This document shows, one piece after another, positions 1-64,000 of a stretch of 64,000 nt of DNA (position 1 is the first letter of the stretch; each line of letters starts with the position of its first letter). The translations under genes were made by a program, and so were the position numbers. The notes beneath the pieces were generated by a model. The model was given only the letters and a program-made list of their open reading frames with translations, made no database searches and had not been told where the DNA came from. This stretch comes from Methanosarcinales archaeon Methan_01 (lineage in GTDB: Archaea; Halobacteriota; Methanosarcinia; Methanotrichales; Methanotrichaceae): NCBI GenBank assembly GCA_001602645.1, contig LUYE01000018.1, forward strand, positions 1 through 64,000. Direction: 5' to 3'.

Positions 1-57
1 GGGGTCTGTGGAGGATTAATATTAGTGCTGGCATACTATTTGCTGGCGGTTGCGTGA
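1..57 (+). CDS. mtrG: MtrG C-terminus (partial; starts before the window)
   Basis: The first frame reads a short hydrophobic C-terminal segment (leucine-, valine- and alanine-rich with two tyrosines) ending at a TGA, ten bases before the mtrH start. MtrG is the small subunit of the membrane-bound methyl-H4MPT:coenzyme M methyltransferase and has a single C-terminal membrane helix, which fits what is seen. The usual order mtrEDCBAFGH places mtrG directly before mtrH. Only 18 residues are visible, so the call rests mainly on position. Confidence 0.7.
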   Translation, partial: GVCGGLILVLAYYLLAVA

Positions 58-66
58 GGGTTTGAT

Positions 67-1002
67 ATGTTCAGGTTTGACAAGAAACAAGAGGTATTCG
101 AGTTCGGCAAGATCAAGGTGGGAGGTCAGCCCGGCGAGTACCCCACCGTGTGCATAGGGACGATGTTCTACTCCCGGCACAAGATAGTGACCAACGAGGA
201 GAAGGGTATCTTCGATGTGGCTGCCGCAGAGAAGCTCTGGAAGGACCAGGAAGAGATGAGCGACACCACCGGAAACCCCTGCTTCAACCAGATCGTCGCC
301 GAGACGAACGAGGCCATGACCAAGTACCTGGACTGGTTCGTCGAGATATCCGACGCCCCCTTCCTGGTGGACTCCAGCGCCCCGAGCGTGCGGGGCTTCG
401 GCGTCAAGTACGCCACCGAGATCGGCGTCGCCGACCGGGCGATCCACAACTCCATCAACGCCAGCATCACCCCTGAGGAGTTCCAGGCCGTCAAGGAGAG
501 CGACCTCGACGCCGCCATCGTCCTCGCCTTCAACGCCCTCGACTCCACCACCAAGGGGAAGATGGACGTCCTCACCAAGGCAGCGGGAGGCGCAGAGAAG
601 GGGATGCTCGACTACGCCGCCGAGGCGGGGATCACGAGGCCCCTCATCGACGTCGCCGCCATGCCCCTCGGCAGCGGCTCCGGCGCCACCATCAGGGCCG
701 GGATCGCCGTCAAGGCGCTCCTGGGGCTCCCCGTCGGCGCGGGCTACCACAACGGTGCCTCCGCCTGGGACTGGATGAAGAAGTACAAGAAGGTGAACAG
801 GGCAGCCTTCCCGCCGGTGGACATCGGATCGAACCTCGTCGCCGGGATCATGGGAGCCGACTATTACCTATACGGCCCCATCGAGAACGCGACGATGGTC
901 TTCCCAGCAGCGGCCATGGTCGACATCATGTGCGCAGAGAGCGCGAAAGAGCTCGGCATGGAAGTCCTGGACCCGAACCACCCGATCAAGAAGCTGCTCT
1001 AA
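67..1002 (+). CDS. mtrH: Tetrahydromethanopterin S-methyltransferase subunit H
   Basis: MtrH catalyses transfer of the methyl group from methyl-tetrahydro(sarcina/methano)pterin to the corrinoid carried by MtrA, the first half-reaction of the sodium-pumping Mtr complex. The 311-residue length is normal. The N-terminus (MFRFDKKQEVFEFGKIKVGG) and the DSSAPSVRGFGVKYA stretch near residue 103 are typical of the family, which has a TIM-barrel fold related to MetH-type methyltransferases. It is the last gene of the mtr operon: mtrG ends ten bases upstream and a T-rich terminator follows. In an acetoclastic methanogen this step carries the main carbon flux. Start ATG at 67 follows a GTGAGGGT-like ribosome site. 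Confidence 0.97.
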   Translation: MFRFDKKQEVFEFGKIKVGGQPGEYPTVCIGTMFYSRHKIVTNEEKGIFDVAAAEKLWKDQEEMSDTTGNPCFNQIVAETNEAMTKYLDWFVEISDAPFLVDSSAPSVRGFGVKYATEIGVADRAIHNSINASITPEEFQAVKESDLDAAIVLAFNALDSTTKGKMDVLTKAAGGAEKGMLDYAAEAGITRPLIDVAAMPLGSGSGATIRAGIAVKALLGLPVGAGYHNGASAWDWMKKYKKVNRAAFPPVDIGSNLVAGIMGADYYLYGPIENATMVFPAAAMVDIMCAESAKELGMEVLDPNHPIKKLL

Positions 1003-1011
1003 ACCACCCCC

Positions 1012-1032
1012 TTTTTTCTTTTTTTCCTTTTT
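1012..1032 (+). terminator. Oligo-T terminator after mtrH
   Basis: Three pyrimidine-rich runs of T separated by single C or CC follow the mtrH stop within ten bases. This is the typical archaeal intrinsic terminator. The next gene has its own ribosome site just downstream. Confidence 0.7.
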
Positions 1033-1043
1033 GAGGTGCCTCC

Positions 1044-1754
1044 TTGCCGATTTCTGTAGAGATCAGGGCAGCCATCGGCGACGTCCGTTTCAAGTGCCAG
1101 CGATGCGGCTCCTGCTGCCATCACCGCCGACCCCAGGAGTTCGACGACCTCATCCCCCCCGAGAGGATGGCGGAGTTTTTGGAGAAGAGCAACCTGATCT
1201 ACCTGACGGAGAGGGACATCGACGCCATCAGCAAGAGGACGGGCATGGTGCCGGAGGAGTTCGTCGACACCCTCTACCAGGAGAAGAGGGGGTCGGTGAG
1301 GGTCGAGGAAGGCGGGGGAAAGGTGATCCTAGACCTCCCGGTGATGAGGTCGAGGGAGTCGGACGGATCCTGCGTCTTCTTCGAGGAGGGCAGAGGCTGC
1401 ACCATCTACCCCGTGAGGCCGACGGCCTGCCGCCTCTTCCCCTTCGTCGTCGCGGAAAGAACCGGACCCGGGGGCGGGATCATCCTCGAGATAGGCTACA
1501 ACCCCACCTGCCCCGGGATTGGAGAGGGGAAGGAGCCGGATAAAAAAAGGCTCGAGAAGCTCGTCGCTGGCCAGTTCGCCGAGAGGATGGGGTCGGTCGG
1601 ACCCGTCGTCCAGAGGCTGAGGATGGAGGGGAAGATCCAAGCCCAGGCCCGGATCTATCGGACGATGCCGGGAAAGAAGAAGCTGGAGGAGGAGAGGGCA
1701 GAGGAGAAGATTCGGGAGGGGGCCGACGATGCGGCACTGCCCCGGAACCCCTGA
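1044..1754 (+). CDS. YkgJ-family cysteine-cluster protein
   Basis: The protein has 236 residues. The N-terminal CQRCGSCC motif (about residues 19-26), a central cysteine, a second pair near CRLFPF and a late CPG give the cysteine pattern of the YkgJ/FliB-like family, predicted to bind zinc or an Fe-S cluster. The function of the family is not established; members are common in methanogens. The start is TTG at 1044, chosen because GAGGTG lies eight bases upstream. The stop abuts the stop of the convergent aminotransferase with no bases between. The C-terminus is charged and lysine/glutamate-rich. Confidence 0.85.
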   Translation: MPISVEIRAAIGDVRFKCQRCGSCCHHRRPQEFDDLIPPERMAEFLEKSNLIYLTERDIDAISKRTGMVPEEFVDTLYQEKRGSVRVEEGGGKVILDLPVMRSRESDGSCVFFEEGRGCTIYPVRPTACRLFPFVVAERTGPGGGIILEIGYNPTCPGIGEGKEPDKKRLEKLVAGQFAERMGSVGPVVQRLRMEGKIQAQARIYRTMPGKKKLEEERAEEKIREGADDAALPRNP

Positions 1755-2903
1755 TCATCTCCTCTCCCTATCCACCAGATACTCCTCGATCCGATCGAGC
1801 CCCTCGGCGATCCTCTCGATGGAGTTCGCGTAGGAGAAGCGGAGGTACCCCTCGCCTTCGGCGCCGAAGTCGATCCCGGGCGCGACGCCGACGCGGGCCC
1901 GCTCCAGGATCTCGAAGGCGAGGCTGTAGGAGTCGGCCGATATGTGCCTTGCATTTGCGAAGACGTAGAAGGCGCCCGTCGGCTCGGCGGCGATCCCGAA
2001 GCCCAGCTTCCGAAGCCGCCGGACCATATACCGACGCCTTTCGTCGTAGGTCCGCCTCATCCTTTCGACGTCCTCGCCGGCGTCCCGGAGGGCGGCGATC
2101 CCCGCCCTCTGGACGGCGGAGTTCGCGCAGATGAAGAGGTTCTGCTGCATCTTCTGGATCGGCCTGATGAACTTTTGCGGCGCGATCAGGTATCCGAGCC
2201 GAAGGCCCGTCATGGCGTAGAGCTTCGAGAAGCCGTTGAGGACGATGGCATCGTCGGTGAACTCCAGGATCGAGCGCTCGCGTCCAACGTAGACTAGGCC
2301 GTGGTATATCTCGTCGGATATGACCCGGACCCCGAGTTGCGCGATCTCCTCCATCCTCTCGCCGGATAGGACCGTCCCCGTGGGGTTCGAGGGCGAGTTG
2401 ATGACGAGCGCCCGGGTCCGCGAGGTGATCCGTCTGGCGACCATCTCCGCCGAGAGCTGGAAGCCGTCCTCCTCGCAGATGGGGACGGGGACCGGCACCC
2501 CGCCCGCAAACCGGATGAAGTTCGGGTAGCAGGCGTAGCCGGGGTCGGAGATGATCACCTCATCTCCCGCCTCCAGGAGGAGGGAGAAGACGAGCATCAT
2601 CGCCGGCGACGTCCCGGAGGAGACGACGATCCTCTCGGGGTCGACGGAGACGCCGTAACGGTCGGCGTAGTGCTCGGCGATCGCCTCCCGGAGCTCGAAG
2701 TCGCCGAGGCTGTGGGTGTAGTGGGTGTGGCCTTCCGCGAGGGCGGCCGCGACCGCCTCCCGGACCGGCCCCGGGATATCGAAGTCCGGCTCGCCCACCT
2801 CCAGGTGGACGACGTCGATCCCCTGGCGCTCCATCGCATGGGCGCGCTCCAAAACGTCCATCACCAAAAAGGGGGTCATCTCCTCGGCTCGTCGTGAGAT
2901 CAT
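1755..2903 (-). CDS. PLP-dependent aminotransferase, class I/II
   Basis: A fold-type I aminotransferase of 382 residues. The N-terminal VGEPDFDIP motif binds substrate carboxylate, the NSPSNPTGTV motif contacts PLP, DEIYHGLVY follows, and SKLYAMTGLRLGY carries the PLP lysine (SK) and phosphate-binding arginine. It resembles aspartate/aromatic aminotransferases of archaea; the exact amino donor cannot be read from sequence. Start ATG at 2903 is preferred over GTG at 2915, since the GTG lies within the GAGGTG ribosome site. It is monocistronic and convergent with the YkgJ protein. Confidence 0.9.
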   Translation of the reverse strand: MISRRAEEMTPFLVMDVLERAHAMERQGIDVVHLEVGEPDFDIPGPVREAVAAALAEGHTHYTHSLGDFELREAIAEHYADRYGVSVDPERIVVSSGTSPAMMLVFSLLLEAGDEVIISDPGYACYPNFIRFAGGVPVPVPICEEDGFQLSAEMVARRITSRTRALVINSPSNPTGTVLSGERMEEIAQLGVRVISDEIYHGLVYVGRERSILEFTDDAIVLNGFSKLYAMTGLRLGYLIAPQKFIRPIQKMQQNLFICANSAVQRAGIAALRDAGEDVERMRRTYDERRRYMVRRLRKLGFGIAAEPTGAFYVFANARHISADSYSLAFEILERARVGVAPGIDFGAEGEGYLRFSYANSIERIAEGLDRIEEYLVDRERR

Positions 2904-3030
2904 GTCAGTGGGCACCTCTACTGAGGAACGAATTGAGTCGATAAGGAGAATAGATCTTTCGATCGGGATTTATGATGAGCTATGAACCTCTACTATACCG
3001 TCGACCGTTTTATACGGATTCGCCGTCCGC

Positions 3031-3314
3031 CTTCACCCCACCTTCAGCTGCGCCTCGACGGGCTCGTCGAGAAAGGACCTCCTCACCTCCGCGGCGTAGT
3101 CCCACAGGTCTGCGCAGGCATCGCACTCCCACGCCCGCTCCTCCATCACCCGAACCAGATCCAGAAGCGTGCCGTAGAGGAGCGGCGCCGCCTCCCGGAG
3201 CCTCGCGTCGAAGCCGCTCGCTTCCGCCCCCGCCGGGATAAGCCTGCAGCCTCCGGCGCCGTCCCAGGCCATGCAACCTGCCAGGAGGCAGGCCCGCGCC
3301 ACGAAGGGGCAGGC
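3031..3314. repeat. Direct repeat, copy 1 (about 284 bp)
   Basis: This stretch and 4289-4572 align without gaps over the same length and differ at only scattered positions. Both encode the C-terminal three quarters of the small cysteine-rich protein on the minus strand. Together they bracket the HEPN-MNT pair. Confidence 0.85.
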
Positions 3315-3389
3315 TTTGCCTCCGCCACCTCTTTCTCGCCCTCTCTCCGATCCGTCGCCATCTTCACCGCCTCCGAGCCGATTTCCCAA
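3033..3389 (-). CDS. Small cysteine-rich conserved protein, copy 1 (apparent N-terminal frameshift)
   Basis: Unrecognised family. The readable core has CPFVARACLL, GCMAW, GGCRL and a later CDAC, suggesting a metal or Fe-S site, followed by a helical tail. It closely matches the protein at 4291-4644. Its N-terminus does not match: the counterpart of the copy-2 start (M-A-T-D-R-R from ATG at 3361) lies in another frame, and one base appears lost near 3314 just before the first CPF motif. The frame given here opens at TTG 3389 through a glycine/arginine-rich stretch that looks like out-of-frame sequence. It may be a pseudogene or may start later. Confidence 0.5.
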   Translation of the reverse strand: MGNRLGGGEDGDGSERGRERGGGGKACPFVARACLLAGCMAWDGAGGCRLIPAGAEASGFDARLREAAPLLYGTLLDLVRVMEERAWECDACADLWDYAAEVRRSFLDEPVEAQLKVG

Positions 3390-3458
3390 GCCGTTTTCAC
3401 CTGTTCAGGGATGGTTATTGCTGGCTGATCCTATTTGCTATTGTTGGAAAAAACAGGT

Positions 3459-3833
3459 TCAGCCCTTCCGATCACCTTCGGCAGCTTTGAGTTTTTCGAC
3501 GATTTTTTCAATGGAGGCACGCAGGGGAGGTAGGTCCCGGCGAACGGTCTCAAATACCCTCTGCAGGTTTACCCCGAAGTAATCATGGCTCAGCTTATCT
3601 CGCATCCCCGCCATCTCTCTCCATGGAAGATCAGGATACTCCCGGCGAATATCGGGAGGGATTTTCTTGGAGGCTTCACCTACGATCTCCAGCGCCCTGA
3701 CCGCTGCAAAGTTGGTCTTTTCATCCGCTTCGAAAGCAGTGTAATCCATATCTACTACAAAGCTCTCTGCGCTCTCAATCGCATCGAGGATGTCCTGGAG
3801 ATAGTCGAGCAACTCGCGTTTCCCGGTCCTCAA
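3459..3833 (-). CDS. hepT: HEPN-domain toxin of a HEPN-MNT module (HepT-like, DUF86)
   Basis: The 124-residue all-alpha protein carries RDKLSHDY near residue 80, an exact Rx4HxY motif, the ribonuclease signature of HepT toxins. Family members cleave RNA and are silenced when the partner MNT protein AMPylates the tyrosine of this motif. The reading frame overlaps the upstream nucleotidyltransferase by four bases (TTGA), so the two are translationally coupled in antitoxin-toxin order. The start is TTG. All motif residues are present, so the toxin looks intact. Confidence 0.88.
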   Translation of the reverse strand: MRTGKRELLDYLQDILDAIESAESFVVDMDYTAFEADEKTNFAAVRALEIVGEASKKIPPDIRREYPDLPWREMAGMRDKLSHDYFGVNLQRVFETVRRDLPPLRASIEKIVEKLKAAEGDRKG

Positions 3834-4180
3834 ACCGTCTCGACCTCCTCCAGGATGCGACGACCTATGGCGGGCTTGAGGGTGCTTCTCTCCACCAGGT
3901 CCACCTTCGCCCCCAAGAGATCGCTCAAATGGTTTTCTAGGGCGATGAACTCCAGAAGGGTCAGCGGCTTCTCACCCTCCACCAGATCCACCAGAAGGTC
4001 GATGTCGCTCTCCTCATCAGCCTCACCCCGGATATAGGAGCCAAAGATCCCAAGAGATGTCACCTTGTAGCGACTGGTGAGCTCTGGCATGTGAGACCTC
4101 AGAATTCGGGCGATCTCCTCTGCGGTCTTTACCCTCCCTTGAGATTGGGATCGCGGTTTCCTCTTTGACGATGTGGTCAA
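3830..4180 (-). CDS. mntA: MNT-domain nucleotidyltransferase antitoxin (MntA-like)
   Basis: The protein has a minimal nucleotidyltransferase fold with GSYIRGEADEESDIDLLV, which fits the GSx10DxD active-site pattern of MntA antitoxins that transfer AMP to HepT. Start TTG at 4180 is preferred because GGAGG lies five bases upstream; a longer frame from GTG 4207 has no ribosome site. The N-terminus is basic and serine-rich. It sits directly upstream of hepT with a four-base overlap. The module lies between the two direct repeats at 3031-3314 and 4289-4572. Confidence 0.87.
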   Translation of the reverse strand: MTTSSKRKPRSQSQGRVKTAEEIARILRSHMPELTSRYKVTSLGIFGSYIRGEADEESDIDLLVDLVEGEKPLTLLEFIALENHLSDLLGAKVDLVERSTLKPAIGRRILEEVETV

Positions 4181-4288
4181 TTTAACCTCCGGCCCCCCTC
4201 CGGCCACCTTTTCTTTTTTCAGCTCAACCTCTCGGAAGAAATATCTTTCACCGACCAGACTTAAAACCCAACCGTCTTATCTCCGCAC

Positions 4289-4572
4289 CTTCACCCCACC
4301 TTCAGCTGCGCCTCGATCAGATCGTCGAGAAAGCTCCTCCTCACCTCCTGGGCGTAGTCCCAGAGGTCGGCGCAGGCATCGCACTCCCGCGCCCGCTCCT
4401 CCATCACCCGCACCAGGTCCAGAAGCGAGCCGTAGAGGAGCGGCGCCGCCTGGCGAAGGCGCGCGTCGAAGCCGCTCGCTTCCGCCCCCGCCGGGATAAG
4501 CCTGCAGCCTCCGGCGCCGTCCCAGGCCATGCAACCTCCCAGGAGGCAGGCCCGGGCCACGAAGGGGCAGGC
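4289..4572. repeat. Direct repeat, copy 2 (about 284 bp)
   Basis: Second copy of the repeat described at 3031-3314, in the same orientation and of the same length. It covers most of the intact cysteine-rich gene. Confidence 0.85.
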
Positions 4573-4644
4573 CCGCGCCTCCGAGTTCACGTCTCTTCGA
4601 TCCGTCATGATCTTTGCCACCAGCCGAGGGAATCGACCTGACAT
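4291..4644 (-). CDS. Small cysteine-rich conserved protein, copy 2 (intact)
   Basis: About 100-117 residues, family not recognised. CPFVARACLLGGCMAW, GGCRL and CDAC supply six cysteines that could ligate a metal; the remainder is predicted helical and ends in EAQLKVG. The most natural start is the internal ATG at 4606 (MTDRRDVN...), giving 104 residues; a longer frame opens at 4644. It is the better preserved of two near-identical copies. The neighbouring HEPN-MNT pair suggests a transferred or duplicated cassette, but no functional link can be shown. Confidence 0.65.
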   Translation of the reverse strand: MSGRFPRLVAKIMTDRRDVNSEARACPFVARACLLGGCMAWDGAGGCRLIPAGAEASGFDARLRQAAPLLYGSLLDLVRVMEERARECDACADLWDYAQEVRRSFLDDLIEAQLKVG

Positions 4645-4882
4645 CTCGAGGATCTCTTCAGCCTGATATTATATCAGCGTTCTCCAGGATCGCAGGAGAT
4701 CTTCGATCTGATATTCAACTTTTCTTCTATGTCCTGAGGCTGGCTCCAGCCGTATCTCGCACGAAATTCGGGTTTGATATGACAGAAATAGGATGAAATC
4801 AGAGGATATTTGGTTATTTATTAATTTTCATGCAAATTAAGCATATCTCTGCGGATCAGCAAAGTTTTCCAGCAAGACAAGA

Positions 4883-4892
4883 TTTTAAATAA
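4883..4892 (+). promoter_or_regulatory. TATA box for the secreted beta-propeller gene
   Basis: TTTTAAATAA in an AT-rich context is a good archaeal TATA box. Initiation about 25 bases downstream (near 4913) would give a leader of about 150 bases that contains the paired structure at 4928-5047. Confidence 0.55.
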
Positions 4893-4927
4893 CATGCAGA
4901 CCGAGATAATTATTTAGTTCTGTATCG

Positions 4928-5047
4928 CGGACGGACCTCAGATCCATCGACAGGCCCTATCCGCTAGACCATCTACAAGAAAGAGATGGTTCGGGCCGGC
5001 TCTGGCGAAAGATCCCGATCCGGGAATCTTCTGCTCGGGTCCGTCCG
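4928..5047 (+). promoter_or_regulatory. Structured 5' leader, candidate cis-regulatory RNA
   Basis: CGGACGGACC at 4928-4937 is the exact reverse complement of GGTCCGTCCG at 5038-5047, giving a ten-pair closing stem that ends five bases before the AGGAGG ribosome site. Inside it GGCCC (4953-4957) pairs with GGGCC (4993-4997), and ACCATCT (4968-4974) pairs with AGATGGT (4984-4990). A third hairpin lies at 5011-5028. A closed multi-stem junction next to a ribosome site resembles a riboswitch layout. I do not recognise a known class. The rest of the 4645-5058 gap is AT-rich and shows no gene. Confidence 0.45.
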
Positions 5048-5064
5048 GATTAGGAGGTTTGCTC

Positions 5065-5985
5065 ATGATGAAAAAACCCTTAACAGCGGCGATCCTCGCG
5101 CTATTATTGCTGGCATCGCCGACCTTTGGGGCCGATGTCGCCTCAGTCAAGGATATGCCCACCACAGAGATGAAGCCGGGGACGATGACCGGCATGGAGA
5201 GGTTCAACCCCATCTACTACGCCGACGGGGGCGAGGTGGCCGGATCGGTATACTACGCCGGCACCGCCACCGCACCCGACAACATCATCTACACGAGGCC
5301 CTCGGGGAGGCTCTACAGCTTCACCTTCCATCCGGGGGTCCCCGAGAAGCTCTACTACGCCAACGCCAACGAGTTCAACATTTACTTGACCGCTGAGACC
5401 GGGTCCGGCTGGTCCGCTGAGACCACCATCTTCACCCACACCACCTACGTCAGGGACATAGCCTTCGCCTTCGACCAGAACGGGAACATCGGCCTCTACT
5501 TCAGCGAGGCGACGGGGGCTGGCGGCGACGGCAAGATCTACCGGGTCGACGGAGCCGCCGCGACCCCGATCTATACCGTCAAGCTCGCGGACGTCGGCGG
5601 ATTCTGGGCCGGGGACTTCGCCTTCGATTATGAAGGAAACCTCTACCTCAGCTCAGGAAATAGGGTTCCAGCCAGCATATACAAGGTCGCCACCGGCACA
5701 GGGGCTGTGACCAAGATCTTCGACTCGACCGACGGCTCCATAGCCGGCCTCGTCTACCGGGGCGGCCGCCTCTACTACGCCGACTGGCGCCAGAGCGTAT
5801 ACCGCCTCGATTTGAGCAGCATGACGAGCACCCTCTACTACACCAACCCCGCAAGGCAGTGGCTATCCGACGTCGGGTTCAAGGAGAGGAGGGACGCCGC
5901 CGGCAGCCGACCGACGGTCGGAACTTACGCCCGATTTTCTACGATGCCGACCGTCGTGACGCCGAAGGTCCTGATGCCCGTCTGA
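5065..5985 (+). CDS. Secreted beta-propeller-like protein of unknown function
   Basis: About 306 residues with a clear signal peptide (lysines, then a leucine/alanine core, cleavage near TFGA-D). The mature part has repeated short segments such as GRLYSFTF, GKIYRVDG, GNLYLSSG, GRLYYADW and SVYRLDL, about 40-50 residues apart, as in NHL/YncE-type beta-propellers. No catalytic motif is visible; ligand binding or a cell-surface role is likely. Start ATG at 5065 follows AGGAGG by seven bases; a TTG at 5059 is too close to the site. Expression probably depends on the structured leader upstream. Confidence 0.75.
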   Translation: MMKKPLTAAILALLLLASPTFGADVASVKDMPTTEMKPGTMTGMERFNPIYYADGGEVAGSVYYAGTATAPDNIIYTRPSGRLYSFTFHPGVPEKLYYANANEFNIYLTAETGSGWSAETTIFTHTTYVRDIAFAFDQNGNIGLYFSEATGAGGDGKIYRVDGAAATPIYTVKLADVGGFWAGDFAFDYEGNLYLSSGNRVPASIYKVATGTGAVTKIFDSTDGSIAGLVYRGGRLYYADWRQSVYRLDLSSMTSTLYYTNPARQWLSDVGFKERRDAAGSRPTVGTYARFSTMPTVVTPKVLMPV

Positions 5986-6108
5986 TCCGAGGGGTGCCCG
6001 ACCGCCCCTCGCTCCGCCATTTTTCGATAGATCCCGCCCAGGGGTCAGATCCAGGCCTTACCCATCCCCACCATCCCTCCGGGGAGAGGCGGCCGGACCG
6101 GCGGCGGA

Positions 6109-7011
6109 TCAGCCCTCCGTCTCAGGAGCCGCGATGCCGTTTCGCCTCCCGGCCAGGACGGAGAGGAGGATGTAAAAGGCCGTCTCGGTGAGGATGCAGA
6201 CCGCCGCCGGGACCCCCGCCCGAGGGCCGAAGAGGAGAAGGGCGACGGCGGCGGTGAGCCCCAGGTTCTTGAAGGAGCCGAAGAGGGTGAGGGCGATCCT
6301 CTGAGGCCTCGCGACCCCGCAGGCGGTCGAGATGGCGTAAACGGCCGCCCCCGACGCGAAGGTCCGGGCGAAGGCGATGAGGAGAACCCCACCTACCTCC
6401 GTCGATATGGCTGTGCTGTTCAGCCCCACCACGATGTAGGTGACGGCGAAGAGGCCTCCGTTGATGGGGTGGGCCGGATCGATCCTCACGCTGCCGACGT
6501 ATCTTGAGACGATGAGGGGAAGGAGGATCAGAAGGAGGACGATCTTCGCCGTCTCCCCGACTCCCACCCCCGCCCCCTCTCCCGCCTCCCCGGAGAAGAG
6601 GAGGACGATCAGGGGCATGAGGAGGAGGGACGCGACATAGGATAGGGCCTCCGAGTAGAGGGCGAGGCGGACGTCGCCGGCGAGAAGCCTCGTCAGGGGG
6701 ACGACGGCCACCGCCGGCGGGGCCGCGGCCATAACGACAAAACCCAGCCAGAACGCCCCCTCCTCCAGGAGAACGGAGGCGAAGAGGAGGATGAGGCCGG
6801 ATAAGAAGAGGTAGTTGAGGAGAAATCCGACGGCAGCCCCTCGGATCGGCGGGATGTCTAGGTCGAGGCCAGCCATGGAGAAGGCCATCATCAGGAAGAG
6901 CGCCGGCATCACCAGAGGCTCAAGCCTCGCGGCCGGCTCCGGCAATATAAATCCCAGGGCCACGGCCACCGTCAGGATTAGGGCGGTATTTTTATGGAGG
7001 CTTGTCTGCAC
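6109..7011 (-). CDS. BASS-family (bile acid:sodium symporter-like) membrane transporter
   Basis: About 300 residues with eight to ten hydrophobic helices, compatible with the BASS/arsenite-permease-like fold. Typical features are the helix-breaking AAAPPAVAV segment near residue 100 and GSFKNLGL near residue 245, which matches the conserved crossover region. Family members move organic anions, often with sodium; the substrate here cannot be named. The start is GTG. It is monocistronic, and the neighbouring genes do not suggest a pathway. Confidence 0.75.
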   Translation of the reverse strand: MQTSLHKNTALILTVAVALGFILPEPAARLEPLVMPALFLMMAFSMAGLDLDIPPIRGAAVGFLLNYLFLSGLILLFASVLLEEGAFWLGFVVMAAAPPAVAVVPLTRLLAGDVRLALYSEALSYVASLLLMPLIVLLFSGEAGEGAGVGVGETAKIVLLLILLPLIVSRYVGSVRIDPAHPINGGLFAVTYIVVGLNSTAISTEVGGVLLIAFARTFASGAAVYAISTACGVARPQRIALTLFGSFKNLGLTAAVALLLFGPRAGVPAAVCILTETAFYILLSVLAGRRNGIAAPETEG

Positions 7012-7244
7012 GTTTTGACCTTGCGCCGGTTTTACGTCGTCTCTTCAAACCCCTTAGCCCGGGAGGATATCCCCTTTGCGTTCGGGTTGTTGGGTGGAAG
7101 ACCTGATGAAGATCGAGACGAAGATCGATTAGAGGAACAGGAAAAACGAAGAGAAGAAACAGGATCGAAGAATCTTCATCCACTCTAAACGGCCCTGAGC
7201 AGCCTAGGGCTGCGCAGGCCATTTTATTATAAAAGCTTATGAGT

Positions 7245-7475
7245 TCAGACCTTGTGGGCTATGGCGAACCTTCGCATGACCCTGTCGATGGATATCGTGG
7301 CCTTGTCCCCGACCTTTGTCTCAGAGACGAAGATGACGAAGCCCTCAACCCTGGCGATGCCGTCTCCCTGCCTCGATACGTCCTCAATCTCCACTTCATA
7401 CGTCTTTCCAGCTTCTACTGGAGAAGAGCTTGTGAATCCACCACTGGTGAAGGATCCTCTATCGTTCCCGTACAC
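7245..7475 (-). CDS. TRAM-domain RNA-binding protein
   Basis: The 76-residue protein ends in a TRAM domain: VEAGKTYEVEIEDVSRQGDG, GFVIFVSET and VGDKATISI are its hallmarks. Small stand-alone TRAM proteins of methanogens bind RNA and act as cold-responsive RNA chaperones. A serine/glycine-rich N-terminal tail precedes the domain. The start is GTG. A strong TATA box lies about 70 bases upstream at 7541-7554, so the gene is transcribed alone. Confidence 0.88.
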   Translation of the reverse strand: MYGNDRGSFTSGGFTSSSPVEAGKTYEVEIEDVSRQGDGIARVEGFVIFVSETKVGDKATISIDRVMRRFAIAHKV

Positions 7476-7540
7476 TCATTTCACATCCATTTGCGAAAAA
7501 CCGTAAAAACAGCTTCGCACATTGGCTGTCAACAACTGGG

Positions 7541-7554
7541 AGCTATATAAACCT
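7541..7554 (-). promoter_or_regulatory. TATA box for the TRAM gene
   Basis: On the minus strand the sequence reads AGGTTTATATAGCT, a near-consensus archaeal TATA box. Transcription would start about 25 bases downstream, leaving a short leader before the TRAM start codon. Confidence 0.65.
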
Positions 7555-7589
7555 ATGTATGCTCAACCCCATCGAGCAATCTGGATGAA

Positions 7590-8318
7590 CTATTCATTCT
7601 GCCGGCAGACGTCCTGGGAGACGAAGCCGTCCCCATCCCTCCGCATCTCGCAGACGATCCTGCCGTCGACGAGCCGCAAGATCCGGTCGGTCTTCTCGGC
7701 CATGTCCATGTCGTGGGTGACGAGGATGAAGGTCTGGTTCATCTGGCGATTCAGCTTTCGGAGGAGCTCGTAGATCATGTCGGAACTCTTGGAGTCGAGG
7801 TTTCCCGTCGGCTCATCCCCGATGACGATGGAAGGATGGCCAGCCAACGCCCTGGCCACCGCCACCCTCTGGTTCTGGCCTCCGGAGAGCTGGTTGGGCC
7901 TGTTATGGAGCCGGTCGCCGAGCCCCACCTCTTCGAGGAGGGTGATCGCCCGATGCCTCGCCTCCTTCTTGTCCATCCCGGCGATGAGCAGCGGCATCAT
8001 CACGTTCTCGACGGCGTCGAACTCCGGTAGGAGGTGGTGATACTGGAATATGAACCCCAGCTCCTTATTTCTCAGCCTAGCCCTCTCCTTTGGGCTGGCC
8101 TTGGTGATGTTCTGTCCCTTGAGCCAGATCTCCCCGTCGGAGGGGGTGTCCAATAGGCCTATCATGTTCAGAAGGGTCGACTTGCCGCTGCCGCTGGGCC
8201 CCACGATGGCGAGGACCTCCCCCTCTTTTATGGTCAGGTCGACGTCGTCTAGGGCCAACAGCTCCACCCCATCGCCGTAGACCTTTCTCAGCTTCTTGAT
8301 CTCTATGATGTTGCTCAA
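7590..8318 (-). CDS. ABC transporter ATP-binding protein, MacB/LolD type
   Basis: A complete ABC ATPase: Walker A GPSGSGKS, Q-loop (IFQYHHLLPEF), signature LSGGQNQR, Walker B IVIGDEP and switch histidine VTHDMD. The 'FQYHHLLPEF' and 'GDEPTGNLDS' forms are typical of LolD/MacB-like exporters. Start TTG at 8318 is chosen because GGAGGTGAT precedes it by six bases; the frame also opens at GTG 8372, which overlaps the permease stop. It is the last gene of a three-gene operon with two FtsX-like permeases and probably drives export or extraction of a lipoprotein, lipid or peptide. Confidence 0.93.
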   Translation of the reverse strand: MSNIIEIKKLRKVYGDGVELLALDDVDLTIKEGEVLAIVGPSGSGKSTLLNMIGLLDTPSDGEIWLKGQNITKASPKERARLRNKELGFIFQYHHLLPEFDAVENVMMPLLIAGMDKKEARHRAITLLEEVGLGDRLHNRPNQLSGGQNQRVAVARALAGHPSIVIGDEPTGNLDSKSSDMIYELLRKLNRQMNQTFILVTHDMDMAEKTDRILRLVDGRIVCEMRRDGDGFVSQDVCRQNE

Positions 8319-8368
8319 AGTCAGATCACCTCCGAAATATTCGACCACAGTCGGTCGAGGAACAGATA

Positions 8369-9532
8369 TCACTCGGTCGCTATCGCCTCCACGGGGTTGA
8401 GCCGCGAGGCCTTGTAGGCGGGGTATATCCCCGCGATGAAGTTGACTACCAGGGCGAAGACGGCTACATAGAGGAACGTATCCAGCTCCAGGATTACCGT
8501 CATCTTGTCGGATATGTAGATCTCGGCCGGCACCTCGATCGTCCCGATGAACTTCGCCGCGACGAAGGCGAGGCCGCCTCCCAGGAGCGCCGAGGGCGGC
8601 CCCAGGATCACGCTCTCCAGGACGAATATTTTCATGATTGAGATCCGGTCTGCCCCCATCGCCATCAAGATCCCTATCTCCTTCGTCCTCCGAGTTATTA
8701 TCATGATCATGGTGTTGGCGATGCCAAATCCAGCTATTATGGCGATCAATATATAGAATATGATCGAGTAGACCTGCTGGGTCTCCAGCTGATCCAGGAT
8801 GTCCCGGCTCTTATCCTGCCAGCTCTCCGCCTTATATCGGGTCCTCTCGTTCAGATCCGCGGCAACGGCGGGAGCCGCGTAGATGTCGGAGAGCCTGATC
8901 CCCATCTCAGTTACCACGTCCCCGTCCCCCAGGAGGATCTGGGCCGTCTCGAGGGGGAGGTAGACTAGGGTGCTGTCGAGGCCCGTCCTGGTATCGATGA
9001 TCCCTACGGCCTTCACCTGGATCGATGCGTTCTGCCGGACGAGCCGGAAATCGTCGCCCCGCTTCAGCTCCAGGTTCTCTGCGAGTTTGTCCCCCACCAC
9101 CGCGGCATACCTCTTGAACCGGAGGTCGTAGTAGTCGCCCCAGATCATGTCTTCCCTGACCCTCAGAAGGAGATCCTCCTGGACGGGGTCGGCCCCGATG
9201 AAGGTGACCCCCTCCACGTTATCCTTGTACTTCGCTGCGGCCCGTCCCACGAGCCTCGACGACGCCGCCAGGACCTCGGGACGCTCCTCGGCGATGGAGG
9301 TGAGGGTTCGATAGAGATAGATGTAGTCCTCATCCAACTTCGGGTCTACGGTGACGTGGGGCGAGTTCTCCACGGTGTTATCGATCAGGTTTTGCCTATA
9401 CCCCTCCGTCAGCCCTATCAGGACTACGATCACCCCCACGGCCAAGGCCACGGATAAGACGGTGAAGAGGACCATCCTGGGGTTTCCGAGGATGTGCCTT
9501 TCTGCGATCGATAGCTCGAACATCAGACTCAA
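8369..9532 (-). CDS. ABC transporter permease, FtsX/MacB type (second)
   Basis: A 387-residue permease with one N-terminal helix, a large extracytoplasmic MacB-like domain (about residues 45-240) and three C-terminal helices. The segment RRTKEIGILMAMGADRISIM and the terminal PAYKASRLNPVEAIATE are the diagnostic FtsX-domain sequences. It overlaps the upstream paralogous permease by four bases (ATGA) and is followed by the ATPase, so the transporter is probably a heterodimer of the two permeases with an ATPase dimer. Confidence 0.92.
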   Translation of the reverse strand: MSLMFELSIAERHILGNPRMVLFTVLSVALAVGVIVVLIGLTEGYRQNLIDNTVENSPHVTVDPKLDEDYIYLYRTLTSIAEERPEVLAASSRLVGRAAAKYKDNVEGVTFIGADPVQEDLLLRVREDMIWGDYYDLRFKRYAAVVGDKLAENLELKRGDDFRLVRQNASIQVKAVGIIDTRTGLDSTLVYLPLETAQILLGDGDVVTEMGIRLSDIYAAPAVAADLNERTRYKAESWQDKSRDILDQLETQQVYSIIFYILIAIIAGFGIANTMIMIITRRTKEIGILMAMGADRISIMKIFVLESVILGPPSALLGGGLAFVAAKFIGTIEVPAEIYISDKMTVILELDTFLYVAVFALVVNFIAGIYPAYKASRLNPVEAIATE

Positions 9533-10686
9533 CCTCGCAGGGCGATCACCGGATCCAGCTTTGAAGCCTTATGAGCAGGATAGACCCCGGCGATAATGCT
9601 CAGGGCCATGGCTAGGAGGGGAAAGGCGATGAGGTCGAAGGGATCCACCAGGAACTTGATGACGATCGCCTGAGGAGCCGACGGGTTGGTGACGGTGATC
9701 TGGAGGCTGTGGAGGTAGGTGGAGACGAGGTAGCCGAAGAGGCTGCCGGCCGTGCCTCCCGCGAGCCCCAAAATACCACTCTCGATGAGGAAGATCCTCC
9801 TGATCTGGGACTGGCTTGTCCCCATCGCCATCAACATCCCCACCTCTCTCGTCTTCTCCAGGACCAGCATGTTCATGACGTTGGCGATCCCGAAGGAGGC
9901 GATCAGAAGGACGAGGGCCAGGATCAGGTTGTTGGAGAAGGTCTCAAAGGCCAGAGACTCCTCGAACTCGGGGAAGAGGGTCCTCCAGCTGTCGGCGTCG
10001 TATCCAAGGGCCGAGATCTCCTCAGCGACGACGTCCGCCTGATAGGGGTCATCGAGATGGATGTTGATGTAGTTTATTACGTCCCCCTCCCCAAGAAACT
10101 CCTGGGCCGTATTCAGGGAGACGTAGGCAGCCCCGTCCCACTCCTCAATCCCCGTCCTGAAGACGCCCGCCACCACCAAGTTCATAGTCTTAGCGTCGGG
10201 GAAGCTGGCGACGACGTCCTCGCCGATCTTCACGTCCAGCTTCTCGGCCACCCCCTCCCCCAGAATGGCCCTCCTCCCGCTCGAGATCGCGTAGAAGTCG
10301 CCCTCGATCATGTACTTCTCGAGGCTCATCACCCTGTTCATCTCCGCCGGGATGCCCCCGGTCAACTCGACGTTTTCGACTTCGTCTTCGAAGGAGAGGG
10401 TCGCCGTGGTGCTGAGGGTAGGAGAGACGGCTGCGACCCCGGGGATCGTCCAGATGAACTCGATCAGGGTCTTGTAGAGGTAGATGTACTCCTCTCCCTC
10501 CTTGGGGAGGACCAGGACGTGGGGCGCCAGCTCGAAGATCAAGTCGAAGAAGATCTCGATGCTGCCGTTCATGACCGCCCGAAAGACGATGATGATGGCC
10601 ACGGCGAGGCCGACGGCCCCCACGGCGAGGGCGGTCTGCCTCTTCCTCGTCCTTATGTGCTTCATCGCGACGAACAGCTCGAGCAA
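9529..10686 (-). CDS. ABC transporter permease, FtsX/MacB type (first)
   Basis: About 385 residues with the same layout as its neighbour: N-terminal helix, long extracytoplasmic domain, then three helices with KTREVGMLMAMGTSQSQIRR and PAHKASKLDPVIALRG. Start TTG at 10686 (LLELFVAMKHIRTRKR...) is preferred to the longer frame from 10764, because a TATA box at 10744-10756 falls inside that extension and AAGGTGGAT precedes the TTG. It opens the operon. Two divergent permeases rather than one suggest a heterodimeric exporter. Confidence 0.9.
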   Translation of the reverse strand: MLELFVAMKHIRTRKRQTALAVGAVGLAVAIIIVFRAVMNGSIEIFFDLIFELAPHVLVLPKEGEEYIYLYKTLIEFIWTIPGVAAVSPTLSTTATLSFEDEVENVELTGGIPAEMNRVMSLEKYMIEGDFYAISSGRRAILGEGVAEKLDVKIGEDVVASFPDAKTMNLVVAGVFRTGIEEWDGAAYVSLNTAQEFLGEGDVINYINIHLDDPYQADVVAEEISALGYDADSWRTLFPEFEESLAFETFSNNLILALVLLIASFGIANVMNMLVLEKTREVGMLMAMGTSQSQIRRIFLIESGILGLAGGTAGSLFGYLVSTYLHSLQITVTNPSAPQAIVIKFLVDPFDLIAFPLLAMALSIIAGVYPAHKASKLDPVIALRG

Positions 10687-10743
10687 GGGATCCACCTTCT
10701 CCGGCACGCCAGGGCGCAAACGCCTATCCTGAGTTATTAGGAT

Positions 10744-10756
10744 CTTATTTATAGAG
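10744..10756 (-). promoter_or_regulatory. TATA box for the ABC exporter operon
   Basis: The minus strand reads CTCTATAAATAAG. Initiation about 25 bases downstream falls near 10724, upstream of the TTG at 10686, which supports the shorter permease start. The rest of the gap to 10965 shows nothing further. Confidence 0.6.
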
Positions 10757-10965
10757 ATCGGCAATGATCGCAGCCCTTAGGCAGTTGGTCTAGGGCGATC
10801 GTAGCCCCATGTAGATCCGATCTGAGGAACTGATGCCTTCGCCTCATTTCCGGCCTGCCCGAGGGAGGACCAAAGGACCGAGCTACTCCGACGGGCCAGT
10901 AGGCTGGAATCCGACCATCGACCTGTGAACGACGATGGGGCCAGAGATCAAAAGGGACGGGGACC

Positions 10966-11763
10966 TCAGAGGCTGACCTCTTCGGCCTCCTCCACAGAGT
11001 AGTTCTCGTGGACGACCTTGCATAGCCTCTTCACAAAGAGGGTCGGGTCTTCTGCCTGGAAGATGTTCCTTCCTATGGATAGGCCGCCGCCGCCGACCTT
11101 TATCGAGTCGTAGACCATCTCCAGGACCTGGTGCTCGGTATCCATCTTGGGGCCGCCCGCGATCACCACGGGAACGCTGCATCCCTTGACGACCTCCTTG
11201 AAGGTCTCGGGAGATCCAGTGTAGTTCGTCTTGACTATGTCCACCCCCAGCTCCGCCCCGATCCGGGCGGCGTGCTTGACGTACTCGACGTCGTGTTCGG
11301 ACTTCACCTTCGCCCCCCTCGGGTACATCATGGCGAGGAGAGGCATCCCCCAGCCGTCGCAGGTTCGAGCGACCCTTCCTAGATCCTGGAGCATCGTGGC
11401 CTCGTCATCGGCCCCGACGTTGACGTGGATGCTGACGGCGTCCGCTCCGACCCGGATGGCGTCCTCCACCTCGGTGACGAGGACCTTGTGGTTGGGGTCG
11501 GGCCCCAGGCTGGAGCTGGCGGATAGGTGGACGATCAGCCCCACGTCCCGGCCGTATCCCCGGTGGCCGAAGAGGGGAAGCCCCATGTGGCCGAGGACGG
11601 CGTTCGCCCCGCCCTCAGCCACCTTGTCCACGGCTCCCTGGAGGTCGATCAGCCCCTCGATGGGCCCCACCGTCAGGCCGTGGTCCATGGGGACGATGAC
11701 CGTCCGCCCCGTCCTCCTGTTGAAGATCCTCTCCATCCTGATGGACTTTCCGACGTTCCTCAT
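10966..11763 (-). CDS. 2-amino-3,7-dideoxy-D-threo-hept-6-ulosonate synthase (class I aldolase family)
   Basis: A TIM-barrel aldolase of 265 residues related to archaeal fructose-bisphosphate aldolase. In methanogens this form makes ADH from 6-deoxy-5-ketofructose phosphate and aspartate semialdehyde, the first step of the alternative route to dehydroquinate and aromatic amino acids. [18 protein letters not shown] at the N-terminus, LLAMMYPRG, the Schiff-base lysine in DIVKTNY (about residue 179) and [13 protein letters not shown] are all present. It stands alone; the partner dehydroquinate synthase II is not in the window. A dual FBP-aldolase role cannot be excluded. Confidence 0.88.
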
Positions 11764-11865
11764 GGGAGAAGGGCATTGAGGAGTCGAGATTAAAAGGTGG
11801 TGGTCAGACCCAGAAAACCGATTTATTTAATTACTTTCCGATCTACCATTTATGGAGGTTTATTT

Positions 11866-12603
11866 ATGAGGATCTTTGAAGCCCTTCTGCTGGGAATTAT
11901 GGTGCTATCAGCGTCTGCTGGCAACGCACTTGGAGAGAATTATGAAAGCGAAGACGTATCGATGCTGATGGTCTCGGGGACGGGTGATTCCACTGCCGAC
12001 GCCGATATGGTGACGATAGTCCTGGGAGTTCAGACGAGAAACGAGAGCGCAGCGGGCGCCGTCGCAGACAATGCTCAGATGATGGCCGAGGCCGTTGATG
12101 CCCTCCAGGCGGCCGGAGTCCCCGAGGAGGAGATAAAGACCTCCAGCTACTCGATCTACCCCACCCGAGACTGGATCGACGGAAAACAGTCCGAGAAGGT
12201 CATCTTCGAGGTCAATAACCAGGTCACCTTCACCCTCAACCTCACCGATGAGGTGGAGTTGGGCGGGATCATCGACGCCGCCGTCGGCGCCGGAGCCAAC
12301 ACCGTCGATAGCGTATCCTTCGGCCTCCGGGACCCGAACCCAGTCCAGGAGGAGGCTATGGAGAAAGCCGTCGTCGACGGCATGCGGAAGGCCGAGGTGA
12401 TCTCCGAGGCCGCCGGGGTGGCCCTGGGCCGGATCCTATCGATCGCCGAGGGCGGATCGGCCCCGATCCCGATGGCGGAGAGCAAGGTCTTCTTCGCCGC
12501 CGATGCGGGGGCGGCGACGCCGATCGTCCCCGACGACGTCAAGGTGACGGCGACGGTGACCATCACCTACGAGATCAAGGACTTGGTCGAAGCTCCGGCC
12601 TGA
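11866..12603 (+). CDS. SIMPL-domain (DUF541) secreted protein
   Basis: About 245 residues. A signal peptide covers residues 1-23; the mature protein begins a SIMPL domain with SGTGDSTADADMVTIVLGVQ and KTSSYSIYP, then alternating strands and helices to the C-terminus. The family is found in cell envelopes across bacteria and archaea; its biochemical role is not settled. Start ATG at 11866 follows GGAGGT by six bases and begins the signal peptide; the upstream in-frame ATG would add a non-signal extension. Likely monocistronic. Confidence 0.85.
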   Translation: MRIFEALLLGIMVLSASAGNALGENYESEDVSMLMVSGTGDSTADADMVTIVLGVQTRNESAAGAVADNAQMMAEAVDALQAAGVPEEEIKTSSYSIYPTRDWIDGKQSEKVIFEVNNQVTFTLNLTDEVELGGIIDAAVGAGANTVDSVSFGLRDPNPVQEEAMEKAVVDGMRKAEVISEAAGVALGRILSIAEGGSAPIPMAESKVFFAADAGAATPIVPDDVKVTATVTITYEIKDLVEAPA

Positions 12604-12708
12604 GGCCGGGGTTCCGCCCTCGAGGGGATCCCTCCCGGATTTATTCATTTTCCTCTATTTTTATGGCCTCATCAACCTATTAATACTTGAAATGCCCGAT
12701 CTCCATTC

Positions 12709-13122
12709 ATGAAGAGAATCCTCTTCCCCGGCCTCCTCGCAGGAGGTCTGATGCTCGGCGTATCCCTAGTCCTGGGCCTCGTCTCTTCAGCGATCTTTCC
12801 GGACGCCATGGCCGAGTACTCAAATTCGGAGATCTTTCGACAGATGGACGATCCCCTCATGTTCTACTTCTACCTCCACCCGTTCGTCATGGGCGTCATC
12901 CTCTCCTTCATCTGGCTGAAGGTGAGAGGTCTGATCGACGGAGATGGGCTGAAGAAGGGGCTCGTCTACGGCTTCTACGTCTGGCTCTTCTTCGGAGTCC
13001 CTGGGATGCTGATCTCCATCACCACCTTCCAAGTCTCAACGCTTCTCGTTCTGACCTGGACCGTCAGCGTCCTGGCCCAGGATCTGGCAGCAGGCGTCGG
13101 CCTTGCTCGGATGACCAGGTAG
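12709..13122 (+). CDS. Conserved small membrane protein
   Basis: A 137-residue protein with four hydrophobic helices (about residues 5-28, 55-72, 84-102 and 109-128). It carries a polar loop around residues 30-50 containing YSNSEIF and a HPF at the start of helix 2. The family is not recognised with certainty. It begins with a lysine/arginine start typical of a membrane protein. The upstream gap has TTAATACTT as a possible TATA element. No functional neighbour. Confidence 0.7.
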   Translation: MKRILFPGLLAGGLMLGVSLVLGLVSSAIFPDAMAEYSNSEIFRQMDDPLMFYFYLHPFVMGVILSFIWLKVRGLIDGDGLKKGLVYGFYVWLFFGVPGMLISITTFQVSTLLVLTWTVSVLAQDLAAGVGLARMTR

Positions 13123-13193
13123 TTGAAATTGATGAGACGCCTCCGCGTTGGGATTGCCATAGTCCAAAAATATGATCAAGGTACAGCCTCGGA

Positions 13194-13592
13194 CTACCCA
13201 GCGTCGTAGTAGCAGACGCTGTCGACGTCCAGGACCGTCGGGGATCCGATCTCGAAGCTCTTCACCCGCCTCACCCTCCCGTGGCCGACCATCGCAAGCT
13301 GGACCCGGGCCGCTTGAGACTCCCTCTCCTCGTAGAAGTCGGCCCCCGCCTGGACGACCTTGTGGGTCACCACCTGGATCTCCCGGACCCTGGTCAGCAT
13401 CCCCCCCGTCCCGGCTACGATGTCGGGTCCGCTCGCCTCCGTCAGGAATATGACGTCCCCGAGGCTGGTGTGGAGGAGGGCCAGGAAGTTGTGGGGGCTC
13501 CTGATCTCCAGGGTCCTGATCCCGTTGGTCAATAGCTCCCTGATCACCGGCCTTGATATCCCAGTAAGTGCAACGCATTCCATCTTCATCAC
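13194..13592 (-). CDS. DUF473 family protein
   Basis: The 132-residue protein begins MMKMECVALTGIS and matches the DUF473 family, which is restricted largely to methanogens and related Euryarchaeota. Function is unknown. The sequence is a compact alpha/beta protein without signal peptide or membrane helices. Its start overlaps the stop of the upstream PAC2 protein by four bases, so the two are co-translated, a pairing that suggests a protein quality-control role by association only. Confidence 0.8.
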   Translation of the reverse strand: MMKMECVALTGISRPVIRELLTNGIRTLEIRSPHNFLALLHTSLGDVIFLTEASGPDIVAGTGGMLTRVREIQVVTHKVVQAGADFYEERESQAARVQLAMVGHGRVRRVKSFEIGSPTVLDVDSVCYYDAG

Positions 13593-14326
13593 CCGTACAT
13601 CGGGAACTGGAGCTCCCTTCTGCCCGGAACCTCTTCAGCAGAGGTGCTCTGCACCTGATCGGCGAGCTTCTGCATCTGCAGCTCGATCTCCTCCGCCCTC
13701 TCCTCCAGATCCGTCGTATCGACCTGGAGGCCGTAGAGGTTGTTGAGCATCTTGACGGTGACGACCGCCGCCCGGGGGTCTGGGGCCATGCTGTGGGTCT
13801 CGCCCAGGAGGCATATCGCCGGCATCTTCCGGAGGAGGCACTCGTTCATGACGGAACCCGATATCCCCGATATGGTCCCGAACTCGAAGACCTCCACCTC
13901 CCCCCGGATCTTCTCCAGCATCTCCTTGTTGGTCGCAGCCCCGAAGACCCGCTGCTGGTCGCCCATCACCGTAATCCCGGCTAGACAGACCATCTCCCTC
14001 GCTCCGATCGACTCCGCCCAGGATACGATCCCCCGGGCGAGGTCGTAGGAGGCGGCTGGGTGGACGGGGATGTCCGAGCTGACCACCACCACCCCCAGGT
14101 CCGCCTTTTCGTATATCCTAACCGGCATGTGGGCGACGCCCCCCACCAGGACGGATATCGGCGGGAAGAACCGCGAATCTATGGCGCCGAGGTAGTCCAT
14201 CTCCAGCTTGTTGACGACGTACTGGCTTGCGATATTTCCGATCAGCCCGATCCCCGGAAACCCCTCGATGACCACGGGGCTCTCGGATCTGGGCCTCTCA
14301 GCTCTGACCTGGACTTCGTCAGTCAT
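13589..14326 (-). CDS. PAC2-family protein (proteasome assembly chaperone-like)
   Basis: About 245 residues with the PAC2 core: VIEGFPGIGLIGNIAS at residue 16, FFPPISVLVGG, VVVVSSDIPVHP and the C-terminal ICLLGETHS. Archaeal members (PbaB-like) assist proteasome assembly or act as ATP-independent chaperones. Start ATG at 14326 is favoured since homologues begin shortly before the VIEGFPG motif; the frame is open further upstream but without a ribosome site. It lies in an operon with DUF473. Confidence 0.85.
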   Translation of the reverse strand: MTDEVQVRAERPRSESPVVIEGFPGIGLIGNIASQYVVNKLEMDYLGAIDSRFFPPISVLVGGVAHMPVRIYEKADLGVVVVSSDIPVHPAASYDLARGIVSWAESIGAREMVCLAGITVMGDQQRVFGAATNKEMLEKIRGEVEVFEFGTISGISGSVMNECLLRKMPAICLLGETHSMAPDPRAAVVTVKMLNNLYGLQVDTTDLEERAEEIELQMQKLADQVQSTSAEEVPGRRELQFPMYG

Positions 14327-14470
14327 GAAAATATGTTTGTCCTCTGATCGGTGATAAGAGCATCGGTCATCGCCCTTCAATAAATCCCATTGGGGAGGAA
14401 TTGCTGGAACAACTTATTAATTCCATCAACGACTAAAAGGACCAGCAAATCTTGGAGATGGTGTGATCCT

Positions 14471-14752
14471 ATGGGATTCGAACGCGTCGGCGGGGAGGAC
14501 CGGGGCGAGATAACCCTCTACGCCCTCAGCACCTGCGTCTGGTGCCATAAGACCAAAAAGCTCCTCCAGGATCTGGGGGCGGAGTTCAGATACGTCTACG
14601 TCGACCTTCTGGAAGGGGCTGATAGGGATAAAACCCTCGAAGAGGTGAAGCGGCACAACCCGAATATCACCTTCCCCACCACGGTCATCGACGGCGAGAA
14701 GTCCATCATCGGCTTCAAGGAGAGGGAGATGAAGGAGGCCCTGGGACTATGA
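14471..14752 (+). CDS. Glutaredoxin-like thiol oxidoreductase
   Basis: A 93-residue thioredoxin-fold protein. [18 protein letters not shown] holds the CxxC active site, with the cis-proline motif FPTTVIDG later. Small archaeal glutaredoxin-like proteins reduce disulfides, often fed by ferredoxin-linked reductases. The start ATG at 14471 follows GGTGTGAT. Its stop overlaps the start of the FTR-rubredoxin gene by four bases, so it is probably the partner thiol protein of that reductase. A TATA-like TTATTAATT lies about 55 bases upstream. Confidence 0.88.
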
Positions 14753-15267
14753 CAGACTCTGAGCCTTCTCAAGAGGAAGTGGAGAACCTCCACGAGCAGC
14801 TCGACCGGGAGGCGGAGGAGATGGGCTACCACCTCAACCCCGACCTCGACTTTACAAGGAGCCTGATACGAGGGCTTCTGGTGAACGAGAGGCGCTACGG
14901 CTACCATTCATGCCCCTGCAGGCTAGCCTCCGGGGACAGGGATGACGACCTGGACATAATATGCCCCTGCGACTATCGGGACCAGGATCTGAACGAGTAC
15001 GGTGCCTGCTACTGCGCCCTATACGTCTCCGAAGAGGTCTTGGCCGGCGAGCGGGATCTCTTGGCCGTCCCCGAAAGGAGGCCGTCTCCCGAGGTGAGGG
15101 CGAGGGCGACGAAGGCCTTATCCGCCCCCTCGGGAGAAGCGTTCTCCACCCTACCGTACCCGGTCTGGAGGTGCAAGGTCTGCGGATACCTCTGCGCCAA
15201 GGACGAGCCTCCTGGGGTCTGCCCCATCTGCAAGGCGAATATGGAGAGGTTCGAGCGGTTCACCTGA
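14749..15267 (+). CDS. Ferredoxin:disulfide reductase (FTR catalytic domain fused to rubredoxin)
   Basis: The 172-residue protein has an N-terminal ferredoxin-thioredoxin reductase catalytic domain with CPC at about residue 55, CPC near 72 and CYC near 87. These supply the [4Fe-4S] ligands and redox disulfide; plant-type enzymes have CHC where this has CYC. A C-terminal rubredoxin-like zinc/iron knuckle (CKVCGY ... CPIC) follows. Similar fusions are known in methanogens, where they pass electrons from ferredoxin to thiol proteins. The gene overlaps the glutaredoxin gene by ATGA, pointing to that protein as acceptor. CopA follows after 44 bases. Confidence 0.9.
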
Positions 15268-15311
15268 CCGGCCGATCCGGAGGAAAGATTTCTTCATGGG
15301 GGCGAGGGACT

Positions 15312-17771
15312 ATGGATGAAGGTGAGAAGTGGAGGAGGACGGAGCTCCAGATATCCGGGATGACCTGCGCATCCTGCGCCGCCGCCGTCGAGGAGGCCCT
15401 GATGGAGGTGGAGGGGGTCGTTGAGGCCAGAGTGAACCTGGGAAAGGAGACCGCCGTGGTGGAGGTCGACCCCTCGAAGGCGAAGCTCGTCGACCTGGAG
15501 AGGGCGGTATCAGATGCAGGCTACTCCGTCGTCGACGAGAGGGTCGCCCTCAAGGTGGGGGGGATGATCTGCGCCTCCTGCGTCTCCTCGGTGGAGGAGG
15601 CGATCGGCGAGGTGGAGGGGGTCGTCGAGGTCACCGTCAACCTGGGGGACGAGAAGGCTTGGGTCACCTACAACCCGAGGATCGCCTCCGTCGCCGATAT
15701 CAGGGCGGCGATCGAGGAGGCGGGATACCAGTACCTCGGGATCGCCGGGGAGGAGAGCGGGGAGAGGGAGGCTAGGGAGAGGGACCTCCGGGATAAGAAG
15801 CGTAGGGCGGCTGTCGGCTTTGCCGTCGGCTCCTTTCTGATGATCATCGATATGGCCCACCTCCACCTTCCGGTCCCGATGCCGATCATCATGCTCGCCA
15901 TATCGACCCCCGCCTTCATCTACCTCAGCCGGCCGATCTTCTCGGCGGGAATCCGAGCCCTCCGCCATCGGTCCCTGACGATGGACGTCATGTACTCCAT
16001 GGGGATCGGTGTCGCCTTCATATCGAGCGTGATGGGGACCTTCGGGATCGTCCTGACGGACCAGTTCATCTTCTACGAGACAGCCGTCTTCCTCGCCGCC
16101 TTCCTCACCCTGGGAAGGTACCTGGAGGCGAGGGCAAGGGGGAGGACCTCCGAGGCGATCAAGAAGCTGATGGGGCTTCAGCCCAAGACCGCCACCGTCC
16201 TCCGGGACGGCCAGGAGATGGAGGTCGCGGCCGTCGACCTCCTCGTCGGGGACGTGATCCTCGTCCGGCCGGGGGAGAAGGTCCCCGCCGACGGGGTCGT
16301 CCTCGACGGCGAGAGCTACGTCGACGAGGCGATGATCACCGGCGAGCCGGTCCCGGTCAAGAAGAGGAAGGGGGACGCCGTCGTCGGCGGAACCCTCAAC
16401 AAGAACGGGGCTATCAAGTTCGAGGCGTCAAAGGTCGGAAGGGAGACGGCTCTGGCTCAAATAATCGCCCTGGTAGAGGAGGCCCAAGGGTCGAGGCCCT
16501 CGATCCAGAGGATGGCGGATCGGGCCGTCGCCCTCTTCATCCCTGCAGTCCTGACGGTGGCGGCCGCCACCTTCCTCCTCTGGCGCTTCGTCTTTGCTGG
16601 CCTCGTCCTGGGTGACCCCCTCCTATTCGCCCTCACCGCCACCATATCGGTCCTGGTGGTGGCCTGCCCCTGCGCCCTGGGCCTGGCGAGCCCCACCGCC
16701 ATCACGGTAGGGATCGGCCGGGCGGCGGAGCTGGGGGTCCTGGTGAAGAGCGGCGAGGCTCTGGAGGCCTCCGAGAAGCTCAACGCCGTCGTCTTCGACA
16801 AGACAGGAACCCTCACCGTCGGGAGGCCTGAGGTGACGGACCTCATAGCCTTCGGGATCGACGAAATGGATCTCCTCCGGATCGCCGCCGGGATCGAGGC
16901 GAACTCCGAGCATCCCCTGGCCGAGGCGGTGGTGAGGAGGGCGAGGTCCGATGGGGCCCTCATCCCCGAGGCCGACTCCTTTGAGGCCTTTGGAGGGAAG
17001 GGGGTCATCGGCAGGATCGATGGGACCGACGCCGCCGTCGGAAACAGGATCCTCCTCCGGGGGATGGGGATCGATATCCCCGAGGAGATCGACGGAGCCT
17101 CCCTCCGGATCGAGGAGGAGGGGAAGACCTCCCTCCTCGTCGCCTCCGCCGGCCGGGTCGTCGGCATCCTCGGGGTAGCCGACGCCCTAAAGGAGAACTC
17201 GATAGAAGCGGTCCTTCGGCTTAAGAAGATGGGCTTTGAGGTGATGATGATCACCGGCGACAACCCCAGGAACGCCGGAATCGTGGCGAGAGAGATTGGG
17301 ATCGGGAGGGTCCTCGCCGAGGTCCTCCCCTCGGATAAGGCCCGAGAGATAAAGAAGCTCCAGGATGCGGGGTCTGTCGTCGCCTTCGTCGGGGACGGGA
17401 TAAACGACGCCCCAGCCCTCGCCCAGGCTGACGTGGGGATCGCCATCGGCAGCGGCACCGACGTGGCGATCGAGAGCGGCGAGATCGTCCTCATCCGAGA
17501 CGACCTCCTGGACGTGGTGGCGGCGATCGAGCTCAGCCGGAAGGTGATAGGAAGGGTGAAGCTGAACCTCTTCTGGGCCTTCGCCTACAACGCCGCCCTG
17601 ATCCCGGTGGCGGCCGGGATCCTATACCCGAGCTTCGGGGTCGCCTTCCGGCCGGAGTTTGCGGCCCTCGCCATGGCCGCCAGCTCCGTGACGGTGGTCA
17701 GCCTCTCCCTGCTGCTGAAGGGGTACGTACCCCCCTCCAAGAGGGGGACAGAAGGGGGCAAGAAGGGCTGA
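15312..17771 (+). CDS. copA: P1B-type copper-transporting ATPase
   Basis: An 819-residue CopA. Two N-terminal heavy-metal domains carry GMTCASC (about residue 16) and GMICASC (about 86). The core has the phosphatase motif TGEP, the membrane CPC of the Cu(I) site, the phosphorylation site DKTGT, the HP motif (SEHPLAEA) of the nucleotide domain and [10 protein letters not shown]. It should export Cu(I) from the cytoplasm. Start ATG at 15312 begins just before the first metal domain; the frame is open farther upstream within the FTR gene but that part is out-of-frame coding. A YHS protein follows. Confidence 0.95.
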
Positions 17772-17806
17772 AAGGAGAGATGTCAGCCTTATTGATCTTT
17801 GAGGTG

Positions 17807-17959
17807 ATGAATTTGGCCATAGATCCGGTATGCAAGATGACCGTCGACGAGAAGACGGCGAAGTTCAAGACGGAGTACAGGGGAACAACTTACTACTTCT
17901 GCGCCCCCGGGTGCAAAAGGGCCTTCGAGAAAGACCCCGAGAAGTACCTGAAGAGTTGA
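17807..17959 (+). CDS. YHS-domain small metal-binding protein
   Basis: A 50-residue protein: AIDPVCKM near the start, YRGTTYYFCAPGCKRAF in the middle and DPEKYL at the end, which is the YHS domain found at the termini of or beside heavy-metal ATPases. It probably binds copper or another soft metal and hands it to CopA. Start is ATG 17807 or TTG 17813; GAGGTGAT lies at 17801-17808, which favours the TTG by spacing. It lies 35 bases after copA. Confidence 0.85.
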   Translation: MNLAIDPVCKMTVDEKTAKFKTEYRGTTYYFCAPGCKRAFEKDPEKYLKS

Positions 17960-18011
17960 TCCCCTTATAGGTGAAGTCCGAAAGAGCCGCAATAGATCGG
18001 GGGGTCAGCGG

Positions 18012-19427
18012 ATGAAGAAGTACGACGTCATAGTCGTCGGCTCCGGCGCCGGGATGATCATCGTCTCCCGGGGGATCAGGGCCGGGATGAAGGTCGCCCT
18101 CGTCGACCACGGCCCCATGGGCGGGACCTGCCTCAACAACGGCTGCATCCCCTCGAAGGTTCTGATCTACCCCGCCGACGTCGTCCGGACCCTGAAGGCG
18201 GCCCGGGCCGTCGGGGTGGAGGCCAAAATCGAGAGGATCGACTTCGACCTCATCATGAGGCGGATGCGCTCCATCGTCGATGAGGGTAGACGCGGCATGG
18301 AGAGGACCGCCGAGAGGGCCGAGGGCCTCGACTGGTACCGGGGCTGGGGGGAGTTCGTCGGCGATCGCAAGATCAGAATCGGCGACCAGACGATCACCGC
18401 CCCTCGGATCTTCATCGCCTCGGGGTCGAGGCCGCTCGTCCCGCATATCCCTGGCCTCGCGGAGGCGGGGTACATCGACAACGTCTCCGTCCTCTCGATT
18501 ACGCACCCCCCCGAGAGCCTCGTGATCCTGGGCGGAGGCTACATAGCCTGCGAGTACGGCCACTTCTTCTCCGCCCTGGGGACGGAGGTGACGATCGTCG
18601 GGAGGAACGAGCAGCTCCTCAAGGGCGAGGACCCCGAGATCTCCGAGATCGTAAGGAAGAGGCTCGGAGAATACGTCGACATCAGGACCGGCACCGAGGC
18701 GGTGAAGGTGGAGGTGAAAGGAGGCAAAAAGGTCGTCTCCGCCTTGGACCTCGCGGCCGATGCCGTCCGGGAGTTTGCCGCCGAGGAGGTGATGGTCGCC
18801 CTGGGGAGGAGGCCAAACTCCGACATCCTGAAGCCGGAGAGGTCGGGGGTCGAGGTCGACCGCTCCGGCTGGATCGTGGTGGACGACCGGATGGAGACGA
18901 GCCGGGAGGGGATCTGGGCCTTCGGGGACGCCATAGGAAAGCATATGTTCAGGCACACAGCCAACCGCGAGGCGAGGGTCGCCTGGAACAACGCCTTCGG
19001 CCAATCCGTAGAGGAGATGGACTACAGCGCCGTCCCCCACGCCGTCTTCACCTGCCCCCAGGTGGGGTCGGTGGGGATGACGGAGGCGGAGGCTAAGGCC
19101 GCCGGCTACAGGGTCCTGGTGGGGAGGGCCGAGTACGGAGACGTGACCAAGGGGTACGCCATGGCCGAGGAGGAGAGCCTGGCCAAGGTCGTCGTCAATG
19201 CCGGGGACGGCCGGATCCTCGGCTGCTCCATCGCCGGGACCGGGGCCGCCGAACTCGCCCAGCAGGTCGTATACCTGATGAACGCCGGCGACCACGACAG
19301 CGGGCCTGTCGGGCGATCCCTGGTGATCCATCCGGCCCTGAGTGAGGTCGTCGCCCGGGCCTTCGCAAACCTGTTGCCGCCTAACGAGGAGATTGAAGGG
19401 GACATTAGAGAGGGCATTATAAGATGA
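18012..19427 (+). CDS. Dihydrolipoamide dehydrogenase-like FAD/NAD(P) disulfide oxidoreductase
   Basis: The 471-residue flavoprotein has an FAD-binding GSGAGM near residue 10, the redox-active disulfide in GGTCLNNGCIPSK, an NAD(P)-binding GGGYIACE, GDAIG for FAD and a C-terminal HPALSE carrying the catalytic histidine-glutamate pair. It belongs with dihydrolipoamide dehydrogenase, mercuric and mycothiol-disulfide reductases; the substrate cannot be fixed. No E2/E1 genes lie nearby, while CopA, YHS, glutaredoxin and FTR genes do, so a thiol-redox or metal-stress role is plausible. Its stop overlaps the deaminase start by four bases. Confidence 0.88.
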   Translation: MKKYDVIVVGSGAGMIIVSRGIRAGMKVALVDHGPMGGTCLNNGCIPSKVLIYPADVVRTLKAARAVGVEAKIERIDFDLIMRRMRSIVDEGRRGMERTAERAEGLDWYRGWGEFVGDRKIRIGDQTITAPRIFIASGSRPLVPHIPGLAEAGYIDNVSVLSITHPPESLVILGGGYIACEYGHFFSALGTEVTIVGRNEQLLKGEDPEISEIVRKRLGEYVDIRTGTEAVKVEVKGGKKVVSALDLAADAVREFAAEEVMVALGRRPNSDILKPERSGVEVDRSGWIVVDDRMETSREGIWAFGDAIGKHMFRHTANREARVAWNNAFGQSVEEMDYSAVPHAVFTCPQVGSVGMTEAEAKAAGYRVLVGRAEYGDVTKGYAMAEEESLAKVVVNAGDGRILGCSIAGTGAAELAQQVVYLMNAGDHDSGPVGRSLVIHPALSEVVARAFANLLPPNEEIEGDIREGIIR

Positions 19428-19888
19428 ACGAGTTTCTGGCCCTAGCCCTGGAGGAGGCCCGGGCCGGGATCGAGAACGACGACGGCGGCCCCTTCGGCGC
19501 CGTGGTCGTCCGGGAGGGCGTCGTCATATCGAAGGCCCACAACGAGGTCCTGAGGCGAAACGACCCCACCGCCCACGCCGAGATCCTGGCGATCCGCCGG
19601 GCATCAGCGATCCTCGGAAGCTTCGACCTCTCGACTTGCGAGATCTACTCCACCTCCGAGCCCTGCCCCATGTGCTTTTCCGCCATATTCTGGGCGAGGA
19701 TCAGAAGGCTCGTCTACGGGACGACCCGGGAGGACGTCGCCGAGATCGGCTTCGACGACAGCCTGATCTACGACATCATAAAGGGCGAGGCGGAGGCCGA
19801 GGAGATGGAGGTGGTGAGCCTCGATCGGGAGGGGTGCCGGGCGGTTCTGGAGGAGTGGAGGAGAAAGCCGGGGCGGAGGATGTACTGA
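19424..19888 (+). CDS. Nucleoside/guanine deaminase-like protein
   Basis: A 154-residue member of the cytidine deaminase superfamily. The zinc site is complete: HAE (about residue 51) with catalytic glutamate and PCPMC (about 82) with two cysteine ligands. The C-terminal region with FDDSLIYDII resembles guanine deaminases more than tRNA adenosine deaminases. It would hydrolytically deaminate a purine or cytosine base; the substrate is not certain. The gene is coupled by ATGA to the flavoprotein and ends this plus-strand run. Confidence 0.85.
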   Translation: MNEFLALALEEARAGIENDDGGPFGAVVVREGVVISKAHNEVLRRNDPTAHAEILAIRRASAILGSFDLSTCEIYSTSEPCPMCFSAIFWARIRRLVYGTTREDVAEIGFDDSLIYDIIKGEAEAEEMEVVSLDREGCRAVLEEWRRKPGRRMY

Positions 19889-20218
19889 ATAAGATATTTT
19901 TATATTTATCTAACATTATCTTCAGGCTGCAGATTTCATAGCAGAAGCCATAGCCCGGAGATATCGATATAGAGATGACACCATCTACAGCATGATTCGG
20001 CATGAGGTGACAGCCGCCTTCGAGTTCCCAGAAGAGATTTGGTGAACCCCTCTCTAATCGTCCCACCTGCTCATGAGCAGCATCATCCTTTCGAGAGGGA
20101 CTTACTCGCTCAAGATATCGATACCCTCCTTGATATTTAAGGCCCGCGGTGGCGATCTTCTCCCCCACCCCTCCCACAACCCACCACCCCATCGCCTCAC
20201 CCTCCGCGGAAATCCTGA
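19889..20218. other. Non-coding gap before the decayed methyltransferase
   Basis: The first part is AT-rich (runs of T near 19900 could end transcription of the preceding operon); the rest is mixed. No reading frame with a ribosome site or family motif is seen. A TATA-like TGATATTTAAGG lies near 20132-20143. Confidence 0.4.
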
Positions 20219-20870
20219 TATAAACAGCCGGAAAAAAGCCATCCATGGCCGGACCCCTACGTCCACGGCTACCACCCGCGTGAGAGCACCCGCCAGGAGG
20301 GTGGCGGCCGCGGGGATCGGAAACGTCCGGGTCCTCCAGGGGGACATCTTCAGCCTACCCTTCCGGAAAGAAGCCTTCGACCATCTCTTCGTCTGCTTCG
20401 TTCTGGAGCATCTACCACGACCCATCGAGGCCCTCTCCATCCTCAAGGAGTTCGTAAAGCCGGGCGGGACGATCACGGCGATCGAGGGGGACCACGGCTC
20501 CGCCTACTTCCACCCTGACAGCCCCGCCGCCCGGCAGGCCATCGGCTGCCAGGTTATCCTCCAGGAGCGGGTGGGGGGAAACGCCATGATAGGCCGGGAG
20601 CTCTACCCCCTCCTCGTCCGGGCCGGGTTCGCCGAGGTCTCCGTCTCCCCCCGGATGGTCTACGCCGACGGGTCCAGGCCCGCCATGGCCGACGGCTTCA
20701 CTCGGAGGACCTTCACCGCCATGATCGAGGGGGTCCGGGAGGCGGCCCTGGCGGCCGGGTTGATGGGGGCGGACGAGTTCGATTCGGGGATCCGGGACCT
20801 GTACCGGACGGCGGAGGAGGACGGGGTCTTCTGCTACACCTTCTTCAAGGCGACCGGAAAGAACAGCTGA
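20219..20870 (+). pseudogene. SAM-dependent methyltransferase, internally deleted and frameshifted
   Basis: The C-terminal 190 codons are well preserved (GDIFSLPF, FDHLFVCFVLEHL, LKPGGTITAIEGDHGS, then FCYTFFK). The family's N-terminal DPYVHGYHPRESTR is also present at 20252-20293, but in a different frame. Between them about 60 residues are missing, including the glycine-rich SAM-binding motif (E-x-G-C-G). The junction lies at about 20294-20297, within CGCCAGGAGG. The frame upstream opens with ATA rather than a normal start. With motif I gone the product cannot bind SAM normally, so this is almost certainly a pseudogene. Confidence 0.8.
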
Positions 20871-20959
20871 GCCGGACGGTCCGAGCCGGTCCGATCGTTT
20901 GAATTCTTGAGCCGAAAGGTCGAAAAGATTATTTAGCCCCTCCATCCCACCTCACCTCC

Positions 20960-21601
20960 ATGATCCGAAACTCCCGCCTCATCCTCGTCCTCGACGTCCT
21001 TTCCAGGGACAGAGCCCTCGACCTCGCCTCGTCCCTCCGGGACAAAATCGACTACGTCAAGGTCGGCTACCCCCTCATCCTGGCGGCGGGGCTCGACGTC
21101 GTCGGGGAGCTCTCCAGGATCGCGCCCGTCATCGCTGACCTGAAGATCGCCGACATCCCCAATACCAACACCCTCATCTCCGAGCAGGTCCTGGAGGCCG
21201 GTGCCAGCGGCATCATCGCCCACGCCTTCGTCGGGAAGGACAGCCTCTCCGCCTGCGTCGACGCCGCCCGCGAACACGGGGGACTCGTCTTCGCCATGAC
21301 GGAGATGAGCCACCCCGGGGCGGAGGAGCTGATGGCCCCGGTCGCCGAGAGGCTCGCCAGGATGGCGACGGAGTGCGGCGTCGACGGGGTCGTCGCCCCC
21401 GCCACGAGGCCCGAGCGGATAAGGCTCGTCAGGTCGATCGTCGGCGATCTGGCGATCATATCGCCAGGAGTCGGGGCCCAGGGCGGCTCGGCCCGGGCCG
21501 CCATCGAGGCGGGGGCAGACAGCCTCATCGTCGGAAGGTCGATCACCGAGTCGCCTAACCCGGCGGCCTCCGCCGACGCGATCCTGAGGGAGATCCGCTG
21601 A
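20960..21601 (+). CDS. pyrF: Orotidine 5'-phosphate decarboxylase
   Basis: PyrF makes UMP from OMP, the last step of de novo pyrimidine synthesis. The 213-residue length is right for the archaeal form. The catalytic DxKxxD is seen as DLKIADIPNT (about residue 60). Phosphate-gripping residues appear in ISPGVGAQGG and LIVGRSITES near the C-terminus. It has its own ATG and an upstream AT-rich element (GATTATTTAG). No other pyr gene is adjacent. Confidence 0.95.
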   Translation: MIRNSRLILVLDVLSRDRALDLASSLRDKIDYVKVGYPLILAAGLDVVGELSRIAPVIADLKIADIPNTNTLISEQVLEAGASGIIAHAFVGKDSLSACVDAAREHGGLVFAMTEMSHPGAEELMAPVAERLARMATECGVDGVVAPATRPERIRLVRSIVGDLAIISPGVGAQGGSARAAIEAGADSLIVGRSITESPNPAASADAILREIR

Positions 21602-21655
21602 CCCCCCAAAAAAATCATAAAAACTTTTTTATCTTCTCGAGTTGATCTATAACTC

Positions 21656-21946
21656 ATGATAGTGGCGGAGCTTTCTCTGATACCGATGGGGACGGGAACG
21701 AGCGCGAGCAGATACGTTCGGGCCGTCCACCAGGTTCTGAAGGAGTCGGGGCTCGCCTTCATTCCGGGTCCCATGTCCACCGTCCTCGAGGCGGGGAGCA
21801 TGACCGAGCTCTTCAGGGTCGCCGAGAAGGCCGACGCGGCCCTGGCGGGGATGGGGGTCGGAAGGATCATAACCACGATCAAGATCGACCACCGGCTGGA
21901 CAAGGAGATCTCCATCGAGACGAAGATGGAGGCGATCAGGCAATAG
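21656..21946 (+). CDS. MTH1187-family thiamine-binding protein (DUF77)
   Basis: A 96-residue ferredoxin-like fold protein beginning MIVAELSLIPMGTGTSASRY, with GPMSTVLEAG and a C-terminal LDKEISIETKM. The family binds thiamine or a related pyrimidine and is thought to act in thiamine handling. It is short and complete. T-rich sequence just upstream (21609-21632) may both terminate pyrF and place a TATA element. Confidence 0.88.
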   Translation: MIVAELSLIPMGTGTSASRYVRAVHQVLKESGLAFIPGPMSTVLEAGSMTELFRVAEKADAALAGMGVGRIITTIKIDHRLDKEISIETKMEAIRQ

Positions 21947-22030
21947 GGGAGAACAGGAGAGGACGGGAGAGCTGGAGAGGATAGAGGAGCGGGAGAGGGG
22001 AGAAGAATAAGATCCGCGACGGAAAAAGAG
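21947..22030. repeat. GA-rich imperfect repeat tract
   Basis: A nearly pure purine stretch built of variants of GGAGAG and GGAGC follows the thiamine-binding gene. It contains no frame. It could have arisen by slippage; on the minus strand it lies downstream of dnaJ as a pyrimidine tract. Confidence 0.6.
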
Positions 22031-22104
22031 AACAAGAGAGCCTAGACGGGGGTGAGAGACCAAAATGCTTGCCGCCTCCGCGGGGTCCGAAGGGCCGGAC
22101 GCCC

Positions 22105-23331
22105 TCACTGGACCGCCTCCTTCACCTCGTCGACGATCTTGCCGAGGAACCCCTTCTCCTTCTTCTCGGAGGGCTTCTCCTTCTTCTTCACGCCCTCGCT
22201 CCCCTTCGCCTCTCTCTTTCCCTCGCCGAACTCGGCCGCCAGCTCCTCGAGCAGCTCCCTCTGCCTCCCGGTGAGGCTTGAGGGGGTCTTGACGTTCACC
22301 CGGACGTGCATGTCGCCGGTTCCGCCGAAGCCGTGGAGGCGGGGGATCCCCTTCCCCTTCAGCCGAAAGACCGAGCCGCTCTGGGTCCCGGCGGGGACCT
22401 TTATCCTCGCCCGCATCCCGTCGAGGGTCGGCACCTCCAAGTCAGCACCCAAAGCCGCCTGGGTGATGGATAGGTCCGTATCGTAGAGGAGGTCGTCGTC
22501 GGCCCTCTTGAAGAGGAGATGGGGCCGGACGTTGACGAAGACGTATAAATCCCCGGCTTCGCCTCCGGCGTCGGGGCTCGCCTCCCCCTGGCCACCAAGC
22601 CTCAGGTGCTGGCCGGAGTCGACCCCCGCGGGGATCTTGACGTTGATCTTCCTCGTCTTCCGGACCCGGCCGGAGCCCCGACACTCAGCGCAGGGGTCGG
22701 AGACGACCTGGCCCCGGCCCCCGCAGCGGGAGCAGGTGGAGGAGGTCATCATCTGCCCGAAGGGGGTCTTCTGGACCCGAGTCACCTGACCAGCCCCGCC
22801 ACACTGTGAGCAGGTTTGGGGGGATGTTCCGGGCTTCGCCCCGGTGCCACCACAAGTAGGGCAGCTCTCCATCCTCGGGACCTCGATGGAGGTCTCCAGG
22901 CCCGTCGCCACCTCCTCCAAGGTCATCTCCAGGTCGTAGCGGAGGTCGCGCCCCCGGCCGGGGCCGCGCCTTCCTCCCCGGCCGCCGCCGAAGAACATGT
23001 CGAAGATGCTGCCACCGCCGAAGCCGCCTCCGCCGAAACCGAAGCCCCGGAGGAGGTCCTCGAAGTCCACCCCCCGGAAGAGGTCCTCCTGGGAGTAGCG
23101 GCCGTCGATCCCGGCGTGGCCGAACTGGTCGTACTGCCTCCTCTTGTCGGGGTCAGAGAGGACGGCGTAAGCCTCGGAGATCTCCTTGAACCTCTCCTCG
23201 GCGTCGGGCTCCTCAGACCTATCGGGATGGTACTTGAGGGCGAGCTTCCGGTAAGCGCTCTTGATCTCCTTCGGGTCCGCCTCTTTTCCGACCCCGAGAA
23301 CCTCGTAGTAGTCTCTCTTGTTCCCAGCCAC
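22105..23331 (-). CDS. dnaJ: Chaperone DnaJ
   Basis: Type I DnaJ of 408 residues. J-domain with YHPDRS (HPD at about residue 35), a glycine/phenylalanine-rich linker, four CxxCxGxG zinc motifs (about residues 138-208) and a C-terminal substrate domain. An additional lysine/glutamate-rich tail of about 35 residues ends the protein. It recruits DnaK to clients. The start is GTG. It is downstream of grpE and dnaK on the same strand, 135 bases after dnaK. The bacterial Hsp70 set in methanogens is generally taken as acquired by ancient transfer. Confidence 0.97.
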
Positions 23332-23466
23332 CGCCTATCCTCTCCCCATCCGAAACACGACGTCTTCAGGGACACCAAGTCCCGCCTCAAACGACCGTAC
23401 CTCAACCCATGGCCTTCGAGGACGGCCCTTCACCAGCCATCCTCCTTCAACCAAAATACACCGACT

Positions 23467-25326
23467 TCATTTCTTGTCGTTGACGACCTCGAAGTCGGCG
23501 TCTATCGTCTCGCCAGAGGCGGTGGGGCCATCCTGGCTCTGCTGCTGTTTCTCCTCTTCTCGCTTTTGCTGCTCGGCCGCCCGCTGATACATCGCCGTCG
23601 AGAGCTCGTAGATGGCGTTCTGGAGGGCCTCCGTCTTCTCCTTTATCTTGGCGATATCCCCGCCGGCTAGGGCCTCCTTCGCCTCCCCGATCGCCCTCTC
23701 GATCTTCTCCTTCTGGTCGGCGGTGACGACCTCCCCCGCCTCCTTGAGGGTCTTCTCCGCGGTGTAGACGAGGGTCTCGGCCTGGTTCTTCGCCTCGATC
23801 TCCTCCTTCCTCCTGATGTCCTCGTAAGCGTGCTGCTCCGCCTCTCGGATCTTCCTCTCGATCTCGTTCTGGGAGAGCTTGTGGGGGGCGGAGATGGTGA
23901 TCGCCTGCTCTTTTCCGGTGGCGAGGTCCTTCGCCGAGACGTTCAGAATCCCGTTGGCGTCGATGTCGAAGGCCACCTCGATCTGGGGTATCCCCCTCGG
24001 CGCCGGGGGTATCCCCGAGAGGGTGAACCGTCCCAGGGAGGTGTTGTCCTTGGCGAGGGGCCTCTCTCCCTGGAGGACGTGGATCTCGACGGTCGTCTGG
24101 TTGTCGGCGGCCGTCGTGAAGATCTGGCTCTTCCTCGTCGGGATGGTGGTGTTCCTCTCGATCAGCTTCGTCGCGACGCCCCCGAGGGTCTCGATCCCCA
24201 GGGAGAGGGGGGTGACGTCCAGGAGGAGGATGTCCTTCACCTCGCCTCCCAGGACCCCGCCCTGGACCGCCGCCCCTATGGCGACGCACTCCATCGGGTC
24301 GACGCCGCCCTCCGGCTCCTTCCCCATGAACTCGGTGACGAACTTCCTGACGGCGGGCATCCGAGTGGGGCCGCCGACGAGGACGATCTTGTCGATCCCG
24401 GACTTATCGAGCTTGGCGTCCCGGATCGCCTGGGTCATGGGGTTGCGGCACCGCTCCAGGACCGCCTTTATCAGCTCCTCCAGCTTCGCCCGGGTTATCG
24501 TCATCTCCAGGTGCTTGGGGCCGGTCTGATCTGCGGTGATGTAGGGGAGGTTCATCGTCGTCTGGAGGACCGATGAGAGCTCGATCTTCGCGATCTCCAC
24601 CGCCTCCCTCAGCCTCTGCATCGCCATCCTATCGCCCTTGAGGTCGATCCCCGACTCCTGCCTGTACCTCTCGACGACGTAATTGGTGAGGATCTCGTCC
24701 ATGTCCCGGCCGCCGAGCTGGGTGTCGCCGCTCGTCGACTTCACCTCGAAAACCCCCTCCCCCGCCTCCATGATGGTGACGTCGAGGGTCCCTCCACCGA
24801 GGTCGAAGACCATGAGGGTCGCCTCCCCCTCCTTGTCCATGCCGTAGGCGAGGGCCGCCGCCGTCGGCTCGTTTATGATCCTGACGACGTCGAGCCCGGC
24901 GATGGTGCCGGCGTCTTTGGTCGCCTGCCTCTGGTTGTCGTTGAAGTAGGCGGGGACGGTGATCACCGCCTTCTCCACCTTCTCGCCCAGGAAAGCCTCG
25001 GCGTCATCCTTGATCTTCCGGAGGATGAAGGAGGAGATGTCCTGGGGGGTGTAGAACTTGCCGTAGACCTCCACCCGGTAGTCCTGGCCCATCTTCCGCT
25101 TGATTCCAGTTATCGTCCCGTCGGGGTTCGTCGCCGCCTGCCTCCGAGCCGGCTCGCCCACCAGCCTCTGGCCGTCCTTGGTGAAGGCGACGTAAGAGGG
25201 GAAGGCCTTCCCTCCGGCGACGATGCTCGTACCCTCGGCGCTGGGGATCATGGTGGGCTTTCCGCCGATGAGGACGGCGGCGGCTGAGTTGCTGGTTCCC
25301 AGGTCTATGCCTATGATCTTGGACAC
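23467..25326 (-). CDS. dnaK: Chaperone DnaK (Hsp70)
   Basis: Hsp70 of 619 residues. ATPase domain starts [13 protein letters not shown], with [11 protein letters not shown] and [11 protein letters not shown]; the substrate domain and helical lid end in a glutamine/glutamate-rich tail. It folds nascent and damaged proteins with DnaJ and GrpE. The start is GTG preceded by AAGGTGAT. Gene order grpE-dnaK-dnaJ implies an operon; the 34-base gap to grpE has no obvious promoter. Confidence 0.98.
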
Positions 25327-25360
25327 GTTATCACCTTCCTGAAAATGAACTATTGAATAT

Positions 25361-25924
25361 TTACGGTTTTTTGGAGACGAGGACCTTGGAGAAGCGGATC
25401 ACCTTTGAGTTGAGGGCGTAGCCCCGCTGAACCTCCTCGGCCACCGTCCCTTCTTCATCCTCGTCGGACTCGACCATCATCAGAGCCTCGTGCTTGTAGG
25501 GGTCGAACTTCTCTCCCGTCGCCTCGATCGGCGAGAGGCCTTCGGTCCGGAGGACGTCCAGAAGCTGATTTCGGACCTTCTCCATCCCTTCGACGTGCTT
25601 TGCGGCCTGATCGAGGCTGTCGAGGACGGGCAAAAGCTTCGTCACCACCCTCTCTGCGGCATAAAGGGTGAGGGCCTCCCTCTCCCGGGAGGCCCTTTTG
25701 ACGGTGTTCTCCAGCTCCGCCCTGCACCGGAGGAGCTGGTCGGTCAGCTCCTCGACCAGCCGCACCTCCTCTGCGAGGAGCCGCGCCAGCTCCCGAGGGT
25801 CCAGATCTGCCTTCCCGATCTCCGCCCCCTCTCCGGCAGAGCCACCGCCATCCTTCAGCGATCTGCCCATCCCCTTCTCGCCGGTGGGCTCATCCTCTTT
25901 TCTTTCGCTCTTCTTCGCCTTCAT
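25361..25924 (-). CDS. grpE: Nucleotide exchange factor GrpE
   Basis: A 187-residue GrpE: charged disordered N-terminus, long coiled coil (about residues 45-105) and a C-terminal beta domain with [11 protein letters not shown] and [20 protein letters not shown]. It releases ADP from DnaK. ATG start with GGGGTGG upstream. It heads the Hsp70 operon and lies 106 bases after the thermosome gene. Confidence 0.95.
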
Positions 25925-26031
25925 AAACCACCCCCTCTCGTTGGGGGCGAACGATATCGCCGACGAAAAGTCCTTCTCCGATCGAGAGGTGGGGGCGGCG
26001 ACCGCCCCCGAACCCGCGCTCCCGATCCCCC

Positions 26032-27678
26032 CTACCTCATCGGAGGCATCATCGGGTTTCTCGTATAGTCGTGGGGGCTCTGGCCGGGCTTCGGCTTGAG
26101 CCCCTCGACCTTGGCGGCGATGACGTCGTCGACCCGGAGGACGAGGGTCGCGGCGGCGGTGCCGGACTTGATCGCCTGGGTCTTGACCTTCAGGGGCTCG
26201 ACGACCCCCGCCTCGATCATGTCGGCGGGCTTGCCGGAGTTCATCTCCAGGCCGTAGCTCCCCTTTCCCGCCCCGTGGCTGGACCGGAGGCGGACGAGGA
26301 CGTCGATCGGGTCGAACCCGGCATTCTCCGCCAGGTTGAAGGGTATCTCCTCGACGGCGTCGGCGAAGGCCTTTACTGCTAGCTGGTCTCTGCCGGTGAT
26401 GGTGGAGGCGTACTGCCGGAGCTTCTCCGCCACCTCGATCTCAGGAGCCCCTCCGCCGGGGACGATCTTCTTCGACTCCAGGACCGTCGCCACAGACCAG
26501 AGGGCATCCTCTAGGGCCCTCTCGATGTTATCCCGGAGCTGCTCGCTCGATCCGTGGATGACCACCGTCACGGCCTTGGCCCCGCGACACCCCTCGACGA
26601 AGATCATCTTCTTCTCCCTTCCTACCTTCCTCTCGGATACGAGATCTGCAGACCCCAGGTCCTCGGCCCTCATCTCTAGAGGGTCGGTGACGATCGTACC
26701 GCCGGTGGCGAGGGCCAGAAACTTCATCTCCTCATCGCTGACCCTCCGGGCGGCGATGATCCCATGGTTTGCGAGGTAACGGGAGGCGTAAGCGCCTATC
26801 CCCTGCTTGCAGAAGACGACGTTCGCCCCGACCTTCGCCATGGCGTCGACCTTCTCCTTCAGCACCTCGTCCTCCCCCTCCCGGAAGCTGCTGAGGCTCT
26901 CGGGGCTCGATATGGTGACCTTGGCGTCGGTGGAGAGCTTCTTCAGCTCCAGGGTGCTGTCGAGGAGGGCGATCTTCGCCCCCTCCACCCTCTTCGGCAT
27001 ATCTGGGTTTAGCCTCTCCTTGTCGAGGACGACGCCCTCCTCTAGGACCGTATCCTTCACCGATCCGCTCCCGATCTTGACGAAGTTGACCCTCTCCTCG
27101 ACGTCGAACTTCCCCTCCTCTTCGATGGCCGCGGCAGCGTCTACGCAGATCTCGGCGAGGCGATCCTTGAAGATCTCGATCCCCTTACCCGTCATGGCGG
27201 TCTCGGCGATCTTCTTCAGTATATCGCGGTCCTCCTTGGATACCTCCAACGCCATCTCCTCCAGGATCTCGTAGGACTTCTTCTGGGCCGCCTTGTACCC
27301 CTGGACGATCACCGTCGGGTGGACTCCGATGTCGATCAGCTCCTCGGCGTTCTCCAGGAGCCCTCCGGCGATGACGACGGCGGTCGTCGTACCGTCCCCC
27401 ACCTCGTCCTCCTGAGCCCGAGCCACCTCGACGATCATCTTCGCCACCGGGTGCTCTATATCCATCTCCCGGAGGATGGTGGCTCCGTCGTTGGTGATGA
27501 CGACGTCCCCGGAGCCGTCGACGAGCATCTTGTCCATCCCCTTGGGGCCGAGGGTGGTCTTCAGGACCGTAGCCACCGCCTTCGCCGCCATGATGTTCCT
27601 GCGCTGAGCGTCCTTTCCAGTCTCGCGCTTATGTCCCTCTTTCAGGATCAGTATAGGAGCGTTTGTTAATCCAGCCAA
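26032..27678 (-). CDS. Thermosome subunit (group II chaperonin)
   Basis: The 548-residue chaperonin has [21 protein letters not shown] for ATP hydrolysis and [10 protein letters not shown], all hallmarks of archaeal CCT-like subunits, which form a double ring with built-in lid. The C-terminus ends MMPPMR rather than in the glycine-methionine repeats usual for thermosomes. The start is TTG with GGGGAGG seven bases upstream. A TATA box with BRE at 27722-27738 drives it. Its position beside the Hsp70 operon groups the main folding machines. Confidence 0.97.
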
Positions 27679-27721
27679 ATCGAGGCCTCCCCATTCATTC
27701 TGGTCACCAGCAGTTTAAAGT

Positions 27722-27738
27722 TCTATATAAATATTTCG
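27722..27738 (-). promoter_or_regulatory. TATA/BRE promoter of the thermosome gene
   Basis: The minus strand reads CGAAATATTTATATAGA, a BRE followed by a TATA box. Initiation would fall near 27703, about 25 bases before the start codon. Confidence 0.7.
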
Positions 27739-27765
27739 CGTCGCCTTTCCGTTGCCGCCGAGGCA

Positions 27766-27800
27766 GTATATAGACTATATAGGAAAATGCTATATATATG
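27766..27800 (+). promoter_or_regulatory. AT-rich promoter region of the pst operon
   Basis: Successive TATA-like elements (GTATATAGA, CTATATAGG, CTATATATAT) lie just before the pstS start codons. A TATA box centred near 27770 would give a nearly leaderless message. No recognisable Pho-type operator is seen. Confidence 0.45.
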
Positions 27801-28703
27801 GGTAAGATGAAGGTCGATCGATTGAACGGACCTGAGAGACCTCCGAGGATTCGTCTTCTGACGGCGGCGTTTCTTATCCTGGCGGCGGCCGGATGTCTGG
27901 AGGAGGACGAAAGGAATAACATTAACCTCGTCATCACCGGCTCGACTACGGTCCTCCCCGCCGTGGAGAGGTGCGCGGAGGTCTTCAACCGGGCTCAGGA
28001 CGATATAAGAGTCCAGGTGAGCAGCGGCGGATCGGGGCGAGGGATTCAGGACGTAGCAACCGGCCTCGCCGACATCGGGATGGCCTCGAGGGAGGTGAAG
28101 GACTCCGAGGTCCGGATCTTCGGCGACCTTTTCGTCGAGCACCTCATAGGATACGACGCCATCGCCGTCGCCGTCAGCAGGGAGATATATGACGCAGGCG
28201 TCCGCGGCCTCTCCTCCGAGGAGGTCTCCAGGATTTACTCCGGAGAGATCACCCGATGGAGCGAGGTCGGCGGCCCCAACGTCATGATACTGCCGGTGGC
28301 GAGGATTCCAGGATCGGGGACCGGCGACACCTTCAACGAGAGGATCATGGGCAGCAGCAGGGCCGAGACCGAGGGGGTCGAGGTCAACGCCATGGAGAAC
28401 GCCGAGATCAAGACCCTGATCGTCCAGAGCGACAAGGCCATCGGATACCTGGGGATAGGATATGCCAAGACCGGAGATATCCGGCCTCTGGCCATCGACG
28501 GGGTCAGCCCATCGGCGGAGAACGTCAAGAGCCTCGCCTACAAGCTTTCGAGGCCCCTCTACCTATACACCTGGGACGGCACCAGCGAAGCCGAGGCGGA
28601 GTTCATAAACTTCGTCCTGGGTCCGGAGGGGCAGAGGATCATGGAGGAGGAGGGCTTCTTTCCTGCAGGAACCTCCGACGGGGACGGCGGTGGATCGTTT
28701 TAG
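27798..28703 (+). CDS. pstS: Phosphate-binding lipoprotein PstS
   Basis: A solute-binding protein of about 300 residues. The signal ends in the lipobox AAAGC (cysteine near residue 34), so the mature protein is lipid-anchored. ITGSTTVLP and [10 protein letters not shown] supply phosphate-binding loops; GYDAIAVAV and [10 protein letters not shown] follow as in PstS. It captures phosphate outside the cell. Either ATG 27798 or ATG 27807 can start it. The permease genes pstC and pstA that normally follow are missing; pstB comes next after 34 bases. Confidence 0.92.
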
Positions 28704-28737
28704 ATTTCGGGCCAAATTTTATTTAGAAGGTCATACA

Positions 28738-29484
28738 ATGTCATTCAAGATGGAGTCCAGGAACCTGAACCTCTGGTACGGCGATAACCACGCCCTGAAG
28801 GATATATCGATCGGGATACCGGAGAATCAGATCACGGCGCTGATAGGCCCTTCTGGATGCGGGAAGTCCACCTTCATCCGCTGCCTCAACCGGATGAACG
28901 ACCTCGTCGATATCGTCCGGATTGAGGGCGAGATCCTCTACAACGGCGTCAACATATACGACAGAGAGACGGACGTGGTGGAGCTTCGAAAGAACATAGG
29001 GATGGTATTCCAGAAGCCGAACCCCTTTCCCATGTCCATATACGACAACATCGCCTACGGCCCACGAATTCATGGGGTGAAGAACGTGGACAAGATCGTC
29101 GAGGAGAGCCTCGAAAAGGCCGCCCTATGGGAGGAGGTATCTGACCGCCTCGATAAACCCGCCATGGGCCTCTCCGGAGGCCAGCAGCAGAGGCTATGCA
29201 TAGCGAGGGCCCTGGCGATGAAGCCGGACGTCATCCTCTTCGACGAGCCCTGCAGCGCCCTGGACCCCCTCTCCACGGCGAAGATCGAGGAGCTGATGGA
29301 CGAGCTGAGGGGGTCGTACACCCAGGTGATTGTGACCCACAACATGCAGCAGGCGGCTCGGGTATCCGACTACACCGCCTACTTCCTCCTCGGCGAGCTT
29401 ATCGAGTTCGGCGAGACGAAGGAGATCTTCGAGAATCCCAAAAAGAAGAGCACCGAGGATTATATAACGGGCCGGTTCGGATGA
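28738..29484 (+). CDS. pstB: Phosphate ABC transporter ATPase PstB
   Basis: ABC ATPase of 248 residues with Walker [10 protein letters not shown], PstB-typical [16 protein letters not shown], signature LSGGQQQR, Walker [14 protein letters not shown] and [13 protein letters not shown]. It powers phosphate import with PstC and PstA. Start ATG at 28738 follows AAGG. The gene lies directly after pstS and before two PhoU genes. With no permease genes in between, PstB must pair with membrane subunits encoded elsewhere. Confidence 0.95.
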
Positions 29485-29509
29485 GTTCATCGACGGATTT
29501 GGGGGATAG

Positions 29510-30169
29510 ATGAGTCCTTACAGAGAGCGGTATCATAGGGAGCTTGAGGAGCTGAAGGTGGACGCGGAGAAGCTGGTGGATCTGGTCGGCCTCGCGGTAG
29601 CCAACTCCGTGGATGCCCTCCGCGATTACGACGTGGAGAAGGCGCGGGAGGTCATAAGAGACGATCAGAGGATCAACGACCTGAACCTGAGGATAGAGAG
29701 GCGGTGCATGCAGCTGTTGGCCCTCCAGCAGCCGATGGCAAAGGACCTCCGGCTGATCGTCACCACCCTGAAGATCGGGATCGACCTCGAACGAATCGGC
29801 GACCTGGCGGTAGACATATCGAGGGTGGTGGTCCACTCCAGGAACAAGGTCCACGTCAAGAGCCTCAAGAACATCCCAAGGATGGCGGAGATCGCCGAGA
29901 TGATGCTGGCCCAGGCTAATAGGGCCTTCAAGGAGAACGACGCGAGCCTCGCCAGGGAGACTACAAAGTGGGATTACGAGGTGGACGCCCTCTACCAGAA
30001 GGTGAGAGACACCCTCCTCAAGATCATCGGCGGAAACCCCGAACTGATCGAGGACGCCACGCCCCTTCTCCTGGTGAACAAGCACCTGGAGAGGATCGCA
30101 GACCACGTATGCAACATATGCGAGAGCATAATATACATGGTTGAGGCGAAACGGGAACACCTCAACTGA
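29510..30169 (+). CDS. phoU: PhoU-family phosphate signalling protein
   Basis: A 219-residue all-helical protein with two PhoU repeats, each containing the metal-binding ERIGD/ERIAD motif (LERIGDLAVDIS near residue 90 and LERIADHVCNI near 195). PhoU restrains Pst transport and signalling when phosphate is sufficient. It lies 25 bases after pstB and 13 before a second PhoU-domain gene, consistent with one operon. Confidence 0.93.
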   Translation: MSPYRERYHRELEELKVDAEKLVDLVGLAVANSVDALRDYDVEKAREVIRDDQRINDLNLRIERRCMQLLALQQPMAKDLRLIVTTLKIGIDLERIGDLAVDISRVVVHSRNKVHVKSLKNIPRMAEIAEMMLAQANRAFKENDASLARETTKWDYEVDALYQKVRDTLLKIIGGNPELIEDATPLLLVNKHLERIADHVCNICESIIYMVEAKREHLN

Positions 30170-30182
30170 TTGAGCAGGTTTT

Positions 30183-31184
30183 ATGGAGACCAGGAAAGTA
30201 CAGCGGACGGGAAAGTCGACCTTCATCGTCTCCCTCCCCAAGCTATGGGCGGTGAAGAACGACATCCAGCCGGGCTCCTTGATCTACATCACCCAGAGCG
30301 ACAACGGCGCCCTCGTCCTCTCCCCCGACAGGTCCGAGAGGGAGCTGGCGACCAGGCTTGAGATCGGCGAGAAGGTCGGAGACTCCCTGATAAGGGACAT
30401 CATAGGATGCTACGTCTCCGGGTACAGGACGATAGAGGTCACAGCGGCCCACATGACGGCGGACCAGAAGAGGGACATCCACCAGATCGTCCAGAAGCTG
30501 ATCGGCCCCGAGATCCTGGAGGAGACAGTGAACAAGGTCCTGATCCAGGACCTGATCGATCCGGAGGAGCTCCAGTCCGAGCGGGCCCTCCGGAGGATAA
30601 AGACGGTGGTCAGGTCGATGATCCAGGACGCCCTCGGAGCCATGGTGACCAACGACCGGGAGATGGCCGCCGACGTCATCCAGCGGGACGACGACGTCGA
30701 CCGGCTCTACCTTCTCGTCTCCCGCCAGTTTACCGAGATCCTCCGGTCCGGGTCGGTGAGGGAGGAGTCCCTCGACCCCATCACCGCCTTCAACTACACC
30801 AGGGCCGCGACGAACCTCGAACGGATGGCCGACCACGCCTCCCGGATAGCCGATATGATCCTCCGATGCGACTGCACCCTACCCTCCGAGATCGTCGAAG
30901 GTATGAGCAGGGTATCCCCCCAGCTCCTGAGCCTCATCGAGGATTCCATATCGTCCCTCGTCCTCCTCAACTCCGGGAAGGCTAACGAGGTGATCGAATC
31001 GAGCCGGCAGCTGAGAAGGGAGATGATCCAGATGATCTCCTCCTCCAGCTCCTCCGGCGAGCACGAAGACGCCCTTCTGAGGATGGTGGTATCCAGCATC
31101 GAAAGGATCCTCGACTACATCAAGAACATCGGCGAGCTGGCCATCAACCTCAGCCAGACCGTCCCCAGCCCAGAGGGGAAGTAG
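30183..31184 (+). CDS. AbrB-PhoU phosphate uptake regulator
   Basis: The 333-residue protein starts with a SpoVT/AbrB-like swapped-hairpin DNA-binding domain (METRKVQRTGKSTFIVSLPK, about residues 1-48), followed by two PhoU domains with NLERMADHASRI and a final ERILDYIKNIGELA. This archaeal architecture fits a transcription regulator that senses phosphate through its PhoU part and probably controls this operon. Start ATG at 30183. It is the last intact gene before the broken endonuclease V. Confidence 0.9.
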   Translation: METRKVQRTGKSTFIVSLPKLWAVKNDIQPGSLIYITQSDNGALVLSPDRSERELATRLEIGEKVGDSLIRDIIGCYVSGYRTIEVTAAHMTADQKRDIHQIVQKLIGPEILEETVNKVLIQDLIDPEELQSERALRRIKTVVRSMIQDALGAMVTNDREMAADVIQRDDDVDRLYLLVSRQFTEILRSGSVREESLDPITAFNYTRAATNLERMADHASRIADMILRCDCTLPSEIVEGMSRVSPQLLSLIEDSISSLVLLNSGKANEVIESSRQLRREMIQMISSSSSSGEHEDALLRMVVSSIERILDYIKNIGELAINLSQTVPSPEGK

Positions 31185-31944
31185 GTGGATCTCCCGCACC
31201 CCTCACCCGGCTGGAGTGGCTCCTCGCCGCCCAGGAGAGGGCCGCTTCAAAGGTCGTCCTGGAGGACCGGCTCTCTCCGGATCTGATCGCCGGCGTCGAT
31301 CAGGCCTTCATCTCCGAGGAGGGGGAGAGAGGGCTGGCGGTCAGCGGCACCGTCGTCCTCGACCCGTCCTTCCGGATCAGATCCAGATCTTCGGCCGGCC
31401 AGGAGTCGACCGTTCCCTACGTTCCCAGCCTCCTCTCCTTCCGGGAGGATCCGGCCGCCCTCGAGGCCGCAAGGCGGCTCGATCCAACCCCCGCCCACCT
31501 CTTCGTAGACGGCTGCGGGATCAAAACCGGGCGGGGATGGCAAGCGGCATGGGCGTCGCCCTGAAACTCCCGACCATAGGGGTGAGCAAGAACGTCCTAT
31601 GCGGCTCCTTCGATCCACCCCGGCGCGTGGGGGAGGCATCCCCCCTGGCTCATCAGGGGGAGAGGGTGGGGTACGTCCTCCTCTCCAAGAAGGGGTGCAG
31701 GCCGATGGTGGTCGCTCCAGGGCACAGGGTCTCGGTGGAATCAGCCCTGGACCTCGCCAAGCGATACCTCCGGGATCAGAAGCTTCCTCTGCCGTGCCTC
31801 GCTGCCCATCGCCATGCGAAAGAGGTGAAGCGACGCATTTTGATGGGGGATATCTCCGTATCGTCCGGGACGCGAATTTTTCACCCAAAACGACCTACTA
31901 TCTTGGAGAGGCCCCCCTCTCGACCTCCAGAATCCTCCGCTTGA
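31185..31944 (+). pseudogene. nfi: Endonuclease V, interrupted by two apparent frameshifts
   Basis: The product would be a deoxyinosine-specific endonuclease. Conserved blocks GVDQAF, STVPYVPSLLSFRE, LFVDGCGI, LPTIGVSKN and VAPGHRVSVESA are all present but in three frames. A GTG at 31185 follows the phoU stop and a GAGGGGAAG site. One base seems lost in the C-run at 31199-31202, and another in the A-run at about 31532-31535 (ATCAAAACC). Restoring one base at each point joins the blocks. The 3' end overlaps the convergent ogt gene. Either a recent pseudogene or assembly errors at homopolymers. Confidence 0.82.
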
Positions 31945-32428
31945 GGTCGACCCCGGGGCTGTAGCCTCCAACCCCCCTCGACCCCACCACCCGGTGGCAG
32001 GGTATGATGAGGGGCAAGGGATTTCTCCTCAGGGCCGTCCCCACCGCCCTGGTGGCGCCGGGCCGGCCGAGCCTCTCGGCGATTTCGCCGTAGGTCGCCG
32101 TCTCCCCTGGGGGGATCGCCGATGTGGCGTGGAGGACCTCCCCCTGGAAAGGTGTGAGCCCCGAGAGGTCCAGACCGAAGGGGACTGGCTCCCCCCCGAG
32201 CCAGCACCTCAGGAGGACCTCCTTCCACCAATCCGGCAGGGTTTTATCTGGCCGCTCTGGGGAGAAACGAGACCCCCTTATCCGGTCGCCCCTCCTCTCT
32301 ACCAGGAGGTATAGGCCCAAGGGCTCCAGAAAGACCCCCTCCGTCGGATCGGTTTCCTTCGCCGACCCCGCCGCCTCGTCTTCGGGGAGATCGTCGCGAG
32401 ATCGGTCGGCGAAAACCTCGCCGGTCAT
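31898..32428 (-). CDS. ogt: Methylated-DNA-protein cysteine methyltransferase
   Basis: A 176-residue suicide repair protein removing alkyl groups from O6 of guanine. The active site IIPCHRVVGS holds the acceptor cysteine, and TATYGEIAERLG with a winged-helix segment binds DNA. Start ATG at 32428 overlaps the phosphodiesterase stop (ATGA); a much longer open frame upstream is a high-GC shadow of that gene. It sits next to another DNA repair gene, endonuclease V, on the opposite strand. Confidence 0.92.
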   Translation of the reverse strand: MTGEVFADRSRDDLPEDEAAGSAKETDPTEGVFLEPLGLYLLVERRGDRIRGSRFSPERPDKTLPDWWKEVLLRCWLGGEPVPFGLDLSGLTPFQGEVLHATSAIPPGETATYGEIAERLGRPGATRAVGTALRRNPLPLIIPCHRVVGSRGVGGYSPGVDLKRRILEVERGASPR

Positions 32429-32958
32429 GGCCGCCTTCCGGTCATATCCCTGATGGAGGGGCGAGACCCCATCTCCACCACCTCCGTCTCCAGCGACGCC
32501 GTATCCAGGATCGCCACCGTCTTCCTCCCGGTGAAGTGGCCCCAGACCTCCCCGGGGTTGATCATCAAAGTCTCCCCCGGAACGACCCGGACGTGATGGT
32601 CGTGCCCCCGGACGACGACGTCGAAGGCCCCCGACTCCACCAGCCCCGTCACCAGGGGCTCGTAGGTCCCGTGGAGGAGAGCGATTTGTTTGCCTTCTGC
32701 CTCGACCTCGCCGAAATCCTCGAGGAAGACCCCCCCAACCCGGCCGAAATCGCGCTTGAGGCCGATTCTGTCGCCGTCGTTGTTCCCAAATACGAGGAAG
32801 AGCTCGCCAGCCCAGCCCTCGAAGGCGTAGCACATCCCAGGAGCCACCACGTCGCCAGCATGAAGGATCATCTCGACGCCCCGTCTCTTGAAGATCTCCA
32901 CCGCCTCCAATAGGCCGGGAAAGTTGTCGTGGGAGTCGGAGAGTAGACCAATCAGCAT
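32425..32958 (-). CDS. YfcE/MJ0936-type metallophosphodiesterase
   Basis: A 177-residue calcineurin-like enzyme: LLSDSHDN near the start, ILHAGDVV, VFGNNDGD, LLHGTY and VRGHDHH are the five metal-binding blocks. Archaeal relatives are nickel- or manganese-dependent phosphodiesterases of unknown natural substrate. Start ATG at 32958 precedes the first motif by five residues, as in homologues; an upstream extension lacks support. Overlaps ogt by four bases. Confidence 0.9.
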   Translation of the reverse strand: MLIGLLSDSHDNFPGLLEAVEIFKRRGVEMILHAGDVVAPGMCYAFEGWAGELFLVFGNNDGDRIGLKRDFGRVGGVFLEDFGEVEAEGKQIALLHGTYEPLVTGLVESGAFDVVVRGHDHHVRVVPGETLMINPGEVWGHFTGRKTVAILDTASLETEVVEMGSRPSIRDMTGRRP

Positions 32959-33093
32959 AATATCACAAACCTTCTGCCGGAGCTTATGCCAGAGGGGTTT
33001 CAGCCCCGCCAACCCATGGAAAGACGGCACTCCCCATTTATAGCTTTTGACGCCATCAGTTTAAGAAACGGATATGCGTCACGCCCGTATGAT

Positions 33094-33110
33094 CCGAAAG
33101 GGCTAAATAC
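33094..33110 (+). promoter_or_regulatory. TATA/BRE promoter of the tRNA pair
   Basis: CCGAAAG followed by GCTAAATAC lies 24-40 bases before the first tRNA base, the standard spacing for an archaeal tRNA promoter. Confidence 0.65.
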
Positions 33111-33133
33111 GAGAATGGCTTTGCATCGTTGGA

Positions 33134-33240
33134 CCCGCCTTAACTCAGCCTGGTAGAGTGCGCGGCTGTAGTAGGTTTCGCGCCAGAAGGTGCACCGTGC
33201 GGCTACCGCGATGTCCCCGGTTCGAATCTGGGAGGCGGGA
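33134..33240 (+). tRNA. tRNA-Tyr (GTA) with an intron
   Basis: The acceptor stem CCCGCCT pairs with AGGCGGG (C1-G72 is the archaeal tyrosine identity pair), discriminator A. The D stem is ACTC/GAGT, the anticodon stem CGCGG/CCGCG and the T arm CCCGG-TTCGAAT-CTGGG. The anticodon loop is split by an intron of about 33 bases (about 33172-33204), inserted after base 37, the canonical position. The intron should be removed by the archaeal splicing endonuclease at a bulge-helix-bulge. Confidence 0.92.
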
Positions 33241-33250
33241 CCTAGCTTGA

Positions 33251-33323
33251 GTCCGGATAGTGTAGAGGCCTATCATGAAGCCCTGTCGAGGCTTCGACCC
33301 GGGTTCGACTCCCGGTCCGGGCG
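33251..33323 (+). tRNA. tRNA-Asp (GTC)
   Basis: The acceptor stem GTCCGGA pairs with TCCGGGC with one U-G pair, discriminator G. The anticodon stem is AAGCC/GGCTT with loop CTGTCGA giving GTC; the T arm is CCGGG-TTCGACT-CCCGG. CCA is not encoded. It lies ten bases after tRNA-Tyr and is probably co-transcribed. Confidence 0.95.
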
Positions 33324-33420
33324 CTTAATTTGGGCGCGATTATGAACCTGCGCCCATCCCTCTCATCCCCTCTAGATCCCGAGCATCCTCGGTCCTGAGA
33401 GGCTTATGTAAGATTTCAAT

Positions 33421-33435
33421 CGAAAAGCTTATTAC
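33421..33435 (+). promoter_or_regulatory. TATA/BRE promoter of the candidate small RNA
   Basis: CGAAAA followed by GCTTATTA matches a BRE-TATA pair. Initiation about 25 bases on falls near 33455, exactly where the paired structure begins. Confidence 0.5.
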
Positions 33436-33454
33436 TTACTGATACGATCTCTGC

Positions 33455-33597
33455 CTGTCGTGTACTGCACTTCCATCTATCCACAAAAAGCCGCAGATAA
33501 CCGCCCTCATGCGGTGAGAGACACGACCTCACCCGCGACCTTTGGGGCGGGAGAGGCGCCCTGGCCCCTCCGGGGGCTGGGGTCCTCGAAGTTTTTC
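33455..33597 (+). ncRNA. Candidate structured small RNA (about 140 nt)
   Basis: In this 300-base gap no gene is seen, but GTCGTGT (33457-33463) pairs with ACACGAC (33521-33527). Inside, CCGCA (33491-33495) pairs with TGCGG (33510-33514). CCCGC (33532-33536) pairs with GCGGG (33547-33551). A ten-pair hairpin joins 33559-33568 with 33573-33582. A T-run (33592-33596) follows. With the upstream TATA box this has the full layout of a small RNA gene. It does not look like SRP RNA, RNase P RNA or a tRNA. Confidence 0.5.
33559..33597 (+). terminator. GC hairpin plus T-run
   Basis: Ten continuous base pairs (two G-U) around a four-base loop, then TCCTCGAAG and five Ts. It is the probable 3' end of the candidate small RNA; it could also be part of its functional structure. 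Confidence 0.55.
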
Positions 33598-33625
33598 TAA
33601 CCCATCCAAAGAAGGTCATCGGCGA

Positions 33626-34024
33626 TCACGCCCCCAGATTCGTCTCCAGCTCCTCTATCCTCCCCCTGAGAGCTCCTATCTTCTCCTCGAAGAGCTCCCT
33701 ATCGACTCTCCGCTTGGTGGTGAAGACCTCAAGGAGCCTTATCAGCTCCTGGGTCGACTCGTCCTCAGAAAACCAGGGATGGGCCGCCGATAGCCCCTCA
33801 AGCCTCTCCTTAAGAGCTTCGTAGCTCTCGATCAGCCGGAGGCCGGGGGATTCCCTGTTCTCCTGGAGGAGATCCAGAGGTCTCATAAGGGACTCAAGAC
33901 ATCTGTAGTACTCGAGGAGGCCCTCTCCGGGAAGCACTGGAGGAGCCATCTCGATCTCGATCGACTCGTAGGGCTTCGTGATCTGCTGAAGTTTATCGCA
34001 CCACCTTGCCCAATAATCAGTCAT
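33626..34024 (-). CDS. Hypothetical coiled-coil protein
   Basis: A 132-residue acidic, helical protein without signal peptide. The N-terminus MTDYWARWCDKLQQI is followed by a helical region and a C-terminal heptad-like stretch (KKRV... EEKIGALRGRIEELE). No family is recognised. Start ATG at 34024 has GGAGG about ten bases upstream; an earlier in-frame ATG lacks one. Codon use is like that of the neighbouring genes, so it is probably real. Confidence 0.6.
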   Translation of the reverse strand: MTDYWARWCDKLQQITKPYESIEIEMAPPVLPGEGLLEYYRCLESLMRPLDLLQENRESPGLRLIESYEALKERLEGLSAAHPWFSEDESTQELIRLLEVFTTKRRVDRELFEEKIGALRGRIEELETNLGA

Positions 34025-34295
34025 AAGCTGGATTCCTCCATCAGTTGAATAAGGCATACCCGTACTTATTTTTATCGGAGATCATCCCACCTCCTGGATC
34101 CCCCTCCCATTATTGGGATAGAGGTGAGGGTCTGGACCTCGGACCTGGAGAGGGTGGAAGAGAGATATCGCGGGCCCTAAGAGCTGATCCAAGGGGGGCC
34201 GAGGCGGTCAAGGCCGCCTGGCGAGGGGGCGAGCCCTCTCGGACCCTGGACCGCCTCATGGGAAAAGCCGGACGCAGGTTCTGGCCTTGCTGGCG

Positions 34296-34694
34296 CTACC
34301 CACTCGACCAGAGGGGGCCCTCCCCAGGCCTCGGCCCCAGCTCCCCGAAGGCGTAGAGCCTCCATCCGATCCTCATGCCGTCTGAGACCGCCAGGCTGTC
34401 GGGCATCTCCCAGGGGATTCGCCAGCCTGCATCACCCCGCTCGAAGACGTAGTAGATCCAAGCGCGGTCGATGGTGCTGGAGACACCGTCTATCGCCATC
34501 ACCATCGAGCCCCTGTGACCTGTGGCGCTCCCGTCGGGATCGACGACGACCTCGGCTGAAGCCCTCAGGACGTCGAGGACGGTGGCCCCGGGGGGTACCG
34601 CCACCGTCTCGTGCCTGATCCGGTCTCCTCCATAGTTTATGCTGACGAAGGCCCTCTCCTCGATCCCGCCACCCATCTTCCGGCGAAAGAACAT
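34296..34694 (-). CDS. DUF4430-like protein (transcobalamin C-terminal-like fold)
   Basis: About 126-132 residues. The pattern VAVPPGATVLDVLRASAEV, GSMVMAIDGV, RAWIYYVFE and a late SDGMRIGWRLY resembles DUF4430, a ubiquitin-like beta-grasp domain seen in surface proteins and in the C-terminal part of transcobalamin. No signal peptide is visible here, unlike most members. The more probable start is the ATG giving MGGGIEER. The neighbouring 34058-34295 shows nothing further. Confidence 0.55.
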   Translation of the reverse strand: MFFRRKMGGGIEERAFVSINYGGDRIRHETVAVPPGATVLDVLRASAEVVVDPDGSATGHRGSMVMAIDGVSSTIDRAWIYYVFERGDAGWRIPWEMPDSLAVSDGMRIGWRLYAFGELGPRPGEGPLWSSG

Positions 34695-34821
34695 CAGCCG
34701 GAGATATGGGCCAGAGATACAAGACCCTGTCGCCCCCCCATCTCGCTGGCCCGTCCACTATAGCCCCCTCTCTCCACCGCCGATGGGGAGAAGAAATTGG
34801 CGGGGCTGATCGGCCCTCAAG

Positions 34822-36693
34822 TCATGCCCTCAGATACCTGTTCTTGAAGTAGGAGTACTCCCCGAGGGCTTTGCGGATCGTCTCCCTGGCCTTCAAACCT
34901 TCTGCCTCGTCGCCGCAGCACCTGGACGCGACCTCTCCCAGGAGCTCCTCCGGCTCGTAGTTGAAGAACCGCAGGAGCTTCTCACAGGCGTCCCCTTCTA
35001 CGACCTTCGAAATCCTCCAGCTCCCCTCCTCGACGGTGACGTGGACCTCGTTGACGCAGCCGAGGAGGTTGTGGAAGTCCCCCAGGGTGTCCTGGTACGC
35101 CCCCAGGAGGAAGGTGCCTAGGAGGTAGTCCTCATCCTCCCGGAGGTCGTGGAGGGCGAGGAAGTCGGCGTTCTCTCCGGCGAAGCTCCTAATCTCGCCG
35201 TCGGAGTCACAGGTGATGTCGGCGATCGTCCCACGGACCCTCGGCACCTCATCGAGCCTGTGGAGGGGCATCGTCGGGAAGATCTGCTGGACCCCCCACA
35301 TATCCGGGACCGACTGGAAGAGGGAGAAGTTACCGATGTACTTCTTGCTCAATAGCTTCTTCAGGCTCTCAAACTCGTCGGAGTCGTTCTCGTCCGCCTC
35401 GGCGAAGGTGGCGGCCTTCTGGCAGACCTTCCAGAATAGCAGGTCCCCCTTCGACCTCTCCTCCAGGCCGATGTTCCCGAGGTTGAAGGCGTCGAAGAGC
35501 TCCTCCCGATAGTGGAGGGCGTCGTGATAGAACTCGGCGTAGTTCTCCAGGTCCATATTCTCCAGGGCCTGGCGCATGTCCTCGATCTGGACGGGGTCGT
35601 CCTCCTCCGCGACGACCTCGAGGCCGTCCTTGGAGTTCTTCTTCCCGATCACCCTGAAGGCGAGGAAGGAATGGTAGGCGGCGATCGCCCGACCGCTCTC
35701 GGATACGATGGTGGGACAGGGGACCTCCTCCTCGTCGCAGGTCCTCTGGAGGGTGTAGACGACGTCGTTGGAGTACTCCTGGAGGGTGTAGTTGGCGCTG
35801 GCGGGGGTGGGGGTCTGGGACCCGTCGTAATCGACGCTGAGGCCGCCGCCGACGTTGAAGTACTCCACCTCGGCCACCTTCCTCACCTTTGCGTAGATCC
35901 TGGCAGCCTCGTTCATGGCGATCTTGATCTTCCGGATGTCGGTGATCTGGGAGCCGATGTGGAAGTGGAGCATCTTCAGCCGGTCGATCATCCCGTTCTC
36001 TGTCAGGATCTCCATCGACTCCAAAATCTCGGCGGTGGAGAGGCCGAACTTGGAGAGCTCGCCGCCCGATTCCTCCCATCGACCGCTCCCCCGGGAGAAG
36101 AGCTTCGTCCTGAGGCCGAGGATCGGCTTTGCCCCCATCTCCTTCGAGCACCGGAGGAGGGCGAAGATCTCCTCGAAGATGTCGATGACGATGACGATCT
36201 TGTTCGTCTCCCCGAACTTGAGGGCTAGCCTGAGGTAGTCCTGGTCTTTGTAGCCGTTGCATATGATCAGGGCATCGGGGCCGAGGCCGAGGGAGAGGGC
36301 CGCGAGGAGCTCCGCCTTCGTCCCCACCTCCAGCCCGACGTTGAGATCCTTCCCGCCATCGACGATGTACTCCACCACCTCCTTCCTCTGGTTCACCTTC
36401 ATCGGGAAGACGAGCCTGTAGCCGCCCCGATACTCCAGCTCCTCCATCGAGGCGAGGAAGGCGCCGTTGATCTCCTGGAGCCTGTCCTCCAGGATCTGGG
36501 GGAACCTGAAGAGGATCGGAAACTGGGCGGTCTCTGCCTCGTCGATCGCCTCGACGATCTCCATGACATCGACGGTCCCTCCCGCCTCCTTCCTCGGAGA
36601 GACCGACAGGTTTCCCCGCTCATTTATTCTGAAGTAGCCGTTCCCCCAGCCGTCGACGCCGTAGAGGTTGACGGAATCGTCAATCGTCCACAT
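34822..36693 (-). CDS. speA: Biosynthetic arginine decarboxylase (PLP type)
   Basis: A 623-residue fold-type III enzyme converting arginine to agmatine for polyamine synthesis. The N-terminal YGVDGWGNGYF, the PLP lysine in FPMKVNQRKEVVE (about residue 100), the glycine-rich FNVGGGLSVDYDG and VSESGRA are typical of the bacterial SpeA family. Most archaea use a pyruvoyl-dependent enzyme for this step, so this is notable. It is divergent from deoxyhypusine synthase, which uses the polyamine spermidine. A TATA-like GCTATTTATACC on the minus strand at 36871-36882 would give a leader of about 150 bases. Confidence 0.95.
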   Translation of the reverse strand: MWTIDDSVNLYGVDGWGNGYFRINERGNLSVSPRKEAGGTVDVMEIVEAIDEAETAQFPILFRFPQILEDRLQEINGAFLASMEELEYRGGYRLVFPMKVNQRKEVVEYIVDGGKDLNVGLEVGTKAELLAALSLGLGPDALIICNGYKDQDYLRLALKFGETNKIVIVIDIFEEIFALLRCSKEMGAKPILGLRTKLFSRGSGRWEESGGELSKFGLSTAEILESMEILTENGMIDRLKMLHFHIGSQITDIRKIKIAMNEAARIYAKVRKVAEVEYFNVGGGLSVDYDGSQTPTPASANYTLQEYSNDVVYTLQRTCDEEEVPCPTIVSESGRAIAAYHSFLAFRVIGKKNSKDGLEVVAEEDDPVQIEDMRQALENMDLENYAEFYHDALHYREELFDAFNLGNIGLEERSKGDLLFWKVCQKAATFAEADENDSDEFESLKKLLSKKYIGNFSLFQSVPDMWGVQQIFPTMPLHRLDEVPRVRGTIADITCDSDGEIRSFAGENADFLALHDLREDEDYLLGTFLLGAYQDTLGDFHNLLGCVNEVHVTVEEGSWRISKVVEGDACEKLLRFFNYEPEELLGEVASRCCGDEAEGLKARETIRKALGEYSYFKNRYLRA

Positions 36694-36897
36694 CCATCCT
36701 CCTCCTGCAGATCCCGACCTGACCGAGCTTTTCGCCCGTTACACCGACAGCCCTCATGATCCCGAAATAACCGCATAATTTCATCATGGCATCACGAACC
36801 CCGGGATCGGCGCCCGGGTTGGGGCGCCGTCCCATCCGTCGACCTTGAGCTTGGCATTGAGGGCGGAGGGGGTATAAATAGCTTCGATGTCGATGGT

Positions 36898-36910
36898 ACT
36901 TATAAAATAA
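36898..36910 (+). promoter_or_regulatory. TATA box for deoxyhypusine synthase
   Basis: ACTTATAAAATAA in the divergent speA-dys spacer is a good archaeal TATA box. A start near 36930 leaves a leader of about 35 bases. Confidence 0.55.
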
Positions 36911-36964
36911 ATCGTCGATGGGTGACAACTTTTAATAATCCGGGGGGCGATCTCCCCTGGCGGG

Positions 36965-38008
36965 ATGAAAATGACGTTTAGTGACCAAGACGATCGTTCC
37001 GGATGCCTCGAGGAGCTCGCCACCACCATGGGGATGGAGGACCGGTCCGTCCGCCAGCTCGCGATGGACATGGCGAAGCTCGGGTTTCAGGCGGGGCAGC
37101 TCGGCCGCTCGGTGGCGGCCTGGGAGAGGATGCTCGCCGAGGATGAGATCACCATATTCTTCGGCCTCGCGGGGGCGATGGTCCCCGCTGGCCTCCGAAA
37201 GCTCATCTCCACCATGATCTCCAGGAGGATGGTGGACTGCGTCGTCAGCACCGGAGCCAACCTCTTCCACGACCTCTGCGAGGGGCTCGGGGTCGTCCAC
37301 TATCGGGGAGATCCTTGCGCCGACGACGCATCCCTGAGGGAGGAGGGGATCGATCGGATATACGACGTCTACGTCTCCGAGGCGGGGCTCCAGAAGGGGG
37401 ACAGGTACGTCGCCGGGTTCGTCAAGACCCTCGACCCGGGCCGGACCTACACCTCCCGGGAGCTGATGGAGGGGCTCGGCCGGAGGATGCCGGAGGATAC
37501 GATCCTCGGGAGCGCCAGGAGGGCCGGGGTCCCGATCTTCGTTCCAGCATTATCCGACAGCTCCATCGGGATCGGGATGGTCCTCGCCTGGAGGGAGGGG
37601 CACCGGCTCGTCGTAGATCAGATCAAGGACGTCGACGAGATCAGCCAGATCACCGAGAAGTCGACCCAGACCGGCGTCGTCTTCGTGGGTGGGGGGGTCC
37701 CGAAGAACTTCATCCAGCAGACGAAGGTGGTGGCGGACCTCTGCGGCAGGTATCGAGGCGGCCACAACTACGCCATCCAGTACACCATCGACTCCCCCCA
37801 CTTCGGAGGGCTCTCGGGCTGCACCTTCAGCGAGGGGGTATCCTGGGGAAAGATCGCGAGGGAGGCGAGGATGATCCAGGTCTTCGTCGACGCCACCATC
37901 GCCCTGCCCATAGCCGTCCACGCCCTCGACGAGGGCGGCGCCCAGAGGAGGTCCCCGCCCCATTTCGCCTGGCGGGATGGGGATCTGGCCCTCACCTACG
38001 ACAGATGA
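36965..38008 (+). CDS. dys: Deoxyhypusine synthase
   Basis: The 347-residue enzyme transfers the aminobutyl group of spermidine to a lysine of initiation factor aIF5A. NAD-binding STGANLFHD (about residue 100) and the catalytic lysine in GVSWGKIAREA (about 299) are present, as are GGGVPKNFIQQ and YAIQYT. It begins with a short polar N-terminus. Its promoter is in the spacer shared with speA, linking polyamine production and use. Confidence 0.95.
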   Translation: MKMTFSDQDDRSGCLEELATTMGMEDRSVRQLAMDMAKLGFQAGQLGRSVAAWERMLAEDEITIFFGLAGAMVPAGLRKLISTMISRRMVDCVVSTGANLFHDLCEGLGVVHYRGDPCADDASLREEGIDRIYDVYVSEAGLQKGDRYVAGFVKTLDPGRTYTSRELMEGLGRRMPEDTILGSARRAGVPIFVPALSDSSIGIGMVLAWREGHRLVVDQIKDVDEISQITEKSTQTGVVFVGGGVPKNFIQQTKVVADLCGRYRGGHNYAIQYTIDSPHFGGLSGCTFSEGVSWGKIAREARMIQVFVDATIALPIAVHALDEGGAQRRSPPHFAWRDGDLALTYDR

Positions 38009-38100
38009 AGGCCGGGGAGGAGACGGTTGGCGGGTAGAAGGCGAGGAGGGAGGAGGAAGGGATCGGACCGCGATCAAAAGAATGGGGAGATGGAGGGGCC

Positions 38101-38652
38101 TCAGTGGCCCGTCGCGCTCGCGAGCTCCAGGCTGTCGGCCCGGTCGCCGTTCCCCTCCACCAGCACCACCCGGCTTCCTTCGTTCCAGATGTAGACGTAC
38201 TTCAGCTCTTTTCCGACCCGCTCCCTGATCTCAGTGACCTGTCGGCCGTTGACGATGGCGGTGCTGAACCTGTCCACCCCCTCGAAGGGCGGCTTCTGGA
38301 ACTCGGGCTGGGCGAGGTAGTTTGCGACGGCGGCCTCGGCCTTCTCCTCGCTATCGCATTCGAGGACCGAGACTCTTGCGTCGTAGTCCTTGCCCATCTC
38401 GCCCCACTGGTACTTGCCCACGGTGGCGGTGACCTTGCCGATCTCCTCATCTCCCCTGAAATCGGCGATCTCATCCTCCATATTTATGCCCCCAGTCGAT
38501 TCGTCGATGACGGCGATGAGGGAGAAGCCCTCGGGGAGGTTCTCGGTGGGCACCGCCGTCGTTTCGCCTCCCGCCTCGTCGGTGCTGAGGCAGCCGGAGG
38601 CGATGACCAATCCTGCGATGAGCAGCATATAAACCGCGCACTTCAGGTTCAT
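38101..38652 (-). CDS. Predicted lipoprotein of unknown function
   Basis: 183 residues. The signal peptide ends in the lipobox VIASGC (cysteine at about residue 21), followed by a threonine/glutamate-rich linker and a globular domain of alternating strands and helices. No known family or catalytic motif is seen. It is divergent from a PsbP-like secreted protein of similar size, so both are probably exposed on the outer face of the membrane. Confidence 0.75.
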   Translation of the reverse strand: MNLKCAVYMLLIAGLVIASGCLSTDEAGGETTAVPTENLPEGFSLIAVIDESTGGINMEDEIADFRGDEEIGKVTATVGKYQWGEMGKDYDARVSVLECDSEEKAEAAVANYLAQPEFQKPPFEGVDRFSTAIVNGRQVTEIRERVGKELKYVYIWNEGSRVVLVEGNGDRADSLELASATGH

Positions 38653-38835
38653 GAGAGGGAGAAGACCGGCTGAAGCCTGATAAAGGCTTTGCTGGTCATC
38701 TTCAAGGCTAACCCCAAAGAGCGGGGACGACGGGAGGGAAAGATATCAGACGTATTATGATTCCGGACCCGATGAAGGCGGCCAGAAAAAGTATTTATCA
38801 TCAGTCCTGCGGAATAAGGTGGCGAGGTGAAATAG

Positions 38836-39441
38836 TTGCACAAAAGTCTCCTTATTTTCAGCCTGCTGATCCTCACCGCCGCTCTGGCCAGCGGCCAAAC
38901 CTGCTCAGACCCCTCCCAGGATTCCGAAGGCGTCGACGATCCCGTCGACGGCTCGGGGGCGATCGGCCTCTCCGACCTCGATGAGTTCCTCCTCTTTGAG
39001 AGCAGAGAGTACGGCTTCGCCGTCCCCTACCCCTCCGCCTGGACCGCCGAAGAGGCGGACCCCAACGACCTCGGGATCGTGGCGGGGTTCCTCCCTCCGG
39101 GGGAGGACCTGATCGAACCCGATAACTACGTCACCGTCCAGATCGAGGATCTCCCCGGGGGGACTAACCTTCCCGAGTACACCGAGGCGGTCCTGGCCAA
39201 CCTGAGAAGCTCTTACGACGACTTCGAGGTTCTGGCCGAGGGGGAGATGAAGATCTCCGAGGAGCCGGCCTACGTCATCGCCTACGGGGCGACCGTCGAA
39301 GGGACGGCGTACCAGGTCCTCCTCGCCTACACCATAAAGGAGGATAGGGCCTACGTCATCACCTACTATGCTCTGGCGGAGAGGTACTCCGAGTTCGAGG
39401 ACGACGCAAAACGGATGATCAACGCCTTCAGCCTGAGGTGA
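38836..39441 (+). CDS. PsbP-like secreted protein
   Basis: A 201-residue secreted protein. Signal peptide to about residue 20, an acidic serine-rich linker, then a PsbP/Mog1p-like domain beginning SREYGFAVPYPSAW with later YVTVQIED, AYVIAYGA and DRAYVITYYA. Archaeal PsbP-like domains are of unknown function. The start is TTG at 38836 with GAGGTGA eight bases upstream. A TATA-like AGTATTTATCA lies about 45 bases upstream. Confidence 0.78.
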   Translation: MHKSLLIFSLLILTAALASGQTCSDPSQDSEGVDDPVDGSGAIGLSDLDEFLLFESREYGFAVPYPSAWTAEEADPNDLGIVAGFLPPGEDLIEPDNYVTVQIEDLPGGTNLPEYTEAVLANLRSSYDDFEVLAEGEMKISEEPAYVIAYGATVEGTAYQVLLAYTIKEDRAYVITYYALAERYSEFEDDAKRMINAFSLR

Positions 39442-39466
39442 GCGGCCATCGGGCCCCTCTCCCCCA

Positions 39467-39473
39467 TTTTTTT
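39467..39473 (+). terminator. Oligo-T terminator after the PsbP-like gene
   Basis: Seven Ts behind a CCCCC run, 26 bases after the stop codon. Confidence 0.5.
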
Positions 39474-39521
39474 GTCGGCATTTTAATGGCGAAGGATCCG
39501 CTCCTGATTAAAAGCACCACG

Positions 39522-40952
39522 TCACCTTATCATCAGGTTTCCTAGCCCCACCAGGAAGAGGGCGAGCATCAGCCACCCCAGGATCCCCTCGAAGATCACC
39601 AGGTACCTGTACCTCCCACGGGCCCGGTACTCGGCCGGCGCCTGGGCGATGAAGACGAGGGAGCTGAAGTAGATCGCCTCCCCGAAGCCCGGGGGCTCCG
39701 GGCCCGCGGAGCCGCATGCTGCGGCCCCCTCCCTCGGCGATGCCTCTCCGGCCACCTTCACCTCAGAGCTGCCGGCGCTGAAGGGCAACGCCCCTTCTCC
39801 CGGTCCCTCGGGCTGGAGGAGGCCGCCGCCGAGGTAGAAGACGGAACCGAAGAGGAGGATTATGGAGAGGGACCAGGCGAAGGTGAAGTCGGGGCGCACG
39901 CCGTAGCCGCAGGAGAGCCAAGCCAGGTGGTCGATGGCCTTCGACCAGCCGACCGGCTTTCTCTCCTGGGAGAGCTTGCGGTAATGATAGTAGCAGTTGT
40001 CGGCGTCCTGGAACCAGCCGAGCCGCTTGTAGTTCTCGACGAGCCCCATGTAGACCTCGTCCCTGAAGACGAGGTGGTCCTCCATCGTCCTCCAGGGGAT
40101 GACGAACCCCTCGATCTCGGTGTTGTTGAGGTGGACCTGGGATCCTTCGCCGAAGACGGTCCCGTTCAGCTTCATGTAGGAGATCGTCGAGCCGTAGAGG
40201 AGGAAGTCCCCCTCGAAGCGGGAGTCCTCAAACTCCGCAAAGCTGTCGAATTCGACGCCGGCGAACTTAGCATCCCCCTCGAAGGTGACGTTGGCGATGA
40301 AGCTTCTGCCAGGAAAAGTCGCCAGGAGGAAGTCCGCCTCCTCCGAGAAGCGGGAGCCGTAAAAGTTCGTCCACCTGCCGAACTCGGCGTCCTCGAAGTG
40401 GGCGGGGCCGCAGAACCGGACGCCGTCGAAGAGGACGTACTCTTCGGCGAACCGCGTGAAGTTGAAGTCGGAGATCCCGGAGAATACGGCGTTGGAGAAG
40501 TAGGCGTCGCGGCCGAATCTGGTGGCGCAGAACCGGGCGTCTCCGCCGAACTGGGTCGAGTCGAAGAAGACGGTATCCTCGAAGGTGGAATAGGAGAAGT
40601 CGGCGGAGGCGTTGAACCTGGCCCCGCTGAAGAGGGCCATCTCCTCGAAGTTCGTCTCCTCGAACCGGACGGGCCCATCGAAGGCCGCCCCCTCCATCCG
40701 GACCGGCCCTGCGATCTCGCAGTCGACGATGGTGACGGGGGACCGGACCCCCCCCTCCAGAGACCGGAGGTCGAGGTCCCCCTCGATCCTGACCTGGAAC
40801 CTCTCTACGGCCTCGCCGTCCCGGATCTCGGCAAGGATCTCCTCCGCCTCCACCACCTCGATCTCCGACGCCGAGGCTTGAGTTCCAAAGAGGCAGCCGA
40901 GGACGGAGAAGATCAAGAACGCCGCCGGGATGGCGGCCCGGATGAGGGTCAA
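39522..40952 (-). CDS. Pentapeptide-repeat protein with C-terminal ion-channel domain
   Basis: 476 residues. A signal or anchor helix comes first. From about residue 75 to 255 pentapeptide repeats of the A(D/N)FxX type (FDGPVRFEETNF, ARFNASADFSYSTF and similar) form a right-handed beta-helix. The C-terminal part has two hydrophobic helices around a pore-like YFSSLVFIA segment, as in two-helix potassium-channel domains. It may be a gated channel with an extracytoplasmic sensor. The start is TTG. It lies 15 bases downstream of the serine protease gene, so the two are likely co-transcribed. Confidence 0.8.
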   Translation of the reverse strand: MTLIRAAIPAAFLIFSVLGCLFGTQASASEIEVVEAEEILAEIRDGEAVERFQVRIEGDLDLRSLEGGVRSPVTIVDCEIAGPVRMEGAAFDGPVRFEETNFEEMALFSGARFNASADFSYSTFEDTVFFDSTQFGGDARFCATRFGRDAYFSNAVFSGISDFNFTRFAEEYVLFDGVRFCGPAHFEDAEFGRWTNFYGSRFSEEADFLLATFPGRSFIANVTFEGDAKFAGVEFDSFAEFEDSRFEGDFLLYGSTISYMKLNGTVFGEGSQVHLNNTEIEGFVIPWRTMEDHLVFRDEVYMGLVENYKRLGWFQDADNCYYHYRKLSQERKPVGWSKAIDHLAWLSCGYGVRPDFTFAWSLSIILLFGSVFYLGGGLLQPEGPGEGALPFSAGSSEVKVAGEASPREGAAACGSAGPEPPGFGEAIYFSSLVFIAQAPAEYRARGRYRYLVIFEGILGWLMLALFLVGLGNLMIR

Positions 40953-40967
40953 ACCGCAGGCCGTCGA

Positions 40968-42173
40968 TCATCCCCTCTGGGCCATGCTCGAGTACTCCAC
41001 GGCGTACTGGTTGGTCGGGTCGAGGGCGAGGATGGCATCGAACTCCCTCCTCGCCTCCGACGGGCTTCCGTTCCAGTAGTGATCAAAGCCCCTCTCGAAG
41101 GCCTGGGCCGTCTCACTTTGGGCAGTGTCGATGTTCAGCTCCGATATGAAGCTCTTGGCGACGTTTATCGGGATCAGGAAGTTGTACCCCTGGACGTCGA
41201 GCCACTCGCCGGATACGAGGGTCGTCCCCGAGCCGAAGGTGGCGATCCCAATCACCTCACCGTCGGCGTTGAAGGCGGGTCCGCCGCTGTTTCCGTGGTA
41301 GATGGCAGCGTCGGTCTGGAAGACCTCCGACTTGTCAGGCAACCTCTTTTTCGCGCTGATGATCCCCGAGGTGACCGAGGGGACGTAGTCGGTCTCCCAG
41401 GATAGCTCGCTGTTCTGCCAGGAGGTGGTCACCCCGGGATAGCCGATCACCACCACCCTGTCGCCCACCTCCACGGACCGCGAGTCTCCCAGGGTCGCCG
41501 TCGGCAGCTCGTCGGAGGTCTCGATCTTTATTATCGCCAGGTCCTTTCCGGACCGATACTTGTACTCCCCGGATCCAACCCAGATCTCCTGGGGGCTGAT
41601 CTTCCTGATCTCGGCCGGGTACCCCGCAGGCGAGCGGTCCAGGCTCGCGGGGCTCCCGAAGCGGACCAGAATCTCCTGCATCGTCTCAAGGTCGTAGGTG
41701 AGGAAGAGGTCGTATATCTCCAGCAGGTCCTCCTCCGTCGCCGGATACGGCTCCGCCCCGTGGGCCACGTAGATCGCCGGCCACTCCTCCGCCGCCCACT
41801 CCAGGGCCTGGAGGGCGAACTCGGCCTTCAGCTCCTCCTCGGTCTCGTGGACGACGTGGGCGTTGGTCACTATATAGCCGTCTCGGCTCACCACAAACCC
41901 CGACCCGAAGGATCCTGTGGAGAACTGGGGGATATCGAGCTCCAACTCAAACTCGGGGTCGTCCGAGGAGAGGTAGACCGTCGACTCGCCATCGTCGTTC
42001 ATCAGGTTTCCGTAGTACTCCGAGGTGATCATCACCACCGCTGGCCTTCCTAGGTAGCTCACCCGGTTCTCGACGGTGACCTCGTCGGCAGCGCAAGATG
42101 CGGCGATCGCCAATCCGGCAAAGAAGATAGAGCAGAACAACTTCAACGGGAGATGGTTTCTCAAGGACGCCAT
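40968..42173 (-). CDS. Secreted trypsin-like serine protease (S1C/HtrA-type)
   Basis: A 401-residue protein with a signal peptide (cleavage near residue 27). The catalytic triad is complete: histidine in VTNAHVV (about residue 105), aspartate in KDLAIIKIE (about 215) and serine in YHGNSGGPAF (about 295). No PDZ domain follows; the C-terminus is a short helical TPR-like segment (EARREFDAILALDP). An insertion of about 100 residues separates the histidine and aspartate blocks. It probably processes or degrades exported proteins and is paired with the channel-like protein downstream. Confidence 0.9.
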   Translation of the reverse strand: MASLRNHLPLKLFCSIFFAGLAIAASCAADEVTVENRVSYLGRPAVVMITSEYYGNLMNDDGESTVYLSSDDPEFELELDIPQFSTGSFGSGFVVSRDGYIVTNAHVVHETEEELKAEFALQALEWAAEEWPAIYVAHGAEPYPATEEDLLEIYDLFLTYDLETMQEILVRFGSPASLDRSPAGYPAEIRKISPQEIWVGSGEYKYRSGKDLAIIKIETSDELPTATLGDSRSVEVGDRVVVIGYPGVTTSWQNSELSWETDYVPSVTSGIISAKKRLPDKSEVFQTDAAIYHGNSGGPAFNADGEVIGIATFGSGTTLVSGEWLDVQGYNFLIPINVAKSFISELNIDTAQSETAQAFERGFDHYWNGSPSEARREFDAILALDPTNQYAVEYSSMAQRG

Positions 42174-42294
42174 AATCGACCCTCAGGTCTGATCTGGCCT
42201 CCGAGGTCTTAAATTTTTCCGGCCGATGGCCCCGGTGAGGGATGGGGATGGCGGGATCGACCCAAAATGAAGATCCGAAAGGACCCGGAGGCGT

Positions 42295-42477
42295 CTAAGC
42301 CGGCTCCAAAAATGCCTTCTGGCTGGTGATGTTGACCTCGAAGATCCGGCCTTTTGCCTCCTTCGTCCTGCCCAGGATGTCCTCCATCAGGACCTTGTCA
42401 CCTCTGGTGACGAGGACGACGACGCCCTCCATCAGGCTATCCTTCTCGCCCTTCATGTAAACTGACAGCTCGCACAT
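42295..42477 (-). CDS. CooT-like nickel-binding protein
   Basis: A 60-residue protein starting MCELSVYM, with GDKVLMEDILG in the middle. The N-terminal Met-Cys is characteristic of the CooT family, in which the cysteine at position 2 helps bind nickel at a dimer interface for carbon monoxide dehydrogenase maturation. In an acetoclastic methanogen the CODH/ACS complex would be the natural client, but none is nearby. The start ATG follows GGTGAC. Confidence 0.8.
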   Translation of the reverse strand: MCELSVYMKGEKDSLMEGVVVLVTRGDKVLMEDILGRTKEAKGRIFEVNITSQKAFLEPA

Positions 42478-42529
42478 TTTCAGTCACCTTGAAAAAAATC
42501 CCCTTTATCTTGAAAATTTAAGTAGCAGG

Positions 42530-42604
42530 CGGACCCGGTGGGATTCGAACCCACGACCCCCGGGTTAGAAGCCCGGTGCTATATCCTGGCTAAGCCACGG
42601 GCCC
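42530..42604 (-). tRNA. tRNA-Arg (TCT)
   Basis: The acceptor stem GGGCCCG pairs with CGGGTCC with one G-U pair, discriminator G. The anticodon stem CCGGG/CCCGG has loop CTTCTAA giving TCT, and the T arm is GTGGG-TTCGAAT-CCCAC. CCA is not encoded. It lies between the prefoldin and CooT-like genes. Confidence 0.95.
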
Positions 42605-42620
42605 GCTACTCCGTCGAAGC

Positions 42621-42983
42621 TCAGGCAGCCTCGGGGACCTTCTGTCCCAGGGAGACCTTTAGCTGATCCTGGAGCTGAGTGAACCGCTTCTGGATCCGCT
42701 CCTCCTGCTTTCCGAGGGTCTTGAGCCGGAGGTCGAGGACCTCCTTCTTCTCCTTGAACTCCTCGATCAGCTTCGCCCGATCGGCCTTGAAGAGTACCTC
42801 GCCGACGCTCTTATAAATAACCGCGCCCTCTTCGCTCGCCTCCATCTCCTTGACTGCGGACTCCGTCTCCCTTATCATCATCTCTATCTGGCTCTTCTGG
42901 CCCAGCAGCGCCTGAGCCTGCTGCTGGAGCTGCTGAAGCTGTGCTATCTGGTTCTGTACTTGGGGTGGCAATTCGGTGCTCAT
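42621..42983 (-). CDS. pfdB: Prefoldin beta subunit
   Basis: The 120-residue subunit is two long coiled-coil helices joined by a beta hairpin (VIYKSVGEVLFKADR, about residues 55-70), with glutamine-rich heptads in the first helix. Prefoldin delivers unfolded proteins to the thermosome. Start ATG at 42983 overlaps the Pcc1 stop by four bases. It ends the superoperon that begins with L15e. Confidence 0.95.
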   Translation of the reverse strand: MSTELPPQVQNQIAQLQQLQQQAQALLGQKSQIEMMIRETESAVKEMEASEEGAVIYKSVGEVLFKADRAKLIEEFKEKKEVLDLRLKTLGKQEERIQKRFTQLQDQLKVSLGQKVPEAA

Positions 42984-43207
42984 ACCTTCACCATCTTGAT
43001 TGCTATATCGACCAACCTGATCCACGTGTTCAGGGCGGCCCTGAGGGATACCAGATCCTCGCCCTCCACCTTCAGGAGGATACCCCCCTCCCAGGCTTCG
43101 AGCCGAACCAGGCTCCTCTGGACCTGATCCTCCGCCTCGGGGGCGAGGGCCGCCAGAATCCCGCAGGGACCCTCTACCTCGAAGGCGATCTCCGCGCTCC
43201 CCCTCAT
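42980..43207 (-). CDS. pcc1: KEOPS complex subunit Pcc1
   Basis: A 75-residue protein with the Pcc1 alpha/beta fold; SLRAALNTWIRLVDIA near the C-terminus is the dimer helix. KEOPS makes the t6A modification of tRNAs. Its start overlaps the Brix gene stop, and its own stop overlaps prefoldin, so it is tightly coupled in the RNA-processing operon. Confidence 0.88.
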   Translation of the reverse strand: MRGSAEIAFEVEGPCGILAALAPEAEDQVQRSLVRLEAWEGGILLKVEGEDLVSLRAALNTWIRLVDIAIKMVKV

Positions 43208-43614
43208 ATCTCCAGCCTGAGGATCAGATCCCCGTCGTCGACGAACTCGATCTTCCCGTCTTCGACCCGGACCAGCCGTCCCTCGGCCCTCGAGGCAGAA
43301 AGGTCGAGGCCGAAGAACTCCGCCACCTCGGCGGCGGCCTTCCCCGAGCCGACCACCGCGGCCCTCTTCTTCCTCAGCCTCTTCGGTCCGCCTTCCAGGG
43401 CGAGCGAGAAGCTGAGGGTCCGCTCCTCTCCGCCGGACCTCCGGGCGATGCCCGCGGGGCCCCCTTCTCCTTCTACCACCACCATCCAGCCCTCGTCGCC
43501 GTCGTCGAGGCCTGCCTTGCCGCGGGTCATGTACCGAGCGCCGAAGAAGCTCGCGAGAACCCGGCCGACCCTCCTCGCCCGGGGCGAAGGCCTCCTGGAT
43601 GTGGTGAACCGCAT
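43204..43614 (-). CDS. Brix-domain rRNA maturation protein (Imp4-like)
   Basis: 136 residues. The N-terminus [20 protein letters not shown] with a following YMTRGKAGL is the archaeal Brix signature. The eukaryotic relatives Imp4, Brx1 and Rpf2 assist rRNA processing and ribosomal subunit assembly. The start at 43614 overlaps the rpoP stop by one base (TGATG). A longer open frame upstream is a shadow of rpoP. Position in the superoperon fits. Confidence 0.87.
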   Translation of the reverse strand: MRFTTSRRPSPRARRVGRVLASFFGARYMTRGKAGLDDGDEGWMVVVEGEGGPAGIARRSGGEERTLSFSLALEGGPKRLRKKRAAVVGSGKAAAEVAEFFGLDLSASRAEGRLVRVEDGKIEFVDDGDLILRLEI

Positions 43615-43751
43615 CAGACCGCTTTCATCCTCTTGACGGTGGTCGGCCTCTCCTTCATGAGGATCCGATGGCCGCAGTAGGGACACCTGATGCCGCTGTA
43701 CTCGTAGTCGACCTCCACGGTCTTCTTGCATCTGGTGCACCTGTAGGCCAA
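43614..43751 (-). CDS. rpoP: DNA-directed RNA polymerase subunit P
   Basis: A 45-residue zinc-ribbon protein: [14 protein letters not shown], then [14 protein letters not shown] and VKRMKAV. The four cysteines form the zinc site; RpoP corresponds to eukaryotic Rpb12. The start is TTG at 43751. It lies immediately after L37Ae and its stop overlaps the Brix start. It was found by translating the minus strand between those two genes. Confidence 0.93.
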
Positions 43752-43752
43752 T

Positions 43753-44034
43753 TTACTCAGCCTCCACAGCCCTCTTGACGGACCGGGCCACGGACTGGCC
43801 GACGGAGGTCACGGGTATGTAAGTGCCGCCGGCGAAGGTGTGACCGCACTTGGTACACCTCCAGATCCCGGTCCCCTCTCTCCTCACCCGGATTCTGCCG
43901 CAGACGGGACAGTCGTACTTCTTCGTGCTCCGCTCCTCGATGTCCGCGACCAGCTTTCGGATCTTCCTTCCGTACCTAGGCCCAAACCTTCCGGCGGACC
44001 TGGTCTTCCTTCCCTTCTTGAACTTCTTGACCAT
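43753..44034 (-). CDS. rpl37a: 50S ribosomal protein L37Ae (eL43)
   Basis: A 93-residue basic protein with a zinc ribbon (CPVCGRIRV ... CTKCGHTF) and the usual N-terminus rich in lysine, arginine and glycine. It binds the large ribosomal subunit rRNA. It stands between exosome subunit Rrp42 and rpoP, its conserved archaeal position. Confidence 0.95.
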
Positions 44035-44036
44035 GA

Positions 44037-44816
44037 TTATACTTCCAGAAACTTCTCCCGGATCTCCTTAGCCCGCTCACATGCTATATCAACGATGCGG
44101 TAGATCTTATCTTGGCTGAGGAATCCGGGGCCGCTCTTCTGCATTCCGCAGACCGACCCGTCAGCGGTGGTGATCACCGTCAGCTTCGTGTCCGCCACCG
44201 ACTCCTCGTCGGTATCAGGATCGAAGATTATGGCGTCGCCGAACTCGACGGCCGTCGTCGCCACGGGGACGTCCCTCACCGGCAGGGGGTAGTCCTCCCC
44301 CAGGCCGTACTGCGCCGCGGGAACCTTCGCAGTCATCAGGGCAGCGATCGCCCCCAGGCTCGAGGCGTCCATCAGGTTTCCGCAGTCATCGAGGACGTGA
44401 ACGTCTATGAAGACGATCCAGACCTTCTCCGCCGGGGTGATGCATAGGGACGGGAGGTCGATAGCCCCCGACTCCCGGACCCCCCGATCGACGACCCGGG
44501 CGAGCTCGATCCCCACCTCGTTGGGGGGGCCTGGCTCGAAGTTGGGGGAGGCTAGAGGGACGAGCTCCGCGTTGGTGATGATCACCCCTTTGTTGGGGGT
44601 GTCCGCGAAGGGCTCTCCCGGCTGGATCTTGACGCCCACCAGAACCCGGGTCTTTCCGAGCCTCACGTGGGCGCTGCCGTCGGCCTTCCTGATCGTCCCC
44701 GTCTCGAGGACGATCTCCCGATACTCGTCGAAGCGTCTGCCGTCGGCCCTCTCGCCCTTCAAAACCAGGTGGTATAGGTAATCCTTCCTGATCTCCGCCA
44801 TCACCACGTCGCTCAT
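44037..44816 (-). CDS. rrp42: Exosome complex subunit Rrp42
   Basis: A 259-residue RNase PH-fold protein without the catalytic phosphate-binding residues of Rrp41; it is the inactive partner that completes the hexameric ring. [31 protein letters not shown] and [14 protein letters not shown] are typical. It overlaps the Rrp41 gene by four bases (ATGA). Confidence 0.95.
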
Positions 44817-45577
44817 ATCTCTTCCTCCGCTTCGGCCGCATCGCAGCTCCCCGGCCCGCCGATGGTGCCGTACCGATCGACTAGGACCCGCCTCTGGACC
44901 TCATATATCTGCTGGCATCCCTCCTTCGCCAGCTCCAGGGCGCGTCGGAACTCATCCCCCGTCATGCGCCCGTCCATCTGGAGGAGGGTGACGTCGCCGC
45001 CGGGGGTCATGGCGATGGGAACGTCCGCCTCTCCGAAGTTGTCCTCGGCCTTCATCGGATCGAGGACGATCTCGCCGTCGACCTTTCCGGCGGCGCAGGA
45101 GGAGATGAGGCTCTTCATCGGGATCCCAGCGTCCGCCAGGGCGACCGAGGCCGCGTTTATCCCGGCGGTCCTCGTACCGGCGTCCGCCTGTAGCACCTCG
45201 ACGAATATGTCGACAACCGACCTCGGGAAGTAAGAGGTGAGGATGACGGGCTCCAGGGCCTCCCGGCTGACCTTCGAGACCTCGTAGCTCCGGCGGTCGG
45301 GGCCGGGCCTCTTCCTCTCCTCGACGGAGAAGGAGGCCATGTTGTAACGATACCGGACTATCGCCCGGGTGACCTCCTGGAGGTGGCGGGGGTGGACCTC
45401 CCGGGGGCCGTAGACTGCCGCAATCACCTTGTTGTCGCCCATCTCGATGTAGCAAGAGCCGTCGGCTCGAGCCAGGACGCCCACCTCGATCTTGATGGGC
45501 CGAAGCTCATCGGGCCGCCTCCCATCGAGCCTTAATCCATCTTTGAAGAATGATAACTTCTCTTCCATGCCGATCAA
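44813..45577 (-). CDS. rrp41: Exosome complex exonuclease Rrp41
   Basis: A 254-residue RNase PH-fold catalytic subunit for phosphorolytic 3'-5' RNA decay and tailing. [13 protein letters not shown], the RNA-binding and active-site arginines around [21 protein letters not shown], and the DADGTR-like [12 protein letters not shown] are present; [11 protein letters not shown] provides catalytic acidic residues. Start GTG/ATG at 45577 overlaps rrp4; a methionine three codons later is also possible. The C-terminus has an acidic tail. Confidence 0.96.
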
Positions 45578-46254
45578 CTTCTTGCCTCTTTCTCAGATCT
45601 CAGAAAATCCATTATCCTGTCGGTGAGCCCCGTCGTATGGGCCTCCTTCTCTATGATGAGGATCGTCTTCAGGGCCAGGTCCATGTCGTCGTCGTTGCCG
45701 TCGACCCAGATCCTGCCGTTCTGCCCAACGAAGAGGTTGCAGTTCAGCTCCTTCTTCAGCATGTTGATCATGGAGCCGCCTTTGCCGATCAGCCTTGGAA
45801 CCCTCGTCGGGCTTATCTCCGCCACCCGCCCCCTCGTCAGGATGCCGAGCCTCCTATCGTTCATCGTCAGCTCGACCTTCATGGTGGAGTCGACGTCCTT
45901 GACCCTGGCCATCACGGAGCTTCCGATGCGGAGGTACTTGGACATCTCGTTCATCTCGATCTTCCTCGGCAGCTCGGATATGTGGAGGAGGCCCTCGTAA
46001 GGCGAGTTGATGTTGACGATCCAGTTTGAGAAGACGATGTCCTGGACGGTCCCTATCACCGTATCTCCCGGGGCTGGGACGTACTTTCCGGCGAGGGGTA
46101 TCACTCGCACCTTATCTTTGTAGCTGCTGGCCATCCCGTAGAGGAGGGAGCGGACCTTCCCGTCCTTTACGTAGGTGCCCTCGCCCGACTTTTTGGGGTC
46201 GTCCGATAGAAGGTCTCCGGGCACCACCACGTTGCGGTCGTTATTATGATCCAT
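45574..46254 (-). CDS. rrp4: Exosome RNA-binding subunit Rrp4
   Basis: About 226 residues: N-terminal domain, S1 domain ([12 protein letters not shown], residues about 60-130) and a KH domain with [12 protein letters not shown]. It caps the exosome ring and feeds RNA into it. Start ATG at 46254 is chosen for its GAGG site ten bases upstream; a TTG at 46272 is possible. It overlaps rrp41 by four bases. Confidence 0.94.
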
Positions 46255-46276
46255 TCCAAAATCCTCGGTCAAATCG

Positions 46277-46981
46277 TCATCGTTTCAAGAGCTTCGTCTC
46301 CGCCTCCCCCTTGGAGAGGCGGTTGACGAGGCTGTAAAACTCGTTCTGAAGCCCGGCGGGAAGCCTGACCACCCCGATCCACGAGCCGTCGTTCTGCCAC
46401 TGCTCCCGCTGGAGTTTTCCGAAGGAGGCGATCTCGCCGTAGGCCTTGGGGGCGTAAGCCGGAGGGACCTTGACGGCCACGTCCACCTCTTCGAACCTTA
46501 TCGGTATTATCGGCCTTATGGCCTTCATGGTGACGTTGACCATCTCCTCCACCGACTTGGTGGGGTCGATGTTGACGTGAGCCTCCTCCATGGCCCGCTC
46601 GATCCGAGCAGGCGGGTGGGGGGTCCCGGTCTGGGGGTTGATGGCGTTGGTGGCTATGACGTTGACGACCTGACGCCTCTTGTTCTCGATGATCCTCTTC
46701 CTCTGTTCCGCCGTCAGCTGGATCTCGCCCTTCTTTATGATCTTCGCGGCTATCGTCAAAACGTCGGTCGTCTCGAAGGCCCGGAGGAGGTCCTCCTCGG
46801 AGCTCCTGTCGCCGCGGCCCGCATTCTCGAAGACGTCCTCGGCGGCGAGGATCTTCTCCAGGTCCAGATCTTCACCCTGCCGATAGGACAGAGCCCCCTC
46901 GGGGTCCACCAGGACCTCAAAGACCTCGCCGTGGGTCTTGAGCCTGGCCGTCACCGCCTCCTCCAGGGTGACCATTCTCAC
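46277..46981 (-). CDS. SBDS-family ribosome maturation factor
   Basis: A 234-residue three-domain protein with the N-terminal FYSH domain ([18 protein letters not shown]), a helical middle domain ([31 protein letters not shown]) and a C-terminal ferredoxin-like domain. SBDS with EF-2-like GTPases releases aIF6 from 50S subunits. Its start overlaps the psmA stop by four bases. Confidence 0.96.
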
Positions 46982-47730
46982 GCCTCTCCAGCAACCTCGC
47001 CGCCGATTTGAGCCTTCATCTCGGCCACCCGGGCGGCGACATCCTCCTCTTCGAGCTTCCAGAAGAGCTTCTCGTCGAGCTTGATCACCCCTATCTCGGT
47101 GGTGGAGGCCTCGAACTTCCCCTCGGCGGCCTTGTAGAGGGCCTCCAGGCCCAGGAGGATCGCCTCGTCGCAGTTCATATCCTCCCGGTACTTCTCCTCG
47201 AAGATCTCCATCACCGCAGACCGGCCTGCCCCGATCCCTGTCGCCTTGTACTCCAGGAGGGCGCCGGAGGGGTCGGTCTCGAAGAGCCGCACCCTGGTGT
47301 CGTCGGCACCGACGATGAGGAGCGAGGTTCCGAAGGGCCTGACGCCACCATACTGGGTGTAGGTCTGCTTGAAGTCGCAGATCCTCTTGGCCAGGACCTC
47401 GACCCCTATGCTCTCGTCGTAGACGAGCCGGTTTATCTGGGACTCGACCCGGGCCCGGTCGATGAGGACCCGGGCGTCAGCGACGAGGCCGGAGGTGGCG
47501 GCCCCTATGTGCTGGTCGATCTGGAATATCTTCTCTATCGACTCCGGCTCCATCAGCCTGCTGGTGATCCTCTTGTCCACCAGGACCGCCACGCCGTCGA
47601 CCGCCTTTATCCCTACGGCGGTGGTGCCTCTCCTAACTGCCTCGCGGGCGTACTCCACCTGAAAGAGCCTCCCGTCGGGGCTGAACACCGTTATAGCCCT
47701 ATCATAACCCATCTGAGGTGCCATCTGCAT
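46978..47730 (-). CDS. psmA: Proteasome subunit alpha
   Basis: A 250-residue alpha subunit. The N-terminal helix and [24 protein letters not shown] form the gate and the signature; the KVGID-like core and a long helical tail follow. Seven copies make each outer ring of the 20S proteasome. Start ATG at 47730 is preceded by GAGAGGATAT. It overlaps the 3' end of the pop5 frame by 29 bases and probably has its own promoter at 47913-47927. Confidence 0.96.
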
Positions 47731-48238
47731 CAATATCCTCTCCGCATAAATCAAAAGAGGTCAGTCCCACATATCGTGTGGCTGATCCTTCCGTCATCTT
47801 CGGGTCGTCTGGACAGAGATCGATCTCCCGACCACGAGTTCGCACCACGGATCCAGAAACTGGACCTAAATCGACTCTTCTCTTATTTTCGCCGGGCTGT
47901 AAGGTCGATTGCGGTATATACTTTTCTGTCGCGGCTTTTATCGAGCCCGAGATCCCCCTCACCCTGATCGCCGCTCTCGTTCCCCCTACGGAGGTGACGG
48001 TGACGAGGAGGGCCCTGGACTCCTCCGTCCGGAGGTGAGAGGAGCGAAGGAGGCCGAACCTCCCATCGAAGGAGATCATACGGAGCCGGTTTTTGGCAGA
48101 CCCCAGGTCTCCGAAGAGAGAGGTCTGGGCTGCCCTAATCTCGGCCATCAGGTCCCCAGCTCTGACCCGATCCTCTGCCTCCACCTCGAAGGCGATGTAC
48201 CGCCTCCGATCCCGGAGGACGGGAAGCCAGCTCCTCAA
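47702..48238 (-). CDS. rnp2: RNase P protein component 2 (Pop5) with long C-terminal extension
   Basis: Pop5 with Rpp30 activates RNase P RNA for tRNA 5' maturation. The core occupies about residues 1-110: [40 protein letters not shown] and [14 protein letters not shown]. The frame then runs on about 70 residues, through the psmA promoter region and 29 bases into psmA. Family members usually end near KYI, so the extension may be read-through of the spacer. Start TTG at 48238 overlaps the Rpp30 stop by four bases. Confidence 0.88.
47913..47927 (-). promoter_or_regulatory. Internal TATA/BRE promoter for psmA
   Basis: The minus strand reads AGAAAAGTATATACC, a strong BRE-TATA pair. It is embedded in the pop5 reading frame (encoding E-K-Y-I-P). 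Initiation near 47893 would give a psmA leader of about 160 bases. Confidence 0.6.
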
Positions 48239-48918
48239 ACCAGCTCCACCCCCACCGAGGTCCAACGCCTCCGGTTGAGGTCGAGGATCGATTCCGGCAG
48301 GGCTAAGGCCTCCAACGCCCTCTCCCGATCCAGCCCCAGAAGGCCTGCCAGGGCCGTCAGGTCCCGAGGAGACCGGAGGTCGAGATGAGATCTGGCACCC
48401 GTCGTCATCATCAGAGGTAGGTCGAACTTTTCAATCAAGTTGAGGTCCCTTCTGACGGTCTCCATCCACCTCACCCTCGCAGGACCCCGGAGAATTATCA
48501 TGGAGGAGAGGTCTAGGGCTATCGCCACCTGGTTATCCCGGGCGGCCTTCGCCCCCGCCACCCCTATCCCGGCCCGTCCCCGGTGGGGGTGGGCGAGGAG
48601 GTCGACGTTCGGGTCCTCGCAGGCCGCCCGGTTGATCTTCTCGTCCCCACCATGAACGGCCAGAAAGGCGGCCCTATCCCTGAGGGAGGTGGCCTTGGAG
48701 TGGAGGGACCTCTGGTCGGAGGCGACTATCTCGGCGCCGATGGCGACCTCGATCCCCCCCACCAGCCTCGCCGCCTCGACCCCTAGGGGCCAGCCGGAGG
48801 TGGTGTGGTTTGTTATGATGATCCCGGAGTAGCCGAGCCTCTTTGCAGCCAGGGCGAGCCTGCTCGCCGAGGAGGAGCCATCGGGGAGGCTGTGGAGGTT
48901 CGGCTCGTAGGATCTCAT
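48235..48918 (-). CDS. rnp3: RNase P protein component 3 (Rpp30)
   Basis: A 227-residue TIM-barrel protein of the PHP-like Rpp30 family: the start MRSYEPNLHSLPDG, GYSGIIITNHT, VDLLAHPHRG, VAIALDLSSMI and GARSHLDLRSPRDL match. It pairs with Pop5 on the catalytic domain of RNase P RNA. It overlaps both neighbours by four bases in the superoperon. Confidence 0.93.
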   Translation of the reverse strand: MRSYEPNLHSLPDGSSSASRLALAAKRLGYSGIIITNHTTSGWPLGVEAARLVGGIEVAIGAEIVASDQRSLHSKATSLRDRAAFLAVHGGDEKINRAACEDPNVDLLAHPHRGRAGIGVAGAKAARDNQVAIALDLSSMIILRGPARVRWMETVRRDLNLIEKFDLPLMMTTGARSHLDLRSPRDLTALAGLLGLDRERALEALALPESILDLNRRRWTSVGVELV

Positions 48919-49331
48919 AAAAGCTCTCCGGCGACCAAAATCGCCCTCTCACGCCTCGCAGGATAAGTCTCGAGATGGGCGGAGACGGTGATCGCGTCGC
49001 CGGAATCGGTGAGACGGGCCACTCCTCGATAAGCCGCCTGCTTGTCCAGCCGGAAGTGGAGGCAGCACTCATCGTCGACCCGGAGGTCCAGCTCCCGGCG
49101 GAGCCGGGCCATCTCCCTCTCCGGCAGGACCTCCCTCAGCCGATCAAAGAACCGGAGACCCTCCTTCTTCCGGAGGTCAAGGTTGAGGATCAGGATCTCG
49201 TTTCCGTGATGGCCGACGGCCCGGGTTCGGGATAAGGACTCCGGCGGGACGAAGAGGGATAGGGCCTCTCTCACCTTCTCCTCGACCTCGGTGGAGGCTA
49301 CGAAGGCTCGAAAGGTCACCCTGTGAATCAA
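48915..49331 (-). CDS. Conserved RNA-binding protein (DUF54 family)
   Basis: The 138-residue protein begins MIHRVTFRAFVASTE and has GHHGNEILILNLDL and a later CLHFRLDKQAAYRG, matching the DUF54/RNA_binding family found next to L15e and Rpp30 in archaea. It adopts a L5-like fold and probably binds rRNA or an exosome-related RNA. Overlaps Rpp30 by four bases. Confidence 0.88.
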   Translation of the reverse strand: MIHRVTFRAFVASTEVEEKVREALSLFVPPESLSRTRAVGHHGNEILILNLDLRKKEGLRFFDRLREVLPEREMARLRRELDLRVDDECCLHFRLDKQAAYRGVARLTDSGDAITVSAHLETYPARRERAILVAGELL

Positions 49332-49332
49332 A

Positions 49333-49929
49333 TCACTTTCCTCTGCCCTCGTTGGCCCTGATGCTGGGGCGGAGCTTCTCGGCCCCGACCCCCTTCTTCC
49401 GCAGGCCCCTGCCTCGCGTTCCGGCGCTGGTCTTGCCCCGGTTCGCCCTGCCGCGATGGCTTCCGCCAGCGATCCAGCCGAGGTCCGGGTCGGAGGCTAT
49501 CGCCGGATGGTTCGGGTCGACGAGGATCACCTCGTACCACTTCTGCATCCCGTCTTCGCCCACCCAGTAGGAGTTCAATACCTCCATGTTGGGGTGCTTT
49601 CGGCCCGCCCGCTCCTCGGCTATCCTCTGGAGGCTCTTTCCTGCGGTGATCTTGTTCGATCCCATGTGCTTGGACCTTCTTCCGCGGATGTACCTCGACT
49701 TCCGACGGCCGCCGCGCCTCACCTTCACCCTCACCACGCTGATCCCCTGCTTAGCCTTGTAGCCGAGGGCCCGAGCCCGATCGAGCCTGGTGGGCCGGTC
49801 GATCTTCTGGACGGAGGCATCCCGCCGCCATCCTATCAGCCTCTCCTGCCGAAGCTCGCCGACGTAGCTCTCACTGGGGGTCTTCCACGCGTCGCGGATG
49901 TATGCATAAAAAGACTTCAATCGCTTCAC
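49333..49929 (-). CDS. rpl15e: 50S ribosomal protein L15e
   Basis: A 198-residue highly basic protein. [13 protein letters not shown] at the start, [30 protein letters not shown] and the C-terminal [21 protein letters not shown] are diagnostic. It heads the large minus-strand RNA-processing operon. Promoter elements upstream are not obvious; the short gap to 50028 is non-coding. Confidence 0.97.
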
Positions 49930-50028
49930 CTCGATCCGGTTCGGCCATCTGGGGCCACATTCCGGACCGAAAGCCCCACTCAGCTTATAGGAGATAAACC
50001 TTTTCAGGCCAAGGTCGCCGACGAGCCG

Positions 50029-50493
50029 TCAATCGTCCAGCCGCTCCGACAAAAGCCATCTCCGAGGCTCCTCCCCCTCCACCAGCGCGAAGGCGGCGAT
50101 GAGCCTCCCCTTAACCTTAACCCGGGTGAAGACGAGCTGCTCGCCGTTTTTGGCCTCGAGGATGGCGAGGAGCTCCTCCATCTCGCCGTCGTCGAGCTCG
50201 ATCAGCCCCTCCCTCCCGGAGAGCCAGTTGAAGACCCTCACCTCGTTTATCTCCCGGACCCGCTTGAGGGCGGAGACGTCGGATTCGTCTTCGACCTGGA
50301 CGCTCCTACCCATCTCCGGCGACCAGCCGATCATCTTCTTCCCTGAGGCGATGAAGGAGATGGGGACCTGCTCCCCCTCCAGGGGTTTGGGGTAGAGGCC
50401 GGTCAGCCTCTTCTCCATCCCCTCCTTCGAGGCGGCAGAGTCCTGGCCCTCCGCCCCGGGGGTCCGACCATCCACGCCATCTCCAGCTTCCAT
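50029..50493 (-). CDS. Conserved protein of unknown function next to mmp14
   Basis: About 154 residues. The N-terminal 25 residues are low-complexity and acidic; the conserved-looking part begins MEKRLTGLYPKP and includes ISFIASGKKMIGWSPEMGR and a beta-rich C-terminus. I do not recognise the family. Start ATG at 50493 follows GGAAGG; a GTG at 50523 is an alternative. It follows mmp14 by about 70 bases on the same strand, so it may share its methanogen-specific role. Confidence 0.65.
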   Translation of the reverse strand: MEAGDGVDGRTPGAEGQDSAASKEGMEKRLTGLYPKPLEGEQVPISFIASGKKMIGWSPEMGRSVQVEDESDVSALKRVREINEVRVFNWLSGREGLIELDDGEMEELLAILEAKNGEQLVFTRVKVKGRLIAAFALVEGEEPRRWLLSERLDD

Positions 50494-50565
50494 CGTCCTG
50501 CCTTCCCATCCGTTCGTTCGCACGGCCCGGGCCCTCCCCCGGCCAGGGCACCTCCTCCGAGGAGG

Positions 50566-52005
50566 TCAGGTCCTCGCCTCGTACTCGATCCTCTTCTTGA
50601 GGATGCACCCTCCGCCCCGGAGCCCCCCCATCGGGTGCTTGGGGGTTCCCATGGAGTTCATGCACCTCGCCATCACCGCCGCGCCCCGGGCGAGGCCGTC
50701 GTCGACGAAGACTACGTTCTTCTCGGGCTGGTCGTAGAGGTTGAGGGTTCCGATCTCCTCCAGGATCAAATCCGGCTTGTTTCCACTTATGCCGGCCCGC
50801 CCGGTCACCCCTATCGCCGTATCTTTGGTGACGAGGCCGGCGTCGACGGCCACCTCCACAAGACGCCTGGCGGTCCTGGCCGCGGCGACGTCGATGGCGG
50901 CAAACAAGGTCTTCAGCCCCTTTTCCTGGTAGATCTCCCGTCCGATCTGGGCGAGGCGGTTGAGCTGGCTTCCGTTCTCCCCGACGTCGCAGCCTATGAG
51001 GAGGACTCCGATCTTCTCGGCGGCGGCGGGGTCGACGGGGACGGAGCCGTACCTGGACCTCCCGACGGGGACCCGCTCTATCCTGATATGCTCGTCGATC
51101 GCCCTCGCATAATCCCGGGCCGTCTTATCGACCTTCACCTTCTTTCCGCTGAAGAGGTCGAGGGTCGTCCCCGTCTGGGGGTCGACGAGCCCCGTTCCCT
51201 GGATCAGGGCGTCGGGTATGGCTCCCGCCAGGCCGCAGAAGTTGCCGATGGTGCTCGAGTACGGCAGTTCCGCCGATGTGATCCTCCCGTCGAGGGTCGT
51301 CCCGAAGTCGAGGGAGAGGCACGGATTTCGGAAGTCGACGTCGGTCCACTTCGACCCCTCCTTTATCCCGGCGGTGGCGAGCTCCCCCTCCATCTCGTTG
51401 GCGACGATCTCGACCCCCGTCGAACCCTTCGGCGGGAAGACCGAGGCTACGGGCCCGTTGAAGACGATCCTGTCCATCAGGCTGTAGGGCCGGAACCGAT
51501 CGGGGATGTTCTGGATCGACATCGCAGGGGTCATCAGCCTCGGCGGGACCCCGGCTATAAGGCAGCCGTCGGCGAGGGCCTGGATGAAGGTCCCCACCTC
51601 GTCCGGCGACGAGAAGCCGGCAACGACCCCCGTCGACCGGACGACGAAGTTCAGGTCGTCCTTGATGGAGAGCCTCGCCCTGGCGTGGCTCTCCAGGAGG
51701 GTGTCACGCACCAGATCCGATACCGACTCCCGGGTGAGGGGGGTGCCGCAGAGGGTATGGGCGAAGACCTCCTCCCCCGGCTTCGGCTTTCGCACGTCCC
51801 GGGTCATCTTCACCGTCTTGTTGACGATCCGGGTCTGACCGTTCTTCATGTTGGTGGCGGTGAGGATGCATTTGGTGGTGCTGTTTCCCACCTCCACAGA
51901 GGCGACGATGTAGTAGGGGTCCTTCTTCAGCTCCAGGATGTCCACCGGAGGGCTCTCGGCGATCCTGGGCTTGGGCTTCGATCTGAGGAGACGGGAGATG
52001 CTCAT
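50566..52005 (-). CDS. Methanogenesis marker protein 14
   Basis: A 479-residue ASKHA-type protein (actin/Hsp70-like ATPase fold): VEVGNSTTKCIL near residue 36 and LSLDFGTTLDGR near 230 are its phosphate-binding loops. Family members occur in nearly all methanogens and are used as marker of methanogenesis; a role in activating or maturing methyl-CoM reductase has been suggested from distribution, not shown. Length and motifs are complete. Confidence 0.9.
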   Translation of the reverse strand: MSISRLLRSKPKPRIAESPPVDILELKKDPYYIVASVEVGNSTTKCILTATNMKNGQTRIVNKTVKMTRDVRKPKPGEEVFAHTLCGTPLTRESVSDLVRDTLLESHARARLSIKDDLNFVVRSTGVVAGFSSPDEVGTFIQALADGCLIAGVPPRLMTPAMSIQNIPDRFRPYSLMDRIVFNGPVASVFPPKGSTGVEIVANEMEGELATAGIKEGSKWTDVDFRNPCLSLDFGTTLDGRITSAELPYSSTIGNFCGLAGAIPDALIQGTGLVDPQTGTTLDLFSGKKVKVDKTARDYARAIDEHIRIERVPVGRSRYGSVPVDPAAAEKIGVLLIGCDVGENGSQLNRLAQIGREIYQEKGLKTLFAAIDVAAARTARRLVEVAVDAGLVTKDTAIGVTGRAGISGNKPDLILEEIGTLNLYDQPEKNVVFVDDGLARGAAVMARCMNSMGTPKHPMGGLRGGGCILKKRIEYEART

Positions 52006-52082
52006 ATATCACGGGACGAACTTTCAGACCATAAACTCTTCGGGCCCCGCCGCAGAATGGTTCCCCCCGCGGATCCGAAAGT

Positions 52083-53228
52083 TTGATCCCTTTTGGAAAA
52101 GAACCCACCAACGTGTATTCAGCAGCGGTGGTGGGCGCAGGTCCCGCCGGAAGCACCGCGGCCCGCTTTTTATCGGAGATGGGCCACAAGGTCCTCCTCA
52201 TCGACCGAAAAGAGGTGGTGGGGGTCCCCAAGCAGTGCGCCGAGGGGCTCTTTGCCGCCTGCTTTCCGGAGTTTGAGACCGCCGTCGGCGACTTCATCAC
52301 CGGCAAGGTCCCCTACCTGGAGGTGGTATTCCCGAACCGTGCGAGCTACAGGGTGAGAGGAGAGGTGTTGATGCTCGATCGGCCCCGCTTCGACCAGCAT
52401 CTCCTGAGGCTGGCGGAGGGTGCAGGCGCTGAAGTCGCCCTGGAGGTCGAGGAGATCGACCCCGAATCCGGCGTCCTCCGCCTCCGGGGGGGCGAGGTCG
52501 TCAGGGCAGAGGCGATCGTGGGGGCCGACGGCCCCGCCTCCAGAGTCGGAAGGGCGATCAGAGCCAGAAACCGGCTCCTTCCCGCAGCCCAGGTGGAGAT
52601 GACCTGGCCCGAAGACGACGCCATATACGCCATCATCGACCGCGACCTCCCCTCCGAGCCCTACTCCTGCTGGATCTTCCTCAAAAATGAGCGCGGCACC
52701 GCCAACGTCGGCTGCTTCGGGACGGTCCCAACCCTGGAGGCTTTCATATCGAAGTACAGAATCGAGGGCGAAATCGTCGAGAAGAACGGCGGCGCCATAC
52801 CCCTGGGCGTCGCCGAACGGCTCCAGCGGGGGAGGGCCGTCCTCATCGGGGACGCCGGAGGGCTCACCAACCCCTTCACCGGCGGTGGCCTCTACCCGGC
52901 GGCCCGGTCCGCCCGGATCGCCGCCGAGGCGATCGACCGCTTCCTCCGGGGAGAGACGAGGACGATCGAGTACGAGGCGAGGATGAGGAGGGACGTCGTC
53001 GCCTCCGACCTCCATCTGAAGGCGAGGGACGCCCTCGCGGCCCTCTCCAACGACGAGCTCTGCCGCCTCGGTACCGCCACGGACGGCCTGGTCTTTCCCG
53101 GCCTCAAGTTCACCGCCAGCCCCTGGCTCGTCCTGCGGAGGCTGCGGCATCCGGGGATCGCAAAGCCGAAGTACGCACCCCTTCTGAAGCTGCTGTTCAG
53201 GTACTGCCTCGCGGGGAAGGTATGGTGA
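52083..53228 (+). CDS. Geranylgeranyl reductase-family FAD oxidoreductase
   Basis: The 381-residue flavoprotein has the Rossmann motif VVGAGPAGSTAARFL, the family motif PKQCAEGLF, GADGPASRVGR and the FAD-binding LIGDAGGLTNPFTGGGL. Relatives saturate geranylgeranyl chains of archaeal lipids or quinone-like cofactors; the exact substrate is open. The start is uncertain: TTG 52083 or GTG 52113, neither with a good ribosome site. It is divergent from mmp14 and is the last gene with GC-rich codon use before the AT-rich segment. Confidence 0.87.
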   Translation: MIPFGKEPTNVYSAAVVGAGPAGSTAARFLSEMGHKVLLIDRKEVVGVPKQCAEGLFAACFPEFETAVGDFITGKVPYLEVVFPNRASYRVRGEVLMLDRPRFDQHLLRLAEGAGAEVALEVEEIDPESGVLRLRGGEVVRAEAIVGADGPASRVGRAIRARNRLLPAAQVEMTWPEDDAIYAIIDRDLPSEPYSCWIFLKNERGTANVGCFGTVPTLEAFISKYRIEGEIVEKNGGAIPLGVAERLQRGRAVLIGDAGGLTNPFTGGGLYPAARSARIAAEAIDRFLRGETRTIEYEARMRRDVVASDLHLKARDALAALSNDELCRLGTATDGLVFPGLKFTASPWLVLRRLRHPGIAKPKYAPLLKLLFRYCLAGKVW

Positions 53229-53547
53229 TAACAGGAGTGAGAAAGAAATCGATTCTGATTTTTGGAATGCCCCATTTGATCCATCCTGCTGTCAAAAGTG
53301 GCCACTGAGAAGCATCTCCAAAAACACCTCGCGAAATATCAACAAAATCGAAGAGCACCACCTTTCGCCTTAATCGCGAATCCAAGTCCGAATACCGTGT
53401 GAGGATGAAAGCCTTATGATGATTAAAGTTGGGAGCTTAATTATTGGTACGTGTTTAGCTCCTATCTAAATCCATGCGAATTGACCTAGAATCCACCTCG
53501 ACCAGAAAAATTATATAATTTGTTATCAATATCATCGTGTTGGGAGT
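53229..53547. other. AT-rich non-coding boundary region
   Basis: Base composition drops sharply here. No intact frame is seen. A TATA box (AAATTATATAATTTG) around 53507-53521 precedes the transposase remnant. Terminal inverted repeats could not be identified by eye. Confidence 0.5.
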
Positions 53548-53923
53548 ATGCACGAAGAAGAGATTATCAAGCAACTTAAAGATGAGATGGAACGATTAAA
53601 GCGCGAGAATGAGTTGCTTAAAGATCATATCGCGAAACTTGAAGCCCGATTAGCCAAATATGAAAATGCCCATACACCGCCGAGATTGAAACGTGGTCGC
53701 AAAGGCAAAAAAGAGTATAAAGAAGGGGAATAAAGGGAAAACAGGCCAAAAAGTGGGTCATAAAGGGGTATCAAGACCTCTTGCAAATCCAGATAAACAA
53801 GTTGAAGTTACCGCAGATCGATGCCCAGACTGTGGAAATAAGCTCGGCGATCCAATTATTGAAATCGATAGTCGTTGCCTTTTAAAATCAGCTCATTATA
53901 GCTTATATTCTCAGATAGGATAA
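53548..53923 (+). pseudogene. IS66-like transposase N-terminus, frameshifted and truncated
   Basis: The first frame encodes a leucine-zipper-like coiled coil (EEIIKQLKDEMERLKREN, then LLKDHIAKLEARLAKYENAH) and the basic PPRLKRGRKGKK. After a shift near 53700 the next frame continues GKTGQKVGHKGVSRPLA and a zinc-finger CPDCGNKLGDPI, then breaks off after IEIDSR. This matches the N-terminal part of IS66-family transposases of Methanosarcinales. The DDE catalytic domain is missing, so the element is dead. Coding is AT-rich, unlike the genes to the left. Confidence 0.75.
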
Positions 53924-53951
53924 TATTTTTATATGTAGTATTTATACTTGT

Positions 53952-53967
53952 CAAAACCTATAAATAA
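53952..53967 (+). promoter_or_regulatory. TATA/BRE promoter for the methyltransferase-cupin genes
   Basis: CAAAAC followed by CTATAAATAA gives a good BRE-TATA pair. Initiation near 53990 leaves about 50 bases before the methyltransferase start. Confidence 0.55.
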
Positions 53968-54042
53968 TAGCACAGATTATTACGAATATTCTAAAACAAT
54001 GTTAAAAACTTGATAGAATGCGCGTATATTCAGGTGGTTCGT

Positions 54043-55080
54043 ATGATTAATCAGTTTATATTCGATCAGGATTCGGAGGACTCGTGTGAATCCGGATTCC
54101 GCCAGATCTTCGAAACAGCTTGTGCATTCGAGAAGTTCTACGTTCTATCTACGGCCGTCGAACACGAAATTTTCGATGCCCTGTCAGAACCGAAAACGTC
54201 TTCGGAGCTGGCGGATCTGAGAGGTTTGCATAGGGATATGACGGAGAAGCTCTGCCGCGCCATGACGTCAATGGCTCTTTTGACCAAGAATGGTGATAAT
54301 GGTGATAAATACGCATTAACCAACATATCGAAGAAATTTCTGATAGAAGCTTCTCCGTATTACCAAGGGGATCTCATAAAATTGATGAAAAAGACTCGTG
54401 AAGATAGATGGGGCAATCTCAGCGAGGCTCTCAAGAATGGGCCTATGGAAATCCCTCGAGACCATACTGTATTCGATAGGAGCTTTATACTCGCCATGGC
54501 CGAAGCTGCCATTTGCGGAAGCCTGCAGAGGACTATGAGGGCCCTCAGAGAAAATGAAGATTTCATGAGGGCGAAGCGGATCTTGGATCTTGGGGGTGGG
54601 CACGGCCTTTACTCCATCGCCTTTGCCCGGTTAAACCCGGATTTCGAGGTCACAGTTTTCGATTATCCTCAAGTTATAGAAGGCATAACTAAAGAGGTGA
54701 TCTCAGGTCATAACGGTGGAATCAACCTCATCCAGGGAGACCTGACAAAGGACGGGATAGGTTCTGGCTACGATGTTGTGTTCGTATCCGACGTTCTCTA
54801 CCGGCCAGAAGCTTCACTTGTGCCCATCCTGAAGAAGATAAACACCAGCCTCAATGATGGCGGGCTTCTGATATCAAAGCATTATCATCTAGACGACATC
54901 TCCGAAGACCAAACTGCCGTATTCTTCGACTTAATGTTCACCATATCAGGTGGGATCGATCTGGTACATTCATCAGCCAAATTTTGTGATTTCATTGAAG
55001 ACAGCGGTTTTTCTGTCGTTCATGTTGAGGAGATCGGCAGCCCATCCAAGATAATTATCGCCAAAAAGGTGATGAAATGA
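54043..55080 (+). CDS. Class I O-methyltransferase (hydroxyindole/hydroxyneurosporene type)
   Basis: 345 residues. The N-terminal part (about residues 20-110) is a winged-helix dimerisation domain (ALSEPKTSSELADLRGL, YALTNISKKFL). The C-terminal part is a SAM domain with ILDLGGGHGLYSIAFA (about 180), VFDYPQVIE, GDLTKDGIGSGYDVVFVSDVLY and SKHYHLDD. Relatives methylate oxygen or carbon of small cyclic molecules including tetrapyrrole-type and isoprenoid substrates. Start ATG at 54043 follows AGGTGGT. The cupin gene overlaps its stop (ATGA). It may modify the ligand taken up by the binding proteins downstream; that is inference. Confidence 0.85.
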   Translation: MINQFIFDQDSEDSCESGFRQIFETACAFEKFYVLSTAVEHEIFDALSEPKTSSELADLRGLHRDMTEKLCRAMTSMALLTKNGDNGDKYALTNISKKFLIEASPYYQGDLIKLMKKTREDRWGNLSEALKNGPMEIPRDHTVFDRSFILAMAEAAICGSLQRTMRALRENEDFMRAKRILDLGGGHGLYSIAFARLNPDFEVTVFDYPQVIEGITKEVISGHNGGINLIQGDLTKDGIGSGYDVVFVSDVLYRPEASLVPILKKINTSLNDGGLLISKHYHLDDISEDQTAVFFDLMFTISGGIDLVHSSAKFCDFIEDSGFSVVHVEEIGSPSKIIIAKKVMK

Positions 55081-55445
55081 TTGTCTGCAAATTTGAAGAA
55101 GCTGAGCCCTTTGAAACATCTGAGGGAGTCATGAGGCCCATCTTTGCCTCTGAAAAGATCGCAATAACACACTTGGAGATACCAGCGGGGCTGGAGGTGA
55201 AGCCCCATTCTCATGCAGGCGATGGCGTATTGATCTTGATAGAAGGCTCGGTCAAGCTGATATCGGAAGAGGTCGCTGCCATGAAGCCGGGAGATGTGAC
55301 ATACGTACCAGCAAATACGGTGGTGGGCTTGGAGAGCGAAGAAGACTCAAGAGCCGTGATACTCTCCGTTCCTTCCAGGTACAATACTGTCGAAGAATTT
55401 CGAGATATTTTGCGGGCATTATTGAGACAAAACGGAGATAACTAG
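55077..55445 (+). CDS. Single-domain cupin protein
   Basis: 122 residues with a beta-barrel cupin core. KPHSHAGDGVLILIEGSVKLI contains two of the usual metal-binding histidines and glutamate position, and KPGDVTYVPANTV is the second motif, where the final histidine is replaced by asparagine or valine. It may bind metal or a small ligand and protect or isomerise the methyltransferase product. Four-base overlap with the methyltransferase implies co-production; the first binding-protein gene starts 33 bases later. Confidence 0.85.
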   Translation: MIVCKFEEAEPFETSEGVMRPIFASEKIAITHLEIPAGLEVKPHSHAGDGVLILIEGSVKLISEEVAAMKPGDVTYVPANTVVGLESEEDSRAVILSVPSRYNTVEEFRDILRALLRQNGDN

Positions 55446-55478
55446 AATTTGTTAATATCAACAAAAAGGGTTGGTTAA

Positions 55479-56783
55479 ATGGCTGGACAGTACAGAAATA
55501 GAGTAAGGATAGACTTGGTGCGGTGCTCCTTTTTCCTGTTGGTTACAACTCTACTATTTGTAGGGACGTCGGCATCAGCTGTTTCAATTGATCACACCCT
55601 TAAGGTGTTCGGGAACGCCAATATGGACGACGCCATAGATGAGGCGGATATAGAATATGTTCAAGGGGTCATCGACGGGACAAACGAGGAAACTGAGCTT
55701 GCGGATGCCAACTACGATGGAGAGATCGACGAAGAGGACATCGCTCAAATAGAGCTGATCATAGCTGGGGTGGAGACAGAACTTACGTTAATTGATGGTG
55801 CAACTAGGACAGTTACCGTCGGGAAGCCGGTGGAGAGAATCGTCGTCTGTTTTCCGCACGCACTTGAGACGTTAAGGACGCTTAAGGTGCCAAAGGATAA
55901 TATCGTTGGTGCAGCGAAGCACTGGCCCGAATACGATCCGGGATTCTTCCCTGAGATCGGCGATATTCCAGATGTCGGAGATCGATGGGATCCAAACGTC
56001 GAAGAGATACTGGCACTAAAACCAGATCTGGTATTGTTTACCGCTTCATCTGCGTATTCAGATACTTCTTCGACGATAAGCAGTCTGGAATCCGTTGGCT
56101 TCGACGTTCTATGTTTTAGCCTCAATGGACTGGAAACGTACCCTGAAGAGATAGAAGAGCTCGGATATGTGCTGGACAAAGAGGTCGAAGCCAAGGAGTT
56201 CGTCGACTGGCGCGGAAACATTCTAGACGACATCGAAGCTAAAGTTGATAATATTCCAGAGAACGAAAAACCGAGGGTCTATTTCGAGGCTGCATCAGGA
56301 GACGACGGTTATAAAATATATGGTGAATACGCATATATCGCATTGTGTGGTGGCAACGATATATTCTCCGATCAACCTGGTTCATATACGTCTGTGAATC
56401 CTGAAGCAATCGCTGCCAGAGAGCCTGATGTCATCGTTAAAGTTGAGAGCACTGCTGGTGGTTATGATATGGATGCGAGAGATATATCGGAATTCGAAGA
56501 TACAAGAGGGGAGGTTATGAGCCGGAAGGTATTGCAATACGTCCCTGCTGTCAAAGAGGGCCGAGTTTACGTAATTGCCGTTCATTTGTTATCGTTTTTT
56601 GGAGATAGTGGATGCAGAAGCTTCATCCAGCTTGCCTACCAAGCAAAATGGTTCCAACCTGAACTCTTTGAGGATCTGGATCCAAAAGCCATACATCAGG
56701 AATATCTAACTCGATTCCAGGGCCTGGACATCGATTTGGATGAAAACGGTGTATTCGTCTATCCCTTGGAGGAAACAACATGA
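55479..56783 (+). CDS. Dockerin-metal chelate-binding protein 1 (class A)
   Basis: 434 residues. Signal peptide to about residue 38 without a lipobox. Then a dockerin-like pair of calcium loops: NANMDDAIDEAD and DANYDGEIDEED, each followed by an isoleucine-rich helix (about residues 47-105). The rest is a BtuF/FepB-type binding domain: VTVGKPVERIVVCFPHALETLRTL, PNVEEILALKPDLVLF and a C-lobe with SVNPEAIAAREPDVIV. It ends in the class A tail (KWF-PELFEDLDP, RFQGLDIDLDENGVFVYPL). No membrane anchor. Ligand probably a corrinoid, heme-like or siderophore chelate. Overlaps gene 2 by ATGA. Confidence 0.9.
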   Translation: MAGQYRNRVRIDLVRCSFFLLVTTLLFVGTSASAVSIDHTLKVFGNANMDDAIDEADIEYVQGVIDGTNEETELADANYDGEIDEEDIAQIELIIAGVETELTLIDGATRTVTVGKPVERIVVCFPHALETLRTLKVPKDNIVGAAKHWPEYDPGFFPEIGDIPDVGDRWDPNVEEILALKPDLVLFTASSAYSDTSSTISSLESVGFDVLCFSLNGLETYPEEIEELGYVLDKEVEAKEFVDWRGNILDDIEAKVDNIPENEKPRVYFEAASGDDGYKIYGEYAYIALCGGNDIFSDQPGSYTSVNPEAIAAREPDVIVKVESTAGGYDMDARDISEFEDTRGEVMSRKVLQYVPAVKEGRVYVIAVHLLSFFGDSGCRSFIQLAYQAKWFQPELFEDLDPKAIHQEYLTRFQGLDIDLDENGVFVYPLEETT

Positions 56784-58054
56784 ACACATCTCGGATCGCT
56801 GCATTGATGATGCTTTTAGCATCAATAATGCTGTTGACAGAGGCATCGGCTGTTGAGGACGATTTTACCTTGAATGTCTTTGGCAACGCCAACATGGACG
56901 AGGCTTTAGATGAAGAGGACATAGAATACGTGCATGGGATTATAGAAGGGACAAATGAAGTTACAGAGCTGGCCGATGCCAACTACGATGGCGATGTTGA
57001 TGAAGAGGACATAGCTCAGATAGAGCAGATCATTGATGGCGAAGAAACTGAGCTTACGTTGATCGACTCTGCTGATAGAACGGTAACAGTAAAAAAGCCG
57101 ATAACGAGGATCGTTCCCACGTTTCCACAAGCCATTGAAACATTACGGACACTTAAAGTGCCGAAAGATCATATCGTCGGTATAGGAACCTGGCCCACTC
57201 CTTTAGATACAGCGTTTTTTCCAGAGTTTGTTGATGTACCAAGTATTGGGACTGGATGGGACCCTAACGTCGAAGAGATATTAGCTCTACATCCTGACGT
57301 TGTCCTTCTTTTTGGAAGGGGGGGAGTTTCGGATCTCGATTCAGTGCAAGAAGTGCTGGAATCAGCGGATATAACTGTGCTTCGGTTTAAGTTACAAACA
57401 CCCGAGACCTATCGAGAAGAAGTGAAAACGCTTGGATACGTCTTTGGAAGGGACGAAGCTGAAGAATATCTTGATTGGCATGGGGAAATCCTGAAGTCTA
57501 TCGAAGAAAGAGTGGACATGATTTCGGATGAGGATAAGCCGAAAGTGTACTTTGCGCCTTCTTTTAAAGACGGTGAATACTACATTTATGGGAGGTATGC
57601 CTACATCGAAACGGCCGGTGGTCTGGATACCTTCGCGGATCAGCCTGATAACTACGTGTCCATAAATCCTGAGGCAATAATGGCTCAGAGCCCTGATATC
57701 ATTGTACTGGTGGCACCGTGGACAGCGGGTGGTTACGATCTTGATGCGAGCAACACTTCTGATCTGGAAGGAGCGAGAAACGAAATCTTAAGCCAACCTG
57801 AGATGCAGAACGTTAAAGCTGTGAAAGATGGGCAAGTTTACGTAATCGCAGATCATTTGGTGGCGTTCTTTCCTGCCAGTGGATGTAGACAGATCATCCA
57901 GCTCGCCTATCAGGCAAAATGGTTCCACCCAGAACTCTTTGAGGATCTGGATCCAAAAGCCATACATCAGGAATATCTAACTAGATTCCAGGGTCTAGAT
58001 ATCGATTTGGATGAGAACGGTGTATTCGTCTATCCTTTGGAGGAAACAACATGA
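56780..58054 (+). CDS. Dockerin-metal chelate-binding protein 2 (class A)
   Basis: 424 residues with a short secretory signal (residues 1-24, cleavage after EASA). Calcium loops are NANMDEALDEED and DANYDGDVDEED. The binding domain runs from VTVKKPITRIVPTFPQAIET through DPNVEEILALHPDVVLLF to ISINPEAIMAQSPDIIVLV-like sequence and the class A tail. The last 45 residues are almost identical to those of protein 1, while the middle differs strongly. The start codon overlaps the previous stop, and the ribosome site GGAGG is encoded in the previous gene's tail. Confidence 0.9.
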   Translation: MNTSRIAALMMLLASIMLLTEASAVEDDFTLNVFGNANMDEALDEEDIEYVHGIIEGTNEVTELADANYDGDVDEEDIAQIEQIIDGEETELTLIDSADRTVTVKKPITRIVPTFPQAIETLRTLKVPKDHIVGIGTWPTPLDTAFFPEFVDVPSIGTGWDPNVEEILALHPDVVLLFGRGGVSDLDSVQEVLESADITVLRFKLQTPETYREEVKTLGYVFGRDEAEEYLDWHGEILKSIEERVDMISDEDKPKVYFAPSFKDGEYYIYGRYAYIETAGGLDTFADQPDNYVSINPEAIMAQSPDIIVLVAPWTAGGYDLDASNTSDLEGARNEILSQPEMQNVKAVKDGQVYVIADHLVAFFPASGCRQIIQLAYQAKWFHPELFEDLDPKAIHQEYLTRFQGLDIDLDENGVFVYPLEETT

Positions 58055-59298
58055 ACACATATAGGATCGTTGCATTAATGATGCTCTTAGCATCATTAAC
58101 GCTGTTTACAGGGACATCAGCTACTGAGGAAGATTTTACCTTGAAGGTCTTTGGCAACGCCAACATGGACGAGGCCGTAGACGAAGAGGACATAGAATAC
58201 GTTCTGGGAATTATTGGTGGGACGAATGAGGCTACAGAGCTGGCGGATGCCAATTATGACGGCGTTATCGATGAAATGGATACAGCTCAGATCGAGCTAA
58301 TCATGCGTGGTGGGGAGAAGGAACTCACTATCATCGATTCTGCAAATAGGATCGTGACTGTAAAAAAACCGATCGAAAGGATGGTATGCATCCTATTGCA
58401 CCCAGTCGAAACCATGAGGGCCCTCGGGGTTCCGGTAGAAGAAACGATTGTTGGTCAGGGTCTTACAGATTCCGTCTTTTATCCTGAACTCTCTAACGTT
58501 CAAAATGTAGGATGGCCGTCACCGAACATCGAAGAAATACTTGCACTCCACCCAGATGTCGTTATTTTGCATACATTTTTTGACCAATTAGACCAGGTGC
58601 AAGAGGTATGCGAAAAAGCAGGAATTACAGTTCTTCGGTTTAATCTTAACTACCCAAATAGTTACAACGACGAAGCAAAAACGTTTAGCTATCTATTTGG
58701 CAAAAGTACTGAAGCAGAAGACCTCATAGATTTTCGTGAAAGCGTTCTGAATTCAATTCAGGCTACTGTTGAGAAAATTCCGGAAGATGATAGGCCGAAG
58801 GTGTACTATGAGGACAGGAGGGTATCTTACGCATCCTTGAACAGCGAGTACGCTAACATCGAGTCTGCGGGTGGTATTGATATATTCAACGGTGCCAGCG
58901 GTTCTGTAAATCCCGAAGATGTAGTAGCACGAAATCCGGACATCATAGTCAAAGTGGTCACCTACACTGAGGCCGGTGGTTATCAATTGAATGCAGATGA
59001 CACGGCAGGATTGGAGGCCATAAGAGCTGAGATAATGAGTCGACCAGAATTGCAGAATGTCAACGCCGTGAAAACTGGAAAGGTCTACGTAATCTCCTCA
59101 GAAATCTGCGGTTTCTATTCAAACAGCTGTAGGGGTTTCCTTCAAATTGCATACAATGCAAAGTGGTTCCATCCGGAGCTCTTCGAGGATTTGGATCCAA
59201 ACGCCATTCACCAGGAATACTTAACTCGATTCCAGGGTCTGGACATCGATTTGGATGAGAATGGGGTATTCGTCTATCCTTTGGAGAAAACAACATGA
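58051..59298 (+). CDS. Dockerin-metal chelate-binding protein 3 (class A)
   Basis: 415 residues: signal peptide (1-24), calcium loops NANMDEAVDEED and DANYDGVIDEMD (the second has methionine in place of glutamate at loop position 11), then a binding domain with VTVKKPIERMVCILLHPVETMRAL and SPNIEEILALHPDVVIL. SSEICGFYSNSCRGFLQIAYNAKWFHPELF leads to the class A tail. The C-lobe contains a cysteine pair. It is coupled by ATGA to genes 2 and 4. Confidence 0.9.
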   Translation: MNTYRIVALMMLLASLTLFTGTSATEEDFTLKVFGNANMDEAVDEEDIEYVLGIIGGTNEATELADANYDGVIDEMDTAQIELIMRGGEKELTIIDSANRIVTVKKPIERMVCILLHPVETMRALGVPVEETIVGQGLTDSVFYPELSNVQNVGWPSPNIEEILALHPDVVILHTFFDQLDQVQEVCEKAGITVLRFNLNYPNSYNDEAKTFSYLFGKSTEAEDLIDFRESVLNSIQATVEKIPEDDRPKVYYEDRRVSYASLNSEYANIESAGGIDIFNGASGSVNPEDVVARNPDIIVKVVTYTEAGGYQLNADDTAGLEAIRAEIMSRPELQNVNAVKTGKVYVISSEICGFYSNSCRGFLQIAYNAKWFHPELFEDLDPNAIHQEYLTRFQGLDIDLDENGVFVYPLEKTT

Positions 59299-60578
59299 AA
59301 ACATCTAGGATCGCTGTGTTGATGGTGCTTTTAGCACCATCAATGCTATTAACGGCGGCATCGGTTGCTACAGAGGATTTCGTCATAAAGGTCTTTGGCA
59401 ACGCCAACATGGACGAGACCATAGATGAAGAGGACATCGAATACGTGCAGGGAATAATCGATGGTACGAACGTGGAGACGGATCTGGCCGATGCCAACTA
59501 TGATGGCAAGATCGACGAGGAGGACATTGCTCAGATCGAGTTGGTCATCAACGGAAGAGAAAAGGAAATAACAATAATTGACATGGCCGATAGAAATGTG
59601 ACCGTGCCAAGACCGATAGAGCGAGTAGCCTGCATTTCGACGCTGGATGAAGTTCGAACGATGCTTCAGCTCGAAGCCGCAGATAAGATTGTGGGTGTGA
59701 CCGACTATATCGCCAAATCTGACCCAGCGAGGCTGGTATGCGTACAAGCATACCCCGAACTCAAGGATCTCCCCAGCACAGGGGCTGACGATTTGCCGAA
59801 CATGGAGCAGATACTATCCCTAAAACCGGATATCGCGTTTTGTTCAGCACAATTTCCCAGCACAGCAGACTCGGTACAAGAGAAAACGGGTATCCCTGTT
59901 GTTTGCATTACACACTCGCCGTCCTACGTACCAGCGTATATGAGAGACGATCCCACACGTACTCCGTTCGAGCAGCAGTTCGAAGCTTACAGGATTGCAG
60001 GCAAGGTTTTGGGAAAGGAGGATGAGGCTGAGAATCTGATTTCATACATCGGTGAAGAGCTCGATAAGGTGACAGATGTTACATCGGAAATCCCTGAAGG
60101 CGAGAAGCCAAAGGTATTTTTCACCCGAAGCAGTGACACAGCGGTCACTTTTTACGACCCCATTCTTCTCTCGGGAGGTATAAATGTTGCAAGCGAGATG
60201 ATGCCACTCACGGGTTCCACATCTAATTTGAAAATTTCAAAAGAACAGATCATATTGTGGGATCCGGATCTGATCCTAATCCACGGATTCGGAAAGACAC
60301 ATACATACTCCGTGGAAAATTTACTAGACGATTCCGACCTGCAATTGGTAAGTGCTGTGAAAAATCGTGCGATATACTACACAAAGGGGTGGTATGTAGG
60401 TTGGGATCCTGCAACAGGTCTTGCGGAATGTTTCTATTTGGCCAAGCTATTCCATCCGGATGAGTTCGAGGATTTAGATGTAGAGGCCGAAGGAAATGCG
60501 ATTCTTGAGAGATTCTACGGCGTTGAGGGTCTTTATACATGGATGCTTGAAAATTCGGACCTTCATCGGTGGGAGTAG
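59295..60578 (+). CDS. Dockerin-metal chelate-binding protein 4 (class B)
   Basis: 427 residues. Signal (1-24), calcium loops NANMDETIDEED and DANYDGKIDEED, then a binding domain of a different branch: VTVPRPIERVACISTLDEVRTML, NMEQILSLKPDIAFC, LKISKEQIILWDPDLILIHG and GWDPATGLAECFYLAKLFHPDEF. The tail ends in RFYGVEGLYTWMLENSDLHRWE, unlike class A. This branch resembles iron/siderophore- and molybdate-type binding proteins of methanogens. It overlaps gene 3 by ATGA; gene 5 follows after 54 bases. Confidence 0.9.
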   Translation: MKTSRIAVLMVLLAPSMLLTAASVATEDFVIKVFGNANMDETIDEEDIEYVQGIIDGTNVETDLADANYDGKIDEEDIAQIELVINGREKEITIIDMADRNVTVPRPIERVACISTLDEVRTMLQLEAADKIVGVTDYIAKSDPARLVCVQAYPELKDLPSTGADDLPNMEQILSLKPDIAFCSAQFPSTADSVQEKTGIPVVCITHSPSYVPAYMRDDPTRTPFEQQFEAYRIAGKVLGKEDEAENLISYIGEELDKVTDVTSEIPEGEKPKVFFTRSSDTAVTFYDPILLSGGINVASEMMPLTGSTSNLKISKEQIILWDPDLILIHGFGKTHTYSVENLLDDSDLQLVSAVKNRAIYYTKGWYVGWDPATGLAECFYLAKLFHPDEFEDLDVEAEGNAILERFYGVEGLYTWMLENSDLHRWE

Positions 60579-60632
60579 TAATGAGACCAGCTAAGATGGT
60601 GAAGATGGTGATAATCCTTTGGAGGAAATTAC

Positions 60633-61892
60633 ATGAAAAAATCTAGGACTGCTGTGTTGATGATGCTCTTAGCATCATCAATGCTATTGACGGCGGCTTC
60701 ACCCCCAGCACAGGATCGCACATTGAAGGTCTTCGGCAATGCCAACATGGACGTGGTCATAGATGAAGAGGATATCGAATACGTGCAGGGAATAATCGCT
60801 GGTACAAACGAGGAGACAGATCTGGCCGATGCCAACTACGATGGCAGGATCGACGAAGAGGACATTGCTCAGATCGAGCTGATTATCGCCGGAGAAGAGA
60901 CTAAACTCACCCTCATCGACATGGCCAACAGGACGGTGACGATCTCCATGCCTGTTGAAAGAGTGGTCCCTGCGGGGCTTAAGGACGACTTCAGAACGCT
61001 CATACAGCTTGGTGCAGCCGATAAAATCGTGGGTATAAACAACTACGTCAAGGAGTACGCCTATGAGAAACCAGCCACCTATTGGGCGCCAGAACGGGAT
61101 GCTGCGCCCGAGTTGGCAGGTCTTCCTGATGTCGGTGGTTATACAAATCCCAACATGGAGATAATAGCATCTCTTAAGCCGGACGTCGTCTTCGAGTATG
61201 CACCCATTCCTGATGTTGCCGACGCAATCCAGGATAAGATCGGGGTTCCCGTCGTGTGTGTTCAAAGCTTGCAGTTCGATTTTGACATGCTCAGGATAAT
61301 GGGGCTGATTACAGGAACGGAGGAACGAGCAGTGGAGCTCATATCGTATGCTGACGAGAAGATCGAGGAGATAACGACAATCACCTCGGAAATACCCGAA
61401 AGCGATAGGCCTAGGGTCTATGGCATATCAGGCACTCAAGGCGTAGCGTTAGTCACAAAAACCTGGGGCCGCTACGATCCCATAAACATAGCAGGCGGCA
61501 TAAATGTAGCGGAGGAGTTTGTAACCAGCAGCGGCAGCGTAATGGTCTCTAAGGAGCAGATTCTGGACTGGAACCCAGACATAATCCTGATTCACGGGAT
61601 ATCTCCTCCTCATGCGATATCGATAGAGGATGTCCTCTCAGATCCCGACCTGCAGACGGTTAATGCTGTGAAAAACCGGAATGTTCAATATGCAAAGTAC
61701 GGCGCGATAGGATTGGACCCTGCAACATGCCTTGCTGAATGCTATTACTTTGCCAAGCTATTCCACCCAGATCTGTTCGACGATCTGGACGAGGAAGAAA
61801 TCGGCGACGAGATCCTGGAGAAATTTTATGGCGTTGAGGGCCTTTATACGAACATGTTAGATCTGTCGGATCGCTATAGGTGGGAGACGTAA
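60633..61892 (+). CDS. Dockerin-metal chelate-binding protein 5 (class B)
   Basis: 419 residues. Signal (1-24), calcium loops NANMDVVIDEED and DANYDGRIDEED, and a class B binding domain: VTISMPVERVVPAGLKDDFRTL, NPNMEIIASLKPDVVFE, VMVSKEQILDWNPDIILIHG, GLDPATCLAECYYFAKLFHPDLF and a RWET end. Closest to protein 4. The 54-base leader repeats the CCTTTGGAGGAAA-ACATGA junction that in class A genes is part of the preceding coding tail, a trace of an older class A neighbour. Confidence 0.9.
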   Translation: MKKSRTAVLMMLLASSMLLTAASPPAQDRTLKVFGNANMDVVIDEEDIEYVQGIIAGTNEETDLADANYDGRIDEEDIAQIELIIAGEETKLTLIDMANRTVTISMPVERVVPAGLKDDFRTLIQLGAADKIVGINNYVKEYAYEKPATYWAPERDAAPELAGLPDVGGYTNPNMEIIASLKPDVVFEYAPIPDVADAIQDKIGVPVVCVQSLQFDFDMLRIMGLITGTEERAVELISYADEKIEEITTITSEIPESDRPRVYGISGTQGVALVTKTWGRYDPINIAGGINVAEEFVTSSGSVMVSKEQILDWNPDIILIHGISPPHAISIEDVLSDPDLQTVNAVKNRNVQYAKYGAIGLDPATCLAECYYFAKLFHPDLFDDLDEEEIGDEILEKFYGVEGLYTNMLDLSDRYRWET

Positions 61893-62013
61893 AGATCGAC
61901 GACGCAAACACTATTTATGTTATATTTTTTAATAATTTTTTTTTGGTTTTTGAACTCTCAATCATTCAGGTTATACATAAAAACAAATATAATAGCATAA
62001 TATAGGATTATCT
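61893..62013 (+). terminator. AT-rich spacer with T-runs after gene 5
   Basis: TATATTTTTTAATAATTTTTTTTTGG follows within 35 bases of the gene 5 stop and should end transcription of the first five genes. The spacer then leads into the promoter of gene 6. Confidence 0.6.
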
Positions 62014-62030
62014 CCGAAATAGTTATATAT
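62014..62030 (+). promoter_or_regulatory. TATA/BRE promoter for binding proteins 6 and 7
   Basis: CCGAAATAGTTATATAT is a good BRE-TATA pair. A start near 62053 would leave about 37 bases before the ATG at 62090, so genes 6 and 7 form a separate transcript. Confidence 0.65.
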
Positions 62031-62089
62031 CTTGTATGCATGCGGGCTCGCAAATTCGTAATATACGTTGCTGTATTAGGAGGGATGAA

Positions 62090-63328
62090 ATGAGGAAATT
62101 GATTACAATATCGGTTGCGTCATTGGTGTGCGTGTCACTGGCGGTTACGTCAGGTCTTGCGTCGGAATATACATTGGAGATATTTGGAAATGCCAACATG
62201 GACGGCACCATAGATGAAGATGATATCGAATATGTGCTGGGGATCATAGAAGGAACAAATGAGGCTACAGAATTGGCAGACGCCAATTACGATGGCGAGA
62301 TCGATGAAGGCGACGTAAATCAGATCGAGTTGATTATTAGGGGAGAAGAAAAGATGATGACATTCATCGATGCACAAGATAAAGCTATAACAGTAAACAA
62401 GCCGATAGATAGAATTGTAACACTTCCCCCCAGTTCATTGGATACTGTTAGGGCGATTGGGGCAGCGGAAAATGTTGTAGGTATATCTACCTTTTTGGAT
62501 GAGGTGTATTTCCCAGATCTGAGCAAATTGCCCTCGGTAGGCTCCTCGTGGTTCACGCCTGATTACGAAGCCATAATCGAACTTGATCCAGATGTAGTTC
62601 TAACCCTCGGGAATTACACTCCGGGTATAGAGGATGTGATGGCTCCCGCGGGCATAACAGTAATTCGAATAGAGTTCAACGTAGTCGAATTGATACCTGC
62701 GGAAACTAAAAAACTTGGATACATTCTTGATAGAGAAGATGAGGCTACTGAGTTCGTCAACTGGTATACAGAGTGGACCGATGAGATCCGATCTAGGACT
62801 GACGAACTTCCGGAAGCTGAAAAGCCACGAGCATTTATGGGTTATCAAAATATGGCCGGTGGTAAGGGGACCTTTTGGGATTCTGCGTGCAAAACTGCTG
62901 GGGGGATAAATATTGCTGAGAATCTCGATGGTTATCGCGAAGTGGATCCTGAGTGGCTTGTAGAACAAAATCCTGATATCATCGTGAAGGCTGCAACCCT
63001 ACTTACAGTAACGGAGGCATCACAGGGTTACAGAACAGATGACAGCTCGGAAATGAGAGCGTTCAGAGAAGGTCTATTGAACCAAACGGGATGGGAGGGC
63101 ATTGATGCTGTGAAGAGCGGAAATGTCTACGTAGCTGCTTGGCAGATTCATCTCGGAACTCATACAATTGTGCTAACAGCTTACTTGGCAAAGTGGTTCC
63201 ATCCCGAACTCTTTGAGGATATGGATCCCCGGGCCATCCATCAGGAATACCTGACCAGATTTCAGGGATTGAACTACGATGTGTATCAACACGGCGTATT
63301 TGTCTATCCTCCTTTGGAGGAGTGTTAA
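62090..63328 (+). CDS. Dockerin-metal chelate-binding protein 6 (class A)
   Basis: 412 residues. Start ATG at 62090 is preceded by AGGAGGGATGAA. The signal peptide (MRKLITISVASLVCVSLAVTS) is of different sequence from those of proteins 2-5. Calcium loops are NANMDGTIDEDD and DANYDGEIDEGD. The binding domain has ITVNKPIDRIVTLPPSSLDTVRAIG, YEAIIELDPDVVLTLG and a class A tail (RFQGLNYDVYQHGVFVYPPLEE). It is the first gene of its own transcript. Confidence 0.9.
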   Translation: MRKLITISVASLVCVSLAVTSGLASEYTLEIFGNANMDGTIDEDDIEYVLGIIEGTNEATELADANYDGEIDEGDVNQIELIIRGEEKMMTFIDAQDKAITVNKPIDRIVTLPPSSLDTVRAIGAAENVVGISTFLDEVYFPDLSKLPSVGSSWFTPDYEAIIELDPDVVLTLGNYTPGIEDVMAPAGITVIRIEFNVVELIPAETKKLGYILDREDEATEFVNWYTEWTDEIRSRTDELPEAEKPRAFMGYQNMAGGKGTFWDSACKTAGGINIAENLDGYREVDPEWLVEQNPDIIVKAATLLTVTEASQGYRTDDSSEMRAFREGLLNQTGWEGIDAVKSGNVYVAAWQIHLGTHTIVLTAYLAKWFHPELFEDMDPRAIHQEYLTRFQGLNYDVYQHGVFVYPPLEEC

Positions 63329-64000
63329 TTGAATACTTCAACAATTTTTATGTTGGTGCTCGTGGCATTCTCTGCACCTATAGCAGTAATTCCAGTGATC
63401 GCATCTGACTACACTTTGGATATCTTTGGTAACGCCAACATGGATGCAGTCGTAGATGAGGTGGACATCGAATACGTGTGGGGGATTATTGGGGGGACTA
63501 ACGAGGTCACGGAGCTGGCAGACGCCAATTATGATGGCGAGATCGACGAAGAGGATATCACGCAGATAGAGCTTATAATCGCCGGAGAAGAGACTGAGCT
63601 CACCCTCATAGATATGGCAGATAGGATAGTAACGATCTCGATGCCAATAGAGGGTGTTGTTGTTACACATCGGGAACAATATGAGCAATTGAGAGCTATT
63701 AAAGTGCCAAAGGATGTAATCCTAACAGCAGAACGGCAGATTCTAACCACGCCGGAGTATACAAGATACTTCGCAGAATATCAAAATTTGCCGGATATCG
63801 GAAGTGGCAGTAGCCCTAATGTCGAAGCGCTAATCGGGCTACAGCCAGACTTGATTCTTATGGGTTCATACGGAGAAAATTCGTCCCAACATTCAGCGGC
63901 TCTAAGCGTGTTTGAATCCGCGGGTATTCCCTTGATTTATTCGCACGAAACTGAGACGAACTTCGCTGAAAATATAAGGATGCTTGGATACGTCTTTGCA
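63329..64000 (+). CDS. Dockerin-metal chelate-binding protein 7 (partial, runs off the window)
   Basis: The first 224 codons are visible and open to the last base. Start TTG at 63329 directly follows the stop of gene 6, with GGAGGAG seven bases upstream. Signal (about 1-28), calcium loops NANMDAVVDEVD and DANYDGEIDEED, then a binding domain with VTISMPIEGVVVTHREQYEQLRAI and SPNVEALIGLQPDLILMG. The arginine usual in 'PIERVV' is replaced by glycine. The C-terminal class cannot be seen. Confidence 0.88.
   Translation, partial: MNTSTIFMLVLVAFSAPIAVIPVIASDYTLDIFGNANMDAVVDEVDIEYVWGIIGGTNEVTELADANYDGEIDEEDITQIELIIAGEETELTLIDMADRIVTISMPIEGVVVTHREQYEQLRAIKVPKDVILTAERQILTTPEYTRYFAEYQNLPDIGSGSSPNVEALIGLQPDLILMGSYGENSSQHSAALSVFESAGIPLIYSHETETNFAENIRMLGYVFA

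Follow-up and report, generated by a model that had tools for sequence, protein, structure and literature searches.

Tandem binding proteins with an orphan dockerin-type calcium module in a methanogen genome lacking detectable cohesins

The window analysed here (the whole 64,000-nucleotide stretch of DNA) ends in a same-strand run of seven open reading frames (ORFs) for secreted proteins, in each of which a calcium module of 56 residues and two loops precedes a binding domain of the FecB/BtuF type. The first-pass annotation had described seven consecutive genes of this architecture, and a hydrophobic N-terminus, the module and a Peripla_BP_2 domain are indeed found in each. The array proves larger than the window, reaching C78:75010, 190 bases short of the contig end (the contig runs to 75,200), and comprises 15 genes as a whole, 14 of them with the module at the N-terminus and one a truncated copy that lacks it. 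The first four binding-protein ORFs overlap by 4 bases, the pattern of a coupled operon. The features of the locus are the following:

54010..55080, + strand: O-methyltransferase (Methyltransf_2), opening the apparent operon; its match to BchU, a bacteriochlorophyllide methyltransferase, is weak
55077..55445, + strand: small cupin protein
55479..56783, + strand: binding protein 1, with signal peptide, dockerin-like module (55608-55775) and Peripla_BP_2 domain
56780..58054, + strand: binding protein 2, with module (56879-57046) and Peripla_BP_2 domain; AlphaFold2 model at pLDDT 92
58051..59298, + strand: binding protein 3, with module (58150-58317) and Peripla_BP_2 domain
59295..60578, + strand: binding protein 4, with module (59394-59561) and Peripla_BP_2 domain
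60633..61892, + strand: binding protein 5, with module (60732-60899) and Peripla_BP_2 domain
62036..63328, + strand: binding protein 6, with module (62183-62350) and Peripla_BP_2 domain; the real start is probably the ATG at 62090
63329..64000, + strand: binding protein 7, cut at the window end (full gene C78:63329-64597), with module (63425-63592) and Peripla_BP_2 domain

Further arrays occur in the same genome (2.61 Mb in 85 contigs, 99% complete) on contigs C23, C37, C34, C70, C32, C8 and C83. Array neighbours include CobN/BchH-type chelatases (within an array), a chelatase ATPase, NifH/NifD-like trios and a HutW/HemN-like radical SAM protein, a neighbourhood that points to metals and tetrapyrroles, and the array members probably serve different metal chelates or tetrapyrroles.

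The binding domain is recognized in the window copies with E-values of 1e-23 to 1e-30 (82-104 bits, against a Peripla_BP_2 cut-off of 27.5), and the closest solved folds to the full-length model of binding protein 2 (pTM 0.91) are YiuA of Yersinia ruckeri with iron, the FepB-like 4mo9, the molybdate protein HI1472 (MolA-type) and TM0189. Two glutamates, E138 and E271, are invariant in 38 aligned proteins. Their counterparts in an alignment with E. coli BtuF are E72 and E202, residues that form bridges with arginines of the permease BtuC. This match to the docking glutamates of BtuF indicates that the array members are built for delivery to FecCD-type permeases, and the earlier assignment to the chelate-binding proteins of ABC importers is upheld by the retention of both residues. 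A search for such permeases, proposed at the same time, returned 10 strong FecCD matches and two weak ones in this genome, for 69 Peripla_BP_2 matches, and some of the permease genes lie near module-bearing genes (on contigs C83, C70 and C75).

The module itself has the consensus FGNANMDxxIDExDIEYVxGIIxGTNExTELADANYDGxIDExDIAQIELIIxGEE (56 amino acids), and all 41 copies extracted from the genome are 56 residues long, with zero indels. Columns G2, N3, A4, D7, D11, D14, D33, D37 and D44 are invariant; the calcium loops occupy columns 3-14 and 33-44, each followed by a helix, and their ligand positions are invariant or nearly so, from which the module would be expected to fold in a calcium-dependent manner. 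A profile search of the genome recovers about 43 modules (43 places, E down to 8e-31), and the best PDB sequences for the profile are clostridial dockerins (4fl4, E 1.2e-4), which together put the module far beyond chance. Pfam Dockerin_1 matches every window copy below its cut-off (13.8-15.9 versus 22.9 bits), and only three copies, all elsewhere in the genome, exceed it. When the module was modelled alone (pLDDT 79), 13 of the 15 best PDB fold matches were dockerins (TM 0.58-0.69), with Foldseek E-values above 1 for so short a chain. Both sequence and fold thus mark the module as a dockerin homologue, as the first reading of the locus had claimed and as the structure prediction that it called for bears out, within the limits of the model confidence and E-values just given.

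This module is under strong purifying selection. Over 703 pairs of copies within the genome, pN and pS reach 0.17 and 0.75 in the module, and 0.47 and 0.80 in the binding domain; the module pN/pS is 0.23, at saturated pS. With synonymous divergence close to saturation in module and binding domain alike, the conservation of the module reflects selection and not recent copying, and recent gene conversion is ruled out as the source of its uniformity.

How would such proteins be retained at the cell surface? The first-pass annotation had noted the lack of a lipobox and of a C-terminal membrane helix, and had proposed that the dockerin tethers the proteins to a cohesin scaffold. The observation is true of the module proteins: none of the 40 in this genome has a C-terminal membrane helix, and lipobox-like matches in five of the 40 sit within the hydrophobic core and not at the cleavage site. 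It is not peculiar to them, however, as no binding protein without module carries a C-terminal helix either, and most of these lack a convincing lipobox. The missing anchor was accordingly rejected as a sign of tethering, module-less binding proteins being equally unanchored.

A scaffold requires cohesins, and the genome-wide search for them was negative, with zero Pfam Cohesin matches above cut-off in this genome. A second profile, made from the cognate cohesins encoded beside dockerin-bearing binding proteins, finds 18 cohesins in one Methanosarcinaceae genome and none at E <= 1 in 25 genomes of the family including this one, apart from one noise match at 0.19. Three closed genomes of the family likewise contain no cohesin. 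The combination of a multi-cohesin scaffoldin with an anchoring cohesin, which defines a cellulosome-like scaffold, is absent from the genome, and neighbour clustering revealed no conserved family of secreted or anchored non-cohesin genes beside the family arrays. Modules without a cohesin above cut-off are also found in 11 Methanomassiliicoccales/Thermoplasmata genomes, in Methanolliviera, in genome G070 and in two Methanosarcinaceae genomes of the same genus as G310 (see below). Since no cohesin is detected in this genome (G000) or in its 24 family relatives, the module is filed as a dockerin homologue rather than as a working, cohesin-docking dockerin. The same mismatch can be read from a published count for Methanosaeta concilii GP6, where 17 dockerin domains and 0 cohesin are listed without comment (PMC5244752, Table 2). 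Some weak Pfam cohesin matches exist in this genome (E 0.08-0.4), the best in a 1,259-residue CobN-like ORF of contig C34; they were rejected as cohesins, the cognate-cohesin profile finding none of them again. In G016, a family member that lacks the module, Pfam gives one cohesin match (E 5e-8).

The situation is different in other lineages. The module was found in 34 of 296 genomes of the phylum, and several of them encode cohesins next to the arrays. In an ANME-1 genome (G105, Methanophagales, QENH01000192.1), module-bearing binding-protein genes come after the genes for two cohesin proteins, one of 582 residues with four cohesins and the other of 350 residues with a C-terminal membrane helix. 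Syntrophoarchaeum (G101, JAOQII010000007.1) and the related G062 both show the succession of an anchored cohesin, a scaffoldin with three or four cohesins, a second anchored cohesin and dockerin-bearing binding proteins; the G101 scaffoldin ends in a C-terminal dockerin, and the G062 cluster includes FecCD. Adjoining cohesins also occur in ANME-1 GoMg1, in one Methanosarcinaceae genome (G310) and in the bacterium Desulfospira joergensenii. A nutrient-capture scaffold, as the first-pass annotation had imagined it, is thus well supported in ANME-1, Syntrophoarchaeum and other relatives, where gene order would imply docking, but not in the organism of the window, where no cohesin is detected and the docking face has changed. 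We know of no clear job so far for non-cellulosomal dockerins, and this gene order suggests that many such dockerins would serve to plug ABC-importer binding proteins into cohesin scaffolds, as the nutrient-capture counterpart of the cellulosome.

In clostridial numbering, the cohesin-facing helix positions of a dockerin are loop positions 10, 11, 14, 17, 18 and 21 of both segments. When 55 modules from 14 cohesin-bearing genomes were compared with 124 modules from 26 cohesin-less genomes, the entropy gained in the cohesin-less group amounted to 1.28 bits at these recognition positions versus 0.21 elsewhere (one-sided p = 1e-4), the calcium ligands being equally fixed in both groups. Every one of the 14 cohesin-bearing genomes has Met at column 12, a residue that was part of one of the two patterns with which relatives had been scanned for; in the cohesin-less genomes this column is usually Glu, Gln, Asp, Asn or Ser. 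The hydrophobic share at columns 12, 43, 50 and 53, which were chosen once part of the data had been inspected and compared over genomes that are not independent, ranges from 0.38 to 1.0 in cohesin-bearing versus 0 to 0.25 in cohesin-less genomes, with no overlap. In the genome of the window, Glu prevails at columns 12 and 42. There are exceptions to this pattern: G330 has a cohesin-type face and no cohesin was found in this possibly incomplete genome; the hydrophobic share of Desulfospira is only 0.38; and in G195, an OppA-length protein encoded next to a cohesin carries Glu at column 12.

Does this contrast merely reflect ancestry? Within one Methanosarcinaceae genus, G310, with cohesin, reads MK, while G039, without cohesin, reads QK, and in a tree of the binding domains the cohesin-bearing and cohesin-less groups are thoroughly interleaved, so that pure ancestry is disfavoured as the cause. 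In all 24 cases in which the best binding-domain partner lies in the other group, the module is closer to the paralogues of its own genome. For example, an ANME-lineage binding domain is 78% identical to that of C78:69944, while the modules are only 46% identical, and the binding domain of binding protein 1 shares 67% identity with that of a homologue in genome G327 (locus L240), whose module is of the cohesin type. Judged from these comparisons, binding domains appear to have been exchanged across these archaea, with the module being of the local type. The family of the window thus represents a natural experiment: the proteins are the same, the scaffold is missing, and the plug has been altered at its contact face but otherwise preserved.

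Scaffold docking in this organism is therefore not supported, and is wrong as far as it can be tested. We lean, if only slightly, towards a dockerin whose docking partner has gone and which would have been kept as a calcium-stabilized part of the binding protein. Tandem-duplicated secreted FecB/BtuF-type binding proteins would deliver to FecCD-type importers that are fewer than themselves; elsewhere, this type of protein would dock on cohesins (multi-cohesin scaffoldins and anchored cohesins). In Methanotrichaceae, with no cohesin detected, the docking face has lost its constraint, but the calcium loops and core are kept, almost always 10 residues away from the binding domain, and the proteins would be held between membrane and sheath, or diffuse, instead of being plugged into a cohesin scaffold. 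What the module would do in its own chain is to act as a calcium-stabilized cap, a role to which we give marginally better than even chances. Four lines of evidence argue for it: module and binding domain are usually separated by 10 or 11 residues, in cohesin-bearing and cohesin-less genomes alike; the module is predicted at pLDDT 79 alone (about 50 in the first loop) versus 88-97 inside the full chain (AlphaFold2, models without calcium); the pTM of the full chain would be, by our own estimate, higher than expected if 16% of the chain were freely placed; and, among cohesin-less genomes, a module is slightly closer to its cross-genome orthologue than to the paralogues of its own genome. The first-pass annotation had taken the lack of any cohesin, together with loops packing only against the binding domain of the same chain, as arguing against docking: the former is what was found, and the models suggest the latter indirectly.

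The conservation of the module over very different binding domains could equally fit a shared outside partner, and this is the main rival to the cap. The modules would then still dock, to a strongly diverged cohesin or to a sheath or membrane receptor of a new kind, as a nutrient-capture scaffold with changed chemistry. The strong purifying selection in a cohesin-less genome is consistent with such a partner, as are the docking version that gene adjacency indicates in relatives and a face switched to a polar type with the prevailing Glu residues. However, contact positions 13, 43, 50 and 53 vary freely among paralogues of one genome, no recurring secreted or anchored gene family accompanies the arrays of the family, and the cohesin profile was negative in its 25 genomes, leaving a new partner a serious but rather unlikely explanation. 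It is improbable that the module has no present function, as a relic or neutral passenger that came with binding-protein genes as they spread: binding proteins do move between lineages, and some family genomes lack the module, but a passenger would hardly show calcium ligands invariant in both groups or the low module pN/pS, nor is the cohesin-type face held in cohesin-less genomes, even at the highest binding-domain identity to a cohesin lineage given above. Least probable is a plain EF-hand pair of separate origin from dockerins, with convergent loop spacing, which would suit the sub-threshold Pfam scores of the window copies and the Foldseek E-values of the 56-residue model, not significant alone, but not the top sequence and fold matches, which are dockerins, the three copies that pass the Pfam cut-off, or the modules that the same profile finds directly beside cohesins in other genomes.

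Returning to the cap, a wider scenario that we hold more tentatively, as somewhat short of an even chance, is that cohesin-less archaea (Methanotrichaceae, Methanomassiliicoccales and others) turned a docking dockerin into a calcium cap or into a plug for a new receptor, swapping binding domains with ANME-1 and re-fitting the plug to the local type.

Compared with known systems, orphan dockerins on importer binding proteins are what is new here, as a variant of known dockerin proteins. The type I dockerins of clostridial cellulosomes (1ohz, 4fl4) share the two duplicated calcium loop-helix segments and the fold; here, in contrast, the module is N-terminal on binding proteins, its loop starts are only 30 residues apart, the genome is cohesin-less, and the contact face is polar and variable. 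YiuA, BtuF and MolA (Peripla_BP_2) share the binding domain and the two permease-docking glutamates, but the present proteins add an N-terminal calcium module and are far more numerous than their permeases in one genome (about 69 matches for 10 strong permeases). The best NCBIfam relative of the binding domain is TIGR04281, of PGF-CTERM-anchored archaeal binding proteins, although the score is far under the family cut-off and the C-terminal anchor is lacking here. Methanosaeta concilii GP6 belongs to the same family and displays the same dockerin/cohesin mismatch, in a paper that holds no analysis of architecture, neighbourhood, recognition face or selection (PMC5244752). For the dockerins of ANME and of the bacteria that partner them, a role as adhesins has been discussed (PMC5244752, PMC10553843), and ANME dockerins on substrate-binding proteins, with scaffoldin-like proteins, have already been reported in general terms (PMC9012536). 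Those proteins likewise join a dockerin to secreted ABC substrate-binding proteins, and array relatives stand beside multi-cohesin genes in ANME-1 contigs; the published ones are of NikA/OppA and TroA types and were described for their general presence, unlike the FecB/BtuF-type tandem arrays of a cohesin-less methanogen family. The list of contact residues predicts which archaeal dockerins should bind cohesin. Dockerins are also found on OppA-length proteins in Syntrophoarchaeum-type clusters, once at the C-terminus.

Genes that perhaps constitute a metal tetrapyrrole uptake and remodelling system lie inside or adjoining the arrays of secreted FecB/BtuF-type binding-protein genes in this genome. 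They encode chelatases of the CobN/BchH type and a chelatase ATPase, trios resembling NifH/NifD, a radical SAM protein similar to HutW/HemN and, in the window, a BchU-like methyltransferase:

C23:16146-39204, metal/tetrapyrrole genes
C34:51864-64066, metal/tetrapyrrole genes
C75:7038-10613, metal/tetrapyrrole genes
C70:5779-7794, metal/tetrapyrrole genes
window 54010-55080, BchU-like methyltransferase

Pairs of a drug-exporter-like ABC ATPase and a membrane protein also recur next to arrays (C34:48055-49766; C70:10260-11857; C75:3346-4927; C8:31004-32736). Binding-protein loci bearing the dockerin-like module are accompanied by class I SAM methyltransferases that are ~275 residues long and form a single family (31 genes, 15 genomes; e.g., C75:1846-2673, C8:26469-27341, C37:36451-37281). 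Many of them start with ..DWN....., and the family is present in every lineage examined, with or without cohesins.

Elsewhere, the bacterium Desulfospira joergensenii carries at 8344-11623 of locus L259 two archaeal-type dockerin-binding-protein genes, the first overlapping a single cohesin gene, and this locus looks horizontally acquired. In Syntrophoarchaeum (C67:9121-13172), two anchored cohesins flank a scaffoldin of three cohesins and a C-terminal dockerin, a three-gene set that reads as an anchor plus adaptor scaffold.

Eight further binding proteins of the window's genome harbor a different calcium module, with a single good loop (PGDxDGDxIVSDEEL...) immediately N-terminal of the binding domain:

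C37:31741-40118, binding proteins with this module
C8:36450-39235, same type
C45:862-2148, same type
C4:38244-39533, same type

Array members are shortened or frame-shifted at four sites (C78:69154-69762; C34:58778-59797; C70:9-629; C75:6521-7012), as expected from gene birth and death within an array.
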